Shown piece after piece: positions 1 through 64,000 of a stretch of 64,000 bases of DNA. Position 1 is the first letter of the stretch, and each line of letters begins with the position of its first letter. The notes under the pieces are model-generated. The model was not told the DNA's origin and did no database searches. It saw only the letters and a program-made list of their open reading frames with translations. Both the position numbers and the translations under genes were made by a program. Origin of the DNA: Polytrichum commune (Eukaryota > Streptophyta > Polytrichopsida > Polytrichales > Polytrichaceae); the NCBI GenBank assembly GCA_950295325.1, contig OX485803.1:60591554-60655553 (forward strand). The letters run 5' to 3'.

Positions 1-1272
1 ATATTTTCTTTTAAAAAAACAAGCCTTTGTTGGCTAATAAAGGCCTCCACTAAGTTCCATCAGCTAGAGATTGTCAAAGCAAGATGGTTTACAAAGAACC
101 AAATGTAATTGAAAATGAGTATGTCCACATGACCTCAATGTTTTTTTTTCTATAGCTGAAAACACTACAGTATAAGATCCATAGTTAAAAAATGTAATGA
201 ATCTTTTTTTAAATGTATAGGTAACAAATTTATATGGGAATCCAATTTCACGGTGCTAAAAAACAATATATGTAGTGAAAAATACATAGCACAACGTAAC
301 TTTGAATAGTAAGTGACACTAAATATCATAAACGGTGTAGTGGTCCATGTCTTGAATACATTTTTTGACCTCAAATTCACATAGAAGATGCACTTATTTT
401 GAATTGTGTCATACTAGAGAAAGTTGGTACATGAAACAAAGTACTACATCCAAGAATACCTATGTAATTTAAAAAAATTGTGCAAAAGATATGAACAAAT
501 TTCAACAAGCATTTTCAAGAAGAGGTTTGAAGGAAAAAAAATGTGTTATGAACAAATTTAGGGAGCTTGATTGTGCTAAAGGGGAAAACTTTTTTTTTTG
601 GAGTTGTGTGAATGTAAGAAAACTTAGACAATCAAACATAGTACCAACTCCACCAAGTAAAAGAAAACAAGGATATGAAGTTGTTATACAAAAGATATGG
701 ACAAATACATACAAGAGGACTAACGGGGCTTCATCTCTCAAGTTTACATATCTCACATAGACTGTGGTCATCTAATGGGGAGGACTTATATACTCAAATG
801 TACAACTAATGAAATGTGTAATGAAATTGATTTATGAGATCGGAAGTACATCATGATGATTTCAAACCAATTAAATTATCTAGAGTGGTGGAGTGCGGTA
901 ATGTGAATGCCTTATACTAGTTGATAGGGTATTTGTGAAGTAGCCAAAATTGCAAAAGAGTCGTAGGATAAGTGTTGAATTTTTGAAATTATTATTTTGA
1001 AGTGTTAGACTAACTTATGGAACTTTAAACAATTATATGGCACAATTATGTCGGACCAGCTATCAAGCTACAATAATGCCTTAGAATATATGTAATTAGA
1101 CATTTAATATTTCCTCTTCAACTCAACATTGTTGAGCTAGTATAGGATTATCAATTAAGAAACAATGTAACTAAGCTATGAATTTGTTATTATTTTAAGT
1201 TTTTTGGAATATGCATGAAAGTTGCAACACCATTACACTTGGTGAGGCATACTTAGTATGACTAATATACTA
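1..1272. other. AT-rich intergenic DNA, no gene
   Basis: No coding frame of credible length or composition. Around 305-345 there is a sequence (ACACTAAATATCAT followed by GTGTAGTGG) matching in reverse complement one end of the MITE at 9734-9957, so at least one MITE end lies here; its partner end is not clear. The small overlapping open frames at 490-770 on both strands are low-complexity shadows of each other. Confidence 0.6.
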
Positions 1273-1338
1273 GTTGTTGGTATAGTGGTGAGTATTACCG
1301 CTTGTCAAGCGGGTGACCCACATTTGTTCCCCAACAAC
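1273..1338 (+). pseudogene. degenerate tRNA-Asp(GTC) relic
   Basis: A 66-base stretch folds like tRNA-Asp. The acceptor stem GTTGTTG (1273-1279) pairs perfectly with CAACAAC (1332-1338). The D-arm region TATAGTGGTGAGTATT is close to the plant tRNA-Asp sequence. The anticodon arm CCGC-TTGTCAA-GCGG carries GTC at 1304-1306, and the variable region GGGTGACCC is typical. The T arm is decayed (ATTTGTTCC instead of GTTCGATCC) and about two bases are missing after the acceptor stem. It is therefore more likely a tRNA pseudogene or a tRNA-derived SINE head than a working gene. Confidence 0.6.
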
Positions 1339-4129
1339 ATTGCCAAAATGTAGTTTAGATTTTGGATAGGAAAAAAACATAGGGAAACACCGAGGGAAGA
1401 CTTAAAAGGTGATTATGTATCATCTATGTGACTCAAATAAGGTCGATTAGGATATACATAGACTTGTTTCAAGTTATTTGGGGTTTCCATTATTAATTCA
1501 CATTATTATTCATAAATCGGGGGTTTGGGCCTCTCAACAACAATACATGCATTTGTGATAGTTCCTTAATCTCACATTATTTACACATACAATAGTTTGG
1601 CAATGAGTTCATTTAATTGGACCTTGTGTGGTGCTCAAGCATAGGCACAACTGTGGTTAATAATCTTATAATAAATATCCCATTTTTGTCTCTTTACCAA
1701 AGACAAGGGCAATATGGTGTGGTCAATAGTCTCATATTCATAAGCCATCTTAGTGTAACTTGAATCAACAATGCGGTCACCCTCGCAAGGTATTCAATCT
1801 TTCTTGATTAACCTTTATTTTTACTTGATATGTCAGACAATAGAGTTTTTTGTACCTCAACTCCAATTACAAGTGTTGAATGGCGACTGAAAATATAATA
1901 GGCCAAAACCATTATTCCCGTTAAGAGTCCATAGTTTTAGTTATTTTACCCATCTATTTAATACAAAATCTAATACGCAAACTTGTTTTTTATTCAACTA
2001 CACATTCGAGGATTTAGTTCATCTATAATAATTCAAGGCTATTGGCTAAAGGTACTAGACATCATCTATTTAAATAATGCAAGTGTACAACTCAAGAAAG
2101 CTAAAATAAAATCCCACCATGGGACGAGACTTCAACACGGGTTAGGGATCAACGCCCAAGGCGCAATTGTCTTCCTTCAATTACTAACTTACCCTTCACA
2201 ACCAAGGGACATGCTTGATCGATATTTTGTCTTCCAATCTTCCAAGGGTTAGGAAGATATGAGCTTTGTGTGCTTGAAATGTTACTATTAAGTTCATAAT
2301 CTCCTCAAATTCCCAATTTATTCACCTTCTTCTTTTAGCATGTTAAGTAGATGTTACTCAAAGCATATTACAACGACATCCTTTGATTTCTCAACCAGAC
2401 ATTTGGATTTACAAATAGATCAAGGCCTTGTCAAGCTTTCTTAAGAGCAACCAATAAAGAGGTGTCCATTGATACTTCAATGTCAACATCAAGACCATGC
2501 AAAGGAGAGATTATTGCTTGCACTCATATATACTCCGAGAATGCCTTTGTGACATACAATGCAATCCTCTCTTAATATAACTTGAATGAAAACGTTAGGA
2601 TCTCACCCTCAAATCATTCAGAGAAATACCATTGCCTTGAATAGTTAAGTACGATCATCATGGATACAATTCAATCCCTCTAATTCCATACAATTGATTG
2701 GAAACTAAAAATCTTTCATGAAGTGTCCAAGACAAATGTTATATACATGATCTTCAAGGTCACTTAAAGGTCATAAGCCTTAGGGTGCAAGCACGGTCAA
2801 GTGCACAACTTCATTATCATGGATAGGTTTTGGTGAAAATGATTCAAAACTATATACTAAGTTTGAATTTTGTAAAAATCGTAATGATTAAAAAAACACA
2901 ATGATCTACAAAGAAAAGCAATATGTGTTGACAACAAAATTTTCCATAATTGTTTTAATATATTAAAAGATAGTGCAAGTAGTTTGCAAGTAGATATATT
3001 GAACATGTAATTGTCTAAAACTTGTTTTAAATATGTTAGAATTACGTTAAATTGATGTTTTCAACATATTTTTGTAATGATGCCCTCAATTTTATAATGA
3101 ATTCAAGGAATTTGAACAAAAAAATCCAACTTCAAACTATTTAAGGTCATGAAATTTGCGTCCAAAACCACATGTAGCCATTTACCTTTTGAGCAATATT
3201 TATAATGATAGGTTTTGAAGCTTGATATTCTATATTTGAGTACCTAACACAACAATAATGAAAAAAATCCAATTTAAACAACACTTTGCTACTACTTTTA
3301 GGCATTTGACCAAATAAATAATGGTTTTAATATACCATAACATGTGTCTATATATTTGACCGTGCATACCCCCATGACATAGAGTTGTTGCTACCAAGAA
3401 GTGTCTTCTTCTGCTCCTTATCAATCTAGAAAATCACATTCCTTCACACACTATGATTCATACATTATGTAAACTTTTGTGAATTATGCTATCAACTCCT
3501 AGTCAAAACGACTATAGACTTTGTTGGAATTTGAAACAAGTGCCAACACACCAAGAGAATTTACATACATGGCCCAAAGATCACTCATGTAAAGCCAACC
3601 AAGTCATTTTATTTTATTTTATTGGCACAAATTGAAAATCAATTGCAAGAAAGAAACAAAGCCAAACAACTCGTACTGCAATTGCAATGAAGATTCTAAG
3701 TCGAGATACAAAGTAGGGAATCCAGTATGAATGCTCTCGATGCTAATCAATTAAAAGTTCAAACAATGGTCTTACAATTGAGGTCTCACGCCTCTAGTGC
3801 TAGAGACAACAAACACTAATTGCTCTTCAAAAAAACAAAGCTTTACAAAATCATGAACGACATCAAAGTTTCCAAGTAGCTCCAAAAGCACCTCACCGAG
3901 AGAGAAATAAAGTTTCCACCCATGCTACATTGTATACCCTATAATCAACATGTGCATATTTTAGAATGCACGTCTCTTCTTGTTAAACAATGGTATTTTC
4001 AATCACTATTTCTTGATATCTCAAGACAATAGCATATTCAACGTACATAATTTGGAGATTTCATCTCATGTACTACCCTATTCTCTTTGATTCAAATTAG
4101 GCTAGAGAAACCAAAAAAAGTAGCACCAC
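1339..4129. other. AT-rich intergenic DNA, no gene
   Basis: No frame with protein-like composition. The part next to 4130 may belong to the same dead gypsy-type retroelement as the reverse transcriptase relic, but I could not recognise gag, protease, integrase or LTRs here. Confidence 0.5.
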
Positions 4130-4545
4130 ACTTTTCTCATATGGAGGACATTTTTCTCTTCACTCATCCAAAATACGAATATATCATGAAAACATCCAAG
4201 ACAAACTTGCCAAGATATTCGTGAAAAATATTTGATTCATTATAACTTGAAAAGTTGTTGGAGCAATAGTCAATCCAAAGTCAAGCTTAAAACTTTGAAT
4301 TGGTAATGCTCGAACGGAATCCTACATACTGCTTTAGGGACATCATCGTTTGAAATTAGGAGATGATGGTAACCTTGCGCTAAATCAATAGACGGACAAA
4401 AATCTAGCACCTACTTAAATTGATCAAGAAAATCATCCATTTCATATAAGGGGTACATGTTTTGATTGTATGACAGTTTGCTTAATGCGTTGTAATCCAC
4501 TAAAAACTTTTGTACTCGCCTCTCTACCTCCTCCAATTCTCTTGA
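4130..4545 (-). pseudogene. Ty3/gypsy-type reverse transcriptase fragment
   Basis: Translated on the minus strand with stops and frame changes, this stretch shows the ordered blocks of a Ty3/gypsy reverse transcriptase. A VDYNALSKL block (about 4475-4500) is followed by a YPLYEMDDFLDQ block, an SIDLAQGYHHLLIS block (about 4345-4395), DDVPKA, FGLTIAP after a frameshift (about 4255-4280), and HEYLGKFVL leading into the degraded catalytic strand (about 4190-4240), where the expected two aspartates are gone. In-frame stops occur, for instance just after the DDFLDQ block. It is a dead retroelement fragment; no LTR could be paired with it. Confidence 0.7.
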
Positions 4546-6720
4546 ACTTAAGTGATAAGTTGGCCTTAAAAGCAAATTAATTACTACCTTCCTCTATAGG
4601 TATTGCATTAGACATTTCCCTTCGAGGGGGTAGCTCACTTGACAAAGGTTCAAAACATTTTTAAAATCTTCCAATAGTACATCTAGGCACCATGTGTCAC
4701 CAAGTTGCAAAGAAGTTTCTTCATCGCCAACTCTAAACAATTGGAATAACATAGGTATGACCCTTTTTGCATTAACATTTTAAATTGCATTGATGAAAGC
4801 CGTTTAGTTGAAGATTTAGGCGCTCTTTCCGTAATTGGAGTAGTTCTTAATAAATTGAAGGTTTGCCTTTCCGAATGATGCATGTTTTGGAATCATAACC
4901 CACATGTGTCTTATACTTGTTCAATCAATCAACACCCGATATTTAAATAGTGTCGTCACTAAGCCTTGTGACTACACATGTTAGTGTCCATAATATGATT
5001 GAACTATAAGACATAATTTGACATACTTTTAGAATCAATCCTCATCTTTACCAATAAATTGCAAGACACTAGGATCCTTCACATAGTGATCTCCAAAATT
5101 GTTGATGAAACTAGAATTGGCAAAACAATATTTGGCCACAATGTCCAATATTACACGAGCATTGAGTCTTGCAATTTAGCCCTTTATTATGTGTCATGCA
5201 ATTTGGCCCTTTTGGGTATTGCAAACACCTTTACTATGTGTTCAATTTTCAATGCAAGGTGGATTACGACATTAACAAGTTCATCCATGCTCCAATGTAC
5301 ACCTACCATGTGGTCAATATCGATGAGTGCCAATATTTGATGCTATGTAGTTATGACATAATAGATTTTGAAACATATTTGGTTGCACGCATGAATGTTA
5401 TGGATTATTATACTTAGAATCAATATTAGTTGATTTTTTCCAATTTTACATGGTAAGAGGCCCCTACCATTTGTGATTACTGCAAATGGTTATCATTTAT
5501 AATTAAAATAAATATATTATCATGCCCAAATTATAGTGTAGTCTAAAACCCATGGGAGATCTCCTAAATTTGGACTCATCGTTCACATGTTATTGCCCAC
5601 CGCTCATGTGTCACTGCTCATTACTCATGTCCTAGCTTCCCTCGTTTGGATAAAAGATGAAGACAAAATTGGGAGAAAGCATGGTTGGTCTTAAACACGG
5701 GTGAATTTGGAAGTTGTTTGTAGTGGAAAAAGGGGGAGCCAAGGGAGATATTCATGTAGCTAAGGATAAGTAGCCTAAAAAAATTTGTAGTATGCCTATT
5801 CACATGATGCACATTATTATTATTATTATTATTATACCATGTCCAAGCCAAATCACGCATACCGCTAATCCATATGGACTCCAAACATAAGCTACATCAA
5901 CCAAAGAGTTGGAGGATGCTCCACCTAATATCATATCACACATGTTTTATTAGAAGCTTCTAATGTCGCCGCTTCGAAAACATGAATAGTATAAATGTTG
6001 AAACACAAAGAGGGAATGATGATCGTATATGAATGTACCTCCATAAAAACTTTGAAATAGTATGCATCCCAAAAAATACTTTTGTAAGGTGATCGAACAC
6101 CAAAATTAGCTTGAAAGACTCTTAATTAGTCTACTTAAGATCTTTCAAAATGAATCAGCAAGAAATCTATACAGGATCCAGTTTTTTTAAATGTTAGGAT
6201 GGATGAGAGGTACGCACGTACCCTCTCTCCCTCTGAAACTTGCACGGGAGTTGCTTCTGTTGACTTCATCCATTTATGTGGTAATGGTAATTACTGAAGA
6301 CACAGATGGAACCTGTAGTTATTACTGATTTTACAGAGAACACAATCAACATTCTATCCACAGCACTGTAGTTTTTTTTTTGGGTCTTTGGAGAATAAAG
6401 ATTCTCCAAGATAATAGGAGACCATTGAAATTATAAGATCAACATGTGGGGAGTGCCAAGTGCTGTGATGAGTCACCGCAAGTTGACTCCTCACACCTCA
6501 AGGGTAACTTAACTTCTTTATGTGGCGAGTGAATTTCTAGCGTGGTAGCTTCTCTTATTAGGTCATCAGAAGGGAACAAGCAGCTCAACGTTACTCTCTA
6601 TTTGTAGGTCTCTACAGTCTTTGGCAATAGTGCTCCTCCCATGCGAGGGTCCGCCGTAGCTTGGACACTAAACTATTGTCTTGTGTAAGGTGGGTCGCAC
6701 AACTATTTCAATCTCTAACC
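4546..6720. other. intergenic DNA with an (ATT)n microsatellite
   Basis: No gene seen. An (ATT)n run lies at about 5814-5834. The small open frames at 5059-5420 are overlapping and AT-rich, without recognisable motifs. Confidence 0.5.
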
Positions 6721-7120
6721 TGTTTTGGATCCCTAATTTTTGGCCCCGGACTAGATCACATCTTCATTCGGCTGGCCTCCACCCTTCTCACGCCTCCTTC
6801 GTTGTCCGGTCTTCCTATCCGCACCTGCATGGGAACTCTTCCTTGTTGGGAACCAATGTGACAATACCCGGTCACTTAAGTCATGAAGCTCGTTTGGCAT
6901 GTGAAGGAACTTCATCAATTAACTTGGGAGTAATGAAAGCGATGTCAACTTGAATATTTGTAATTTTGACCATGTATTGTTACATTGGTTCCCAAAGAGG
7001 AGGAGTTCCCACGTAGGTTCGGGTAGGAAGATTGGGCAGGGAAGGAGGTGTGGGAGGGCGGGGCCCAGTCGAACACATATGTGATTTAGCCCGGGGCTAA
7101 TTTTTTGGGGTGTTTTGAAC
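6721..7120. repeat. fold-back (inverted repeat) element, about 165-bp arms
   Basis: The stretch about 6721-6880 reappears in reverse complement at about 6955-7120. Shared landmarks, in order, are GCCCCGG, ATCACAT, CCTCCTTC, TCTTCCTA, TGGGAACTC and TTGGGAACCAATGT. The arms look roughly three-quarters identical and are separated by about 75 bases, which makes a hairpin typical of a non-autonomous fold-back DNA transposon. No clean target duplication was found. Both arms contain short open frames that translate to similar peptides; these follow from the repeat and are not evidence of a gene. Confidence 0.65.
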
Positions 7121-9302
7121 ACATAGCATATGTTTTATGGTTTTCGAAAACACACAAATAAGGCGGAGGCGTATCATGATATGTGTGCACATGACTTATG
7201 TACATTGGGTAACACATGATATAAAATTACAGGTGAACGGAGGCTACTATGGAAAAGTTTGGACCCCCTTCCACATGGAAGTGCGTGCTAATTTTCCCTA
7301 TCAAACAAATTTCAACAATTGGCGTGGTTGTTGGGGTTAGTTGATGTTTGAGGAGGGAAACTTGACTACTTCTATTTTCTGGAACTTGGAAATTGACTTT
7401 TGATCATTTGAGTGGGGAAAACCTTGATTTTTGTAAACATGTTTGTGTGGACTTGAAATTATTGTATTTTACATTCCATCTTCTCATGATGCCATATTCT
7501 TATTATTCAAACCTTGCCCAAGTTTTCATAATCCATAGATTTTTTCCTAGCATCTCAAGATAAAAACAATTCAATCAATTTAGTCAAGCAACAATCAAAG
7601 TTGGTAAGTGTGAGGACATCCACAATCCATGTTGGACAACAAGATAATTTTGTCACATTTTGCCGCCCCCCCCCCCTACTCCACGTGGAAGTGCTTGGCC
7701 AAAAAGATGCTTGAAGATATTGGTAAATGTGGGGACCACATGTGACATGTGACATGTGACACTTGCTTTGAACTCATTGAAGGCCATACCATGGAAATGC
7801 AAGTTTTGATTTTGTATGGTCACAAGACTTCAAGTGTAGTGTAAAGGCAATGTACATGACCGGGCTCGTAACTAAATGCTTTTTCATTACCATCTTACTT
7901 GTGTAGGCCCTTCTACACATAAGTAACACGTTGTAAGATTTTGAAATGTCACGGGCTCCTAGTTGTGTGTTAGATGGACTTTGCAAACAAAACCTGATAA
8001 ACCATAAGGGCCACTTTACACACGAGACTGAGTACCCATGACCAATACACTTCAAGCACTCTCATTGGTGGAAAAGGCGGAGCTGGTCCAAGTTCACTTC
8101 ACACTACGCTTGAGGGACCAACGGAGTATGTGAATGCGAGATGGATGTAAAGTCTACATGGATCCCTACATGGCATCGAATGGATCATGTTTCATGTTCA
8201 CTTGGACTATTTTCAAGAATCACCTCTTGGAGGTAGGCCTAACACAAAACCGGAAGACCATGGTACTCCGAACACCCACACCCGTTAATTTGTTCTATTT
8301 TATCATGTGTGAGGACCCACATGAATATAAATTCATTGAAGTAGCATTTGGTTTAGGGCCCGGTCACATATGTCTTTACATTACACTTGAGGATTTGTGA
8401 CCGCATTACATGATTTTGGAGGTGTGTTGGGACAACCTTTGGACACTTTCTTTTGGGCTCTCACAATTTCATGGTCACGGCTCTTGGCTCGTGTATGAAG
8501 TGGCCCTAAGACATGATCCATTGCATGCCTTGCATGTAGGACTCCATGTAGGTATTTTCATCCATTCAAGCTTCCTTGGTCCCAAATTAGGCCCTCAACC
8601 TCCAGTCTAAAGCGCCGTCCACTTAATTACCTCATGTACTACTAAAAGTTAGCAAAAGCCTCCAGGGCTTAATAAGTAGCAATTTGTTGGCTGAAAGGTC
8701 ATGAACTGTGTACTAAGCTGCCGGCATCGTCAGTAGTCTTGGCGCTTGACACAACAAAAGTCCCTGGTTTGTCCTCAGACTCAAACTTTGCACTCCGAGC
8801 ATCCGAATCATCCCTTCAATGTTGATGGCAGGCCTTCCAAAACCACCCACTTCCTTTCGTTTCTATTTCGAGATTACCCCTGGCATGATGACATAAGCAT
8901 ACTTAACCACAAGTTGCTACACTAAATTAGCCATTTAGTGTCACTGATTCTAATTGTCTTGCTCAACACTAATTGTAAACAATGGTATAGTGTCACCAAC
9001 ACTAAATGTTACCCCAACATTATTTGTCATTTCTTGTAAATGTTTTGGAGGATTATAGATTTCCAGTGTTGCAATTACTGTCACTAACCAAGTGATTTTC
9101 CATCCAAATCATCCATGACAATATTTCATCACAAGTTACTGACGAGAGAAGGTAGGGTTATGGCCAATGCATGACCTCGTCCATCATTTATGACAGTATT
9201 TGTTCCCTTATCCATAAGACGTGTCATCCAAAAAGTTACCATAGTGGCTTAAATGCCACATGACATTGTTTTGACATATTTAGTATACTTAGTATTACTT
9301 AC
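7121..9302. other. transposon-derived intergenic DNA, no gene
   Basis: No intact gene. A C10 run sits near 7668. At 7738-7762 TGTGACA is repeated about three times. At about 8503-8516 AAGTGGCCCTAA resembles the ends of the Harbinger-like elements at 9303 and 45619. The stretch about 9110-9260 matches, in reverse complement, about 29420-29590. Around 8930-9010 there are sequences (ACACTAAAT, TTTAGTGTCAC) like the ends of the MITE at 9734-9957. Confidence 0.5.
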
Positions 9303-10070
9303 TTAGGGGTTTTTACACCATGGATCATGAAGCCGTCCCAAGGCCATGTAAAATATGCGATTTGGTTGTTGAACTCGTCCCGGGACCACTTCGGTTTACA
9401 CCGAGTGACAATGGAGTTCGAGGTCCCCAAAAGACATGTTTTGAAGGCCTACATTATCCACTGGCATGGTCCAACGAGTTTTGCAGTGGAAGAGGCAAAA
9501 GAGTTGCCCGGTAGAAAAAGGCAAGGACCCATGGCATAGAAATACTATCATAATAAAATTTCAATGGAATTTTTTTTTGGGGAAGAGAGAAGATGAAAAT
9601 AAGAGACAACAAGAAAATGGTCAAACTTGAACAATTGTTTTTCAAAACTGCCCTTTTTGGGCATATATGAAAAAATCAACACATTCATTTTTCAGTGCAC
9701 GGTCGTTCCTCTGGGTCTGCATTCGGTTTACACCTACACCAAATATGATATTTAGTGTGACTTAGTTTTTGGATTTACACAGTGCTATATCTTTTTATTA
9801 TTAAAATAACTTTTCTACCAAGTAAAGTTGTCAATGTTCTATAATGTCCAAACTACCGATTTAACATTGTTGGTAAATATATGAGATGTACAATAAATGA
9901 ATACAACATTGCCTAATTCCAAATGACAAGTCACACTAAATATCATACTTAATGTAGTGAGGGGCCCAAAGGCTTTGTAGATTGATTTAAAAAAAAATAG
10001 GACCATGAAAAAGGGCCATCTTCCATGGTCCGACTAACTTCATGGTCCATGGTGTAAACCGGCCCTTTGC
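9303..10070. mobile_element. Harbinger-like MITE (approximate ends)
   Basis: The left end TTAGGGGTTTTTACACC is followed by ATGGATCATGAAG. The right end, read in reverse complement, is AGGGCCGGTTTACACC followed by ATGGACCATGAAG. These form terminal inverted repeats of about 30 bases. A TTAGGG start with GGGCC and TTTACACC resembles PIF/Harbinger-type termini; the left edge carries TTA, but a matching right TTA lies a few bases off, so the target duplication is uncertain. The interior holds a second MITE at 9734-9957. No transposase is present. Confidence 0.55.
9734..9957. mobile_element. nested 224-bp MITE
   Basis: The left end is CTACACCAAATATGATATTT followed by AGTGTGACTT. The right end in reverse complement is CTACATTAAGTATGATATTT followed by AGTGTGACTT, so the terminal inverted repeats are about 30 bases with few mismatches. 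It sits inside the larger element at 9303-10070. A diverged copy in the opposite orientation lies at about 47229-47462. It has no coding capacity, and no target duplication could be assigned. Confidence 0.6.
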
Positions 10071-10811
10071 TTAGAATTGAATCAAAATTATAATGTGCAA
10101 GGAAAGGAGACTCCTCAGGCGGTTCCAGGGCAGGGCAGGGCTAGTAATTCCATACCGCATTGTTTCGTCGCTGGCTTGGCTTGGCTGGGGGGGGGGGGCG
10201 GGCGTTGCGAAAGAGCAGGGGCGCAGAGTGAAGCTATTCACGACCTGGAACGTGCCTTTCCACGCGGCCACGGCCTCGAATGGCCTAAAATTGGGCCTAC
10301 CCTCCGCTGCGGCCGCGGCCGCGAGCCCTCGGGCGCGGCCAGATCGGGATGGGATGCCAAGTTTAGACAAGAGCCAACTCGGGAGGCACGTTGCGTGGGT
10401 GAATTCGCGGCGGTTTCCCCCCCTCAATCTCCCCCCGCTCCCCGTCACGGCGGTGACATCGCGCCTGCGCTCGCGCTGTGGTGTGCTGTACCAGCTGTGT
10501 CTTGGCTGGGAGCCGGCTGGAGAGGGGTAGAGAGAAAACACACGCACACACAGACGGCTCGTCATGAGGTTCCCGGGCACCCATAGACCACAGATCATCA
10601 AGACATCAGCTCGCTTCTGAGCAGAAGCAGTAGCGGGTCCACCCGACCTCCGTCCTCCTCTCCAGGGGCTGCCTTTCGACAGGCAGAGATCGATCTATCT
10701 CGCCAACAACAGGGGAGTCTTTTCTTTCTTGCTGGTCATCGCCGTCGGCTGTATTGTTGTAGTTGTTGCTGCATCGACAAGTTGGGTCGAGTTGAGAGAT
10801 CCGAGCGTGGT
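10071..10811 (+). promoter_or_regulatory. GC-rich promoter and 5' leader region of the first EXORDIUM-like gene
   Basis: Base composition changes sharply here, from AT-rich transposon DNA to GC-rich sequence with a G run near 10190 and a GCGGCCGCGGCCGC block near 10310. The long open frames on both strands between 10071 and 10600 arise from this GC bias and show no domain. A transcription start cannot be fixed; I saw no convincing TATA box. The stretch just before the start codon is taken as leader. Confidence 0.45.
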
Positions 10812-11807
10812 ATGGCTTCGAAATGGCCAGCAATGCTGGTCATTGTGGCTGCGGCAATGATGTGCTTTCTGGCATCGTCAGCTCAGGCTGGTATTGTGCC
10901 TCCCTATAGTTATTCCTCCATGGAGGGGCGCAAGCTGGGACTTGTATCCAATCAGTTTGAACTGACATACCACGGAGGGCCTACCTTCTCCGGCCGCACC
11001 ATTCCAATCAACATCATCTGGTACGGGACCTTCACCCCGGCGCAGAAGAGCATTGTGTTGGATTACTTTGCCTCCTTCGCGCCCTCCCGCAAGCAGTCAC
11101 GGGGGCTCAAGAGTCCCAGCGTCGCGACATGGTGGTCGGTCACTGCTGATTACAGGGATAAGAAGCGCCTCGGTGTGTCGCGGAGCGTGAAGGTGGGGGG
11201 CCAGGTTGTGGACAATCTGTCTTTGGGAAAGTCGTTGACGATTAAGCAGATCGAATCATTGGTGGTGAAGTGGACCAAGAAGCTTGGGGCTAACCCAGGG
11301 GCTATATACTACGTCCTGACTGCTGCGAATGTGCTGGTCGATGGCTTCTGCGGATACAGCTGCGCATCTCACAGCACCGTCACCGTTTCCAGGAGGAAGC
11401 TGGTGTACGCGTGGGTGGGAAACTCGGCGACGCAGTGCCCAGGTATGTGTGCATGGCCTTTTGCAGCTCCCAACTTTCCAGGTGCTCCTCCCTTCAAACC
11501 ATTGAAGGCCCCCAACAATGACGTGGGTGTTGACGGCATGATTATCACCATCTCTACTGTGCTCGCCGGATCTGCTACCAACCCCCAGGACAATGGATGG
11601 TACCAGGGTGACCCCGGTTACCCTCTGGAGGCCGCCACTGCATGCCAAGGCTCATTCGGATCGGGATCTTACCCAGGCTACCCCGGAGTGCTTCTTCAAG
11701 ACAAGTATCACCGCAGCTACAATGCTTATGGAATCAACAGGCGTATCTTCCTGCTGCCGGCTTTGTGGAACCCCAAGACCAGCCTCTGCAAGACCTTGCC
11801 CAATTAA
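10812..11807 (+). CDS. EXL: EXORDIUM-like (PHI-1 family) secreted protein, copy 1
   Basis: A single-exon gene for 331 residues, the usual size for the plant EXORDIUM/PHI-1 family, whose members are secreted to the cell wall and linked in Arabidopsis to brassinosteroid- and carbon-dependent growth. The ATG at 10812 was chosen because it opens a clean signal peptide (residues 1-26, ending SSAQA); the frame is open further upstream only from a TTG. Family landmarks are GLVSNQFELTYHGG (43-56), INIIWYG (66-72), a WW pair (107-108), VDGFCGYSC (176-184), YAWVGN (199-204), CAWPFA (213-218), DGMIITI (241-247), PLEAATAC (271-278) and FLLPALWNP (323-331 region). Six cysteines lie after the signal peptide. 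It is the most divergent of the three copies in this window. No enzyme activity is established for the family. Confidence 0.95.
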   Translation: MASKWPAMLVIVAAAMMCFLASSAQAGIVPPYSYSSMEGRKLGLVSNQFELTYHGGPTFSGRTIPINIIWYGTFTPAQKSIVLDYFASFAPSRKQSRGLKSPSVATWWSVTADYRDKKRLGVSRSVKVGGQVVDNLSLGKSLTIKQIESLVVKWTKKLGANPGAIYYVLTAANVLVDGFCGYSCASHSTVTVSRRKLVYAWVGNSATQCPGMCAWPFAAPNFPGAPPFKPLKAPNNDVGVDGMIITISTVLAGSATNPQDNGWYQGDPGYPLEAATACQGSFGSGSYPGYPGVLLQDKYHRSYNAYGINRRIFLLPALWNPKTSLCKTLPN

Positions 11808-11959
11808 AAACTTGAATGAACGATGGATTCGGAGGTTGTCAGCTTGTATTACTGACTGAGCGATTTTTATTGTTTCTTCCGAGTCTGTGTGCAATCCACG
11901 CATTATGCAGATAATGCTGCCAGTTGCGCAGGGGAGGAAAAAAAATTTGTTTGATCTGA

Positions 11960-12240
11960 TCGTGAAGAAATAAAAGCCCTTCCTGACAAAGTTTGTGAGG
12001 GGTTTTGACCTCACATAGTTCTGGTTGCATTAATCATCGTTGCTAGTCGTACACAGATTCCATCTTTCGTGAGCACATGGATATGTACATAGCCTCTAGG
12101 GCCAGATCAGTGATCGCCATGAGTTGTCCATCAACTGTAATGAAAGTGACGACACAAGCAGTTTTCATAGCAGCATTGTCCAGATCCATCCAAACATTTG
12201 GTGTCGCCGAGCATATATTGGTGGGGATGGTCATTGGTTG
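11960..12240 (+). other. 3' flank of copy 1 with polyadenylation signal, conserved in all three EXL genes
   Basis: GAAATAAAAGCCCT, containing AATAAA at 11969-11974, occurs at the same place after all three EXORDIUM-like genes and is the likely polyadenylation signal. Conservation continues well past it, about 100-240 bases further on, through ATGTACAT, CCAGATCAGTGATC, TTGTCCATCAA and TAATGAAAGTGACGAC. Corresponding blocks are at 34840-35098 (+) and 42190-42475 (-). Several length differences between copies are multiples of three. Confidence 0.7.
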
Positions 12241-15200
12241 CTTGCAATTGTTGATGATGGTGGTGCTGGTCTTACAGGAAAAAGTCTAGGTATGTAGTAA
12301 CAGGGACAAGCAAACGCTAGGTTGTGTTCAAATCATCAGATTATAGGTACTGTGAGTAGAACTGAACTGGATTTGTATCTAAAAGAATTACATATCCCGA
12401 ATATGGCGTTCTTCCATGAAATAAACTCCAGGGTGATTCTCAGTTTTGTCTATAACGTCACCTAGTAAGTTTGTATGTTTCTGGGTTTTTGAATCCATAC
12501 TGCCACCGTGACAACATCGATGCTAAGTTTTGAATCATCAAATAGATTTCGGCACTTTTAAGTAAGGTACCCTCTGTTGAATGATGCTTTGTGTAGAAAC
12601 TGAACCCGATCACAGGGTACAATCTTCAGCGAGCCTAGATTCTGAACTCAGTTGATGAACGTCGGGGCCTTTGTTAGATGTGATTTGGACTAACGTGACG
12701 ATGTCGCATGTTCTAAGTTGCACGGAATGATTTGCAGATTGTTTATGGATTTCTGATTGCATGAAAGTCATCTATTGTATTCAATTTCACTTTGTGATAT
12801 CATCCTCCGTGTGCCTCTGCTGTTCAAAGGAACGACTTGAGATCTGATATTTCGACTGTCCACGGTAGTGGATTATGTTGTGCATGGTGCAACTCAGAAG
12901 TTTCCTCTGTATATTGTCGTAGGCGCCTACGAAAGAATCATCCACATCGTGCAAGTAGATAAATTTTGCAGGCTACCCAAGGATTTTGAAGGTGAAGTAA
13001 CTTAGGTCTCTGTCTGAGCGTCAGATAGCCGTTGGCGACTGAAATCAGACGGCGGAGGGGATTTTGAGGTGGAAGGGTCTTAAATGGTTACTTTTTCCGA
13101 CTATTTCCACTTCTCCTAGGGATATGAAACCGGCGTTTAGGATAAGATGCCTAGCAAATCTGAAATAAGTCTACTTTCGTCATAATTTGACAATCCTAGT
13201 CATCATCGAAGTGAAGATTCTCGTGCTCAGTAGCTCATATAGGTCTCCTTCATTATGTTCACTATTCAGCCTAGAATGTTTAGGGTTGCCATAAACCCAT
13301 TGAATTAATTATGGCTTTATAGCAGGAGAGAATTGCTACCACTAAATTCTTCGTGAAATAGATTTAAGTTGTATCTACCCATTGCAAGATCCGGCCATTT
13401 GAAGGTTCACACTACATTATACATCTCATACAGTGTGGTCCGCACTATTCATCACTCTACTGGACATGGCCCATTAGCTTCAATGCCATACTGGACCACG
13501 TTTTTTAGTGGAGCACTGCATATATTGCAAATAGGTATAATTTGGTCACCCCACACATCAACAATTCACACATTTGAATGCTTCCTACCACAAAAGAAAA
13601 ATACAATAGACAATTGTAATCGTTTGTGATCTGGTTGCTACCCAACATGATTTGCATGGACAGATAGGCAACCTGTTCAATAGTTAAGGGAACCTAATTG
13701 CACATATCAATGTATATGTCTGAAAATTTGTTTACACAAATCTCAACAAAAGTCCAAGAAAACTCGGATATTGTAATTTATGTGATCAAATGCTTAAAAG
13801 GGGAAGTATAGGTGTAGTTTCAAATAGAGGAGTCCAATCGTGATAAATTAACCACAAACCTCCTATAACTTCCATAAGGTTGGTGGGGCCTTGGTTCAAA
13901 AAGAAAGACATCTGGTGCTGGCCAAGAAATGCACACTAACTGTTTTATATCAAAGCTATTACATGTTTCAGTGAACACCTTGGACCTTTTCAAGGACTGC
14001 AGATAAAGTTGTTGCTTTGGTAAGCTTTTACTAATTGTTTGTAAGCTTGGAAGTTGCACAATGCACAATCCAATGCTTGGAATCTGGTAAACTTTAAAGG
14101 TACAGTTGACACGCCATCTTATAGCTCAATGTTATTGATAACAAACATGAGCGACAAGCTTACGAATTGAGCTCATGGCTTCTGATTGCCGAGAAGGTCT
14201 TGACACTTCAACCCACTACATTGTCCTAGCACATTATATTATGAATATTCATATACACACACACACATATAGTTAGCAGATAAAATTTGGTACAACCTCT
14301 TCTAAAATCATCTAAACTTAGCAACCAAATTTGTGGAGCAGCTAGTGATTAGCCTTGGTACAATTGTGTACCTTCAAATTTATCATTTAAATAACATCAA
14401 ACAATTACAAGTATGTACAAATGGTCTCCTGCTCATAATTGTCCATGGTACGTCCTGTATAAACACCTTAATTACCTGGATAAGTCAAGGTTGCCAAGAG
14501 CTCATCTACATAAGTGTACTTGTGACTATCATTCAATACAATCTAACCTCCCTAATGTCACACCTGTGACAACCAAAGTGCACGCCATATTAAGGAGGTA
14601 TGTAGTGTTGGCACAGATGCGTGACAATATAGAATTAGTGAGATATTATGGAATAACATAAAGGTAACACTGCAATAATGACAATTATTATAATGATGAC
14701 CACCTGATGCATGGGAGTGTGTGGTTTGAGTTCTTTGATGGTTTACTTTGATGTGGAAACCCATGATATATGGGAGGAAATGTGACAACAAGGAGGGAGG
14801 TTTAAATTGAACACAACCATTCCCTAGGGTTTGGGGATATAAGAGAGGCAATGACATTACGGGGGATGATATTACGGAGGTTGTGATGTACCTACTTTAT
14901 AATTTACAAATAGGGCAAAAATATGAAATTTAAAGCTCAAACTTTCAAATATTGCTTCTAACCATGCACACTGCCAATGGAAGTTCCTAGATGAACGAAT
15001 TGCAATGCAAGAATTTGGTTGAACAAGTCACAAAGTTGGAAGAGCATTTGAAGCTCAATGACCTGAATTATCTACTCTTCATAACAACAGAGGCACAATA
15101 GAGTTATGTAAGTCTTGGGTTTTCTTGTTAAGTCATCTAAAACGTGAGTTTGAGAGTGTAAACATAAAGTCCCCCAAATGCTTTTTTGGTTTTGATTGAC

Positions 15201-17567
15201 ATGTTCAAATAACAGGTGCAAGGCTATTGAAAGTTGGATTTAAAGCATTTCATACTAGGATGGTGAGCCGATCTTGAATTTAAGGTGATATGTCCCATGA
15301 ACAAACCCTATTTTAAACCTTAAAATTTTCTCAAAAATTTGTAATGACAAAAGAAGGTCCAACATCCCACTTAAGCTTTGACACACAACGAACTCTTGAG
15401 CTTTTGATAAAAAATTCTCTCAAAGAAGGATCAAACTCACAATCTTCTCTCTCTTTGAGGGACTTTATGCATAACTCTAATGCAGGCTCTACTTCAAAGC
15501 TCTATGTCTCGTGTGAACCGCTACATGAAGAGATGTTGTGACAACAATTGATGGAACGCAGGTCGTGAATTGGAAAGGGTAATAAACCAAAGAAGTTCGG
15601 GTCACAATTGGAAATTGCTGATGTCTCTTTAGTGTTGAAATCAATCTCGCTTGAAATCTTTGCAGTTACGGACAACTGATTCATGGATTCCTGTCACATT
15701 TCAGCAGATTTTGAAAGAATGAGCTCCTGGGGATCTCTTCTACATATGGGCTTGTTTGGGGGCAAACCTAAGGAAGGAACACCTTGAAAATTTTGAAGAA
15801 AGCGACTTAAGTTAAGGTACGACAAAAGTGACATTGTCATGTTTCAAATTCTTCCTTGCGCGAAACATTCCCGCTCCTTAAGCACAACTAGTTCAAGAAT
15901 TCAACTTCACATTTTTGTCAAACACTAAATTGGGAGATTGAGTTCCTCAAGCGCCTTTACCATGGGGGGTGACTCTTTCAGGAGGGTTGTATATCATGTG
16001 TGACCGAAGGGCACTTTTGTAGGGGATATTATGATGACCAAAAGTAATTAAATGGACCATAGAAATACCAAACTGTCTAATTCATGGTATTTTAAGGGTC
16101 CACAATTACTTACAAACTTGTGAAGAGTGGAATTGTTTAGCCCCTTACTTTATTATAACAAATTGATGTAAATTAGAAAGTGAAATCCAAAGATTAAAGA
16201 CTTAGATATTTCTAACAATCCGAGTGAACTAAGACTAAGTTGTCAAAGAATGTCACCAATTGAGTTCCAAATGGTAGTTGCTTTTGTACTGACGACCATA
16301 AATTATGATGTTCAATAACTTAGTATCCAAAAATGTTGCCAATACGCACTGAATGGCACAAACAACACACAAATGCTCCATTATCAACATGAATATAATT
16401 TATCTCACACATTGTAATATATCTTAAAAAATATAAATTGGATATGTTATGTAGGACCTTAAACTAGTTATAATCCAATATGGCATATTTTATCCATCAT
16501 ATATTACCTCTAAATTTTAGGTACAAATAATAAAATACACAATATCTTTGGTTGCACCATTCTAGCTATTGTTTTCTAAGTCACCCTTGGAGCCTCTAAA
16601 CATGGCTAATGAGATTGGATAAGGGCTATGAGCCAAATTTTTGGTCAACTAGTTTCACTATCGGTAGATAGGAAAGTAGATGAAGATTAGTGCCTAGATA
16701 GATGAAAATAGTTAACTATAGGCAATGACATGTAGTTACAACCATAGGCGCATGCTTTGGAGCCCATAATTGGTTTCAAATCAACCTTTGTCTATCCCGC
16801 CTAGCACAAAGAGGCAAGGGGAGCCAAAAGAAATAGACATTACTTTGGCATTTCAAAGGCAACTTGAGAGGATAGTTAAACTAAGCAATTTTGTCTCCCT
16901 CATCACAAAGATTGTGTGAGGGTAATAGTGAAACTATATTCAGTAAACCACTAAACAATTGTTGCAATGATTGTGGGATTGTAGGTTTGTGTTAAAGCTC
17001 ATTGATGTTCTAAAATATAAGTTGCACCGAGTAGTTGAAGTTTGGTTGAGTTACTTTCTTATAAACGATTGAATAGATTTGAAATGGTGAACTATTGTTT
17101 GTTGTTGTGATTGGAATTGATTGAATGTGAAATTGTGAATATAGTTGATTGAGTTGAAGTCATGGATCAAAATTGTGAAGAATGATGTGTGAGAAAACTA
17201 TCATTTGAGTAAGAGTCTCTTTAGTCATAGAGATAGGAGCAATGGATAAGAAAACCGAAAGTAGGAAATCAAGCAAAACCATTGTCCTTTTGAGCTCATA
17301 GCATACGTGAAATATTTGGCCGAAGCAGGCGACAAAAGGTAAGAGAAGATTGAGGGAGTAATCACTCTAGAATGAAGCAAGTTTAACCATCGACAAGAGT
17401 TGTCTAAGAGCAGACTTCTCGAGTGACCAAGGCACACATGAGTGGTAGGTAGGTTGAGTTGAAACCCAAATGAATCCCAAAGTGTTCAAGGGTTGCCTGA
17501 GATAGGAACCATTTTAGAGAGAATAAGTCATGTGACAGGCATCTTAGCAGTCAATAATTGACATATA
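12241..17567. other. long intergenic stretch, no gene
   Basis: Nothing coding was recognised in 5.3 kb. A short (AC)n run lies near 14255. Open frames at 14333-14860 and 15344-15541 are short, overlap on both strands and lack motifs. The part about 15690-15740 has a phrase (TTTTGAAAGAATGAGCTCCT) that resembles one near 28535, a hint of a dispersed repeat. Confidence 0.5.
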
Positions 17568-17884
17568 TGTTATGACACTACCGTCGATGACTAGGTGTCC
17601 GTAGACCCAACCTCGTCGTCGAGGACTCCCAGTTGTCGTAAACGTCCAGTCGTCGAGGACGCCTAGCCGTCGTAGACGCCTCGTCGTCATAAAATGGCAA
17701 CTAGGTGCCGGTATGGTGTCCCCATTCTAGGAGGTGGTGATGATCAAAGACCTTAAATAAACACTGAGGTTTAGATAGAAAGAATCGAATTCTTGGTCTT
17801 GCTCTCTAGCTCTCAAGGATTATGCAATCTTGTTTGCGTGATATGTTTCTTATTTCGTATACATTTTGTACATGATTTGTAACA
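17568..17884 (+). repeat. 5' LTR of the copia element
   Basis: It starts TGTTATGACAC and ends TTTGTAACA. It is rich in TCGTCG/GTCGTC repeats in its first 130 bases and carries ATTTCGTATACATTTTGTAC near the end. It is about 15 bases longer than the 3' LTR because of indels in the GTCGTC-rich part. Confidence 0.9.
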
Positions 17885-18799
17885 CATTATCAACACCAAG
17901 CTTGAAGTAACGGAGTTGTGATTTTGTAGTGGATTCCTATTGAACGGTATTCTTGTTAAGTGTTGTGAGGTGAAAGAAAGAAAAATGTAGCCAAATATGG
18001 TGTTGTGATATGAAGGGAAAAAAAATGTAGTGAGATATAATATAGAAGTATAGAGTGTGTATAATATTTTCATATAGAATTTGTAGCACTGAATTTAGGG
18101 TTTGAAATTGTTGTCTCTATAAAGTTATTAGCATTTTAGAGAGAAGAAGAAATGTTTAAGAAGATAGTACATGCATACGTGTCTCTAGAGATGTTTACTT
18201 ACCAACATCTACAAGTAATTTATTAAGTTTCCAAGACATTCAACGCAACGGCTTTCATCTTTGTATAGCTGAGAAAGATAATCAAGAGTTGTTGCAGATT
18301 TTTTATCATGACGGATTCGCAATTGAAAATATCTTGACATACTCCTCATGTATGTATATCGTTTCTTTAATTTGTTCGTTCGAAAGAGAAGTTATTGCAT
18401 TCTGTATGAACACATGACATGAGCGCATAGGACACCCGAGAATTCCAATGATGAGGCGAATTCTTCCCAACACAAAATGACACAAACTTCAAGTATCAAA
18501 TTTGTTGAAAAGTATGAAACCTTGTGAATTTTGTGCTTTGAAAAAATTTGTTACTAGATATCATAAACAAAAATTGGCACATGATCTTCTAATCATGCTT
18601 CAAAGGGTTCAAGGGGATATATGTTGGGTGTGACTTATCTAGTATTATTAGATACTTAGATCCTCCAACTCGAAATTTACTACGAAGAAAATTTGCTGAT
18701 TGTTTTTTTCGATGAATTTTTTTTTCATGTTTGATAGGACAGACAAATCCATGTAGAGATTTGATCTTTAATGTTTTATCTACTCCAAACATGTTTCCA

Positions 18800-20811
18800 G
18801 ATGCTCGTACCTAAAAATGTCCAAAGAGAGGTTGAATGCATTCTATATTTAAATCATTTAACTGATAAATTATCTGATAGATTATATGATTCATTCAATA
18901 ATGTAGCAAATGTGACTAAGTCATACATTCATGTTACTAATGCTCATGCTCATCTAGAGAGACTCGTTGTTCAAACCACACCCATAAAAGGAGGTCGTGG
19001 TAAAGATCTTCAACCTCACAAACGACGTACCCAAAGGGAGGTACTTGCGGCACGCGGAGGTGTGTTTCCAAGCATTGAGCTAGATGACTCTGAAAGAGAA
19101 GTACCGGTTAATTCAATAGAGATTGCAATCAACCTTCGTGAAGACATGAAAACTATAGGACCGTATGCAAGTAAACCTAGATGATGCCTTTTTGTTTTCA
19201 TGTATCACAATACTTGGAAGATGATTATAATCTAACTATTGTAGCTGAGGTTCGTAGTCGAAGTGATTGGCCCATGTGGGAAGAGACCATGAGATCTGAA
19301 CTAAAGTCTCTAATATTGAAGAAGGTTTTTAATCTAGTTGGGACTATGCCAAAAGGGATTAACCTAGAGGTTGTAAATGGGTGTTTGTGAGGAAACAAAA
19401 CAAGTTTGGAAACGTTTCTCAGTACAAAACACGGCTAGTTGCCCAAGGCTTCACCCAATGTCCATGCATTGATTATGAAGAGATGTATTCCCCTTTGGTG
19501 GACTCAATTACGTTCAGGTATCTCCTAAGTCTTGCAGTTGACAAGAAGTTCGAAACAAGATTGATGGATGCACTTACCGCGTACTTGTATAAGATATACA
19601 TGAGGATCCCTGTAGGCTTGGTGGAATTCCAAAATTCTCAAAGACAACCAGAATGCCTTAAACTTGAAAGGATATTGTATGGCCTTAAACATGCCGGTAT
19701 GATGTGGTACAAACATCTAACATATTTTTTGATAAATAAGGATTTTAAGAATAATGAGGTTTATCCATGTATTTTTATTAAACAAACTCACACAAAATTA
19801 GTTATCATGGTTGTATATGTTGATAATCTGAACATCATCGGTGCGACTGACGCCATTTCCAATATTGTTTCTCAACTCAAATATGAATTTGAGATGAAAG
19901 ATCTTGGCAAAACCACCTTCTGTCTTGGCCTACAGGTTCAGCACCTTGGAGGAAGTATTTTTTTACATCTGAGTTTGTATATTCAAAAGCTATTCAAGCG
20001 TTTCTCAATGGATGCGGCTCATCTAATAAGTTCCCCGATGGTGGTACAGTTATTGGATCTAAAGAATGATGAGTTTAGACCATGTGATGAGGGGGAGAAA
20101 TGTTTGGGACCTGAAACTCCATACTTGGCAGCAATAGGTGCATTAATGTATTTGGCAAATTCCACCAAGCCTGACATTGCATTTGCCGTTAATTTATTGG
20201 CTAGATTTAATGCTAAGCCAACAAAACGACATTGGAATGGTGTCAAACATATCATGTGATACCTCAAGGGCACTGAGGATCTAGAATTGTTTTATAAAGT
20301 TGGAGAGGATAGCAACATCAAAGGATATGTGAATGCAGATTACCTTTCCGATCCACATAAAGGGAAATCACAAACATGTTATGTTTTCCTTACACAAGGA
20401 GCGACAATATTTTGGAAATCGACAAAGCAAAGCCTTGTAGCAACATTTTGAAATCATTTAGACATCATAGCCCTGCACAAGGCTTCCCGCGAATGTGTTT
20501 GGTTGAGATTGGTAGATGGCTTCGTCAAAGGTTCTTGTGGTTTTTCTAATGTTCCAGGTTCTCCAAGAATGATCTATGAAGATAATACGGCATGCATTGC
20601 TCATATAAGGCGGGCTACATCAAAGGAGATTGAATCAAGCACATCCTACCAAAGGTCTTTTTCATTATTGGGATCAAATATAGATGTGATATAAGTTAGG
20701 TCTTCTGATAACCTAGTAGATTTATTCACTAAGTCATTACCAACAGCTAGGCAGAGGCAGATTGTTCAGGGAATGGGGATGCGAAGGTTTTCATCCCTAC
20801 ATGACATGTAA
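18800..20811 (+). pseudogene. copia pol remnant: reverse transcriptase and RNase H
   Basis: The first part (18800-19184) translates to the spacer that follows integrase in copia polyproteins (QREVE, VTKSY and similar). The reverse transcriptase runs from about 19230 and is open from 19381 to 20259, with the blocks TRLVAQGFTQ, DYEEMYSPLV, LYGLKHAGMMWY and KDLGKTTFCLGLQ. The catalytic motif reads YVDN instead of YVDD (near 19813), so the enzyme would be inactive. A TGA at 20257-20259 interrupts the frame. RNase H blocks follow (NADYLSDPHKGKSQT, ASRECVWLR, YEDNTACIA, SSDNLVDLFTKSLPT), with further stops near 20449 and 20695, down to a natural-looking TAA at 20809. Confidence 0.9.
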
Positions 20812-20955
20812 ATAATCACGTCTAGGCCCTTCCACTCTTTTATTCCTTCACTTGTGAATTTTTACCTCAAATTGTGAGGATTTTTATCACGGTAAGGTTT
20901 TTGACAAGGGAATGCAACGTGATGTATAGACTAGACTCATTGTGTCTAGGGGAAG

Positions 20956-21257
20956 TGTTATGACACTACCGTCGATGACTAGGTGTCCATATACCCAACC
21001 TCGTCGTCGTAAACTTCCAGTCGTCGAGGACGCCTAGCCATCGTAAACGCCTTATCATCGTAGAATGGCAACTAGGTGCCGGTATGGTGCCCCATCATCC
21101 TAGGAGGTGGTGATAATCAAAGACCCTAAATAAACACCGAGGTTGAGATAAAAAGAATCGATCTCTCGGTCTTGCTCTCTAGCTCTCAAGGATTATGCAA
21201 TCTTGCATGCGTGATATGCTTCTCATTTCGTATACATTTTGTACCCGTTTTGTAACA
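20956..21257 (+). repeat. 3' LTR of the copia element
   Basis: The partner of the LTR at 17568, with the same start and end. It has lost part of the GTCGTC-rich section. It lies directly after the polypurine tract. Confidence 0.9.
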
Positions 21258-24200
21258 ATATCAAGGGTTAGTCTGAGAAGGAAAATATTGACAATTGTTG
21301 AATCCTATGAGAGGCAAAGAAAGAAAGAAATGCAACATGATAAATCATGTAGTCAAGTCTATGATTATAGTTAAAATAAAACATAGTTTTGTGGTCATAA
21401 GTTTGTTGGTCTGTTGAAGAGAACCTCTATCAACTGAATGTGATGAGAAAATGTCTATGATCAATCAAATAATAATGGAAATGAGAGATTAAGAGTGATA
21501 AAGTGAATTTGAGTTAGGATGAACTCTGGGTTATCAAGGAGATTAAGGCACGAGTTATCCTAGAGTTAATTAGAGTTTCAAATTGATACATAGTCTAGAG
21601 ACTTTGATCTTTGAGGATAATATGCAAGTTAACAAGATTGACTATTGTCTTGTGTGTTATCTTAGGTGTTTTTGTTGTTATTCCAGGTTGTGGAGGGCAA
21701 CCAAGACTATAGCCTGACCTTGGTGTTCGATGTGAATTGCATAAGTTGTGAGTAAGGATTAAATCTAGAAGTTAATAAATCAATAAATTATCTTGTATTG
21801 GAATTAACATTGACCAATCAAGGAAGGAGCTTGTGATGAATGAAAAATGCATTGGCCAATGGTTACTAAGACAATTGTGATACTCATAAATTATTGTTTT
21901 CAAAAGAATGTTGTTCTACAATCTCATGGCGAGATGAAACCTACAACCCACTACTGATAGACAATACTGAATGAGAAACATTGAGAGAAAGGAGAGTAAA
22001 AGATATATGAGTGGTGTTTTAAAGTGAAAACCGCAACCTTATTGTCTAATTAATGAACTATAATCTATTGTTTGACAAATAAACTATAATGTGACAAATG
22101 TCTGGAAAAAAACTAGTGAATCCTTGATACTCTATACCCTAGGCTTTGGTTAATTTAAGTTATAACAAAAACCTCACTACATTGGTTGGTGACAATGAAA
22201 TGGAAGGGGGATAAACAAAAGAAACCTAGGGAAGACAAGTAAAAGAAAATGACATAGTTGGCTTATGCTCAAAGTCATCCTACCGTTGTTAGAAACTAGG
22301 TAATGATAGCAAGAAATCATATCATGGGTTGTAAGAGACACCCAACCTAATGAGCCTTGCCAAGCCATGGTTGTATGTAGTCATTCAGCTATGACATGCC
22401 ATCAATTACAAATATTAATGTGCCTTCTCATATCCAATAGAGAATAGTCATGTCAGCAAAATCACTCGTCCTCATGTCCATTACATAGATTCAAACTTAA
22501 AAGAGTCCTCATTCACATCTATGTTGAAGTTTCTTAAAGACACTGACCTCCTTATGAACACCTTCAACACACGGACTATTTCTGGAAAATCGCACGCGAA
22601 CTACAAAAGGACAACTTATCCTCTTCACAATTGTGCCCAACTCTTGAGAGATCAAGTGAGTTCTTCATAAGATCATCTACAACACGAGAATGATGTTTCA
22701 TGACCAAGCTCATATTTCCTAAGGGCATGTTAGTTGTTTTACGGGCTTCCTAAACTACCATAGGAAAAATGGTGACAACGGTCACATTGCAAATTATAAG
22801 TCAATAATTATAAATGATAGTACGTAGGTTGACACACTTGTGTAATATGATGGCAACATACATTTTCAATGTTTTATTTTTGTAAGACTGTGGTTAGATT
22901 TTTAAGTCATTTTCCTAGTATGAAAAAACCTTAGAGGTCTCACAAATTTTGAACCCCAAACTCGTAAGGAACTTATTCTATAATGCTTCAATCCTAACTT
23001 CCCACACCCAATTCCCCTCAAATTTGCCTAGAAAATGTGATCTCAATTTCAACGACCATAGCTGAAGATTTATCGTTTTCTTGACAAATCCAACCATATA
23101 GATGTTTGTAAACTAGATGTAACTACTCACAATCCAAGTTTTAAATGCTGAAGTTCTATTATGTAGGAGTTTATATTATGAATGTCAATAGTGGTCTTGC
23201 GGGACAACCATTTTAGAAATTAAATTAAGGTTGGTTGTTTGATCAAACCTCCACTCAAATCATCTCCAAATGACCAAATGTTGCCTTCATTCAAAAGAGG
23301 AGCAATATACTACTCGATTCAACTCACACATCTTGAAACTATTAATTTGTGTTGTTTTGGGAAGCTTTGCAATTTGAGGGAGCGGTGACACAATTAACTA
23401 CCTTTCACATGGATTTACACCCACCAATACATGTCCAACTAAAAATATCCAATGGTAGATATTTAGGATATGTTGTGGTTGAGTGTCATGCAAATTTTTA
23501 GATCAATTGGGAGTCATTTGCACATGGGGATCAACAAAAAACATGTTTAAGATATGATGCCCCCAAACCACAGAGGTGACAAATGTCAAGTTTTGGTTTG
23601 TAGATTGGTTCTATTATAAACCAGTTGAGAGCACACTTTCATATTTGAATTAATCCAAAATTAGCTAACTTTGTTGAATCAAAATTCTCCACATGGCATA
23701 ACATAGTAGACTTGAACATGAACAAGAAATGTAGTTGAAACAATCAAGAAACCATCCAAACTAGTGTCAAAGGGGTCATAGTACATTGCTCACAACCAAC
23801 TTATGGTCATATAGAACATTAGTGATTAACCATGCCTATGACCAACCTTAAAACCACCATGTATAGCATGCTTAAACTTGCGATGCATACAATTTGCGGA
23901 AACCAAGAAATCATACTCTAAACCGAGTACGACTCAAAGCTCGACTCTTGTCAAATCTATCATACTCTGTAAGAGCTCACAATCACGAGAAATGGTAGAA
24001 ATAAATATAAATTATGTTAAATATTTGTTGCGCCAACAAAATAATTGGTAAAGGGTTAAAAACTTTAATGTAATAATAGTCAAGTGAATCCTAATACAAA
24101 TCACACAAGCCTCAACAATGTCTTCATAATACAAGAGATGCCCACAAAAGATAACTTATGGACCATACATTTTTTTTAAATGAAAAATGTGTTATACGAA

Positions 24201-25437
24201 GAAGTTGAATTCACATACACATAACCTAAAAATTTGAGTTTGTGTATATACTGCCTAAGGCATGAGGTCACATATTATTGGACTGGATAAAATATGAGGT
24301 AATAAGATATTTGAAATGTACATTTAAGACACCATTGTGCAACATGATGGTGACATACATTGCCATTATCCCAAAATTTTAGGTGATTAATTACATATCC
24401 ATTTTGATAATGAATTACACCCTTAAGCCCTCTTAATATTGAGAGAGCATATTTTGACACGAGTCAACCAACTATACATGTGTAGGTCAACTTTTCCTCT
24501 TGCAAACCCCAAAATAGTATAGGAGATAATCTAACACTATAGTTGGAAAAAAAAATAGAAAAACAATTTTGCAAAGACAAAATGATTCCTTATGTTACAT
24601 GCAAATTGATTCCAACTTCTAATGACATTTTTGCATTGAATTTCAAACGAGCTAACATGGCTTTCTCAAATATTTAACATAATTAGAGCTATAAAATGCT
24701 TCTTATTGATTTCATGCCAAAATAAATCTACATATTACTATGTGTTAGAACTTCGTGATGCAGGTTATAAGAACATAAGATGTTGCAGAAATGCGGCAAT
24801 GATGTATGATGTATGCATTTGTTGTATAATTATGGGGAAAATTGGAGCATTTAGGGGTGAACAATATGAAAATCTTGCAATTAAACACATTTGAGATATC
24901 ATGGTTGATATATTTCAACTCACATACTTGTTTTTATTGGGTCCAACCTTTCAACAACCCACCCACTTGTATGTGATCCCTCATGATAGTTGAATCAAGG
25001 ATTGGTTTTACAAATTTACCCACACAATGTTAGGTTGTGTTTATCCTAGCATTTATGTTAATTAATATCTAATTAAAGGCTCTTGTTTAGCTTAAGTAAA
25101 AAATTATATTTCAACATTGATTCAACCTTGGTTGATATTTCATATTGACAATTCACACCATTAGAATCAAGCCTTTCCAATTACTAATAAAAGCCCTTTG
25201 ACACTAAAACCATATACTACATATGAAGATTTGATATATTAAATTCAATATCAATTTTTTTTCACATGGCAAATAAGGTACATGTATGTGTTTAAAAGAT
25301 TCAAAGTTATATTGCATGTTTATAAAAAAGCTTTGCACATTGTATATTAGTTGACAAATATATCACATGTGTATCTAATTATATATTTCTATAATATTTA
25401 TAATCACATAATACCAAAGAATAAATATTTAAATACA
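21258..25437. other. AT-rich intergenic DNA, no gene
   Basis: No gene seen. The stretch about 22480-22690 resembles about 28360-28580 in the same orientation (shared CATTCACATCT, GAACACCTTCAACACAC). A phrase near 22830-22860 resembles one near 24330-24360 (AT.ATGATGG..ACATACATT). These point to old, unclassified dispersed repeats. Confidence 0.5.
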
Positions 25438-25850
25438 AAATTCCCAACAAAATAGTGTCGGCAATACCAAGGGAAGTTTCCTACGTTGGAAGGGAAGGCA
25501 AAATGGTATGGCTACCCAAAACCATGCCAATATACCTTCCATCTCGACACCAATTCTTGACCTAAAGTTTCCCTTTGGGCCCAAAAAGGTTAGGCCCAAA
25601 TCCCAACAAAACAATGTTGATAGTGCTAGAGGAATTTTCTAGCGTTGGGAGGGAAGGAAAAATGCCATGGCTGGTACTAGCCATTATTGTCATTTTTCCT
25701 TTCTTCCCAACCCTATAAATCACCTTCACAGTCCCCCATTGGGCTAAAAAAAGGTAAGCCTAGATTCCAACAAACAATGTTAGCAATGATGTAGGAAACT
25801 TCTAGCGTTGGGAAGGAGGAAAAATGCCATGGTTGGCATCAATGAGGACC
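25438..25850 (+). repeat. tandem repeat, about 164-bp unit, nearly three copies
   Basis: Starts at about 25440, 25603 and 25768. Each copy runs from CCAACAAA...TGTT/TGTC through a GGAA(G)TTTCTAGCGTTGG phrase to GGAAAAATGCCATGG. The third copy is truncated. No gene. Confidence 0.7.
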
Positions 25851-25959
25851 CAAAACAATTGGTTGGTGGCAAGTAATAATTTTTGGTTTTTGACCCTTGC
25901 AATTTTAAACAATTTATGGACCACTAGATCTTGGTATGGATTTTTTGGAGAGTAAGAAT

Positions 25960-26220
25960 GGAAGCCAATTATGGTATTGTGTAGTGCAATGTTTGAGTGC
26001 ACTTGGGGTAGCCCATAGCAGGCCTAATTTATGTTTTAAATAGAGGCCCAGGCCAAAGGCTTGGGCGAGGTTCTACAAAAGGGTTTAGCATTCTTGATAT
26101 CACAAATTGAAGCCAAATATGATATTGTGTAGTACCACGTGTGACTACACTTGGACTAGCCCACAACAAGCTCAAAAATTTTAAGAACAACAAGGGCCCA
26201 AGTTGAAGGCTTGGGCATAG
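25960..26220 (+). repeat. tandem duplication, about 150-bp unit, two copies
   Basis: GAAGCCAATTATGGTATTGT at 25971 and GAAGCCAAATATGATATTGT at 26111 open two similar copies. Each continues through TGTAGT, CACTTGG..TAGCCCA and AAGGCTTGGGC. The copies are clearly diverged. Confidence 0.65.
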
Positions 26221-26236
26221 TTATGGTTGGGATTAG

Positions 26237-26828
26237 GGTTCCCATGGATTATGGTTTCAAGTTCGCACAACAACAAGGACTTTGATGTGAAATGCTTTGT
26301 CATAAGGCAGTAACTCATGAGAGGTGCAAGAATCTCATTATTATAATACCCATGTGCCATGTTATGTAGAATTGCCTTTCTTTAAAGAATCAAAGTCAGA
26401 ACCCCATTGGTCCATTGGTTCCGCCCGAATGGGTGGAGATGTAGCTAGAGATGGGGATCTGGCTGTTTAAAATTTTCTTGAAGTTGTTGTTGCTACAACA
26501 TGGTATCATGGGGTCTTCTTTCATGGTTGGAGCTTAGGGTTTTGGAGTTCAATGAGGGTGCAACATTTTGGACCTTAGTGTTCGGTATGTCAATGTAGGC
26601 CAATTTTGTTCTTGCAGATATTCAATACTCTAGTGAGGTTGTAGATTGTTTTAAGTGTACTTTGTGTGACCATTGTATGCCATGTCATCTTGCTCAAGGA
26701 ATATGCATGTTGAAAAGATTGATGATTGTTTGTGTCGAGTGTATGTTGTTTATCATTGGATATCGTTATGGGGATGTTATGTTTGCTACAGAATTGGGGC
26801 CAACTTGAAACCATAATCCATGGGAACC
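26237..26828. repeat. 27-bp perfect inverted repeat enclosing 540 bp
   Basis: GGTTCCCATGGATTATGG plus nine more bases (26237-26263) is exactly repeated in reverse complement at 26802-26828. Weaker similarity extends a few bases outward (AGGGTT on both sides). This may be the ends of an old TIR element. The interior has no coding frame. Confidence 0.65.
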
Positions 26829-26979
26829 TTAACCCTATAACTCCAAATAACATCATTCAGGTAGCACAAAAAATATTTAGGACAACTACCTCTAGAACAT
26901 GGTTACAAGGGTGTAGGTGGACTTTAAAATAATCCCCAAAATTGTAGACATGCCCCAAAATGTTGTTAATAGGGGCTTG

Positions 26980-27055
26980 CTCGTGCTCATATTCATATTT
27001 GTGCTCGTGCTTATGCTCGTGCTCATATTCATACTTGTGCTCGTGCTCGTGCTCA
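26980..27055. repeat. GCTCGT/GCTCAT hexamer minisatellite
   Basis: Irregular six-base units (GCTCGT, GCTCAT, ATTCAT) over about 75 bases. On the minus strand they translate to an EHEHKYEYEHEH-like run, which is a by-product of the repeat. A shorter related run (GCTCATGCTCCTGCTCATGC) lies at about 27846-27880; both runs are followed by TCTAGCTTC, so the two loci are related. Confidence 0.75.
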
Positions 27056-27099
27056 TGATCTAGCTTCTTTTGTCTTTTGTATGAGATGGGTTGGCACAT

Positions 27100-29587
27100 T
27101 AGATATGAGACGAGAATCTAACTCCAAAACTAATACTAACTCTAACCTCACCATGGCCCACTTTGAAGTTGGGCTCCATTATTTGCATGGTTGGTGTGGA
27201 AATTATTACTTTGTGGACGATGATGTATGAACTTTTGGAAGTATAAGGTATTCTTGGATGAAATGATTTCCTCTCATACAACCCCTTAGGGGATTAGGGT
27301 ACGCTTACCTACCCCTGAATTCCATTCTACTTGATTTTTTTGCAAAACTAGGTAGAACCATCCCATGATGTGTGTATTTTGTAAGTCAAAACTATCATTA
27401 GGTAGTACTCTTTTGTACATCCATGTGTTGTTGTATGGGGTATGTTGAATGCCCCTCACCCTCAATATTATACAAACTAAAACTTTGGCAAGTGACATAC
27501 ACATCATTTTTGCAACCTATATATAAATATATACTAGTGTTGTATATGGATAAGGCTATTTATTATTTGGGTTTGTTGTAAATTATATAATAAATTATAT
27601 CTTTGTTATGAATGGAATTTTATATTGCAAGCTCCAAATGAACGAGATTTACAAATTAATAAAACATCATACATTCTAGAAGGGCTAATAAGGTTGCAAT
27701 TTTTTGTTATAATTGTTATGCCTAGCTTGTTGAAAATTCATCAATATTGTGGGTTGCTTGTAAAATTATAATATGTTTCTTTGGGCAGCTTGTGAAAACA
27801 ATGTAATTCTAAATACAAACACCAAATCCATGAATATAGGCCCCTTGCTCATGCTCCTGCTCATGCTCATGTTCTAGCTTCACTCATCTACAATAGAACC
27901 TAAGGAAGGGACACAAATCAAGAGAGGGGGGCAAAGAAACTAATGTCAAACAAAATTAAGGTCATACAAGAGTAGCAATGCCTCTATCAAAAGTTCATTC
28001 TAACGTAAAATGTTGCTAGTTCTTCAGTAAAAATAATGTAAGCGGGCCTTTTAAGGTCACTTTTTCTAGTTGGGCAACCATATTTGAGTGGTGAGTGGTT
28101 AGGTGTGATAACAATCACCAAAAAGACATGTGTGAGAAAAGGATTAGACCACAAGCTCAAAAAATGTCAACCATTCTAGGCTCGATAATCAGAATAACAA
28201 GGGAATCCATATGACTACTAATGTCCACAAGGCTCTTCACTTTGACAATGAACAAGATATTCATGGCTTTGAAAATTGTGAGGAAAATGGCTAAGACAAC
28301 GATTTGGAAATGGCAAGTTCCATATCCTACAAGAAATGGGTGCAGAACTAAAAGTGTCCATTTAAGGTATGCTTCCCTTGAAAGTAGGACGAGTCTTCAT
28401 TCACATCTCGCCTGAAATCTCGCAAAGAGACTGAGCTCCTCACGAACACCTTCAACACACAGACTGTTTTAAGACAATGTCGCCGTGCGAGGATGGGCTT
28501 TGAACAGAAGACAAATTCCTCTTTACAATTCTGCTGAGGTTTTGAAAGGGGGAGCTCCTCACAAACACCTTTCACTCACTTGCACACAGCCTGAAAGGAG
28601 CAACACAAATCACGATTCGAGAGGGGGATAAAGAAAGGAATGTCAGATGACACGGAAAGTGACGATCGCTGGCTGTCACTTGAAATTGAATCCTGTCACA
28701 ACAAGTGTTGATTCCGAAGCAGCTACAACCAGTGTTCGGGGAGGATTTAGAGCACAACCGGTCGAGATCTAATGTTTCCAAGTCCAACCGGTTACATGTT
28801 GACATCTTTCGGTTTTTCTTCATTAATTTGAGGTATATTCTTTAAATTCTTCTATAACGATCGGTGATTTTTTCTGAAGTCTTGAACTTCAATCGGTTAT
28901 TTTTCAAACTCAACCGGTTCATCTGTAACTAGTGGCCAGTTCTCCCTTTTCATTGGCTACAACAACCTTCTTTCTTCTCGAAATAACTGACCTCCTTAGT
29001 TGCTTCGCTCTTTTGACACAAGAACCTAGAAAACACTCTCATCACTGCTCGGGCTATAACTTAACCTTTTAATGACCACTTCAGTTTTGGCTTCTCAAGT
29101 GATTTTGTCAGTTCAGGGGCTTATCTAAGGGTCAGGACTAGACACCCCACCTCTTTTAGTTGGGACTCTACCACTATTTGCGTCCCCAAGGTGTTGTGAA
29201 TGGACCTTGTGTGATTGTGGGCAGGGAGGATATGCATTGTTGATCCATATAAGCCCATCCAGGGGTCTTAGTTAGCCTACCTTGCACAAGTGAATATTGG
29301 GTCTGTTGTCATCAAGGTAGCATAGCAGACCATGTAAGCTTATCCATGAACACGGTTGCCCAGGAATTGGTGGGTGACAGGGCTTACTTTCATGGTTTGT
29401 AGCTTACTACAATAAATGTGATATTTAATGTCATATGGTATTTTATGTCACTATGGTAACTTTTTGGATGTTGCTTCTTATGAATAGGTGAACAAATATT
29501 GTCATGGATGATGTATGAGTTCATCCATTGGCCAAAACCCTACCTTCTCTTGTCAACAAATTCTGATGAAATATTGTCATGTATCTA
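27100..29587. other. intergenic DNA with dispersed repeat pieces, no gene
   Basis: No gene. The part about 28060-28140 contains GAGTGGTTAGGTGTG, a phrase shared with the MITE family at 36010, 36668 and 55722. The stretch 28740-28830 resembles 32015-32125 (TGTTTCCAA.TC.AACC..TTACATGTTG). The motif AACCGGTT-like CAACCGGTT recurs several times at 28750-28920. Part of 29420-29590 is an inverted copy of 9110-9260. Confidence 0.5.
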
Positions 29588-29910
29588 TCGAGGCAACATT
29601 TATTCGGCAACCCTTCAGGTAATTAAGAACACGTAATGATTATCAATACATTGGGACATATGAGCAAGTATTGATGAATAAATGGAGGCAACATATTTGA
29701 ACAGCAAAGGGTAGCTCCCTCATGACAAGCATGACAAGCAACTCATTAACAAAATATGTGATAAGTCCGGTAGCCTTTTGGGGAGAGTAATTATTGATGA
29801 AGGATTGAGGCAACACATTTAAACACTCAAGAGTAGCTCACTCATGATGAGCATGACACGCAACTCAATAACCAAACATGTGATAAATCCGGCAGCCCTT
29901 CAGGGAATGA
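29588..29910 (+). repeat. tandem repeat, about 121-bp unit, two full copies and a part
   Basis: Copies start at about 29685 (GAGGCAACATATTTGAACA) and 29806 (GAGGCAACACATTTAAACA). Each runs through GTAGCTC.CTCATGA, GCATGAC and TGTGATAA.TCCGG.AGCC. A partial copy precedes them at 29590 (GAGGCAACATTTATTCGGCA). Confidence 0.75.
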
Positions 29911-30033
29911 TTTGAATATTATACTATCAAAGATATTAACGAAATATGGAAATAATGACATACCTGGTTGAAGAAGCCTGAAGACAAATAGTCGAAGAAG
30001 CCTTAAGATCTTGCCCTCCTTCGAGATCGCCAC

Positions 30034-30564
30034 CCCGGGTACGCAACTCCCATATTATATGGCCTAGATTATAAACACTTATAATGCATTTTAGTTCAAT
30101 CTTGAGTGATATAATTTGTAGCCCTTCTAACAAGAAATCTAAAAATGTAATTATATATAGGAAATGATTGCATATAATCTCATTAAAATACTAATTATAT
30201 GAGTTTTTTAGTACATGTACCATAGGCCAAACTACCCAACTTTTTGGGCTTTCTAATAGAATTTTAATATTCTTTTATTATAAAAAATCCAATGACTTTT
30301 AATTTTAATTGGAGGCAACTACTCCAATCAAAACAAGTTTAAAAAAATAGGTGTTTCAATTCTTTATATACATTATGGAGTTTTTTTTTGTAATAAATAT
30401 GCAACCCAACTTTTTCTACATCTCATTTTATTTAATTTGGTCTTCACCCGACTTTTTGGTCCTCTTATTTTTATATAATTTGATATAATTTTTACAAAAG
30501 CCGTCCTCTAAACCGCTTTAATGCCAATGCCCCCTGCGTATAATATGGGAGTTGCGTACCCAGG
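30034..30564. mobile_element. 531-bp TIR element (short member of a two-copy family)
   Basis: The left end CCCGGGTACGCAACTCCCAT and the right end, in reverse complement CCTGGGTACGCAACTCCCAT, continue into ATTATA, giving a TIR of about 25 bases. The flanks ATCGCCAC (30026-30033) and ATCACCAC (30565-30572) form an eight-base target duplication with one mismatch. An eight-base duplication fits hAT elements; nine bases (Mutator-type) cannot be excluded. There is no coding frame. It is an internally shortened relative of the element at 37983-39158. Confidence 0.85.
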
Positions 30565-30683
30565 ATCACCACCCCTTCAAAGTGATCGCCTTCCTCAACA
30601 TGCTTGTGAACTAATTGCCCTCCTCATCATGTGCAAAATCGATCACCTTCCTTTGAATGCTTGAGAACTAACAGCCCTCCTTA

Positions 30684-31204
30684 TGCCTCCTTCCCACCTG
30701 ACTTTACCAAATAACCAAAGTATTTCCTAAAAACCGGGTAAAGCTCCCTTGGTTATAGCGGAGGCACCGGGCTATCCCAATGCACCTACAAGAACTTGCT
30801 CCAGAGATTTTCAAGTAGGTTATAGTTAAGTAGCTTTCACACATGTTCATTGTTTTATCTACCAAGCAATGAACGTTGGGTAGTTTTTGTCCCATCCCCA
30901 AACGCCTTACTACTCACCTATCTTACCATCGGTTTTTGTTAATGAAACTCCTCGTGCCCTCATAGCTAAGACTAAAAAGCAACCAATCACAAGGACGGGA
31001 GACAACACTTTTAAAGGTCATGTATTCTTGCCTCATGTTTAGGTGCCGATGGGAGGGTCGATGCTTGAGGCTTAAAACCTCCACTTTTAAACCACGCCAC
31101 ATCATTTGCCAACCAGGCTCAGCACTAGATAATGTCGATGGTGTGAAGGCCGGGTTTTTAGAACCAACTTTTAGTCTTAGCTAAAGTCAGGTGGGAAGGG
31201 GGCA
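30684..31204. mobile_element. 521-bp Tourist-like (PIF/Harbinger) MITE with TTA duplication
   Basis: TTA (30681-30683) precedes the left end TGCCTCCTTCCCACCTGAC, and TTA (31205-31207) follows the right end, whose reverse complement is TGCCCCCTTCCCACCTGAC. After the first 23 bases the ends stay similar for about 60 bases (CTAAAAACC.GG). A three-base TTA duplication is typical of PIF/Harbinger. No transposase. Confidence 0.8.
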
Positions 31205-31207
31205 TTA

Positions 31208-32244
31208 GTGTGCTTGCAAACTGCTCGCCCTCCTCAGTGTGTTTGCGATTCACTAACAAAATCGTTTCCAACTCCAAACTCACTCACCGATACCCTCACA
31301 ACAAAATGAAGCTTTGAGCTGGAAAACTGCGGGGGTAGGTTTCCATGGAGAAGGAAGACCAAGGGTGAGATCTCCAAGGGTTCCGAACTCAGGGTTTTTG
31401 AAGATTGACCTAGTGTCTATTTGTAGGCCTTTGACACATTCATGCCAATCTGGTAGAAATAGTATATGGGCCTCAACTCAGGCTTGCACCTTGTCACATG
31501 CTTCTTTTTGCACTTGTCACTAGCCAAAAGAAAAGCATATAAAATTTGAAATAAATCTCACCCGTCGAAAGAAAAGAGAAAATGCCCATTCACATGGAAA
31601 GAGATTAAAAAAAATTAGCATGTAAAAAGAAAAGGACTCCTCAATTATTATATGTTAACTATATCCCGTAACTATGGGCAAACAATCTTGTATCCCATAA
31701 TATAGAAGCCACGCTTCAATTTCAGAGTGACTTAAGAGGTACAAGTCAACTTCTACACTTGTACCTGACACCTAAGTGAACCCAAATTGAGTTTGTATGG
31801 AGTTTCAATGTGATTGTGATCATTGCAAAGGATTTCACTAGAGAATCTAACAATAGATGCGAGCTAATTGGAAATTACAATGTTGTGATCTTCTGGTTTT
31901 TTTTTTAAAAAAAATTATCAAATTGGGGGGTTTGTCTTGAAGTCTTGAACTTCAACCAAATATTCTTGAAACTCAATTGTGAATCATGTCCAAGTCAAAG
32001 CTATAGTTTGCAGTGTCCAAGGAGACTTTTGGGCATAATCAATCAAATCCTAGTGTTTCCAAATCTAACCAATTACATGTTGTGATCTTTCAGTTATTCT
32101 TTAATGATTTGGGGGGGGTAATTCTTGAATGAAAGATGATGGGAGCTATGTATGTGCAAGCAATTGTGAATAGCTTGAACAAAAAGTTTCATGTTTTATT
32201 TGTTTTCAACACATAAAAACTTTCAAATCCAAAGTATTGTCTAA
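31208..32244. other. AT-rich intergenic DNA, no gene
   Basis: No gene recognised. The stretch about 31900-32125 shares phrases (GAAGTCTTGAACTTCAA, TGTTTCCAA, TTACATGTTG) with 28740-28900. The open frame at 31314-31523 has no motif. Confidence 0.5.
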
Positions 32245-32640
32245 GTGATGAAGAAGTTCATAAAACTATGGTTGGAGAAATTGATCATAAAATTTGGATT
32301 GACGGCGGTTGAAAGTGACGCAAGTAGAGCTGAGTTGCTTGAGTTTGTAGAAACTTTGAGGCATGAATGTGAAAACAAACCATTTTATGATACACAACAA
32401 TCTTGTGAGAGCATCAACGAGTGGTATACCAATTGGCCACATCTCATGAAACTTTCGCAAAAATTTTTTTTGTCATTTCCTCAAGTATCGTAATTTGTGA
32501 AAGGCGATTTTTCAAAACAAAATGCTATCAAGAGCCACTTGCGAGCTTCATTGAAGTTGGACAATTTTGATCATGCTTCGATACGTACGAGCATCCGGGA
32601 TAGAGGTGGAGAATATGGATTGGAAAGCAATATTTGAGTT
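32245..32640 (+). pseudogene. hAT-type transposase C-terminal (dimerisation) remnant
   Basis: The frame at 32245-32493 ends with an NWPHLMKLSQKFF block, and after a stop and frame change (32491-32510) the sequence continues with FSKQNAIKSHLRASLKLDNF. This is the arrangement of the hAT dimerisation region: a tryptophan/leucine block, a small-residue segment, then a CER-type FS..N.IKS..R..L block. The expected cysteine-glutamate-arginine is readable in another frame (TGTGAAAGG near 32497), so at least one frameshift and one stop have accumulated. A second stop follows near 32636. No upstream transposase domain or TIR was recognised. It could equally derive from a domesticated hAT-related gene. 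Confidence 0.55.
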
Positions 32641-33271
32641 ACAACACAACATGAGGAATCACAGAGGTCCTAGTTTAAACTGAATGTTGTAAGAAGCTCA
32701 AGCCTTTCTACATTTACATTTGAAAGAAGGTGATTCGATCTCCAGTTTTGTGTGAAAGCTTAAGATTTTCCGCAACCCATCATCTGAAAAGTGGGGTTTG
32801 ATGTTATCCGTCAAAACAACAGAAAGTGACCCGGCAGAAAGGAGCACCGAATGCAGTTACTAGTTCCAAATTTCAGAAATTTGGAGGGAGTGTGGGAGGA
32901 TCTTTCCATTTTTAAGCAAGATTTGGTGCACTCCCTCTAAATTTTGAAAATGTGGTGTTTTCAATGAGGGATTTCACCTACGTCAAATTTTTACAATTCT
33001 TTTTTCTTGAGAAATATCTCACGTTTATTTAGGTGTGCTTCTAATGATGGTAATTTCAGTTTCTAATTTTAGGTCAGTCAAAAGATAGGTTTTGGTTTGC
33101 AGTGAGCTTTACCTAGATCCACTGGCGATGCCCTAAGGACGACTTTGAAAAGTAGGCAGGGTTTGGCGAGTGACGCCGGAGTGCAAGATTGAACGTTGCT
33201 ATGGGCAGGGGGAAGGTGAAGAGTAGGCAAAATAGGCTTGGGTACGGGGATATGTCGCCGGGGGGTGGCCA
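32641..33271. other. intergenic DNA, no gene
   Basis: AT-rich at first, becoming GC-rich from about 33100 as the second EXORDIUM-like gene region begins. No coding frame supported. Confidence 0.5.
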
Positions 33272-33753
33272 GCTTATTCGGGGCAAACTGCTCCTGCTCC
33301 TGCTCCTCCGGGAGCCTGGCCCACCCGCAATATGTTCAGTGCTGCGGAGGCCTAATTTTGAGCGGAAGCCGCGTCGAAAGCAGTCTCCTCAGGGCTCAGG
33401 GGACTGGCTGCCATCCCCGATCTGCTCGACGCCCTCCTCGATCACCTCCTGCCCGCCCCGGTGATTCAGATCTCCGAGTCTCGGCTACTCATCAGCAAAT
33501 GCGAAGTTGCATTTAGTGTGCAGGGATGGGCAGGCAGGCACGCGGGGGGGTGGGGGAGGTGGTAACCTCGAGGGATGACAGGGGGGAGGCTGGCGCATTC
33601 TGGCCTGATCGGACCTACTTGTTATAATCAGCACCGATTGGCAGGAGTGTTGGTGGGCCGTCTTGCATTCCGCCCTTCTCTTCGGTTCGGAGGAGCAGTG
33701 TGGCGAGGAGGACTGGTGTAGGTGTGAAACACTGGACTAGCTCTACTTCCTGC
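33272..33753 (+). promoter_or_regulatory. conserved 5' region of EXL copy 2
   Basis: From GCTTATTCGGGGCAAACTG (33272) to about 33490 this matches the region upstream of copy 3 (43790-43974, minus strand). It includes a run of about 50 identical bases in the core at about 33420-33470 (CTCGACGCCCTCCTCGATCA onward). A second conserved part (33655-33753) includes TCTTGCATTCCGCCC, GGAGGAGCAGTGTGGCGAGG and ACACTGGACTAGCT, just before the start codon, and is probably leader. No TATA box was identified. Confidence 0.6.
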
Positions 33754-34740
33754 ATGGCCTCGCCGACGTTATGGCCAGCATTGCTGGTGATGGTGGCTGC
33801 GTGCCTGGGATCTGTAGGCCAGGCTGCCATTGTGCCTCCCTATAGGCTGTCGTCCTTGGAAGGTCGGAGGCTGGGATTGGTGTCCAACCAGTTCCAATTG
33901 ACTTACCACAATGGGCCGATCTTGACATCTTCTATCCCTGTGTACATCATCTGGTATGGAGGATTCACGAAGGCGCAGAAGAACATCATTTTGGACTTCA
34001 TCGGGTCGTTCAGCCCCTCGGCGGCGCAAGCCAAGCTCGTGAAGCAACCGAGCGTGGCCAGCTGGTGGTCCGTCACTGGCGACTACAAGGATCGCAAGAA
34101 CCTCGGCGTGTCGAAGACCGTGACGTTGGGAGGCCAGTATGATGACAATTATTCTTTGGGAAAGAAGCTGACTACTAAGCAGATCGAGTCCATCGTGACA
34201 GCGTCATTGACTAATCTGGGTACCAATCCCAACGGTGTGTATTTGGTCCTCACAGCTGCTGATGTGCAAGTGGACGGCTTCTGCGTGTCCAGCTGCGGAT
34301 CGCATTCCATCGTGACGGTTGCGAAGCAGAAGTTGGTGTATGCTTGGGTGGGTAATCCCGGGACGCAGTGCGCAGGTATGTGCGCATGGCCTTTTGCTTC
34401 CCAGATCTTTCCAGGTGCACCCGCATTCACTGCATTGCTGTCCCCCAATGGCGATATTGGGTGTGACGGGATGGTTATCACCATTGCCACTGTGCTGGCC
34501 GGATGCGCCACGAGCCCTCAGAGCAATGGATACTTCCAAGGAGATATCGGTTACCCATTGGAGGCTGCAACGTCCTGCCAGGGGTTGTTCGGAGAAGGCT
34601 CTTTCGCAGGATCTCCTGGAATTCTACTGCAAGATAAGAGTAAGCACAGTTTCAATGTGTTTGGAATCAATTACCGCGAATTTCTTCTGCCGGCTCTGTG
34701 GAATCCCAAGACTCAGCTGTGCAGGACCTTGCCCAACTAA
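33754..34740 (+). CDS. EXL: EXORDIUM-like (PHI-1 family) secreted protein, copy 2
   Basis: A single exon encodes 328 residues. The ATG at 33754 opens a signal peptide (residues 1-24, ending SVGQA); the frame extends further only to a GTG. Family landmarks are GLVSNQFQLTYHNG (41-54), VYIIWYGGF (63-71), WW (104-105), VYLVLTAADVQVDGFC (162-177), YAWVGNPGTQCAGMCAWPFA (196-215), DGM (238-240), YPLEAATSCQGLFG (267-280) and LLPALWNPKT (321-330 region). It is close to copy 3 and less close to copy 1. Compared with copy 1 it has two additional cysteines, C237 and C251, both also present in copy 3, which could form an extra disulfide in the secreted protein. Function is inferred from the family only. 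Confidence 0.95.
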   Translation: MASPTLWPALLVMVAACLGSVGQAAIVPPYRLSSLEGRRLGLVSNQFQLTYHNGPILTSSIPVYIIWYGGFTKAQKNIILDFIGSFSPSAAQAKLVKQPSVASWWSVTGDYKDRKNLGVSKTVTLGGQYDDNYSLGKKLTTKQIESIVTASLTNLGTNPNGVYLVLTAADVQVDGFCVSSCGSHSIVTVAKQKLVYAWVGNPGTQCAGMCAWPFASQIFPGAPAFTALLSPNGDIGCDGMVITIATVLAGCATSPQSNGYFQGDIGYPLEAATSCQGLFGEGSFAGSPGILLQDKSKHSFNVFGINYREFLLPALWNPKTQLCRTLPN

Positions 34741-34839
34741 GGTTCAAGGCTGCAACGGACGGTACCTGTGGTACTTACCCGAATTGTTGAAACTTTTTGT
34801 TCCGTCCTTGTGAAGATGATATTATTATTTTGACGTGAC

Positions 34840-35098
34840 GGTGAAGAAATAAAAGCCCTCCTCACAATCTGGGTTGCAATATCATTGTTAATAGTAAACT
34901 GAACTCTCCGTGGTTGCATGGACATGTACCATTTAGTTCCTAGTACGAGATCAGTGTTCCCCATTTTTCGTTGTCCATCAATTATAATGAAAGTGACGAC
35001 CCAAAGCAATTCTATTGGAGCACTGTCCGATTCCATCAATTGACTTGTTGGGTGTCGATGGTGGCGATTTGGTGTTATCTGGTTGGTCGTCATTGGCA
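34840..35098 (+). other. conserved 3' flank of EXL copy 2 with polyadenylation signal
   Basis: AATAAA at 34848-34853 lies in GTGAAGAAATAAAAGCCCTC, matching copies 1 and 3. Similarity continues through GGGTTGCAATATCATTG (also in copy 3), GGACATGTACC, GAGATCAGTG, TTGTCCATCAATTATAATGA and AAGTGACGAC, and ends near GTCATTGG. Confidence 0.7.
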
Positions 35099-36667
35099 TC
35101 GACCTTTTCTGATAGGATTGTGATGTGTATGTCGGAGAAAACCCGTTTGAATTTTTGAATTGTTAGGGTGAAGGTTACAGCCGCTGCGTGGGACATCGCA
35201 TGAGTGTTTGTGACATCGCATGTTGTCACCGTGCTGTCGACCCTGCCTCCACCTAAACGGAAACAAAATTGCGGAAGTAATTTAATGACATTGCTTTAAA
35301 CTCTGCGTGGTGAAGTGTATTTTAGACTTGCTTGTGGCCATCCTGTTATATCATTGACATTCCATACTGCTTTCACTCTATTCAGAACGTCTGGAAATTT
35401 GTCACAGTTGTCCTTGCAATGATAACTCTCGTTCTATTAGTGTGTACAGCTTGGAGTTCAGATAGATGCTATGTGCTTCATTGTGTTTGGCATATTGAGG
35501 TGATGAGGGGACTGGTGTCACGCAGGTTACGATTTTGGGTTAAGAGTGCTCCTTATTAAGGACTAGGTCACTTTGTACTCGTGACGTGCCTCGGCAAACT
35601 GACTATTGTAAACCTTTCCACTTCTCGCCACCATAGCCACATGGCGAAACCAAGACTTGAAAACACTGCAATTTTGATCGGATTCAAGTGCATTGTCTAA
35701 AGTAGAATCGTAATCGTCAGAAGGAAACATGTAAACTGCAGTATGCATGACGAAATCACTTCTCAATATGCATCGAATAAATGTGCTCTAAATCATCTCG
35801 GTAATAGGTAAGTGGTGTTTGTCGGATTATTTCCTCATCTTCTCAATCATCCTGATGAGCAGATTTACCCAACAAAACTTGTGGTGCATTAGCAAAGAAG
35901 CACCAGCAAAAATTGGATTAAATATCAGACCTTCCTTGATTTAGTTACAACTATCAAAAGTTCATATATACTGGTTCTTTGCTAAATTTAAAGGACAACT
36001 CCAATCGCTTTTCAGACTTGTCTTTCATATGTCCATCCTTAGATCCACACCTAACCACAAATCTCAAAGACAGGTGTCTGACTAAGAAAAGTAACCGAAT
36101 AAGGCCCGTACACTTTTCGCCCCAAGCCCTGCTGTAGCGGAAGTGTAAAACTACGTTTCATTCTTTGTGGCCTATGCGCAGCTATGCCAATAGTTACAAG
36201 CATAATGAATTGATAGTAACGAAGAGTAACACAGACATATGCATGGATCAGTGGTTAAGTGATAAAGTTAGGTCAGGCTAATTTGACTTAATGCAGGCCC
36301 TTCTCCACTTAATGTTAAATAGAGAGTTAGTAGCTGGAAGGTTATATATAGTCTTACTTTGTATTGCAACCTACGATAACAATGCTTGTCAATCCTAGGA
36401 GCCTGTCCATGTGGCATGATTTAATACGTAGTTTTAGCTCAAAAAAATGCCAATTTTTTAGCTACTAAAAGATTCCCCCCCCCCCCTCCATATTTTATGT
36501 AGTAGTAGTTTAGCCACTACCCTTGACACCCATTGGTTGACACAGTAATACTTGAAGTTTTATATAAAGTTGCCCTTGCCATGTTATTTGCTAACAATGA
36601 TGGTCCAATATTACACCTAAGGTAAATGGATTTTTTTGCGTCAATGGTCTTACTTAACAACTTATTT
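35099..36667. other. intergenic DNA, no gene
   Basis: No gene. At about 36009-36075 there is, in reverse complement, the phrase GTTAGGTGTGGATCTAAG followed by GGACAT, an end of the MITE family described at 36668. A C run lies at 36475-36487. Confidence 0.5.
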
Positions 36668-36842
36668 TTGAGTGGAGTGGATCTAAGAATGGACATCAAA
36701 AAAACATATGTTTTAAAGAAATTGAACTACGTGTTCAAATTTGTTAATTATTCTTGGTTCAATAGTCACATAACTACCCAAGGGCTCTACGTAAACAATC
36801 TCTTTTAAACACGTCTTTTGTTGTCCGTTTGTAAATCTACAC
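36668..36842. mobile_element. short MITE, GGATCTAAG family (approximate ends)
   Basis: GGATCTAAGAATGGACATC with AACATATGTTTTAAAG on the left pairs with the reverse complement of CTTTTAAACACGTCTTTTG and GTCCGTTTGTAAATCTACACC on the right. The inverted repeats are about 40 bases and imperfect. Related pieces occur at 28078-28135, 36009-36075 and 55722-55775. Confidence 0.5.
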
Positions 36843-37974
36843 CTAACCACCTGATCCTAAGGTATTCATGCCTTAAAGTAACACCTTTCCTTTGGCGACA
36901 CCTATTTTTAATCCATAAATCATCAGTAAGTGAGTGCAATGGTGTCATCAAGTAAGTCATTGTTAAAAGTGATTAATTATATGCAGCATTAAGTTTACCT
37001 AGCACCACTGCGGCCATTCATAGTAGCGGTGTAAGAAGGATGCAAGAACGCTTTTAGAAGAGCACCAACTTATGCCAATCACAATGGCTAATTAGGAATT
37101 GATCTTCTCAACGAGATGGTATGAGAAGTGATCCACAAAAGGGGGAGAACACCTTCATTTAAAAGAAGATCCTTACTTCTGATAAGGTTGATTTTGTAAT
37201 AATTCTCACTTAGCAAATCCACCATCAATAGACCCCCCCCCCCCACTAGTTGATAGTAAAAGGCTCTTTCCTTAAGATGACTTTGATTTTTTTTTGTATT
37301 TTGCATCTGAATTTATTATTATTTTGAAATGTTTTGGGTAGAATCTATATAAATTCACTAATCTACAGGATTTTTTTGAGAATTTCTAAGTTACTTAACC
37401 TTCTTAAAATAGAAAAGTTTCTTAAAATGTCATTTTAAGGCCTCAGTACCTTATCCAATTCTATTGGTAGGTAGGCTTACATCCAATCTATTATCCTCTT
37501 TAAACCTTATTAACTCACAAGCATTAACTTACATATTCTACAATAAGAGCACATAAGAGAAAGAGTTGTTCCAATGGTAGTTCATGGAGCAAGGAATCGA
37601 TTATCAAGTAATTTGTTTGCTATATCCATGGATTTGAAGGTCCATATGTAGACCTTCCTAGTAATTTTGAAGGTTGTCCAAAGGATTTCATTTTTTACAA
37701 GTTGCTCATAAATTATATTTGTTTTTGGGCCTACCCAAGAAAAAATCATATTTGGAGCATGCTACCCAAAACCCAAACGAAACATTGTTAACAATTGAAA
37801 TATTTATGTCAATGAGGAACAATTTAATATATACATTGCTAGGGATACAAATGAAATAAACAAAAAATGCATATTAAAGTTGTACATACCATTCTCTTTG
37901 CTATATGTTAAGGATTTGATTTTTATATGATGATTTTTTTTACAACCTTGTTATCATAGAGGTAATATTCACAT
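36843..37974. other. AT-rich intergenic DNA, no gene
   Basis: Nothing coding was recognised. A C run lies at 37233-37243. Confidence 0.5.
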
Positions 37975-37982
37975 ATCCTATA

Positions 37983-39158
37983 CCCGGGTATGCAACTCTC
38001 GTGTTATATGGTCCTGATTATAATCACTTATAATGCGTTTTAGTCCAATATTGAGTGATACAATTTTTTTAATGTAGGAAACCCTTGTAGCCCTTCTAAT
38101 AAGGAATCCAAAAATGTAATTATATATAGGAAATGAATATATTTTGAAGCATATAATTGCATTAAAAACCTAATTATATGATTTTTTTAATACATGTACC
38201 ATAGGTCAAACTACCCAACTTTTTGGACTTTTTAATAAAATTTTAACATTGTGAATGACTTATAATTTTAATGGGAAGCAACTATTCGTGGCTTATAATT
38301 CTAATTGGAGGCAAATATTCGTGTGATTTTAAAAAAAATTATGTATAGGCAAGTTACTGGTCTAACTGTTGGGATAGAAAACTAATGATTTGTGTTAGGA
38401 TATAGTTGAGGTATGTATTTTTAAGACCATATACATCATATGGTGCCCCGACTACTCAAGGGTATCATGGGGTATTTCAAAATATCATGGGTTCCCGGTT
38501 TAGGGTTAGGGCTTAGGGTTTGAGGCTTCTATATATTCGCTTTGAAGCTTTTGTGTTCGGTTTTGGAGCCTTTGTGTCTTTGCTTTGGAGTGTGCGGCTT
38601 TGCTTTGGAGCCTTTGTGTCGTCGCTTTGGAGTGTGCTTGTGCTCATTTGGGAGGGTCATCCTTGGCTTAAACAAACACATGGATTGTGAGATGAAGCGT
38701 AGAGGCTCATGTAGTGGAGGTAGAGATAGGGAGAAGGAATATGTTACACATGTAATTGCCACAGCTCCTTCCCAAAGAGGGAGACCTCGAAAGGACCCTC
38801 TATCATTTGTGAGTACTAATCCGACATCTACATTGAATACCCCTCTTAGACGCTCTACAAGGTTAAAAAACTAGGTGTTTCAATTGTTTATATACGTTGG
38901 AGTCTTTTTTTTAATAAATATGCAACCCAACTTTTTTTCATCTCGTTTATTTAATTTGGTCTTCACCCAACTTTTTTTTCATCTCATTTTATTTAATTTG
39001 GTCTTTACCCAATTTTTTTTTCATTTCATTTTATTTAATTTGGTCTTCACCCAACTTTTTTATCATTTTAATTTGATATAATTTTTATAAAAGCCGTCCT
39101 CTAAGCCGTTTTTAATACGATGCCCCCTTGCGTATAATATGGGAGTTGCGTACCCGGG
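37983..39158. mobile_element. 1176-bp TIR element (long member of the family at 30034)
   Basis: The left end CCCGGGTATGCAACTCTCGT and the right end in reverse complement CCCGGGTACGCAACTCCCAT define the TIRs. A perfect eight-base target duplication ATCCTATA flanks it (37975-37982 and 39159-39166). The outer 350 bases on the left and 290 on the right match the 531-bp element. The middle (about 38340-38870) is extra and holds an open frame. Near the right end a unit of about 42 bases (TTTATTTAATTTGGTCTTCA with CCCAACTTTTTTTCATCTC) is repeated three times, against once in the short element. Confidence 0.85.
38542..38874 (+). CDS. open frame with AT-hook-like motif inside the TIR element
   Basis: A 110-residue open frame occupies the part of the element that is missing in its short relative. 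The N-terminal third comes from an irregular repeat (GCTTTGGAGCCTTTGTGTC-like units) and is cysteine/leucine-rich. The C-terminal part has QRGRPRKDP, an AT-hook-like DNA-binding motif, and ends in the basic RRSTRLKN. No transposase domain is seen. It may be the tail end of a transposon protein, a captured gene piece, or chance; the 5' end is probably not a true start. The frame ends just before the element's conserved right arm resumes. Confidence 0.3.
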   Translation: MKLLCSVLEPLCLCFGVCGFALEPLCRRFGVCLCSFGRVILGLNKHMDCEMKRRGSCSGGRDREKEYVTHVIATAPSQRGRPRKDPLSFVSTNPTSTLNTPLRRSTRLKN

Positions 39159-39166
39159 ATCCTATA

Positions 39167-42100
39167 TCAACAAATTATGCCAAGCCTATGTACCCTCACT
39201 AGTTGTCACACTTTGATTGTTACATACTTATCGTGGGATAAGATAGAATATTGTGAGCCCTTGGAAAACAAATGTTTAGTGTACTTGTCATTTTACCATG
39301 TGACTCCAATGTGACCATGACATTAACCATACACTTCATAATTTGGATGATGTAACTCATATTTAAGTAAAATCGGACAAATTGTCAAAATCTGGACTTT
39401 TTGGTTGCTTTACTACTATGGGCGGGTCTACCAATACACTTTAACACACCCAAATTTTATGGGAGGAACATGAATCTTTAATGATTACCTGAATGCTATG
39501 CTATTAACTTATGGTGGAAAAAATCAAATATCTTTTTTTTGATGTTAAATCCATATAAATAAATGTTGAATAGTGAATATACAATCAAAACAATTCCTAT
39601 AATATTATCATTACCAACTCTGCATATTCTCTTGAACAATGCGGGTTACTATGTGAGAGAAGGCCGTTAGATATGAACTCCATGACCTTAAAATGTAGAA
39701 AACATAGATATAAGTATGTCCATAGAATATGTTGTGGTCCATGAACATGGTCCATTTTCACAGTCTTTATATTAAGCTTAAGGTCCCATCAATTGCAAAA
39801 TTGGATTTGATTTTCCTACAGTACAAGCTATGGATGAATTTCAAGGGCCCTTAAAATTTTATAGTCAAAGGTCTTGGTTCATGTGTAAAGTGGCCCTAAA
39901 GTATCCTATTGGAAAAATAAGATCATTGTGGCCCACACTAATAGGACAATCTAATATACATGAGCTTGTGAAAAATGATCATGACTTTTATCATAGTCAA
40001 TTAATTCTCATGGGATCCATCAAAGACTCAAACCAAGCATTGTAAACTTGGCTAAAAACACAAGCACCCAAGTTGAACGCTCATGCGTGAAATTGGCTTT
40101 ACTTACTAGCATGTGTTAGACTAACGCTCCCCGCCAATGATAAGGCTCATTTCTTTCAATTTTGTGTTAAGTGATACTAAAATCATGAAAACATCATGCT
40201 CATTAACCATACATTTCAAGAAAATTAGTGTGTGCTCTAAGGTGCTTGTCAATTGATAAAATAGGTTATTGCAAACACATGCTTGTTAGTGAATAGTATT
40301 AGAATGAACAAAGCCCATACTTTTTAGTGATTAGTGTTGCTATGAATAGTACTTTCACTCAATATTGCCAAGATAAATTATAGTGCTTCCTAGATCTTTT
40401 GGTGGCACTAATTTCATAGTGTAAAGAAGTTTAGTATCACCTTCACTAATTTCCCACATGCACAATTAATCCTCCCTTCCTAGTAGGGATAATCAGTCTA
40501 GTGAAGGAAGTAAGTTGCTTGTGCTTCTGCAAACTTGTAACTTTGTCAACACCATCAATTAGTTATTGTCACCACTGTTAATGCCCATGTTTTCATTTTC
40601 GAGTTAAACATCACCCCCATTCTGAATCATCAAAGCAATGACTGAACCTTCTAAACAAATATGGATGAATTATGATTCATTGTCTGTAATTTATGGAGAA
40701 TTTTAGGAGGACGACAAGTTTGTTTTGCCAAATCTGAGATGGTACAATCACTAACAACAACTAACTATTTTAAATCTACACCAGCAATGGTGCTTTATGT
40801 GGTCACTTGTCCTATGTATCCAGCTGGTTTCAAGTTTCAATTGGACTTTAAGCATCATATAAGTGGTCAAATTCCAATATTGTGTTCATAAAATTTGATC
40901 ATGTCATTCTAAGCAGAGCTCTACAATCTCAGTGAAAACATGTAATTTCATTCGTGAAACTTAGTGTCAACATTTGAAAGAGGATAATCACATTGACAAC
41001 TTTCAGAGTCATATTATGTAACCAATTCCACATGAGTTTTTTTGTGGACCACAATGTATCCAGTAGGTGTCTCATAGGCAAAGTTTCAAACTCCATGAAA
41101 AACACTCTTCATGAATGTGGAACATATACACCCAAATAGACACATTCCAAACACATGTAAGCTCCAAATATGAGCACTTTACAATGCATTGCATACGTAC
41201 TTTAAGGGATCATACAAACTTCCCATCCCAAGATTCTTACCAGCATGTTCGCAGACTGCATATTTCAGCTCCATGATCCAACAATCAAATTGGTGTACAA
41301 GTGGACTTGGAAGTGGCCACAATAGGCACAGACATGGGCGAACAAAGGTCATTTCAGGGGCAGATCAACGAGGGAGACCCTATTATTAATCGTATCTGTG
41401 TCAGAATATTCTTTTTCAAAACCACGGGCTTGAAGACCCTAATTCCGCCCGAAATCAAGAGATTGTTAATTACGGCTTCCTTTATTCAGCTTCACAGCCT
41501 GAATTGTTGCAAGAGCACATTACACTTATTTATAGCCCTTCTGACCTACGACAGACCTCAGATTGGGTCCAAATCATTTTTTTTTAATTTTAATTTTGCT
41601 TTTGGAGACAGAAGGCCAACAAAGCCAACGCCAAAGTAAAGCATTAAGAACCAAGAAAACGCGCGCACATCGAGGGGCGCGGGGCCCTCGGACGCGAAAC
41701 ACCGCCACGTATTAAGAAGGGTCCAGATCATTTAGCTTTGGTCATTGGCGCAATCTATTGTCCGAGATTAATACCAGTCATCGCTGACAAAGGCGACGTA
41801 TCGGAACTAACAGACGATCCACTCGGCGGGATGATTATAACGGCGAAACACATTTCACTATCCTGAACACATCATGTTCCTCCAGATTTTGGGTATAATT
41901 TTTGAAAAATACTATACACAATACACAATAGGGCGACATTATTGACGACGCATAAGTATTTCATCGTCTGTACCAGCATCAAAACTAGTTCAAGCAAGAG
42001 CAACCGTGGCACGAGTCCAGACGATTTGTATTGAACTGCTTTTCCGGCTTCAGGTGGACTGCATTTAGAGTAGTAGGAAATGTAAACGATGTCAAAGAAT

Positions 42101-42189
42101 GCGTACAAGCTTCCTTTCAAGAAAATTTAAGCTATGTGATTTTGTTGAATTGCGTTTACCACCTCACACTCGCGTGATATCTAACAAAG
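39167..42189. other. intergenic DNA, no gene
   Basis: No gene was recognised in 3 kb. Near 39884-39898 GTGTAAAGTGGCCCTAAA is like the right end of the Harbinger-like elements at 9303 and 45619. The open frames at 41189-41639 lack motifs. GC content rises locally near 41650-41720. Confidence 0.5.
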
Positions 42190-42475
42190 CGGACGAAATA
42201 AGTATTTTGATCATCACCGAAGTACGCACGACAGCCAACAAATTGATGAATGGAATTGGACAATGCTTCATGTGAACTGCTTTGCGTCATCACTTTCATT
42301 ATAATTGACGGACAACTACAAAAAATGGTGATCACTGATCTGGTCCTAGATGCTAAATTGTACATATTACCATTCGCTCACAGAATGTTGAGGTTACAAT
42401 TACCAATGATATTGCAACCCAAACTGTGAGGAACCTCACAACCTTAACTTGTCACGAGGGCTTTTATTCTTTTTC
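42190..42475 (-). other. conserved 3' flank of EXL copy 3 with polyadenylation signal
   Basis: On the minus strand AATAAA (42463-42468) lies in AGAATAAAAGCCCTCGTGAC. It is followed by GGGTTGCAATATCATTGG, TGTACAATTTAGC, CCAGATCAGTGATCACC, TTGTCCGTCAATTATAATGA and AAGTGATGACGC, matching the blocks after copies 1 and 2. Confidence 0.7.
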
Positions 42476-42566
42476 CATCACCACAAACAAATAATACCTT
42501 CTCAACGAAGGGGAGAAAAAGACTTAATAATTTAGATAAGCATCGTGGGCACCGCCCGTTGCAACC

Positions 42567-43553
42567 TTACTTGGGCATGGTCTTGCACAGCTTCGTTTTG
42601 GGATTCCAAAGAGCCGGCAAAAGATATCCACGCCCATTGATACCGAATGCATTAAAACTACGATTATTCTTATCTTTCAAGAGGTCTCCAGGGGATCCTG
42701 CGAAAGAGTTTGCTCCAAACAGCCCCTGACACGATGTTGCAGCCTCCAATGGATAACCGATATCTCCTTGGAATAATCCACTGTTGTCGGGATTGGTTGC
42801 ACATCCGGCGAGCACAGTGGCGATGGTGATGATCATGCCGTCACAACCCACATCGCCATTGGGAGCCAACAACGCAGTAAATTTGGGCGCACCTGCATAA
42901 GTCGGCGAAGCGAAGGGCCATGCGCACATACCTGCGCACTGCGTCCCGGGATTACCCACCCAAGCATACACCAACTTCGTCTTCGAAGACGTCACGGTGG
43001 AATGCGATCCGCAGCTAGACACGCAGAAGCCGTCCACTTGCACATCGGCAGCTGTAAGGACCAAATACACACCGTTGGGATTGGTACCCAGCTTCGTCAA
43101 TGAAGCTATCACGATGGACTCGATCTGCTTAGTGGTCAGCTTCTTGCCCAAAGAATAGCTGTTATCATACTGGCCTCCCAACGTCACGGTCTTCGACACG
43201 CCGAGGTTTTTGGAATTCTTGTAATCACCGGTCACGGACCACCAGCTGGCCACGCTCGGTTGCTTCACGAGCTTGGCTTGCGCCGCCGAGGGGCAGAACG
43301 ACCCGATGAAGTCCAAAATGATGTTCTTCTGCGCCTTCGTGAATCCTCCATACCAGATGATGTACACGGGGATAGAAGATGTCAAGATCGGCCCATTGTG
43401 GTAAATTAATTGGAACTGGTTGGACACCAATCCCAGCCTCCGACCTTCCAAGGACGATTGCCTATAGGGAGGCACAATAGCGGCTTGGGCAACAGATCCC
43501 AGGCACGCAGCCACCATCACCAGCAATGCTGGCCATAACGTCGGTGAAGCCAT
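42567..43553 (-). CDS. EXL: EXORDIUM-like (PHI-1 family) secreted protein, copy 3
   Basis: A single exon encodes 328 residues, the same length as copy 2. The ATG at 43553 (complement) starts the same signal peptide (ending SVAQA); the frame is open further only to a TTG. All family landmarks are present: VYIIWYGGF, WW, VDGFC, YAWVGN, CAWPFA, DGMIITIATV, YPLEAATSC and LLPALWNPKT. It shares the cysteine pair C237/C251 with copy 2 and has one further, unpaired cysteine at residue 87, where copies 1 and 2 have alanine or serine. It differs most from copy 2 around residues 188-222 and in the last 60 residues. It faces copy 2 tail to tail, 7.8 kb away, and is an inverted duplicate of it. Confidence 0.95.
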   Translation of the reverse strand: MASPTLWPALLVMVAACLGSVAQAAIVPPYRQSSLEGRRLGLVSNQFQLIYHNGPILTSSIPVYIIWYGGFTKAQKNIILDFIGSFCPSAAQAKLVKQPSVASWWSVTGDYKNSKNLGVSKTVTLGGQYDNSYSLGKKLTTKQIESIVIASLTKLGTNPNGVYLVLTAADVQVDGFCVSSCGSHSTVTSSKTKLVYAWVGNPGTQCAGMCAWPFASPTYAGAPKFTALLAPNGDVGCDGMIITIATVLAGCATNPDNSGLFQGDIGYPLEAATSCQGLFGANSFAGSPGDLLKDKNNRSFNAFGINGRGYLLPALWNPKTKLCKTMPK

Positions 43554-43974
43554 GCAGGAAGCCAAGCTAGTCCAGTGTTAACACCTCCTTGGTCCCCTCG
43601 CCACACTGCTCCTCCGAATTCGAAGAGAGGGGCGGAATGCAAGACAACGCAATGCACCTGGCACCAGGTGATGATAAGAAGAACGCCAGGCCGGGGTGCC
43701 AGCCTCCCTCCCCTGCAGCTGTCACCTTCCCACTTACCGCCCTGCCGATCCCTGCACCAATGCTGAGGTGGAGCGCCAACTCGGCATGCGAGAATCAGAG
43801 ATCTGAATCACCGGGGCGGGCAGGAGGTGATCGAGGAGGGCGTCGAGCAGAGCGGCGATGGCAGCCGGGACCTGGAGCCCTGACGGGACTGCTTGCGACG
43901 CGGCTCCGCTCAAAATTAGGCCTCGGCCGCACTGGGGAGTCCGCAGGACAAGGAACAGTTTGCCCCGAATAAGC
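43554..43974 (-). promoter_or_regulatory. conserved 5' region of EXL copy 3
   Basis: This is the minus-strand equivalent of 33272-33753. The part 43790-43974 matches the far upstream block of copy 2 (from GCTTATTCGGGGCAAACTG), and 43554-43645 matches its near-ATG leader (TCTTGCATTCCGCCC, GGAGGAGCAGTGTGGCGAGG). A frame is open through the far block on the minus strand and reads LLDALLDHLLPAPVIQIS; the same words occur in copy 2, but there a one-base insertion further upstream breaks the frame. Confidence 0.6.
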
Positions 43975-45029
43975 GAGATAACCACGCCCTCCCCCTGCTT
44001 CCAAAACCTTCTGCCAAATAGCAAAGTGGATGGATTTTCCAATCTAATTGAAGCTCACCCAGCACAGGCTAGCCTCACTCAACCTGCTCAAGTCATCATT
44101 CACTCACCCAAGCCCCAGGGCCAGCCGCCCCCTACAATCTTGCGGAATCAGTAAGTACATGTTGATTTGGAGAGTTTCTACCATCTTAACATTAGCCTCC
44201 CATGATCATGGGTTTCAGTCATAGGAAAAGAAAAGAAAAACTCAACTCTAATTCCTCACTCAGAGCATGTTCATGGGTTGTTTGTTGAAAGCCCGGCCCT
44301 GCAACAAAACTATCCTGGGTTAGTACTGTTCTCCCTCTTTAGTATGACACGTTTGGGAAACACAGGACAAGTCGTATTATCGTGGTGTCGTCTTCTCATT
44401 AATATGATAAATGGCGTAAAGTTGTTGTGTTACTGAGGGGATATGAAAACGTAAGTTAATATGAGCTTTAACAATGAGTTTAAGCAATATAGATGGTGTG
44501 AAATGATAACTTATAACTCCAAACAAATACAAATATTTTCAAGAACTCTTGAAATAAGAGTCCAAAGATCTCTAGTGTTGCCTACTCAAGTTAGCAATTG
44601 TCATCTTACCTAAATTCCCTACTAACTTTTGAAAACTAATAATTTCATTGACACCAACATATAAAGAGTTCTCTAATAAGAAACTAGACAACAATGATGC
44701 ATGACGTTTAGCATCACTAGCTTTACTCTAGGCAGAGTAACATCATCCACATCTATTGAATCTAGATCAACAAAACGAAATTAGAGATTACAAGAATGCA
44801 AGAGAGTGCACAAGATACCGGCGATACTATATCACCATGAGCACAAGGCAACATACTAGGTAGGAGGCCACTCTAACCCTAACCATGTCCATTCTACACT
44901 AGTAACCCTAATTCTCATGAAGTTTCCAATGATAGTTAAAGTTCCCAAGTAGTCCCCAAGTGAAGATGGACATGTTTTAGATGTACATAACATAGATGAA
45001 AGAAATTTTAGCATTAAATACCTCTTTAA
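43975..45029. other. intergenic DNA, no gene
   Basis: GC-rich at first (flank of copy 3), then AT-rich. No gene seen. Confidence 0.5.
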
Positions 45030-45031
45030 TA

Positions 45032-45424
45032 CTCCCTCCGTTTCAAAATAAAAGTTACTTTTGGACATAAATTACATTATGAAATAAAAGTTACATTTGG
45101 TGAAATTTCTCTCAAACTTTGCCAAACGAACTGGAATGTTGCCAGAAACAATGTAAATGTTGTTGCTGATGAACTACCCGATCAAATAACAATTGATATT
45201 TGGACTCGACAGCGTAGACGCATATCAACGCGGTTTTATGTGTGAGATCAATCAGTGTCAATCGTCAATGACGATGAATGGGCATTACTATGGACACCCC
45301 TAGCTCGCCGGAAAGCGCTTAGTGAGAGCTATGCAACACACGCAGTTTCGTGCTAAAAGTGCAAAAATTTACCTTAAGCCTGCAGATTTTCTAAAACATA
45401 AATTTTATTCTGAAATGGAGGGAG
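45032..45424. mobile_element. Stowaway-like (Tc1/mariner) MITE, 393 bp
   Basis: The left end CTCCCTCCGTTTCAAAATAA, after TA (45030-45031), is the familiar terminus of plant Stowaway elements. The right end in reverse complement is CTCCCTCCATTTCAGAATAA, followed by TT where TA is expected. The termini pair for about 27 bases with few mismatches. No transposase. Confidence 0.85.
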
Positions 45425-45618
45425 TTTAACAAAACAAAGATTCTAAATGTCACATTATCGAGTGTTGTAGTTGTATAAAAGAGGGACTTTAGAACTAAAA
45501 AGTTTGGTCTCACAAAAACGTGTTGTAATATTGAGGGTGTTGTATAAACGAGTGTTGTGTTAACAAGGTTAGATTGCAGTAGGGTAGTTTGCTCGTCACA
45601 TAACCTAGTCATCCACTT

Positions 45619-46114
45619 AGGGCCGCTTTACACCTAGAGGCCGGGGCAATTTCACTTGAGGCCAATTGCATGAAACTTCAACCTCTTTTGGGTTGGAGGC
45701 CGGCCTCAACTACACATTATAATAAGATTATAATGGGGACCAATTTTTCCATATGTAAAGGCCTTTGGGCCAAGAAGCAAGGCCGATTCAATAAATCTAG
45801 CATAATCTAGCATAGAGCCATTCATATTTCCACATAATCCAATGGATATAGTTCGTTGAAAAAAAATCATATTTTATTTTTAAAAAATTAATTAAAATGT
45901 GACATTGGCCCTCCATTTGGGTGCACCCAATTCAACAAGCTCGGGCCGTGTCATACCATGCGTTTTTTGATTAAAAAAATCATACCACCAAATCGGCCCG
46001 GCCTCTAAGTGTAAAGGGGTTGGAGCCGCTTTCAACCTTTTGAGCAATCACAAGTGAGGATTTCAAGCCTCTTACACAACGAATTGGCCCGGCCTCTAGG
46101 TGTAAAGTGCCCCT
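45619..46114. mobile_element. Harbinger-like MITE with TTAGGGCC ends
   Basis: The left end TTAGGGCCGCTTTACACC continues TAGAGGCCGGGGCAATT. The right end in reverse complement is TTAGGGGCACTTTACACC continuing TAGAGGCCGGGCCAATT. The inverted repeats are about 36 bases. A second internal copy of the terminus (GGCCTCTAAGTGTAAAGG) lies near 45998-46020, suggesting an internal rearrangement. The ends resemble those of the element at 9303. No target duplication could be assigned and there is no transposase. Confidence 0.7.
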
Positions 46115-46531
46115 AAGTTCTTGGGCATGCTTTGAGACATGTTGTGGGAAGTGACATAGATGTTTTGGATACATTGCTAATGATCTTAACAACAAGTTCA
46201 AATTGAAATATGCGGGCTTTCAAGACATTGACCTGTTAATTGATTATTGAGAAAAACCTATATTAATGTATGAGAGAGAAAGAGAGAGATCCTAAAATGC
46301 CTATGTGGTCATGCACGCTTGCAAGTCATATATTTCATACTTGACACATACATATACACACAACATAAAACATAGATAATATTATCATAGTATCTATGCA
46401 TATGTTACATATTATGTAAAAACACGATATTTGATATTTTGAGAGAGTGGGATCCTCTCAAAATAATATTGGCCATTTGGACACCTAAAAGTCATGTTAG
46501 GTTGATAAATACTAGATTATACTTCAGACGT

Positions 46532-46976
46532 GTAGTTTCCATTAAAATGAGAGTATGTTAAGCTGGGAAATTGACTCATTTAGGTTGAGTCGACCTAAAT
46601 GAGGACAATATTTTGTCAATTTAGGTTGAGTCGACCTAAATGAGGACAATATTTTGTCAATTTAGGTTGAGTCGACCTAAATGAGGACAATATTTTGTCA
46701 ATTTAGGTTGAGTCGACCTAAATGAGGACAATATTTTGTCAATTTAGGTTGAGTCGACCTAAATGAGGACAATATTTTGTCAATTTAAGTTGAGTCGACC
46801 TAAATGAGGACATTATGTTGTCAATTTAGGTTGAGTCGACCTAAATGAGGACAATTATGTTAGTCAATTTAGGTTGAGTCGACCTAAATGAGGACAATAT
46901 GTTGTTAATTTAGGTTGAGTCGACCTCAATGAGCTGATTTCCCAGCTTAACATACTCTCATTTTAATGGAAACTAC
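46532..46976. mobile_element. 445-bp element with perfect 40-bp TIRs around a palindromic minisatellite
   Basis: The first 40 bases (46532-46571, starting GTAGTTTCCATTAAAATGAG) are repeated exactly in reverse complement at 46937-46976. Between them lie nine copies of a 41-bp unit. There is no transposase and no obvious target duplication (left flank CAGACGT, right flank GGCGGAA). It looks like a young or well-preserved MITE; the class is unknown. Confidence 0.85.
46576..46935. repeat. nine-copy 41-bp minisatellite with palindromic core
   Basis: The core AGGTTGAGTCGACCT is near-palindromic and extends to TTTAGGT...ACCTAAA. GTCGAC starts at 46589, 46630, 46671, 46712, 46753, 46794, 46835, 46878 and 46919: an exact 41-base period except for one 43-base unit. 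The linker GAGGACAATATTTTGTCA is nearly identical between copies; the last three copies vary most. Each unit carries TGAGTC, half of a GCN4-like site. Confidence 0.95.
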
Positions 46977-47228
46977 GGCGGAATTTACGGCGGAAAATCA
47001 AATGTTATTTTTTTACTTGTACTCTACAACTTTCCAGTGGTTTTCATTTCATTCTTGGATTAATAGTTTGCTTTATGTACTCTCAATTCACTGGAAAACT
47101 CTCATTTGAATGAATATTGTGTTTAAAGTAGTATGTATGTGTTGTATGTAATACATGTACTATATGCCATATGTTAATGTGAGTGTGTATTTGAAGACCT
47201 TCCAAAGAAACTTCAATTGCCCTTAGTA

Positions 47229-47462
47229 GGAACACAAAACTAAATATTTTGTTTAGTGTCACTTACTATTTGAAATTCCGCAATGTTATAATTATTTATT
47301 GTATATCTCAATTTTTGCCAACAAAGGTCGAATTGATTTTTTGGACATTGTAAAATATTAACATCTTTACTTGGTAGAACATTACATTAATATATAGCAA
47401 TGTGTAACAGTAAATAGTAAGTTGCATAAAATACAATATTTAGTGTAGTTTAGTTGGTGTTG
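47229..47462. mobile_element. diverged copy of the 9734-9957 MITE, opposite orientation
   Basis: It shares, in reverse complement with 9734-9957, ATTTAGTGT..ACTT, GGAATT..GCAATGTT, TTTATTGTA.ATCTCA, CCAACAA, TTTGGACATT and CTTTACTTGGTAGAA. Its own ends pair as CTAAATATT...AACTTACTATTT. No coding capacity. Confidence 0.6.
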
Positions 47463-48309
47463 TACCTCCACTAAGTAATAAGAAATTTAGCAAATGAGGT
47501 TAAGCAACCTGCTTCTTACCCTTGTTAAAGTTTAGTCCTTTTCTCAATTTATCTTTCACCTTGGTCACCTCCCCCAACAATTTGTAGTCATTGTCAATGA
47601 CAATAACAATAAAAATAACAACTCCTTTAACCATGTCAATGTTTCTACTATTAGCATTTCTTGGGAGAAATGTGGGTCCAATCTAAGAATGGTTATATTT
47701 ATTTATAAAAATTAGGAGCACTAAAGCGGAGAAAAAACAACACGATGTCACATTTGTCATGATTCAATACATTTGATAACTTTGTGAACCATAGGAAGAA
47801 AGGTCTAGGGGTGGACTCTTCATTGGAAATCTTATCAAATGACACGTGTGGGTTGCTATGGAATTAAACCCTTTATATATGAGAGGATAACAAGTGTATA
47901 TGTACTAACAACAAGCTAGAAATGAACTCATATATTTATACTAAGTTTCTCAATGTAATGTAATAATTGCCTCCACTACATATAAATCTCAAATAGAATA
48001 AGAATTTATTTTAAAAATTTTGAATTTTCACTTTCCAATGAGAAGATCATTGAACACTTTTTCATACAGAGCATGTAACTCAACAAGTGCATCAAGCAAA
48101 CAAAGACAAAAGCATAATAATTTAGCCACAATCCATAGAGCAAAACTCAAGGGAGCCCATGAGCATTCAATTTGTAAAAACCTAGAACCCAATGCAAACC
48201 CAAATAGAATGATAAAGTAGTTATTGAGAAATATTACCATATAACAACAATGAATGAAAATATGAATTGGATGGAACTAGCCTAAATGATGGTTCTATCA
48301 AAAGAATTT
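47463..48309. other. AT-rich intergenic DNA, no gene
   Basis: Nothing recognised. The short open frames at 48020-48240 overlap on opposite strands. Confidence 0.5.
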
Positions 48310-49368
48310 TTTAGTGTGGCTCCCACATCGAAACTAGTGGGCTTACAAACCTTAAATATGCAAATTCACCTAACCTGGTTGGCCTAAATGTTTATGAGCT
48401 AATGGACTAAGTAACAATATAATAGCTAGCCATTAGCTTATAAACATTGAGGGGTTGTGCAATGATTTTCCCTTTAGTAACAATGTCCTCTTTCTCAATT
48501 CAATTCAATATATATGAGTTATTTCTATATGAATAATGTCATTTTTGTGTTTCATCCAAGTTGTTGTAAGGAACTGTGTTTATAGCTCCTAATTTATACA
48601 AACAAAACATTTATTGATGTTATCAAATGTTATGAGGGTGGCCTCCACATTGAAAACTCGTGTGGAGATTAGGCTAACTTAGTGGGCCATCGTGTGGACT
48701 CAATAACAACATAACAAAGGATCATGTAGTGTTTTTTCCTCCGGCAACAATGTCGCCCGTTTCCATCCAACTTTCAAGACACAAGTTATCTATATATGAA
48801 TAACATCAACATATGCAAAGAAAACCGTATTTTGCAGTTGTTGCAAACAACTATGCTAAGAGCTGCTAACTTATACATTAAAACAAAAAAAAAAATTAAA
48901 AAATCTTTGACAACATCAAAAGATGTTATCAAATCAACCTTCACATCAAACTTGTGCGCTTTTAAACCTTAATGAAAAGATTTCATGCTAGCTTAGTTGG
49001 CCACGAGATGGTGTGGACTACGTATCGACATATACTTAAGTTAGCCATCAACACAACCAAGGACCATGCAAAGCTTCTTCCTTTGGTGACAATGTCACCC
49101 TTTTTCAATCGAATTCCTCAGTATATAAGTTTTGTAGCATGAATAATGTCAAATGTTATATTAATAAGAAACTATGCTCGAAGCTGCTAACGTATACATA
49201 GTACGAAACATCTTTGGATGGTACCAAAGTATGTAATGAGAACATTGACCTCCACATCGGAACTAAGTTAGTTTGTGCGCTTGTAAAGCATAGTGAAGGT
49301 GGAGCTAACAAGTTACTTAGTTGGCCATGAGATAGTGTGGACTAAGTGACAACAACTGCAGTTAGCTA
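48310..49368. repeat. tandem array, about 310-bp unit, three full copies and a partial one
   Basis: Copies start near 48315, 48635, 48936 and 49244. Each opens with a CCACATCGAAACT-like phrase, then GTGGGCTTGTAAACC-like words, then TTAGTTGGCCA...GTGTGGACTAAGT, AACAATGTC.CC and ATGAATAATGTCA. The fourth copy breaks off at about 49367, after AGTTAGC, ten bases before the stop codon of the H1/protamine-like gene. The CCCACATCGAAACT phrase is reminiscent of plant LTR leaders, so the units may be LTR fragments; that is a guess. Confidence 0.7.
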
Positions 49369-49376
49369 GAAGAAGT

Positions 49377-49961
49377 CTAGCAGGGGATATGGCAATGCCG
49401 CCTCCGGTGACAGTGACGGCGCCTGTAAGCGCACTTGGCCCTGCACCTGCGTCTGCGGTGTCCTCGTCGTCGGCTGCGTCGCCGCCTGCGGCTCCTGCTT
49501 CTTCTTCTGCGTCGTCGGCCATGGCACCTGCGCCTGCGATGGCACCTCCTGCGACAATTCCTGGCATACCTGTGATGGGTTCGTGAATGGGTCTTGCAGT
49601 ATCCGGTCGGGTAGCGGTGCGTGCGTTTGGGGACGTCCTCCTTGCCGTCGTCGGCCTCGGAGCCCGCCTTCTTGTCGCTGGGCTTGGATGTGAGCTTGTA
49701 GACGTCACCCGACTTCTCGATCACCCCGGTCTGCACGAGCGTCTGCAATGCGGACGACAAGATCTTCTGGCTGGCGGGGTTCAGGGTCTCCTCGTAATTG
49801 GCCTCCAGGTGCTTGCGGATGTCGGTCAGGCTGGCCCCGTTCTGCTGCTTCAGGTGCAACATGGCGTCGCGCAGCAGATTGCACGTTGTGTTGGTTGTCG
49901 TCATGGCGCTGCGCAGCTTCGAGGAGGTGCCCGGCTTCGCCGAGAACTGGAATGTTTTCAT
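49377..49961 (-). CDS. linker histone H1-domain protein with protamine-like arginine/cysteine tail
   Basis: One open frame encodes 194 residues from the ATG at 49961; an alternative start is the ATG at 49904. The frame is open further upstream only from a GTG. Residues about 25-95 form an H1/H5 winged-helix domain: LLRDAMLHLKQQNGASLTDI, then ILSSALQTLVQTGVIEKSG, then VYKLTSK. A short acidic linker follows (about 97-108), then a histidine/arginine stretch. The last 59 residues hold 33 arginines, 8 cysteines, 7 histidines and only one lysine, in runs such as RRRCHRRRRCHGRRRRRR. An ordinary plant H1 has a lysine/alanine/proline tail. This layout fits a sperm protamine precursor derived from H1, as known from bryophyte sperm chromatin, and would act in the sperm nucleus, where cysteines could cross-link and cysteine/histidine could bind zinc. 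Sperm expression is inferred. The stop lies next to a tandem repeat, so the C-terminus may be altered. Confidence 0.8.
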   Translation of the reverse strand: MKTFQFSAKPGTSSKLRSAMTTTNTTCNLLRDAMLHLKQQNGASLTDIRKHLEANYEETLNPASQKILSSALQTLVQTGVIEKSGDVYKLTSKPSDKKAGSEADDGKEDVPKRTHRYPTGYCKTHSRTHHRYARNCRRRCHRRRRCHGRRRRRRSRSRRRRRSRRRGHRRRRCRAKCAYRRRHCHRRRHCHIPC

Positions 49962-50218
49962 TGCAAGATGAGGTATGCAGCTTGGATGGATGCAAGAGGA
50001 GGTGCCAAAGTGCACCCGGCGAGGTTAAAGGAAGAACAATCTATCTGTACAGGCTTAATCTACAGCGCTCTCCATACAAGGGAGCCGCTGTCCCCTCTGT
50101 CTAATACACAAGAGTGGAAGTGGCAAGAGATGAAGAAGTCGATCAGGGCTCTCAGCACAGCTAACTGACGCGACGCTGTTATTTGAATCGTCATGTGTCG
50201 CTTCCCCTCCTCGTCAAA

Positions 50219-50735
50219 GGGCGTGACTGTTCACAAGTGAACAATTGTGCACCACTTGGGTTTTGATTGATGCCTCATCAATGCAACGCTTGGCAATTCA
50301 CACTGAGCTTTTAGGGTCGGGGATTAGACATTTAGCGTTCTTGGACTCATGGAGTGGTCTGATGAACTAGACTACAATTTTTGTCGATTCAGCTGTGAAC
50401 CGGCCTCTTCGGACCTCAAATTCTCAGGGTTTCCTACATGGGGACTACATGCCCGTTGTTACATGTCTGATACCCGGCGTCAAAGGTTCGATGTAAATTC
50501 CCAACCGTTGCATCGATGAGGCATCGATCAAAAGCCAAATGGTGCACAATTAGTCTCACCATGTCTACTGCCAATTCTTTACCAGTCTTGGATTCATGTA
50601 GTGGTCTGATGATCTACATAACTTACCTTCGCAGCCGGGTATCGGACACGTAGCACCGGGGCATGTGTCCTATGAATAGCCCTTGTAATTCGAGGTCCGG
50701 TGGCCGGGTGGCCGGGCGGCCGTTTCACAGCATCA
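50219..50735. repeat. inverted and direct repeat cluster upstream of the H1/protamine-like gene
   Basis: About 50240-50302 (ATTGTGCACCACTTGGGTTT, then TGATGCCTCATCAATGCAACG) recurs in reverse complement at about 50492-50555. GATACCCGGCGTC near 50470 and GCCGGGTATCGGACACG near 50635 are also inverted. The phrase GTAGTGGTCTGATGA near 50600 is a direct repeat of GGAGTGGTCTGATGA near 50352. Together they suggest a rearranged fold-back element. It lies 260-770 bases upstream of the H1 start codon, where it could affect the promoter. Confidence 0.6.
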
Positions 50736-52520
50736 ACAGAAATTGGAGTCTAGATCTAGGTCATCTGACCACACTGCATGATTCTCAGAATGCTTATAAG
50801 TTGCCAGTAGAGATGAGTAGGCAGTGGTAGGAAGAGGAGAATGATTACCATGATGCTATTACGTCCGGCGATGATCATCAACACATATTGCTAGTTTGTA
50901 TATCAACATGCATGCTTACACAGAGGAGAAATAACCATATTCAAAGTGGTGCAAAAAACCCACATTCATAAATTGTATCGTCCGATGAACACATAAACCT
51001 TGCAGTGAGCTAAACAAAAACCTAGCGATTTCAAAGAAACCCAAACCAGTGAACTCAAGTAAATGTGGCGAAATTTGGTTCACATCCCAGAACCACCACA
51101 GGTGAGTGTTCACCATGTTGCACTATTATTACCTGGTCTAGTGAATTTTAGGTGACTAGTTTAGGAGTGGAACGCTTGCTTTCTCCTACAGGTTACGTAC
51201 TACATGAGGCCCCTGTGTTTGAAGAGACAGCACTTGAAGTGCTGCATGACCCACCTAATCTCAACTCTTGATGTCTGACACTCCTTGAGTTCTAATCAAG
51301 ATGCTCGAAGCCCGTAACTTTGTACTTTGATACCTGAGACGTGTGCAATCGTTTTGTCAACGAACAGCGTAGCTTGAGCTTTGAAATACTCAAGTACATG
51401 TTGTGAAAGAACTTTAATTAACACGGTGACATGGAGTGAACACTTTTCCTTAATCTCCCTGTTGTGACTGAGCTGCTACATTGAATGACGGAGCTTTGTC
51501 AGTATTATTGTCTCAGGGCGAAGACCTTAGCATGGAATGTAAATTAGCCTCCAAATCCGCGACATCTTCTTAAAAGCGTACCGATTTAGGTTCTACCTTA
51601 ATTCCAAACACAGCTCGCACTTTTCAAAGCAAGGTCAGAAGCTGAATCGTTCAGTCTACAACATAATTGAAAATCTGACTCTGATTGTAACGTGCGATAG
51701 AAAATTAGGAAAATTTGTAAATTTTCCCCCACAGGTGTACAACACATAGTCTTGTGTTTGCCTGCAAGAATCGATGTTGGATTCATCTGTACTTAATTGT
51801 TCATAATCCTTGCGTCCCAATAATTGGTGCCTTTTGCATTCGGAGACTTTGTGTTGCAATATATGGTACGTTTCTTAGGTATCAGTAATATCGGACACAT
51901 TTTCATTGGCTAATCGATACTCGGTCATACATAGTGCTCAGGCAGCGCTGTTTTATTTATTTTGCATAAAGATTGATCCCAACATGCGGTATTTTTCAAG
52001 CCAAAAGTGAAGGAGAAACCAATAATTCACTCTTTAAGTATACATCAAGTGACAAATTCTGAGAATAGGTGGTTCTATAAGCAGAGCCTGGGGGGAACTT
52101 ATGCATGTAAATATCAATATCTGAAATATTCTAATGCTAATGGAGGTGCCCTAGATCCTTGTGATCACATTTTGGAGATAATGTTGTGGAAAACTACATG
52201 ACAAATGAAATCCAATTATTTTTATTTTTATTCAGAACTAGATAAGTAGCATATGTGGGTCAATAAATATATATATATCATAAAACAGGCATGGAAATAC
52301 TAGCCTGGCGCTGAGATAATTACAGTCATGATTAAATATCACAAGCAGAATAAGTAGAGATCATCTTCTGTAATACAGAAATAATGTGAAGTCATATAGT
52401 TTTGATACTATTGAAATTGACTACCACAACACATTTTGATGATTTATACCTCTGCTTATTATTTAGGGGGAGTTACCACCTCGCGCGACTGTTGTATAAA
52501 CATCTTGAGCCGGCTGTGAA
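50736..52520. other. intergenic DNA, no gene recognised
   Basis: Moderate GC, no supported coding frame. An (AT)n run lies near 52270-52278. A TTTAG followed by GGGGAG near 52465-52470 could be a splice acceptor for the gene at 52521, but there is a stop in frame just before that ATG (52506-52508), so the coding region probably begins at 52521. Confidence 0.45.
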
Positions 52521-53357
52521 ATGAAGGACTGTCCCGGGGAGATAAGTGATGAGGAGAAAGAAAGAGCACTTATGATAGCCGAGGAGGAGCGGCTCCGTGA
52601 ACGGCCATTCCTCCACCGCACAGTCGATTTGATCATCGATCGAGAAACTATCGAGGGGAAAGTTCTACGGGAGCTCGGCAACAAAATCACCGGACACCCA
52701 CCAGTCAAAAAATGGGACCTACGCATGGTGACCACTAAAGAGAGGGACCGCGGCATCGGCGTGCCGACCCCGCGTGAGCAATTTGATAGAGATATGAAGG
52801 CAAAGGAGCACCGGAAGCGAGCCATGTCCGAGTGCGGAGCGCCCAAGCCACCACCTAAGCCCAAACCCCGCCGATGCTCCAACAAGCCGAAACTAGACAA
52901 CTGGTTGGGCCGGCGGCGGTCGAGGGCCCGAGCATCCATGCTCGTGCATCGGACCTCAGTAGCCGGAGCCCAGAGAGGATCCGCGTTGCTGCAACGTGGG
53001 TCCATATTCTTCGACCATAAGAGGGAGTCCATACGGCGAGCCTCGGTGAGAAGACAGAGCCAACAACTGGGCGGGACAGATGTGGCAGCCCTGGAAGCCG
53101 CAAAGACCGTCACGGGTGTCAACCTCGACAATGTGGTCGACACGTCGTTCCCCGTGCAAGTGGCGTCGGATTCGCTTGGAAAATACAAGGAGAAGGTTGA
53201 CAATCTCGCAGCAAACACAGGCCCACTTTGGGATCCCCGCTTTTTCCGGGACTGGAAAACATACAAACATGATATGCCTTACACTAAGTTCTTCCGCACA
53301 GAAGATTACTTGCAGAACCCCTTGAGTACCTACAAAGCAGCCCTCCATAACATGTAG
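52521..53357 (+). CDS. unrecognised basic 278-residue protein
   Basis: An open frame from ATG 52521 to TAG 53355, bounded upstream by an in-frame TGA at 52506. I do not recognise the family. The N-terminus is acidic and charged (SDEEKERALMIAEEERLRER). A central basic, proline-rich stretch (about 100-125, PKPPPKPKPRR) leads into an arginine/serine-rich segment (about 130-180) with repeated RAS/RGS/RRAS words that look like basophilic-kinase sites. The C-terminus is aromatic and acidic (LWDPRFFRDWKTYKHDMPYT, then FFRTEDYLQNPLSTYKAAL). No signal peptide, membrane segment or catalytic motif is seen. Codon-level composition is gene-like and GC-rich against AT-rich surroundings. The pattern of short motifs spread along a basic chain resembles microtubule-associated or ciliary accessory proteins, but this is only an impression. 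The neighbouring H1/protamine-like gene makes a sperm role worth testing. The 267-residue frame on the opposite strand is a shadow. Confidence 0.65.
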   Translation: MKDCPGEISDEEKERALMIAEEERLRERPFLHRTVDLIIDRETIEGKVLRELGNKITGHPPVKKWDLRMVTTKERDRGIGVPTPREQFDRDMKAKEHRKRAMSECGAPKPPPKPKPRRCSNKPKLDNWLGRRRSRARASMLVHRTSVAGAQRGSALLQRGSIFFDHKRESIRRASVRRQSQQLGGTDVAALEAAKTVTGVNLDNVVDTSFPVQVASDSLGKYKEKVDNLAANTGPLWDPRFFRDWKTYKHDMPYTKFFRTEDYLQNPLSTYKAALHNM

Positions 53358-53783
53358 AGTGATTCTTCAATCAACAGCAGCGACTTAATTTGAATTTCAT
53401 TTTTTTGTGATTCCAGTGGCAATTCATGCCATTGAAGAAGTAAAAATACACCACATTGGCAACCAGGTACCCGTACATCGGGTTCAGGAGGGAGATCGAC
53501 ATTGAAACTCCAAAAATGGCCTGAAATGTAATCTCAAGAAGTGAGTGACCAAGACACCTAGAAACTAGACATGAACCAAACACAATGACCACGTGCTCCC
53601 CCCACAAGTCAATTTTCGGGAATCGCATGAAAGGCACCATAGTCTACCAAGAGCTATGTCAAAAATACAACTTGAAGTAGCATTCACAACTGCACAACCT
53701 AGATACAAACATAATTCAGACAATTGGCCACCCTCCCCACAGCTCGTACACAGTGGTCGACAAAAACAATCTCCCTCGATGAT
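53358..53783. other. 3' flank of the 278-residue gene; possible exon remnant on the minus strand
   Basis: On the minus strand TTTCAG followed by GCC near 53519 looks like a splice acceptor, and two frames after it stay open for 45-60 codons. Neither has a recognisable domain, so I do not call a gene. The region lies just downstream of the tentative last exon of the Sel1-repeat gene. Confidence 0.35.
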
Positions 53784-53848
53784 TTATAGCACCAAGAACT
53801 GAGGAAAGCACTGATCTACTCCAGCAGCATGTCCAGCACCTGCTACTT
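53784..53848 (-). CDS. tentative last exon of the Sel1-repeat gene
   Basis: Read on the minus strand, a CCTTTCAATGCAG acceptor is followed by 65 bases that continue the phase left by the exon at 55486-55555. They give about 21 codons (starting EVAGAGHAAGVDQ across the junction) and end in TAA. With the two upstream exons this makes 351 coding bases, an exact multiple of three. It is supported only by phase and splice words; the intron would be 1.6 kb. Confidence 0.25.
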
Positions 53849-55485
53849 CTGCATTGAAAGGGATTCAGAGGATTTAAAGAACTGAGGCAAACAACTGCCA
53901 GTGATGATCCCAGAGAGTCCTGTAGATTTCACTTGGGAAGGAAAGTGGGCCTAAATCAAGAGTAACTAACCCAGTTCTCCAAGGATATTTAAATAGAGTA
54001 GAATGAGATGATTAGCAAATCCATATCAAGGCCGCAGCCATCTTGCTCATAATCTTAATAAAGTGAAGAACCTTTCTACCCTAAATGATTAGAGGACCTC
54101 TCAATTGTGTTGCCCCGAGAACAGCCAAATTCTTTAAAACAAGTATCTTTTGGTTGTTCATCCTTAGATGCACCACAAATAGGTCTCCTTGCCTTGAATC
54201 ACTTAATCAGAAGTTAGCAATCTAGGTTCCAAATGCAAGTTCGTAGAGCAAGCAGTATTACTAATTGCTGTGATAGCTGTGATGAGCAAACACTGATTGT
54301 TAATAGCCTGCAACTACATAAGGAGAGAACCAGAGGTTGCAAAGAAAATAGCATTCAAATAAGAATCTTGTGAAACACTACCACATAAAAGCCATCAGCC
54401 ACATGCATATCTCCAACACTGATTCAAATCAGGATTCTTTTGAACCCTTTATTCACATGGAAAAGGCCTCGTGTTGGTTAGTACTGTGACCATGATTGCT
54501 ACCTTGTCATTACTCCCTATCTAATTACATCTACAAAGATGCAAAATGTGGGGTATGACATGTCCCCTTACATCTAACCAGACTAATACCGCAAGGTTCA
54601 GAACTAGTCTGCGGGTGTGATGAGCTTTTAGGTGCCAATGCTCAGCCGACGATTGCCTACCACACCCGGATCCCAGCTAGATCGTCAGAGCTTTTATAAC
54701 ATAGCTATGAAAATTTTAAAGTAGATCAGTGCAGTCTTCAAGTGGCCCAGAAAGGCAAGGGTTTCTGGTTGCCAGTAGAACCTCACCACTGAAAAGTATA
54801 GTACATCTTAGCCAATCAAAATTACTGAAATTTTATCCTTGTTCACGTCGTCCTAGATTCATCAACTTAGTCGAGTTCCAGTTGCTGTCGCAACTGTGGT
54901 CTTGGGACGCTGGCTTCAATGCCAATTTGATTGAAAATGGCAACTGCCAAGAGTAGAAAGCGCTCACATGAAGCCCCCTCAGGCCAAAAGATCTCCGTCA
55001 GGTTCACAAAATAAAATGCTCCAATTCACTGTTGCTTTTTTGGAGAATCAGAAGTGGTAGCCTGGTTACACTCCGAGCCTGTGAATGGCAAGTGAAAAAA
55101 GATAACAAAAAGTCATCCTGTAGCATCGGTACCACATTTGCGCATTCACCCACATGCTACAATGTCAGAACAGATTCCCTACTTAGGCTTCAAACTGGTG
55201 TAGTATTTGCATGTAGCAGCAACACAGTAGCATCTTTTCAGATTTCAGGTTCCTCCATGTAAGAATCAACCGATCTGCCAACTGTCATTGACATAACCAA
55301 CATGGACTCACTCGGGGTTAGGTTTCATGGCAGGAAGAAGAAACAGAATAGACTCCACCACATCCCCTTAAAAAAGGCCTATTTTGTGCAATATTAAACA
55401 AATGTCCACATAGTACGTGTGTGTTGGAGGGGGGAAGGGGGTTCAGTAACTAAAATCATGAAGCCATGCATAAATATGCACATAC
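53849..55485. other. probable intron or flank of the Sel1-repeat gene
   Basis: No other exon could be supported. A second acceptor-like site (GTAGTTGCAG, near 54310 in complement) would end the protein after two codons and is an alternative to the exon at 53784. Confidence 0.4.
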
Positions 55486-56410
55486 CAGATAAAGACGCAA
55501 GCATACTGCGAGCCTCCATGTCTGTCTCAGCTGCTTTTTGAAGCCAACACTTGCCCTGCACTCACAAGTGTGCCCCTGTAAGGAAGGAACCCCTTATGTT
55601 CTCCTACAGGAAGTTTTTTAACAAGACAATCCCAACTACCCCCTCTTCGGACGTAGAATTTGTAAGAACTAAGGTTGTCCACCTGATTCAGTTACTTATC
55701 TTGAAAGGACACCTATATTTAAGTGGAGTGTGGTTAGGTGTGGATCTAAGAACAGACAGCACAAAGACACATGTTTAAAACAAATTGGAATATGTTCAAA
55801 ATTTTGTTAACCATTCCAGACTCAAACAGTCAACATAATTGGCACAGCCTATGTGACCAAGTTATGGCTCCGTGACCATCACCTTTAAAAATACATATCA
55901 ATTCAGGGTGGGCTCCAAATTTCTCTACGATTGAACAGCCAAAATTTAGAGTTCACAAATCAGAGTTGTACTTCATAGACACGAAATAAGACTCGTCTAC
56001 ACTATCTGCATTTTAAGGTGTCAAAATGACAGAAGCATAGCTGCAGCCTACTACTGTTTATGATCCTCACAACAATCTTCCTTTACAAGCATTAGGGATT
56101 ATTCCATCATTTTGACCAGACAATAATTTATTCAAAGCTTTCCCAAGATAGTCAACTTTAAAATCCTATGCACCACCACAAATTGGTCTTTTACCTTTTT
56201 CACATTAAGAGGCACACCATAACCTGAACAGAACATCTGACCAACAAGGCATTGGCTCGAGGTGTCCCCACTCTTGGCTGCCTTCAATGTTTGCTCAAAC
56301 CAGCGTCGCTCGCACTCTGCCACAACCTCCCTCAATGGCATGGCCTTTGCAAATTGGGGTTCCTGAGTAGTTTCTATAGCCTTGACCTTGGCTGGCTTCC
56401 GATCAGGCAT
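55486..56410 (-). CDS. Sel1-repeat (TPR-like) small plant protein, two exons
   Basis: Exon A (56195-56410, 72 codons from ATG 56410) begins MPDRKPAKVKAIETTQEPQ. It holds the conserved plant block PLREVVAECERRWFEQTLKA, then AAKSGDTSSQCLVGQMFCSG and YGVPLNVKK, a typical Sel1 repeat start. It has an AG acceptor one base before the ATG and a GTAAAAG donor. Exon B (55486-55555, 70 bases) follows a TGCAG acceptor, continues GKCWLQKAAETDMEARSML and completes the Sel1 repeat; the donor is GTATG. Sel1 repeats make alpha-helical solenoids that bind other proteins. The family is present in flowering plants as short proteins of about 120-150 residues with unknown function. The intron between the exons (56194-55556) contains a piece of the GGATCTAAG MITE family at about 55722-55775. 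Whether the 3' end is complete is uncertain. Confidence 0.75.
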
Positions 56411-57996
56411 CCTGTTGGAAGTAGAAAAACTGGATTTTAGACAATTCACTTAACAGATAGGAAGTGACTGGAATCAGTCAGAGAGTCTAGAATAGTAGCA
56501 GTTAATATGGGAACCGACCAGCACTTGAGAAAGAGCTTGTTTCTTCAAACTAAGCGCTAGTTACTTATTTTTAATAACACCCCACCACCCCAAAGAAAAA
56601 AGATAAGAAAAAGTTCATAGACAACCTCTCAATCATACCTCTGATATCCGGCATTCCAAACTTCCAAAGACTTACAAAAAAAATTTAATTCGCCCCTTCT
56701 CACAGATTAATTTTAAGCCAACAAGCATGGCTTTTATGGTAGCAAGAGATTATCTCAAACTGTCCTGAACCCAGCTGTTGACTTCTTTAAGACTTTCAGA
56801 TAATAACACAGATCCAACAAAATAGAATAAGAAAGAGGATGCAGAACAGCGGGGATCAATATGGTACATGCATTGCTTAAAATACATTACCATTTTGTAC
56901 TGAGATTGTGATGCAACCTTACAGATTATTTCGAATTTCCGTTCTTGTGATATGCTAAGCCCAAAGCATGACTCATGCAAATTCAATATCACGTCAAGAC
57001 AAACATGTAGTTGACCTAGGTTGACAGCTATGTATAGTCACCCAGTTTATGAGGGGCCGACTGTTTTTATACATTCCAACTTTCAGCCCTTTTCAAAATC
57101 AAAAGCCCAAGAAAATCACTTGCCTTATTTGTGAAGATTATGATATACAAAGGAGAAGGAAAGAAGGACCTACTCAAAACGCAATCAAGACACGCTGTAT
57201 GCTTCTGTACATTCAATACCATTCAGGGACCCTCAATACCAGTCCACGGAAGTCAAATTTCCACGTCTGTTAGATAATCCTTCTCCACTAAAATCCTAAA
57301 CCGACTGGAAATTATCATAACTATGATACCTCATTCTTTATATTACAATTGAAACCAACATAACAAATTTGATGCAAACATGGCCACATAATAGTTTCTA
57401 TGACTCAAGTTTAACATTATTTGAATGCATAGGACTGTTGATCATGAGTATTGCTCTAAGTAATGATCATGCTTTCTGTTCATCTGATGGGAGCACAAAT
57501 CCAGACGTTGGCACACTGTGAAGTGCAAACTGAAACAAAAAAACAAACAAACAAACAAACAAAGAGGAAAAGGTCAAGCTGGTCTTCCATGAAGACAACC
57601 ACAAGCTCAAAAAGGCTTTTTCTTGTTCTTTTTTTAAACACACACACAATAAGAGCAACCATCTACAAAGCCTCATGACCGAATAAATCCCAAACTGAAT
57701 GCCCACCAATCTATAATCCAGTAAACTAATCTTATATGTAAAGAACACATTTTCAGGGACTCAAATCGTTGACTTGTGAACACAAAAGATATAGACTTCC
57801 ATTCAGCCGAAAACTTCGACATCCATGGCTGCACAGGGATTGTACAGTGAGATGCTGCAGACAGTGATCAAAAGATCTTTTCAAGAACCCAAGGTATTAA
57901 AATTGACAAAGAAGGTATTCTGGCAAGAATTCAAGTCCATTGCTCATCAAAGCCCTTTTCTCCTGATGATTTTTAGGGTTCCAAAACGCAGCTCAC
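56411..57996 (-). other. probable long intron of the Sel1-repeat gene
   Basis: The sequence between the exon at 56411 and the donor at 57995-57996 has no supported exon. It contains an (AAAC)n microsatellite at about 57537-57562. The open frame on the plus strand at 57825-58097 is a shadow of the leader exon region. Confidence 0.4.
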
Positions 57997-58040
57997 CTGA
58001 TAGGATATGCTTCAATGCAGGGAGTCCACCAGTGCGGCAT
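57997..58040 (-). CDS. possible leader exon of the Sel1-repeat gene
   Basis: On the minus strand an ATG at 58040 opens MPHWWTPCIEAYPI, then a clean donor (CAG, GTGAGC at 57996-57991). Joined to the acceptor at 56411, the last split codon becomes arginine and the frame enters MPDRKPAK without a stop. It could encode 15 extra N-terminal residues or simply be 5' leader with translation starting at 56410. An in-frame stop lies upstream of the ATG. Confidence 0.4.
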
Positions 58041-59110
58041 CACGGCTTGGGAAATTCCAACACTTCAAAACTTCGTTGCTGCCGAGCCCAAACCTAACGT
58101 CACCTCGCCTCACCTCTTCAATCTGATATCCTAATCCCCACCTGGGAAAAAAATATTCTTGGGGTTCTTCTTCTCCAAGCTATTGCTCAGCATGGGGAAA
58201 ACTAGAATTCCTCCCCCCCACAACTATTACTTGAAAAGAATGCTACCCTGTCGATGACTACCTGTCGTAAGCTCAAACAAAAAAAATAATAGGACACAAC
58301 TACTCTGTCACAGAACCACAAGAGAAAAGGTACAAGGCAAAAAGCCCAGCCAGAAGAAAACCCCGACTATGGAAATACACGTATATTCACCTTGAATAAT
58401 CTTCACAACTAAGTAATGGCTACACTAAGAGATTCGGATTTGGGTTTAGGGTAAAATCTCTGTGCCGACAATACATAAAACTCTAAACTCCACAAACCTA
58501 CCTAAGACTTAAATCAAACTTTAGCTCTGCACAAATCCAAGTTCACCAAACCTCATTTTATGTACATAGAAACTCTCCTTTTTTCCCACCCACACCAAAT
58601 CTCTCTTCTCAACCAACACACACCGCTCCCCGAATCCTCTTTCAAATAACGCCACACCTGCTCCCAAAAATCCCAGTGAAAGACTATTTTCACACTCTGC
58701 GGCGATGGAGCTAGAGATTGATCGCTTCAAAGGGGAAGCTTGATCACAAATTTGCAAAACGAAAAAAAAAGTTTGCCAACTTCGGAGGCAAAAATGGCGA
58801 CGTGGGGTGATGAAGGAAAGGAAAGGAAGGGGGGGAAGGCAAAGGAAAGCAGCTCGCCGCCGTTTCTTTTCCTTTAAGGCAACGCTTTTCTTTTACGTTT
58901 CTTTTCGTGCTGACAAGGCGCTTATTTGGATCTGACCGAATCTGACGGACCCGATAAGGACACGTACCTATATTTAGCGTGTTTTTGGGCACGAGGTTCT
59001 CTGCCCGGATAGGAGCGTTCGCTGGAATGGGAGCCTGCTCTGCCCGCGGGCAGCTTCTCCATTGGCTGTAAGCTAAAAGGCCGCCCACTCCAGCGCATCT
59101 GGCCGTGTCT
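58041..59110 (-). promoter_or_regulatory. leader and promoter region of the Sel1-repeat gene
   Basis: GC content rises between about 58650 and 59110 and then falls, as at the other gene starts in the window. CCTAAACCC (telo-box-like, minus strand near 58443-58452) occurs in the leader. GCTCTGCCCG and CGGGCAGAGC near 59040 and 59115 form a short inverted repeat. Open frames here (58521-59088) lack motifs. Confidence 0.35.
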
Positions 59111-59539
59111 TACGGGCAGAGCCCCAAAGAACAGTTCGGCATAACCTTATTGGGGGGGCGGGAAGACATTATCTAATTATCTGATTGCTGGTAGGCTGGC
59201 AAATAAGGAGTACACGTGGATTTTTTTAATTTTCGGGCAGAAACATTTTAGCAGCCCGAGGGTATGTAACATCACCTTATTTTGTGGGATGCATAGGTGC
59301 CTAATAAGGTGAGTTATATGGGCCTTATGTGGTCACAACTCTCTTCCAAATTGAACATCTATATACCTTGGAGTGGTAGGTAATAGGTATGTGGAAAGGC
59401 TTCTAGTTAAGAATGGACACCCAAAACTCACGTGGTCCGTGATAAATGTGTTAACACATCATAAGTATTGGACTATGTGCACAAACCGTAGTAGTTATTC
59501 TAGAATGAGTAATTAGTGTGTCTTCACGGTGATTGTATC

Positions 59540-62060
59540 TGCAACTCAAATTACATGTTAACCCTTAACATCATGAGAGGCCCGTTTTGGGCTTAGGACT
59601 GACTCTTGAATGCTAATTCATCCAGAAGGAAGGTGCTAGGAAGGTCACAATAGGCATCATTGTGTTCCTCGTGAAAGTGTCTTGTCAACGGCAATGATCC
59701 CATTCCAATATGAAAAAGATGTGTTCACAAGGATGTTTGTCAAGAATGAACAAACTTGTCCCTTTGTTTATATATTTCTATATATAGTCTATTAGCCATT
59801 GGCCAAGGAGGAGGGTTATTTGATTGTGCAATGTTGACATTATCCACATGGATGTGGACTATTGGCAGCGAATGATGCGGGGAAGGCAATGAAGAAGGCA
59901 GCATGATCCTCACCTGGGACAATTGGATAGTTTATGATATAGTCTACCCCTTCCTATCCGACATGACCTCCTATAAAAATTCCACCTCAAGGCCTTGTTG
60001 TGTGGCCAAGGTGGTGCCCCTCTTTAAATAGACACTCCTTGGAGTTCCAACAATAAATTCATGAAAGTTTCATGAGATTTGACTTTGAGCAAATTGACTT
60101 TGATTTTAAGGAGAACAATCTCCAATGTGTGGTTGGAGCTCGTAAGAGATTATTGAGGCTTGAGGTGGAGGCAAGCTTACTAGCATGTTATAAGAATCAC
60201 CTATGCATTGTGAATTGCACTTCATAGAGGGGGGGCAATAGGTTAGTATACAAAAGCATGCATGAAGAAAAGGTGGTGGGGTAGGGGGAGGGGCTACCAA
60301 ACACAACATTACAAGGTATTGGTTTAAATAGGGGACCCAATGTTCATGTGAGCGAAATGAAGATAAAAATCAATCATTCGAAGATATATAAGCATTGGTT
60401 ATCTATGGCATTTTGTAGAACACCCCAAACCAAACATGCCCCATACATGGCACTCAAATCCAATATAAGGGGGACACACCATTTGGTCAATGAATTTTGA
60501 CCCACTCTTTAATAGACGTATGAATTTTAGATGTAGACACTCATATTGTTGCATGTATGTGGTATTTTCAAAAGTTATATCTATTTTCATAATATTATAT
60601 TTCATCTTGTCATCCAAAAATAACAAACACCACATTATCATTAGTTGCCCTTGGAAAAAATGTATATTCTGCAACCCAATCGGACCTTCTCAAATTTGTG
60701 AAAAACAAAAATCGTGTAGATGTGTATAGAAATTTGATACAACTGTGAATGGTACATCATCAACCTTATAATATAAAGCAGGATGAAAACCCCTCAACAT
60801 GAATGGTGGTCTAGAATCCCCATCCTTAATGCAATGCACCCTTAGGAGAGAGAGAAAAAAAAGGTTAAAGAGGAAGAGTTTCTCCTTTGGACTTTTATAA
60901 CTTTCACATCTTTACTCTAAATCTAAGAGTCAAGATGAGAATCTTTGCGGTTCGCAATTGCTTCTCAAATGAGCAACTTTTGAGCATACCCAAAAGTTAG
61001 ATATATTCGTGGAGTTGAAAATGCCCACAATATGGGTCATGCACTTAACCCTTACCTTCCTAGAGTGTAATACGGTTTCATTGGACCGTCTCAAAAGTAA
61101 GCTTTTTAGAGCTCAATTTTATTGTACCTAAAAGAAAAATTGTTATCAACAAGATCACCTCAACATGGTAGCAATATTTAGTAATTTTGTGAATCATTCA
61201 CAACAATTTAGAATCATTCAACTTCAAGAAATTGTGAGAAATACATGCAATAGAATTATGGTCCTAAATTTTAATAGATATACACCTTGAGGTAAGAAGA
61301 AGAGCCCATAGAAAATTGATGATTTTCAACCAAAATAATACGATATACTATATATAGTAAATACCAACAAAGGGATAAGTTAGTTTATTCTTGACTTTAA
61401 GATTTCTTGGGAACAACCATCTTTTCATATTGGAATGGGATCATTGCCATGGACATTTCTTGGGGAAGAAACTAGATTACCTACAATTCAAGGATTTTCT
61501 CAAATACAAATGTAGATTGTACTTGAAGCAACCATTGACACCAACACAATGCAAGATCATAGACTTGCCATCAAAATTGGACGGCGGTCAACTATCCCTA
61601 TCTCTAGAGATATTAGACTAGGCCATTTTTGTGTAGGAGTGTCCCCCTAAACAACCCCATTAGAGACAAGTTTCAATCACTATTTGAGAAGGCAATATCA
61701 GGGAGTCTAAAGTTTTTCTTTCAATTAGACTGTCAAGTTTATATTAGCCTCTACCTCACGAAGGCCACTGCACTACGCCACTCTAGGGAATTAGCCGGTT
61801 TGACACCACCTTGACGTATCTTTAGTCCCATAAACCTTTCGACTTCCCGGACGCTAAAATCAATTTCATTTCATTTCATTGACCTAAAAAAAAATCAAAT
61901 TAAAAAAAAAAAAATCATGTGGAACACAATGATGCCTATTGTGACCTTCCTAGCACCTTCCTTTTGGATGAATTTGCCTTCAAATCATTCATAAGCCCAA
62001 AACGAGTCACTTACAAAATTAAGGGTTGACCATTGCTCAACATAACACAAGTGTTCTATC
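59540..62060. repeat. inverted repeat pair, about 130-bp arms 2.2 kb apart
   Basis: About 59540-59670 and about 61920-62060 match in reverse complement. The core TTCATCCA(G/A)AAGGAAGG with TGCTAGGAAGGTCACAATAG and GCATCATTGTGTTCC (59618-59668 and 61921-61971) differs at only one or two bases. Outside it GCCCGTTTTGGGCTTA and TTAACCCTTAA are partly conserved. The 2.2 kb between the arms is AT-rich with no supported gene (open frames near 60490, 61391 and 61629 have no domain). The pair may be the arms of one large element or two opposed insertions. Confidence 0.65.
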
Positions 62061-62834
62061 ACATGAAAATAAGTGACTGAATTAGTTCCATGATGCTCAT
62101 GAATCTTCAACTTTGAGATTGAATGTGAGACTTTTCTTCATTGTGTTTCATTGTAGAGTCTAGACCCCCTAATCCAAAATGGACAAGTTTACATTGACAC
62201 CACAAACCCCAAGACCCCGCAATCTAGTGTAAATTTCTTCGTGGGATTTCAGATCTAGGAGAGAAAAGGCATGCACTTTGAGAAGCAATGAATGTGTAAC
62301 ATCGCATGTTCATGTGCATTTGGACTCACAATAAGATATTAGGGTTTTGTTATCCATGAGGTGATGGGGTGGCATGCGGTTTTTGAAAGTTATTCTCGTG
62401 AGACGAGGGAGGACAAAAATATTTGAAGGTTTGGGTACTTCTTGCGGTTGCTTTTCGGGGAAGTGGCCATCACCAAATCCAAAGACTATGTCTACTTTAC
62501 AAAGTCTCCCATCCACGTGTTGGAAAAGCGGGTGTTACGCATGCTTCCTTGGTTCTCCACCATGGGTGGCCCAAGCGGAACAATGAATCTTGCAAACTTT
62601 TAGTTATGATAGTTTTACATGAATCAAGGGGCACATAACATATGTCATGTATTATGCCACTTCATTTCTAGTAGTATCACCATAGTGCATCGGCATGTTT
62701 TACATCTTGGAGTCAACTTTACTTCTTTTTTTAAGTTCAACATTTTCAATACATTGAACATCTTGTGTATAAATTAAAATATAAGTTTGCAACATTTATG
62801 AATAATGTTGAACATGGCAAGGTATCATAATGAT
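62061..62834. other. intergenic DNA, no gene
   Basis: The open frames at 62310-62638 overlap in three frames and show no domain. Nothing else was recognised. Confidence 0.5.
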
Positions 62835-62843
62835 GTGTAGGAC

Positions 62844-63975
62844 AGGGGACGTTAAAGTTTCCCCAACGACCTTATAGGGGAGGTAGATTCGGGTAGGGGT
62901 AGGGGCAGGGGCAGCCGCCCACCCAAAATTTTAGATATTCTGGACCGGACCGAAAACTATTGGCCACCCGCCCGACTTCAAAAAAACCATTGCCCTAGCA
63001 TTCTTGAAGACCACTTATCCACAAATCCCATATTGAGTGCATTTCACCTTCAAGGTCCAAAATCCAATATATATGTTCACTTCCATTGAGTAAATAAGCG
63101 ATTGATTGGAATTTCATTTTCAAAATGAAACCACCAATAAAGCATGTAAATAACTAGGAAGTCAAAAATATTATAAAACCCTCATTAACACCGAGGTTAT
63201 GATTTTTGTGACTTGCCATTGCAAGGGTCTTTGTCATTCTTAAAATGAAACTAAATTTTGCATATTTATTTTTAGTATGTTCAGTATTATAGTCGAGTTA
63301 ATACCTTCTACTTTCACAAAGTATTCATATGCATTTAAATTAATTAAGTGTGATTAATTCCAGTAAGTCAATTTTATCATTAATAAGGCTTAATTAATTT
63401 GGTAAGCATACTTTCTGATTTAATTGGTCTTAATTAGAATTAATCAGAATTAACTAGACTTAATTACACTCACTCACACTTAATTAATTTAAATGCATAT
63501 GAATACTTTGTGAAAGTAGAAGGTATTAACTAAAAGATTATAATACTAAAAATACTAAAAATAAATCTGCAAAACTTAGTTCCATTTTAAGAATGACAAA
63601 GACCCTTGCAATGGCAAGTCACAAAAATCATAACCTCGGTGCTAATGAGGGTTTTATAATATTTTTGACTTTCTAGTTATTGACATGCTTTATTGGCGGT
63701 TTCATTTTGAAAATGAAATCCCAATCAATCGCTTATTTACTCAATGGAAGTGAACATATATATTGGATTTTGGACCTTGAAGGTGAAATGCACTCAATAT
63801 GGGATTTGTGGATAAGTGGTCTTCAAGAATGCAAGGGCAATGGTTTTTTTGAAGTCGGGCGGGCGGGCAACAATTTTCCGTCGGGTCCATAAAATCTAAA
63901 AATTTTGGGCGGGCGGCTGCCCCTACCCGAATCTACGTCCCCTATAAGTTCGTTGGGGGAACTTTAACGTCCTCC
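62844..63975. mobile_element. 1132-bp palindromic (long-TIR) DNA element, Mutator-like
   Basis: The left arm (62844 to about 63353) and right arm (about 63475 to 63975) are inverted copies of about 500 bases with few differences. They enclose a loop of about 120 bases built of TTAATTA-rich words. A perfect nine-base direct repeat GTGTAGGAC flanks it (62835-62843 and 63976-63984). Outer ends are AGGGGACGTTAAAGTT and, in complement, GGAGGACGTTAAAGTT. A nine-base duplication with long TIRs fits a Mutator-like non-autonomous element. The left arm has an extra GGGGTAGGGGCA unit. No transposase; the open frame at 63680-63892 lies in the right arm and is not a gene. Confidence 0.9.
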
Positions 63976-64000
63976 GTGTAGGACTTTAATACATATTTAT

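Follow-up and report, generated by a model that had tools for sequence, protein, structure and literature searches.

A linker-histone gene with an arginine-, cysteine- and histidine-rich tail in Polytrichum commune and its place in a family of putative protamine precursors

In the moss Polytrichum commune a single reading frame joins an H1-type winged-helix domain to a tail dominated by arginine, cysteine and histidine, and the locus raises the question of what such a protein might do and how a tail of this kind came to follow a linker-histone domain. The gene, here called gene A, lies in a stretch of 64,000 nucleotides that was analysed as a whole (the window), and it is an intact frame of 194 codons running from ATG to TAG at window positions 49377-49961 on the minus strand. 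Its parts are as follows.

49377..49961 (-): gene A coding frame (194 aa plus stop), an H1-type winged helix with an Arg/Cys/His tail
49713..49880 (-): linker-histone domain, residues 28-83 (Pfam PF00538 and AlphaFold2 model)
49635..49679 (-): acidic hinge SDKKAGSEADDGKED, residues 95-109, directly ahead of the basic tail
49380..49628 (-): basic tail, residues 112-194 (composition and AlphaFold2 model)
49575..49610 (-): motif PTGYCKTHSRTH, residues 118-129, with the spacing C-x2-H-x3-H
49380..49556 (-): Arg/Cys/His run of 59 residues (136-194), marked in a first-pass annotation of this DNA

The linker-histone domain and the basic tail

The first-pass annotation had placed an H1/H5 domain and a basic tail in one frame, and this holds: the 194 aa frame is open, and the Linker_histone family (PF00538) matches residues 28-83 with an E-value of 1.8e-7 and 31.7 bits, over a Pfam cut-off of 22.4, with four other families, winged-helix or unrelated, scoring more weakly and each below its own cut-off. 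An AlphaFold2 model built from an input of three sequences (mean pLDDT 60, pTM 0.38) has residues 21-90 as a winged helix (block pLDDT 72-90), with helices at 13-40, 45-55 and 62-78 and strands at 81-84 and 87-90, and gives the tail, in line with disorder, pLDDT values mostly below 50. When the model was compared with the PDB by Foldseek, cullin winged helices came out on top, KAT6B/MORF ranked third, H1.0 seventh and H5 48th, and no cullin, KAT6B/MORF, H1.0 or H5 row had E <= 0.001. Cullin winged helices were also the best rows with VIA-align, and a sequence search of the PDB up to E 1 gave a single match, the winged helix of KAT6B (E 0.0024), which is not an H1. Since the fold comparison gives H1 no edge over other winged helices, the structure backs the winged-helix class only; the H1 assignment of gene A rests on Pfam, and the predicted fold is generic. 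The start used here is the ATG of the first-pass annotation. A second in-frame ATG is present at residue 20, where the start of paralogue B (see below) aligns with it in the DNA alignment, and this ATG or an upstream exon is also a possible start.

An exact recount agrees with the composition first given for the last 59 residues (33 Arg, 8 Cys, 7 His, 1 Lys), and the full basic tail of 83 residues contains 38 R, 11 H, 9 C and 3 K, with neither D nor E. The remark that such a protamine-like tail is at odds with the lysine-rich tails of plant H1 is borne out within the same genome: the exon of the ordinary H1 (L004/L012) has, past its first 70 residues, 43 K, 6 R and no H or C among 164 residues. 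This somatic H1 is of the same domain family, with 35% identity to gene A in the domain alignment, yet its tail is Lys-rich and, in the exon read, free of Cys and His, unlike that of gene A; a TAG inside the matched stretch fits a split gene. Gene A, with PF00538 over its cut-off and a modelled winged helix, thus has the domain of an H1/H5 linker histone, lacks the Lys-rich C-terminal tail of a plant somatic H1 (3 K against 38 R) and combines in one frame the H1 domain and Arg-rich, predictedly disordered tail of a PL-type sperm nuclear basic protein (SNBP).

Paralogues and a repeated tail unit

With the gene A protein as query at E <= 10, a search of the window's own assembly (408 Mb, 64 contigs) gave five matches, namely gene A itself, B on contig C6 (E 5.0e-27, 48% identity to gene A), C on contig C7 (E 6.6e-13, 50% identity) and, on contig C4, the ordinary H1 (E 0.0061) and a further H1-like frame (E 0.71). 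Each of the two paralogues, B with 174 aa and C with 155 aa, is an open frame over the Pfam Linker_histone cut-off, and all three genes have a common layout in which the winged helix is followed by a short acidic stretch and then by an Arg-rich tail devoid of acidic residues. Acidic residues close the hinge stretch in B and C as they do in A, and the length after the last of them is 85 aa in A (45% R), 90 aa in B (40% R) and 76 aa in C (54% R). The tails differ in their cysteine and histidine content, with 9 Cys and 11 His among 83 residues in A, 3 Cys and 12 His among 85 in B, and 2 Cys and 23 His among 75 in C. Judged by these sequence comparisons, gene A is a member of a three-gene family and not a lone oddity.

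A search of the genome with the Linker_histone family found at least eight places (counts are lower bounds), every one over the cut-off: the ordinary H1, A, B, C, L014, L015 (the same as L005), L018, which we take to be a fragment resembling a TRB-type gene, and a fourth arginine-containing frame, D (L019). A tree of seven H1 domains had, at 92/93, a split between A, B, C and D on one side and the ordinary H1 with two H1-like proteins on the other; none of its four inner branches was starred, three were open, and D formed a long branch. D itself (L019 1468-1728, minus strand; genome C6:5482170-5482430) is an H1-like frame of 87 aa with 17 R and 5 Cys, situated 33 kb from B, with an Arg/Cys stretch at its N-terminus, an HPKY motif and no C-terminal tail. 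Just downstream of it, at about 1230-1310 of L019 (-), there is by eye an apparently decayed partial copy of its 3' end. L014 1471-2103 (+) and L005 961-1734 (-) encode related H1-domain proteins that start with MGNK..., have basic tails and differ from the ordinary H1. When B was the query there were six matches, the added one being weak (E 0.09); it lies on contig C1 (L010, genome C1:45517508-45517912, +), has five in-frame stops and is perhaps a relic or chance.

The tail of B is modular. A pattern recurs in it three times at intervals of exactly 87 bases, each copy reading P[HT]GRCK[TY]H, in units that open with FPHGRCKTHRRYHKK, LPTGRCKYHRRWHKR and LPHGRCKYHRRYHKR and that all have the Cys/His spacing C-x2-H-x3-H. 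Tandem Repeats Finder reported this repeat with a period of 87, 1.8 copies and 77% matches over 159 bases; units 1 and 2 have 18 of 29 residues the same, and the shorter unit 3 has 15 of 22 in common with either. Gene A has a single copy, PTGYCKTHSRTH, in frame and at the aligned place past the domain, so that the motif P[HT]G.CK[TY]H is found three times in B, once in A and not in C. The motif did not arise in any of the 200,000 shuffles made of each tail, a post hoc figure in that the motif had been defined from A and B, and the spacing C-x2-H-x3-H by itself is not unusual for gene A, occurring in 12.9% of shuffles. Genome-wide, the DNA pattern of the motif turned up 13 times and its reversed control 8 times; A and B account for four of the 13, and the nine others are probably due to chance. 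Among 3000 shuffled A tails, 82, 44 and 104 matched B units 1, 2 and 3, respectively, as well as A does, whereas the corresponding counts for C (2891, 1555 and 2872 of 3000) give no tie of the C tail to the B units. An expansion of repeats, one of two origins first suggested for the arginine content, therefore has a counterpart in the three units of B, but gene A has no more than a 26-base array of period 12.

Proposed role and alternative explanations

We consider it likely, from the sequences and by analogy with known systems, that A, B and C are H1-derived sperm nuclear basic proteins, i.e. protamine precursors, of a modular form rich in cysteine and histidine. The gene A protein would be made in developing sperm of a plant with swimming sperm, where the H1 domain would carry it to linker DNA and the arginine tail would neutralise and condense that DNA. 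Cleavage close to the acidic hinge may free the tail, as has been described for H1-type protamines of Marchantia, and the Cys and His residues of the tail could bridge adjacent tails through disulfides or metal ions, stabilising the packed nucleus. This role in sperm condensation is proposed because of the analogy with liverwort protamines and animal PL proteins. The genome has eight matches to the PACRG family, all over the cut-off, which fits an organism with flagella. In the 1 kb scanned upstream of gene A there is one AACCGT, at -547 on the reverse strand, and no TAACCG; we take both to be DUO1-type sites, and as gene A alone was scanned, the match was given no evidential weight.

Two alternatives concern the way in which the tail is read. 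As first noted, it is GC-rich (0.64, against 0.39 window-wide) and open in all three minus-strand frames, and a change of frame in an older H1 tail had been put forward as a source of its arginine, a claim about origin that is compatible with a protamine precursor. Of the two extra frames, the first stayed open in every one of 5000 synonymous-codon permutations and the second in 2.2% of 5000 when 83 codons were permuted or 9.3% when the last 59 were, so that the second is mildly unusual; openness in three frames is a weak signal that B and C do not share. When all three frames of the tails were compared among the paralogues, the arginine frame turned out to be the conserved one (composition cosines between A, B and C of 0.97, 0.95 and 0.95, against 0.83, 0.79 and 0.72 in one of the other frames and 0.65, 0.75 and 0.58 in the other), although arginine codon preference in the tails varies, with mostly AGG and CGC in A, mostly AGG in B and mostly CGT and CGC in C. 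The second of the extra frames is interrupted by five stops in each of B and C, and in A no alternative frame gives a lysine-rich reading. The agreement in composition and the stops together indicate that the tail did not come from a frame shift in A; moreover, A and B each have the P[HT]GxCK[TY]H motif in frame with the H1 domain, and B and C both keep the arginine frame. We regard the chance of such an origin as close to negligible. The tail could also be untranslated as read here if an intron removed most of it, for gene A contains a donor-like CAG|GTATG with the first intron base at about 49569 and AG dinucleotides downstream. However, B and C have no such site at the aligned position, all three genes continue in the same arginine frame, and the two strands of the window together hold 13 copies of AGGTATG, this one among them, which makes its presence in the tail unremarkable; splicing of this kind is very unlikely.

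Other alternatives concern the gene as a whole. That gene A is a chance open frame was ruled out by the Pfam match and the two intact paralogues. A decaying pseudogene of the family would be in keeping with A standing furthest from the other two (its domain has 38 of 60 residues in common with B and 30 with C, compared with 40 between B and C), but the open frame, the domain over the Pfam cut-off, the retained motif and acidic hinge and a dN well under dS make decay scarcely credible. Over 60 codons of the domain, dN and dS were 0.26 and 1.08 for A and B (dN/dS about 0.24), 0.39 and 1.13 for A and C (about 0.35), and 0.21 and 3.44 for B and C, where dS is saturated. A dN well under dS would be seen under any H1 function, including that of a linker-histone variant acting outside sperm, for example in spores or under stress, with a tail that is merely a strong DNA binder. 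Against this stand a tail (45% R, 9 Cys, 3 Lys) unlike that of the H1 of its own genome, the resemblance of its composition to that of protamines, and the presence of PACRG-family genes, and we think a non-sperm variant unlikely.

Known systems and the surroundings of gene A

A sperm protein derived from a linker histone has precedents. In the available text of the sources, a single liverwort is the known source of plant protamines derived from H1 (PMC13148410, PMC11607694): liverwort protamines are cleavage products of male-germ H1s (D'Ippolito 2019, cited in PMC13148410), an H1 origin that is also stated in PMC11607694, and the title of D'Ippolito 2019 indicates several such genes in Marchantia polymorpha. 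The Marchantia system (MpPRM, male-germ H1s) resembles gene A in that a plant precursor of H1 type carries a basic, protamine-like portion, and MpPRM, a protamine-like gene, is described as dependent on the sperm regulator DUO1 (PMC6290024). The cleaved region in Marchantia is Arg/Lys-rich, and the part of the source available makes no mention of C-x2-H-x3-H units or of a tail with nine cysteines (PMC13148410). Protamines as such are also reported, in the accessible portion of one paper, from Chara and the fern Marsilea (PMC10858212), and disulfide bridges via protamine cysteine are stated in another to enhance compaction (PMC12216123). Animal PL proteins (mussel, Nasonia) and Drosophila Mst77F have, like gene A, a winged helix with a disordered basic tail, and tail cleavage is noted for several of these proteins (PMC13148410, available text); they belong to animal lineages, and their likeness to A is one of architecture.

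No Pfam protamine family matched gene A at E up to 1, although low-complexity tails may fall to filters. Mammalian protamines P1 and P2 have Arg runs with Cys and His, and neither is known to have an H1 domain; any likeness to gene A would be convergent. A cysteine-rich moss protamine was absent from the matches listed for open-licence PMC articles, a weak result drawn from titles and the starts of abstracts. Gene A is best read as an H1-derived protamine precursor, a known kind, in a Cys/His-rich form that, among the PMC matches listed and by their partial texts, is seemingly undescribed. A further suggestion, which we offer tentatively and hold to be rather doubtful, is that a plant lineage independently built metal- or disulfide-bridged protamines from H1, that the P[HT]GxCK[TY]H-x3-H unit, with its C-x2-H-x3-H spacing, binds zinc or thiol-links tails, and that A, B and C split the work, with Cys and His in A, repeated units in B and His runs in C, in parallel to the mammalian protamine pair. 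If true, a family of three genes with Cys/His units would reveal a route from a lysine-rich H1 tail to an arginine protamine, by tandem units and in frame, and would provide a plant case for asking if sperm chromatin came to be cross-linked by disulfides or metal more than once in evolution.

Upstream of gene A by about 2.5 kb, on the opposite strand, there is an open frame of 282 codons (52509-53357, +) that matches no Pfam family at E up to 0.5 and, at E <= 0.001, nothing in the genome besides itself; because it matches only itself, local synteny is silent on how A, B and C arose. The window also contains three PHI-1 genes (PF04674; 10800-11804, +; 33700-34737, +; 42570-43577, -), with E-values of 1.2e-100 to 2.6e-99, and a reverse-transcriptase fragment at 19363-20259 (+; RVT_2, E 5.6e-46), presumably of copia type. 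The head of gene A (49629-49961, -) has a GC3 of 0.92, compared with 0.66 and 0.75 in the heads of B and C and 0.63-0.67 in four other genes or frames of the window.
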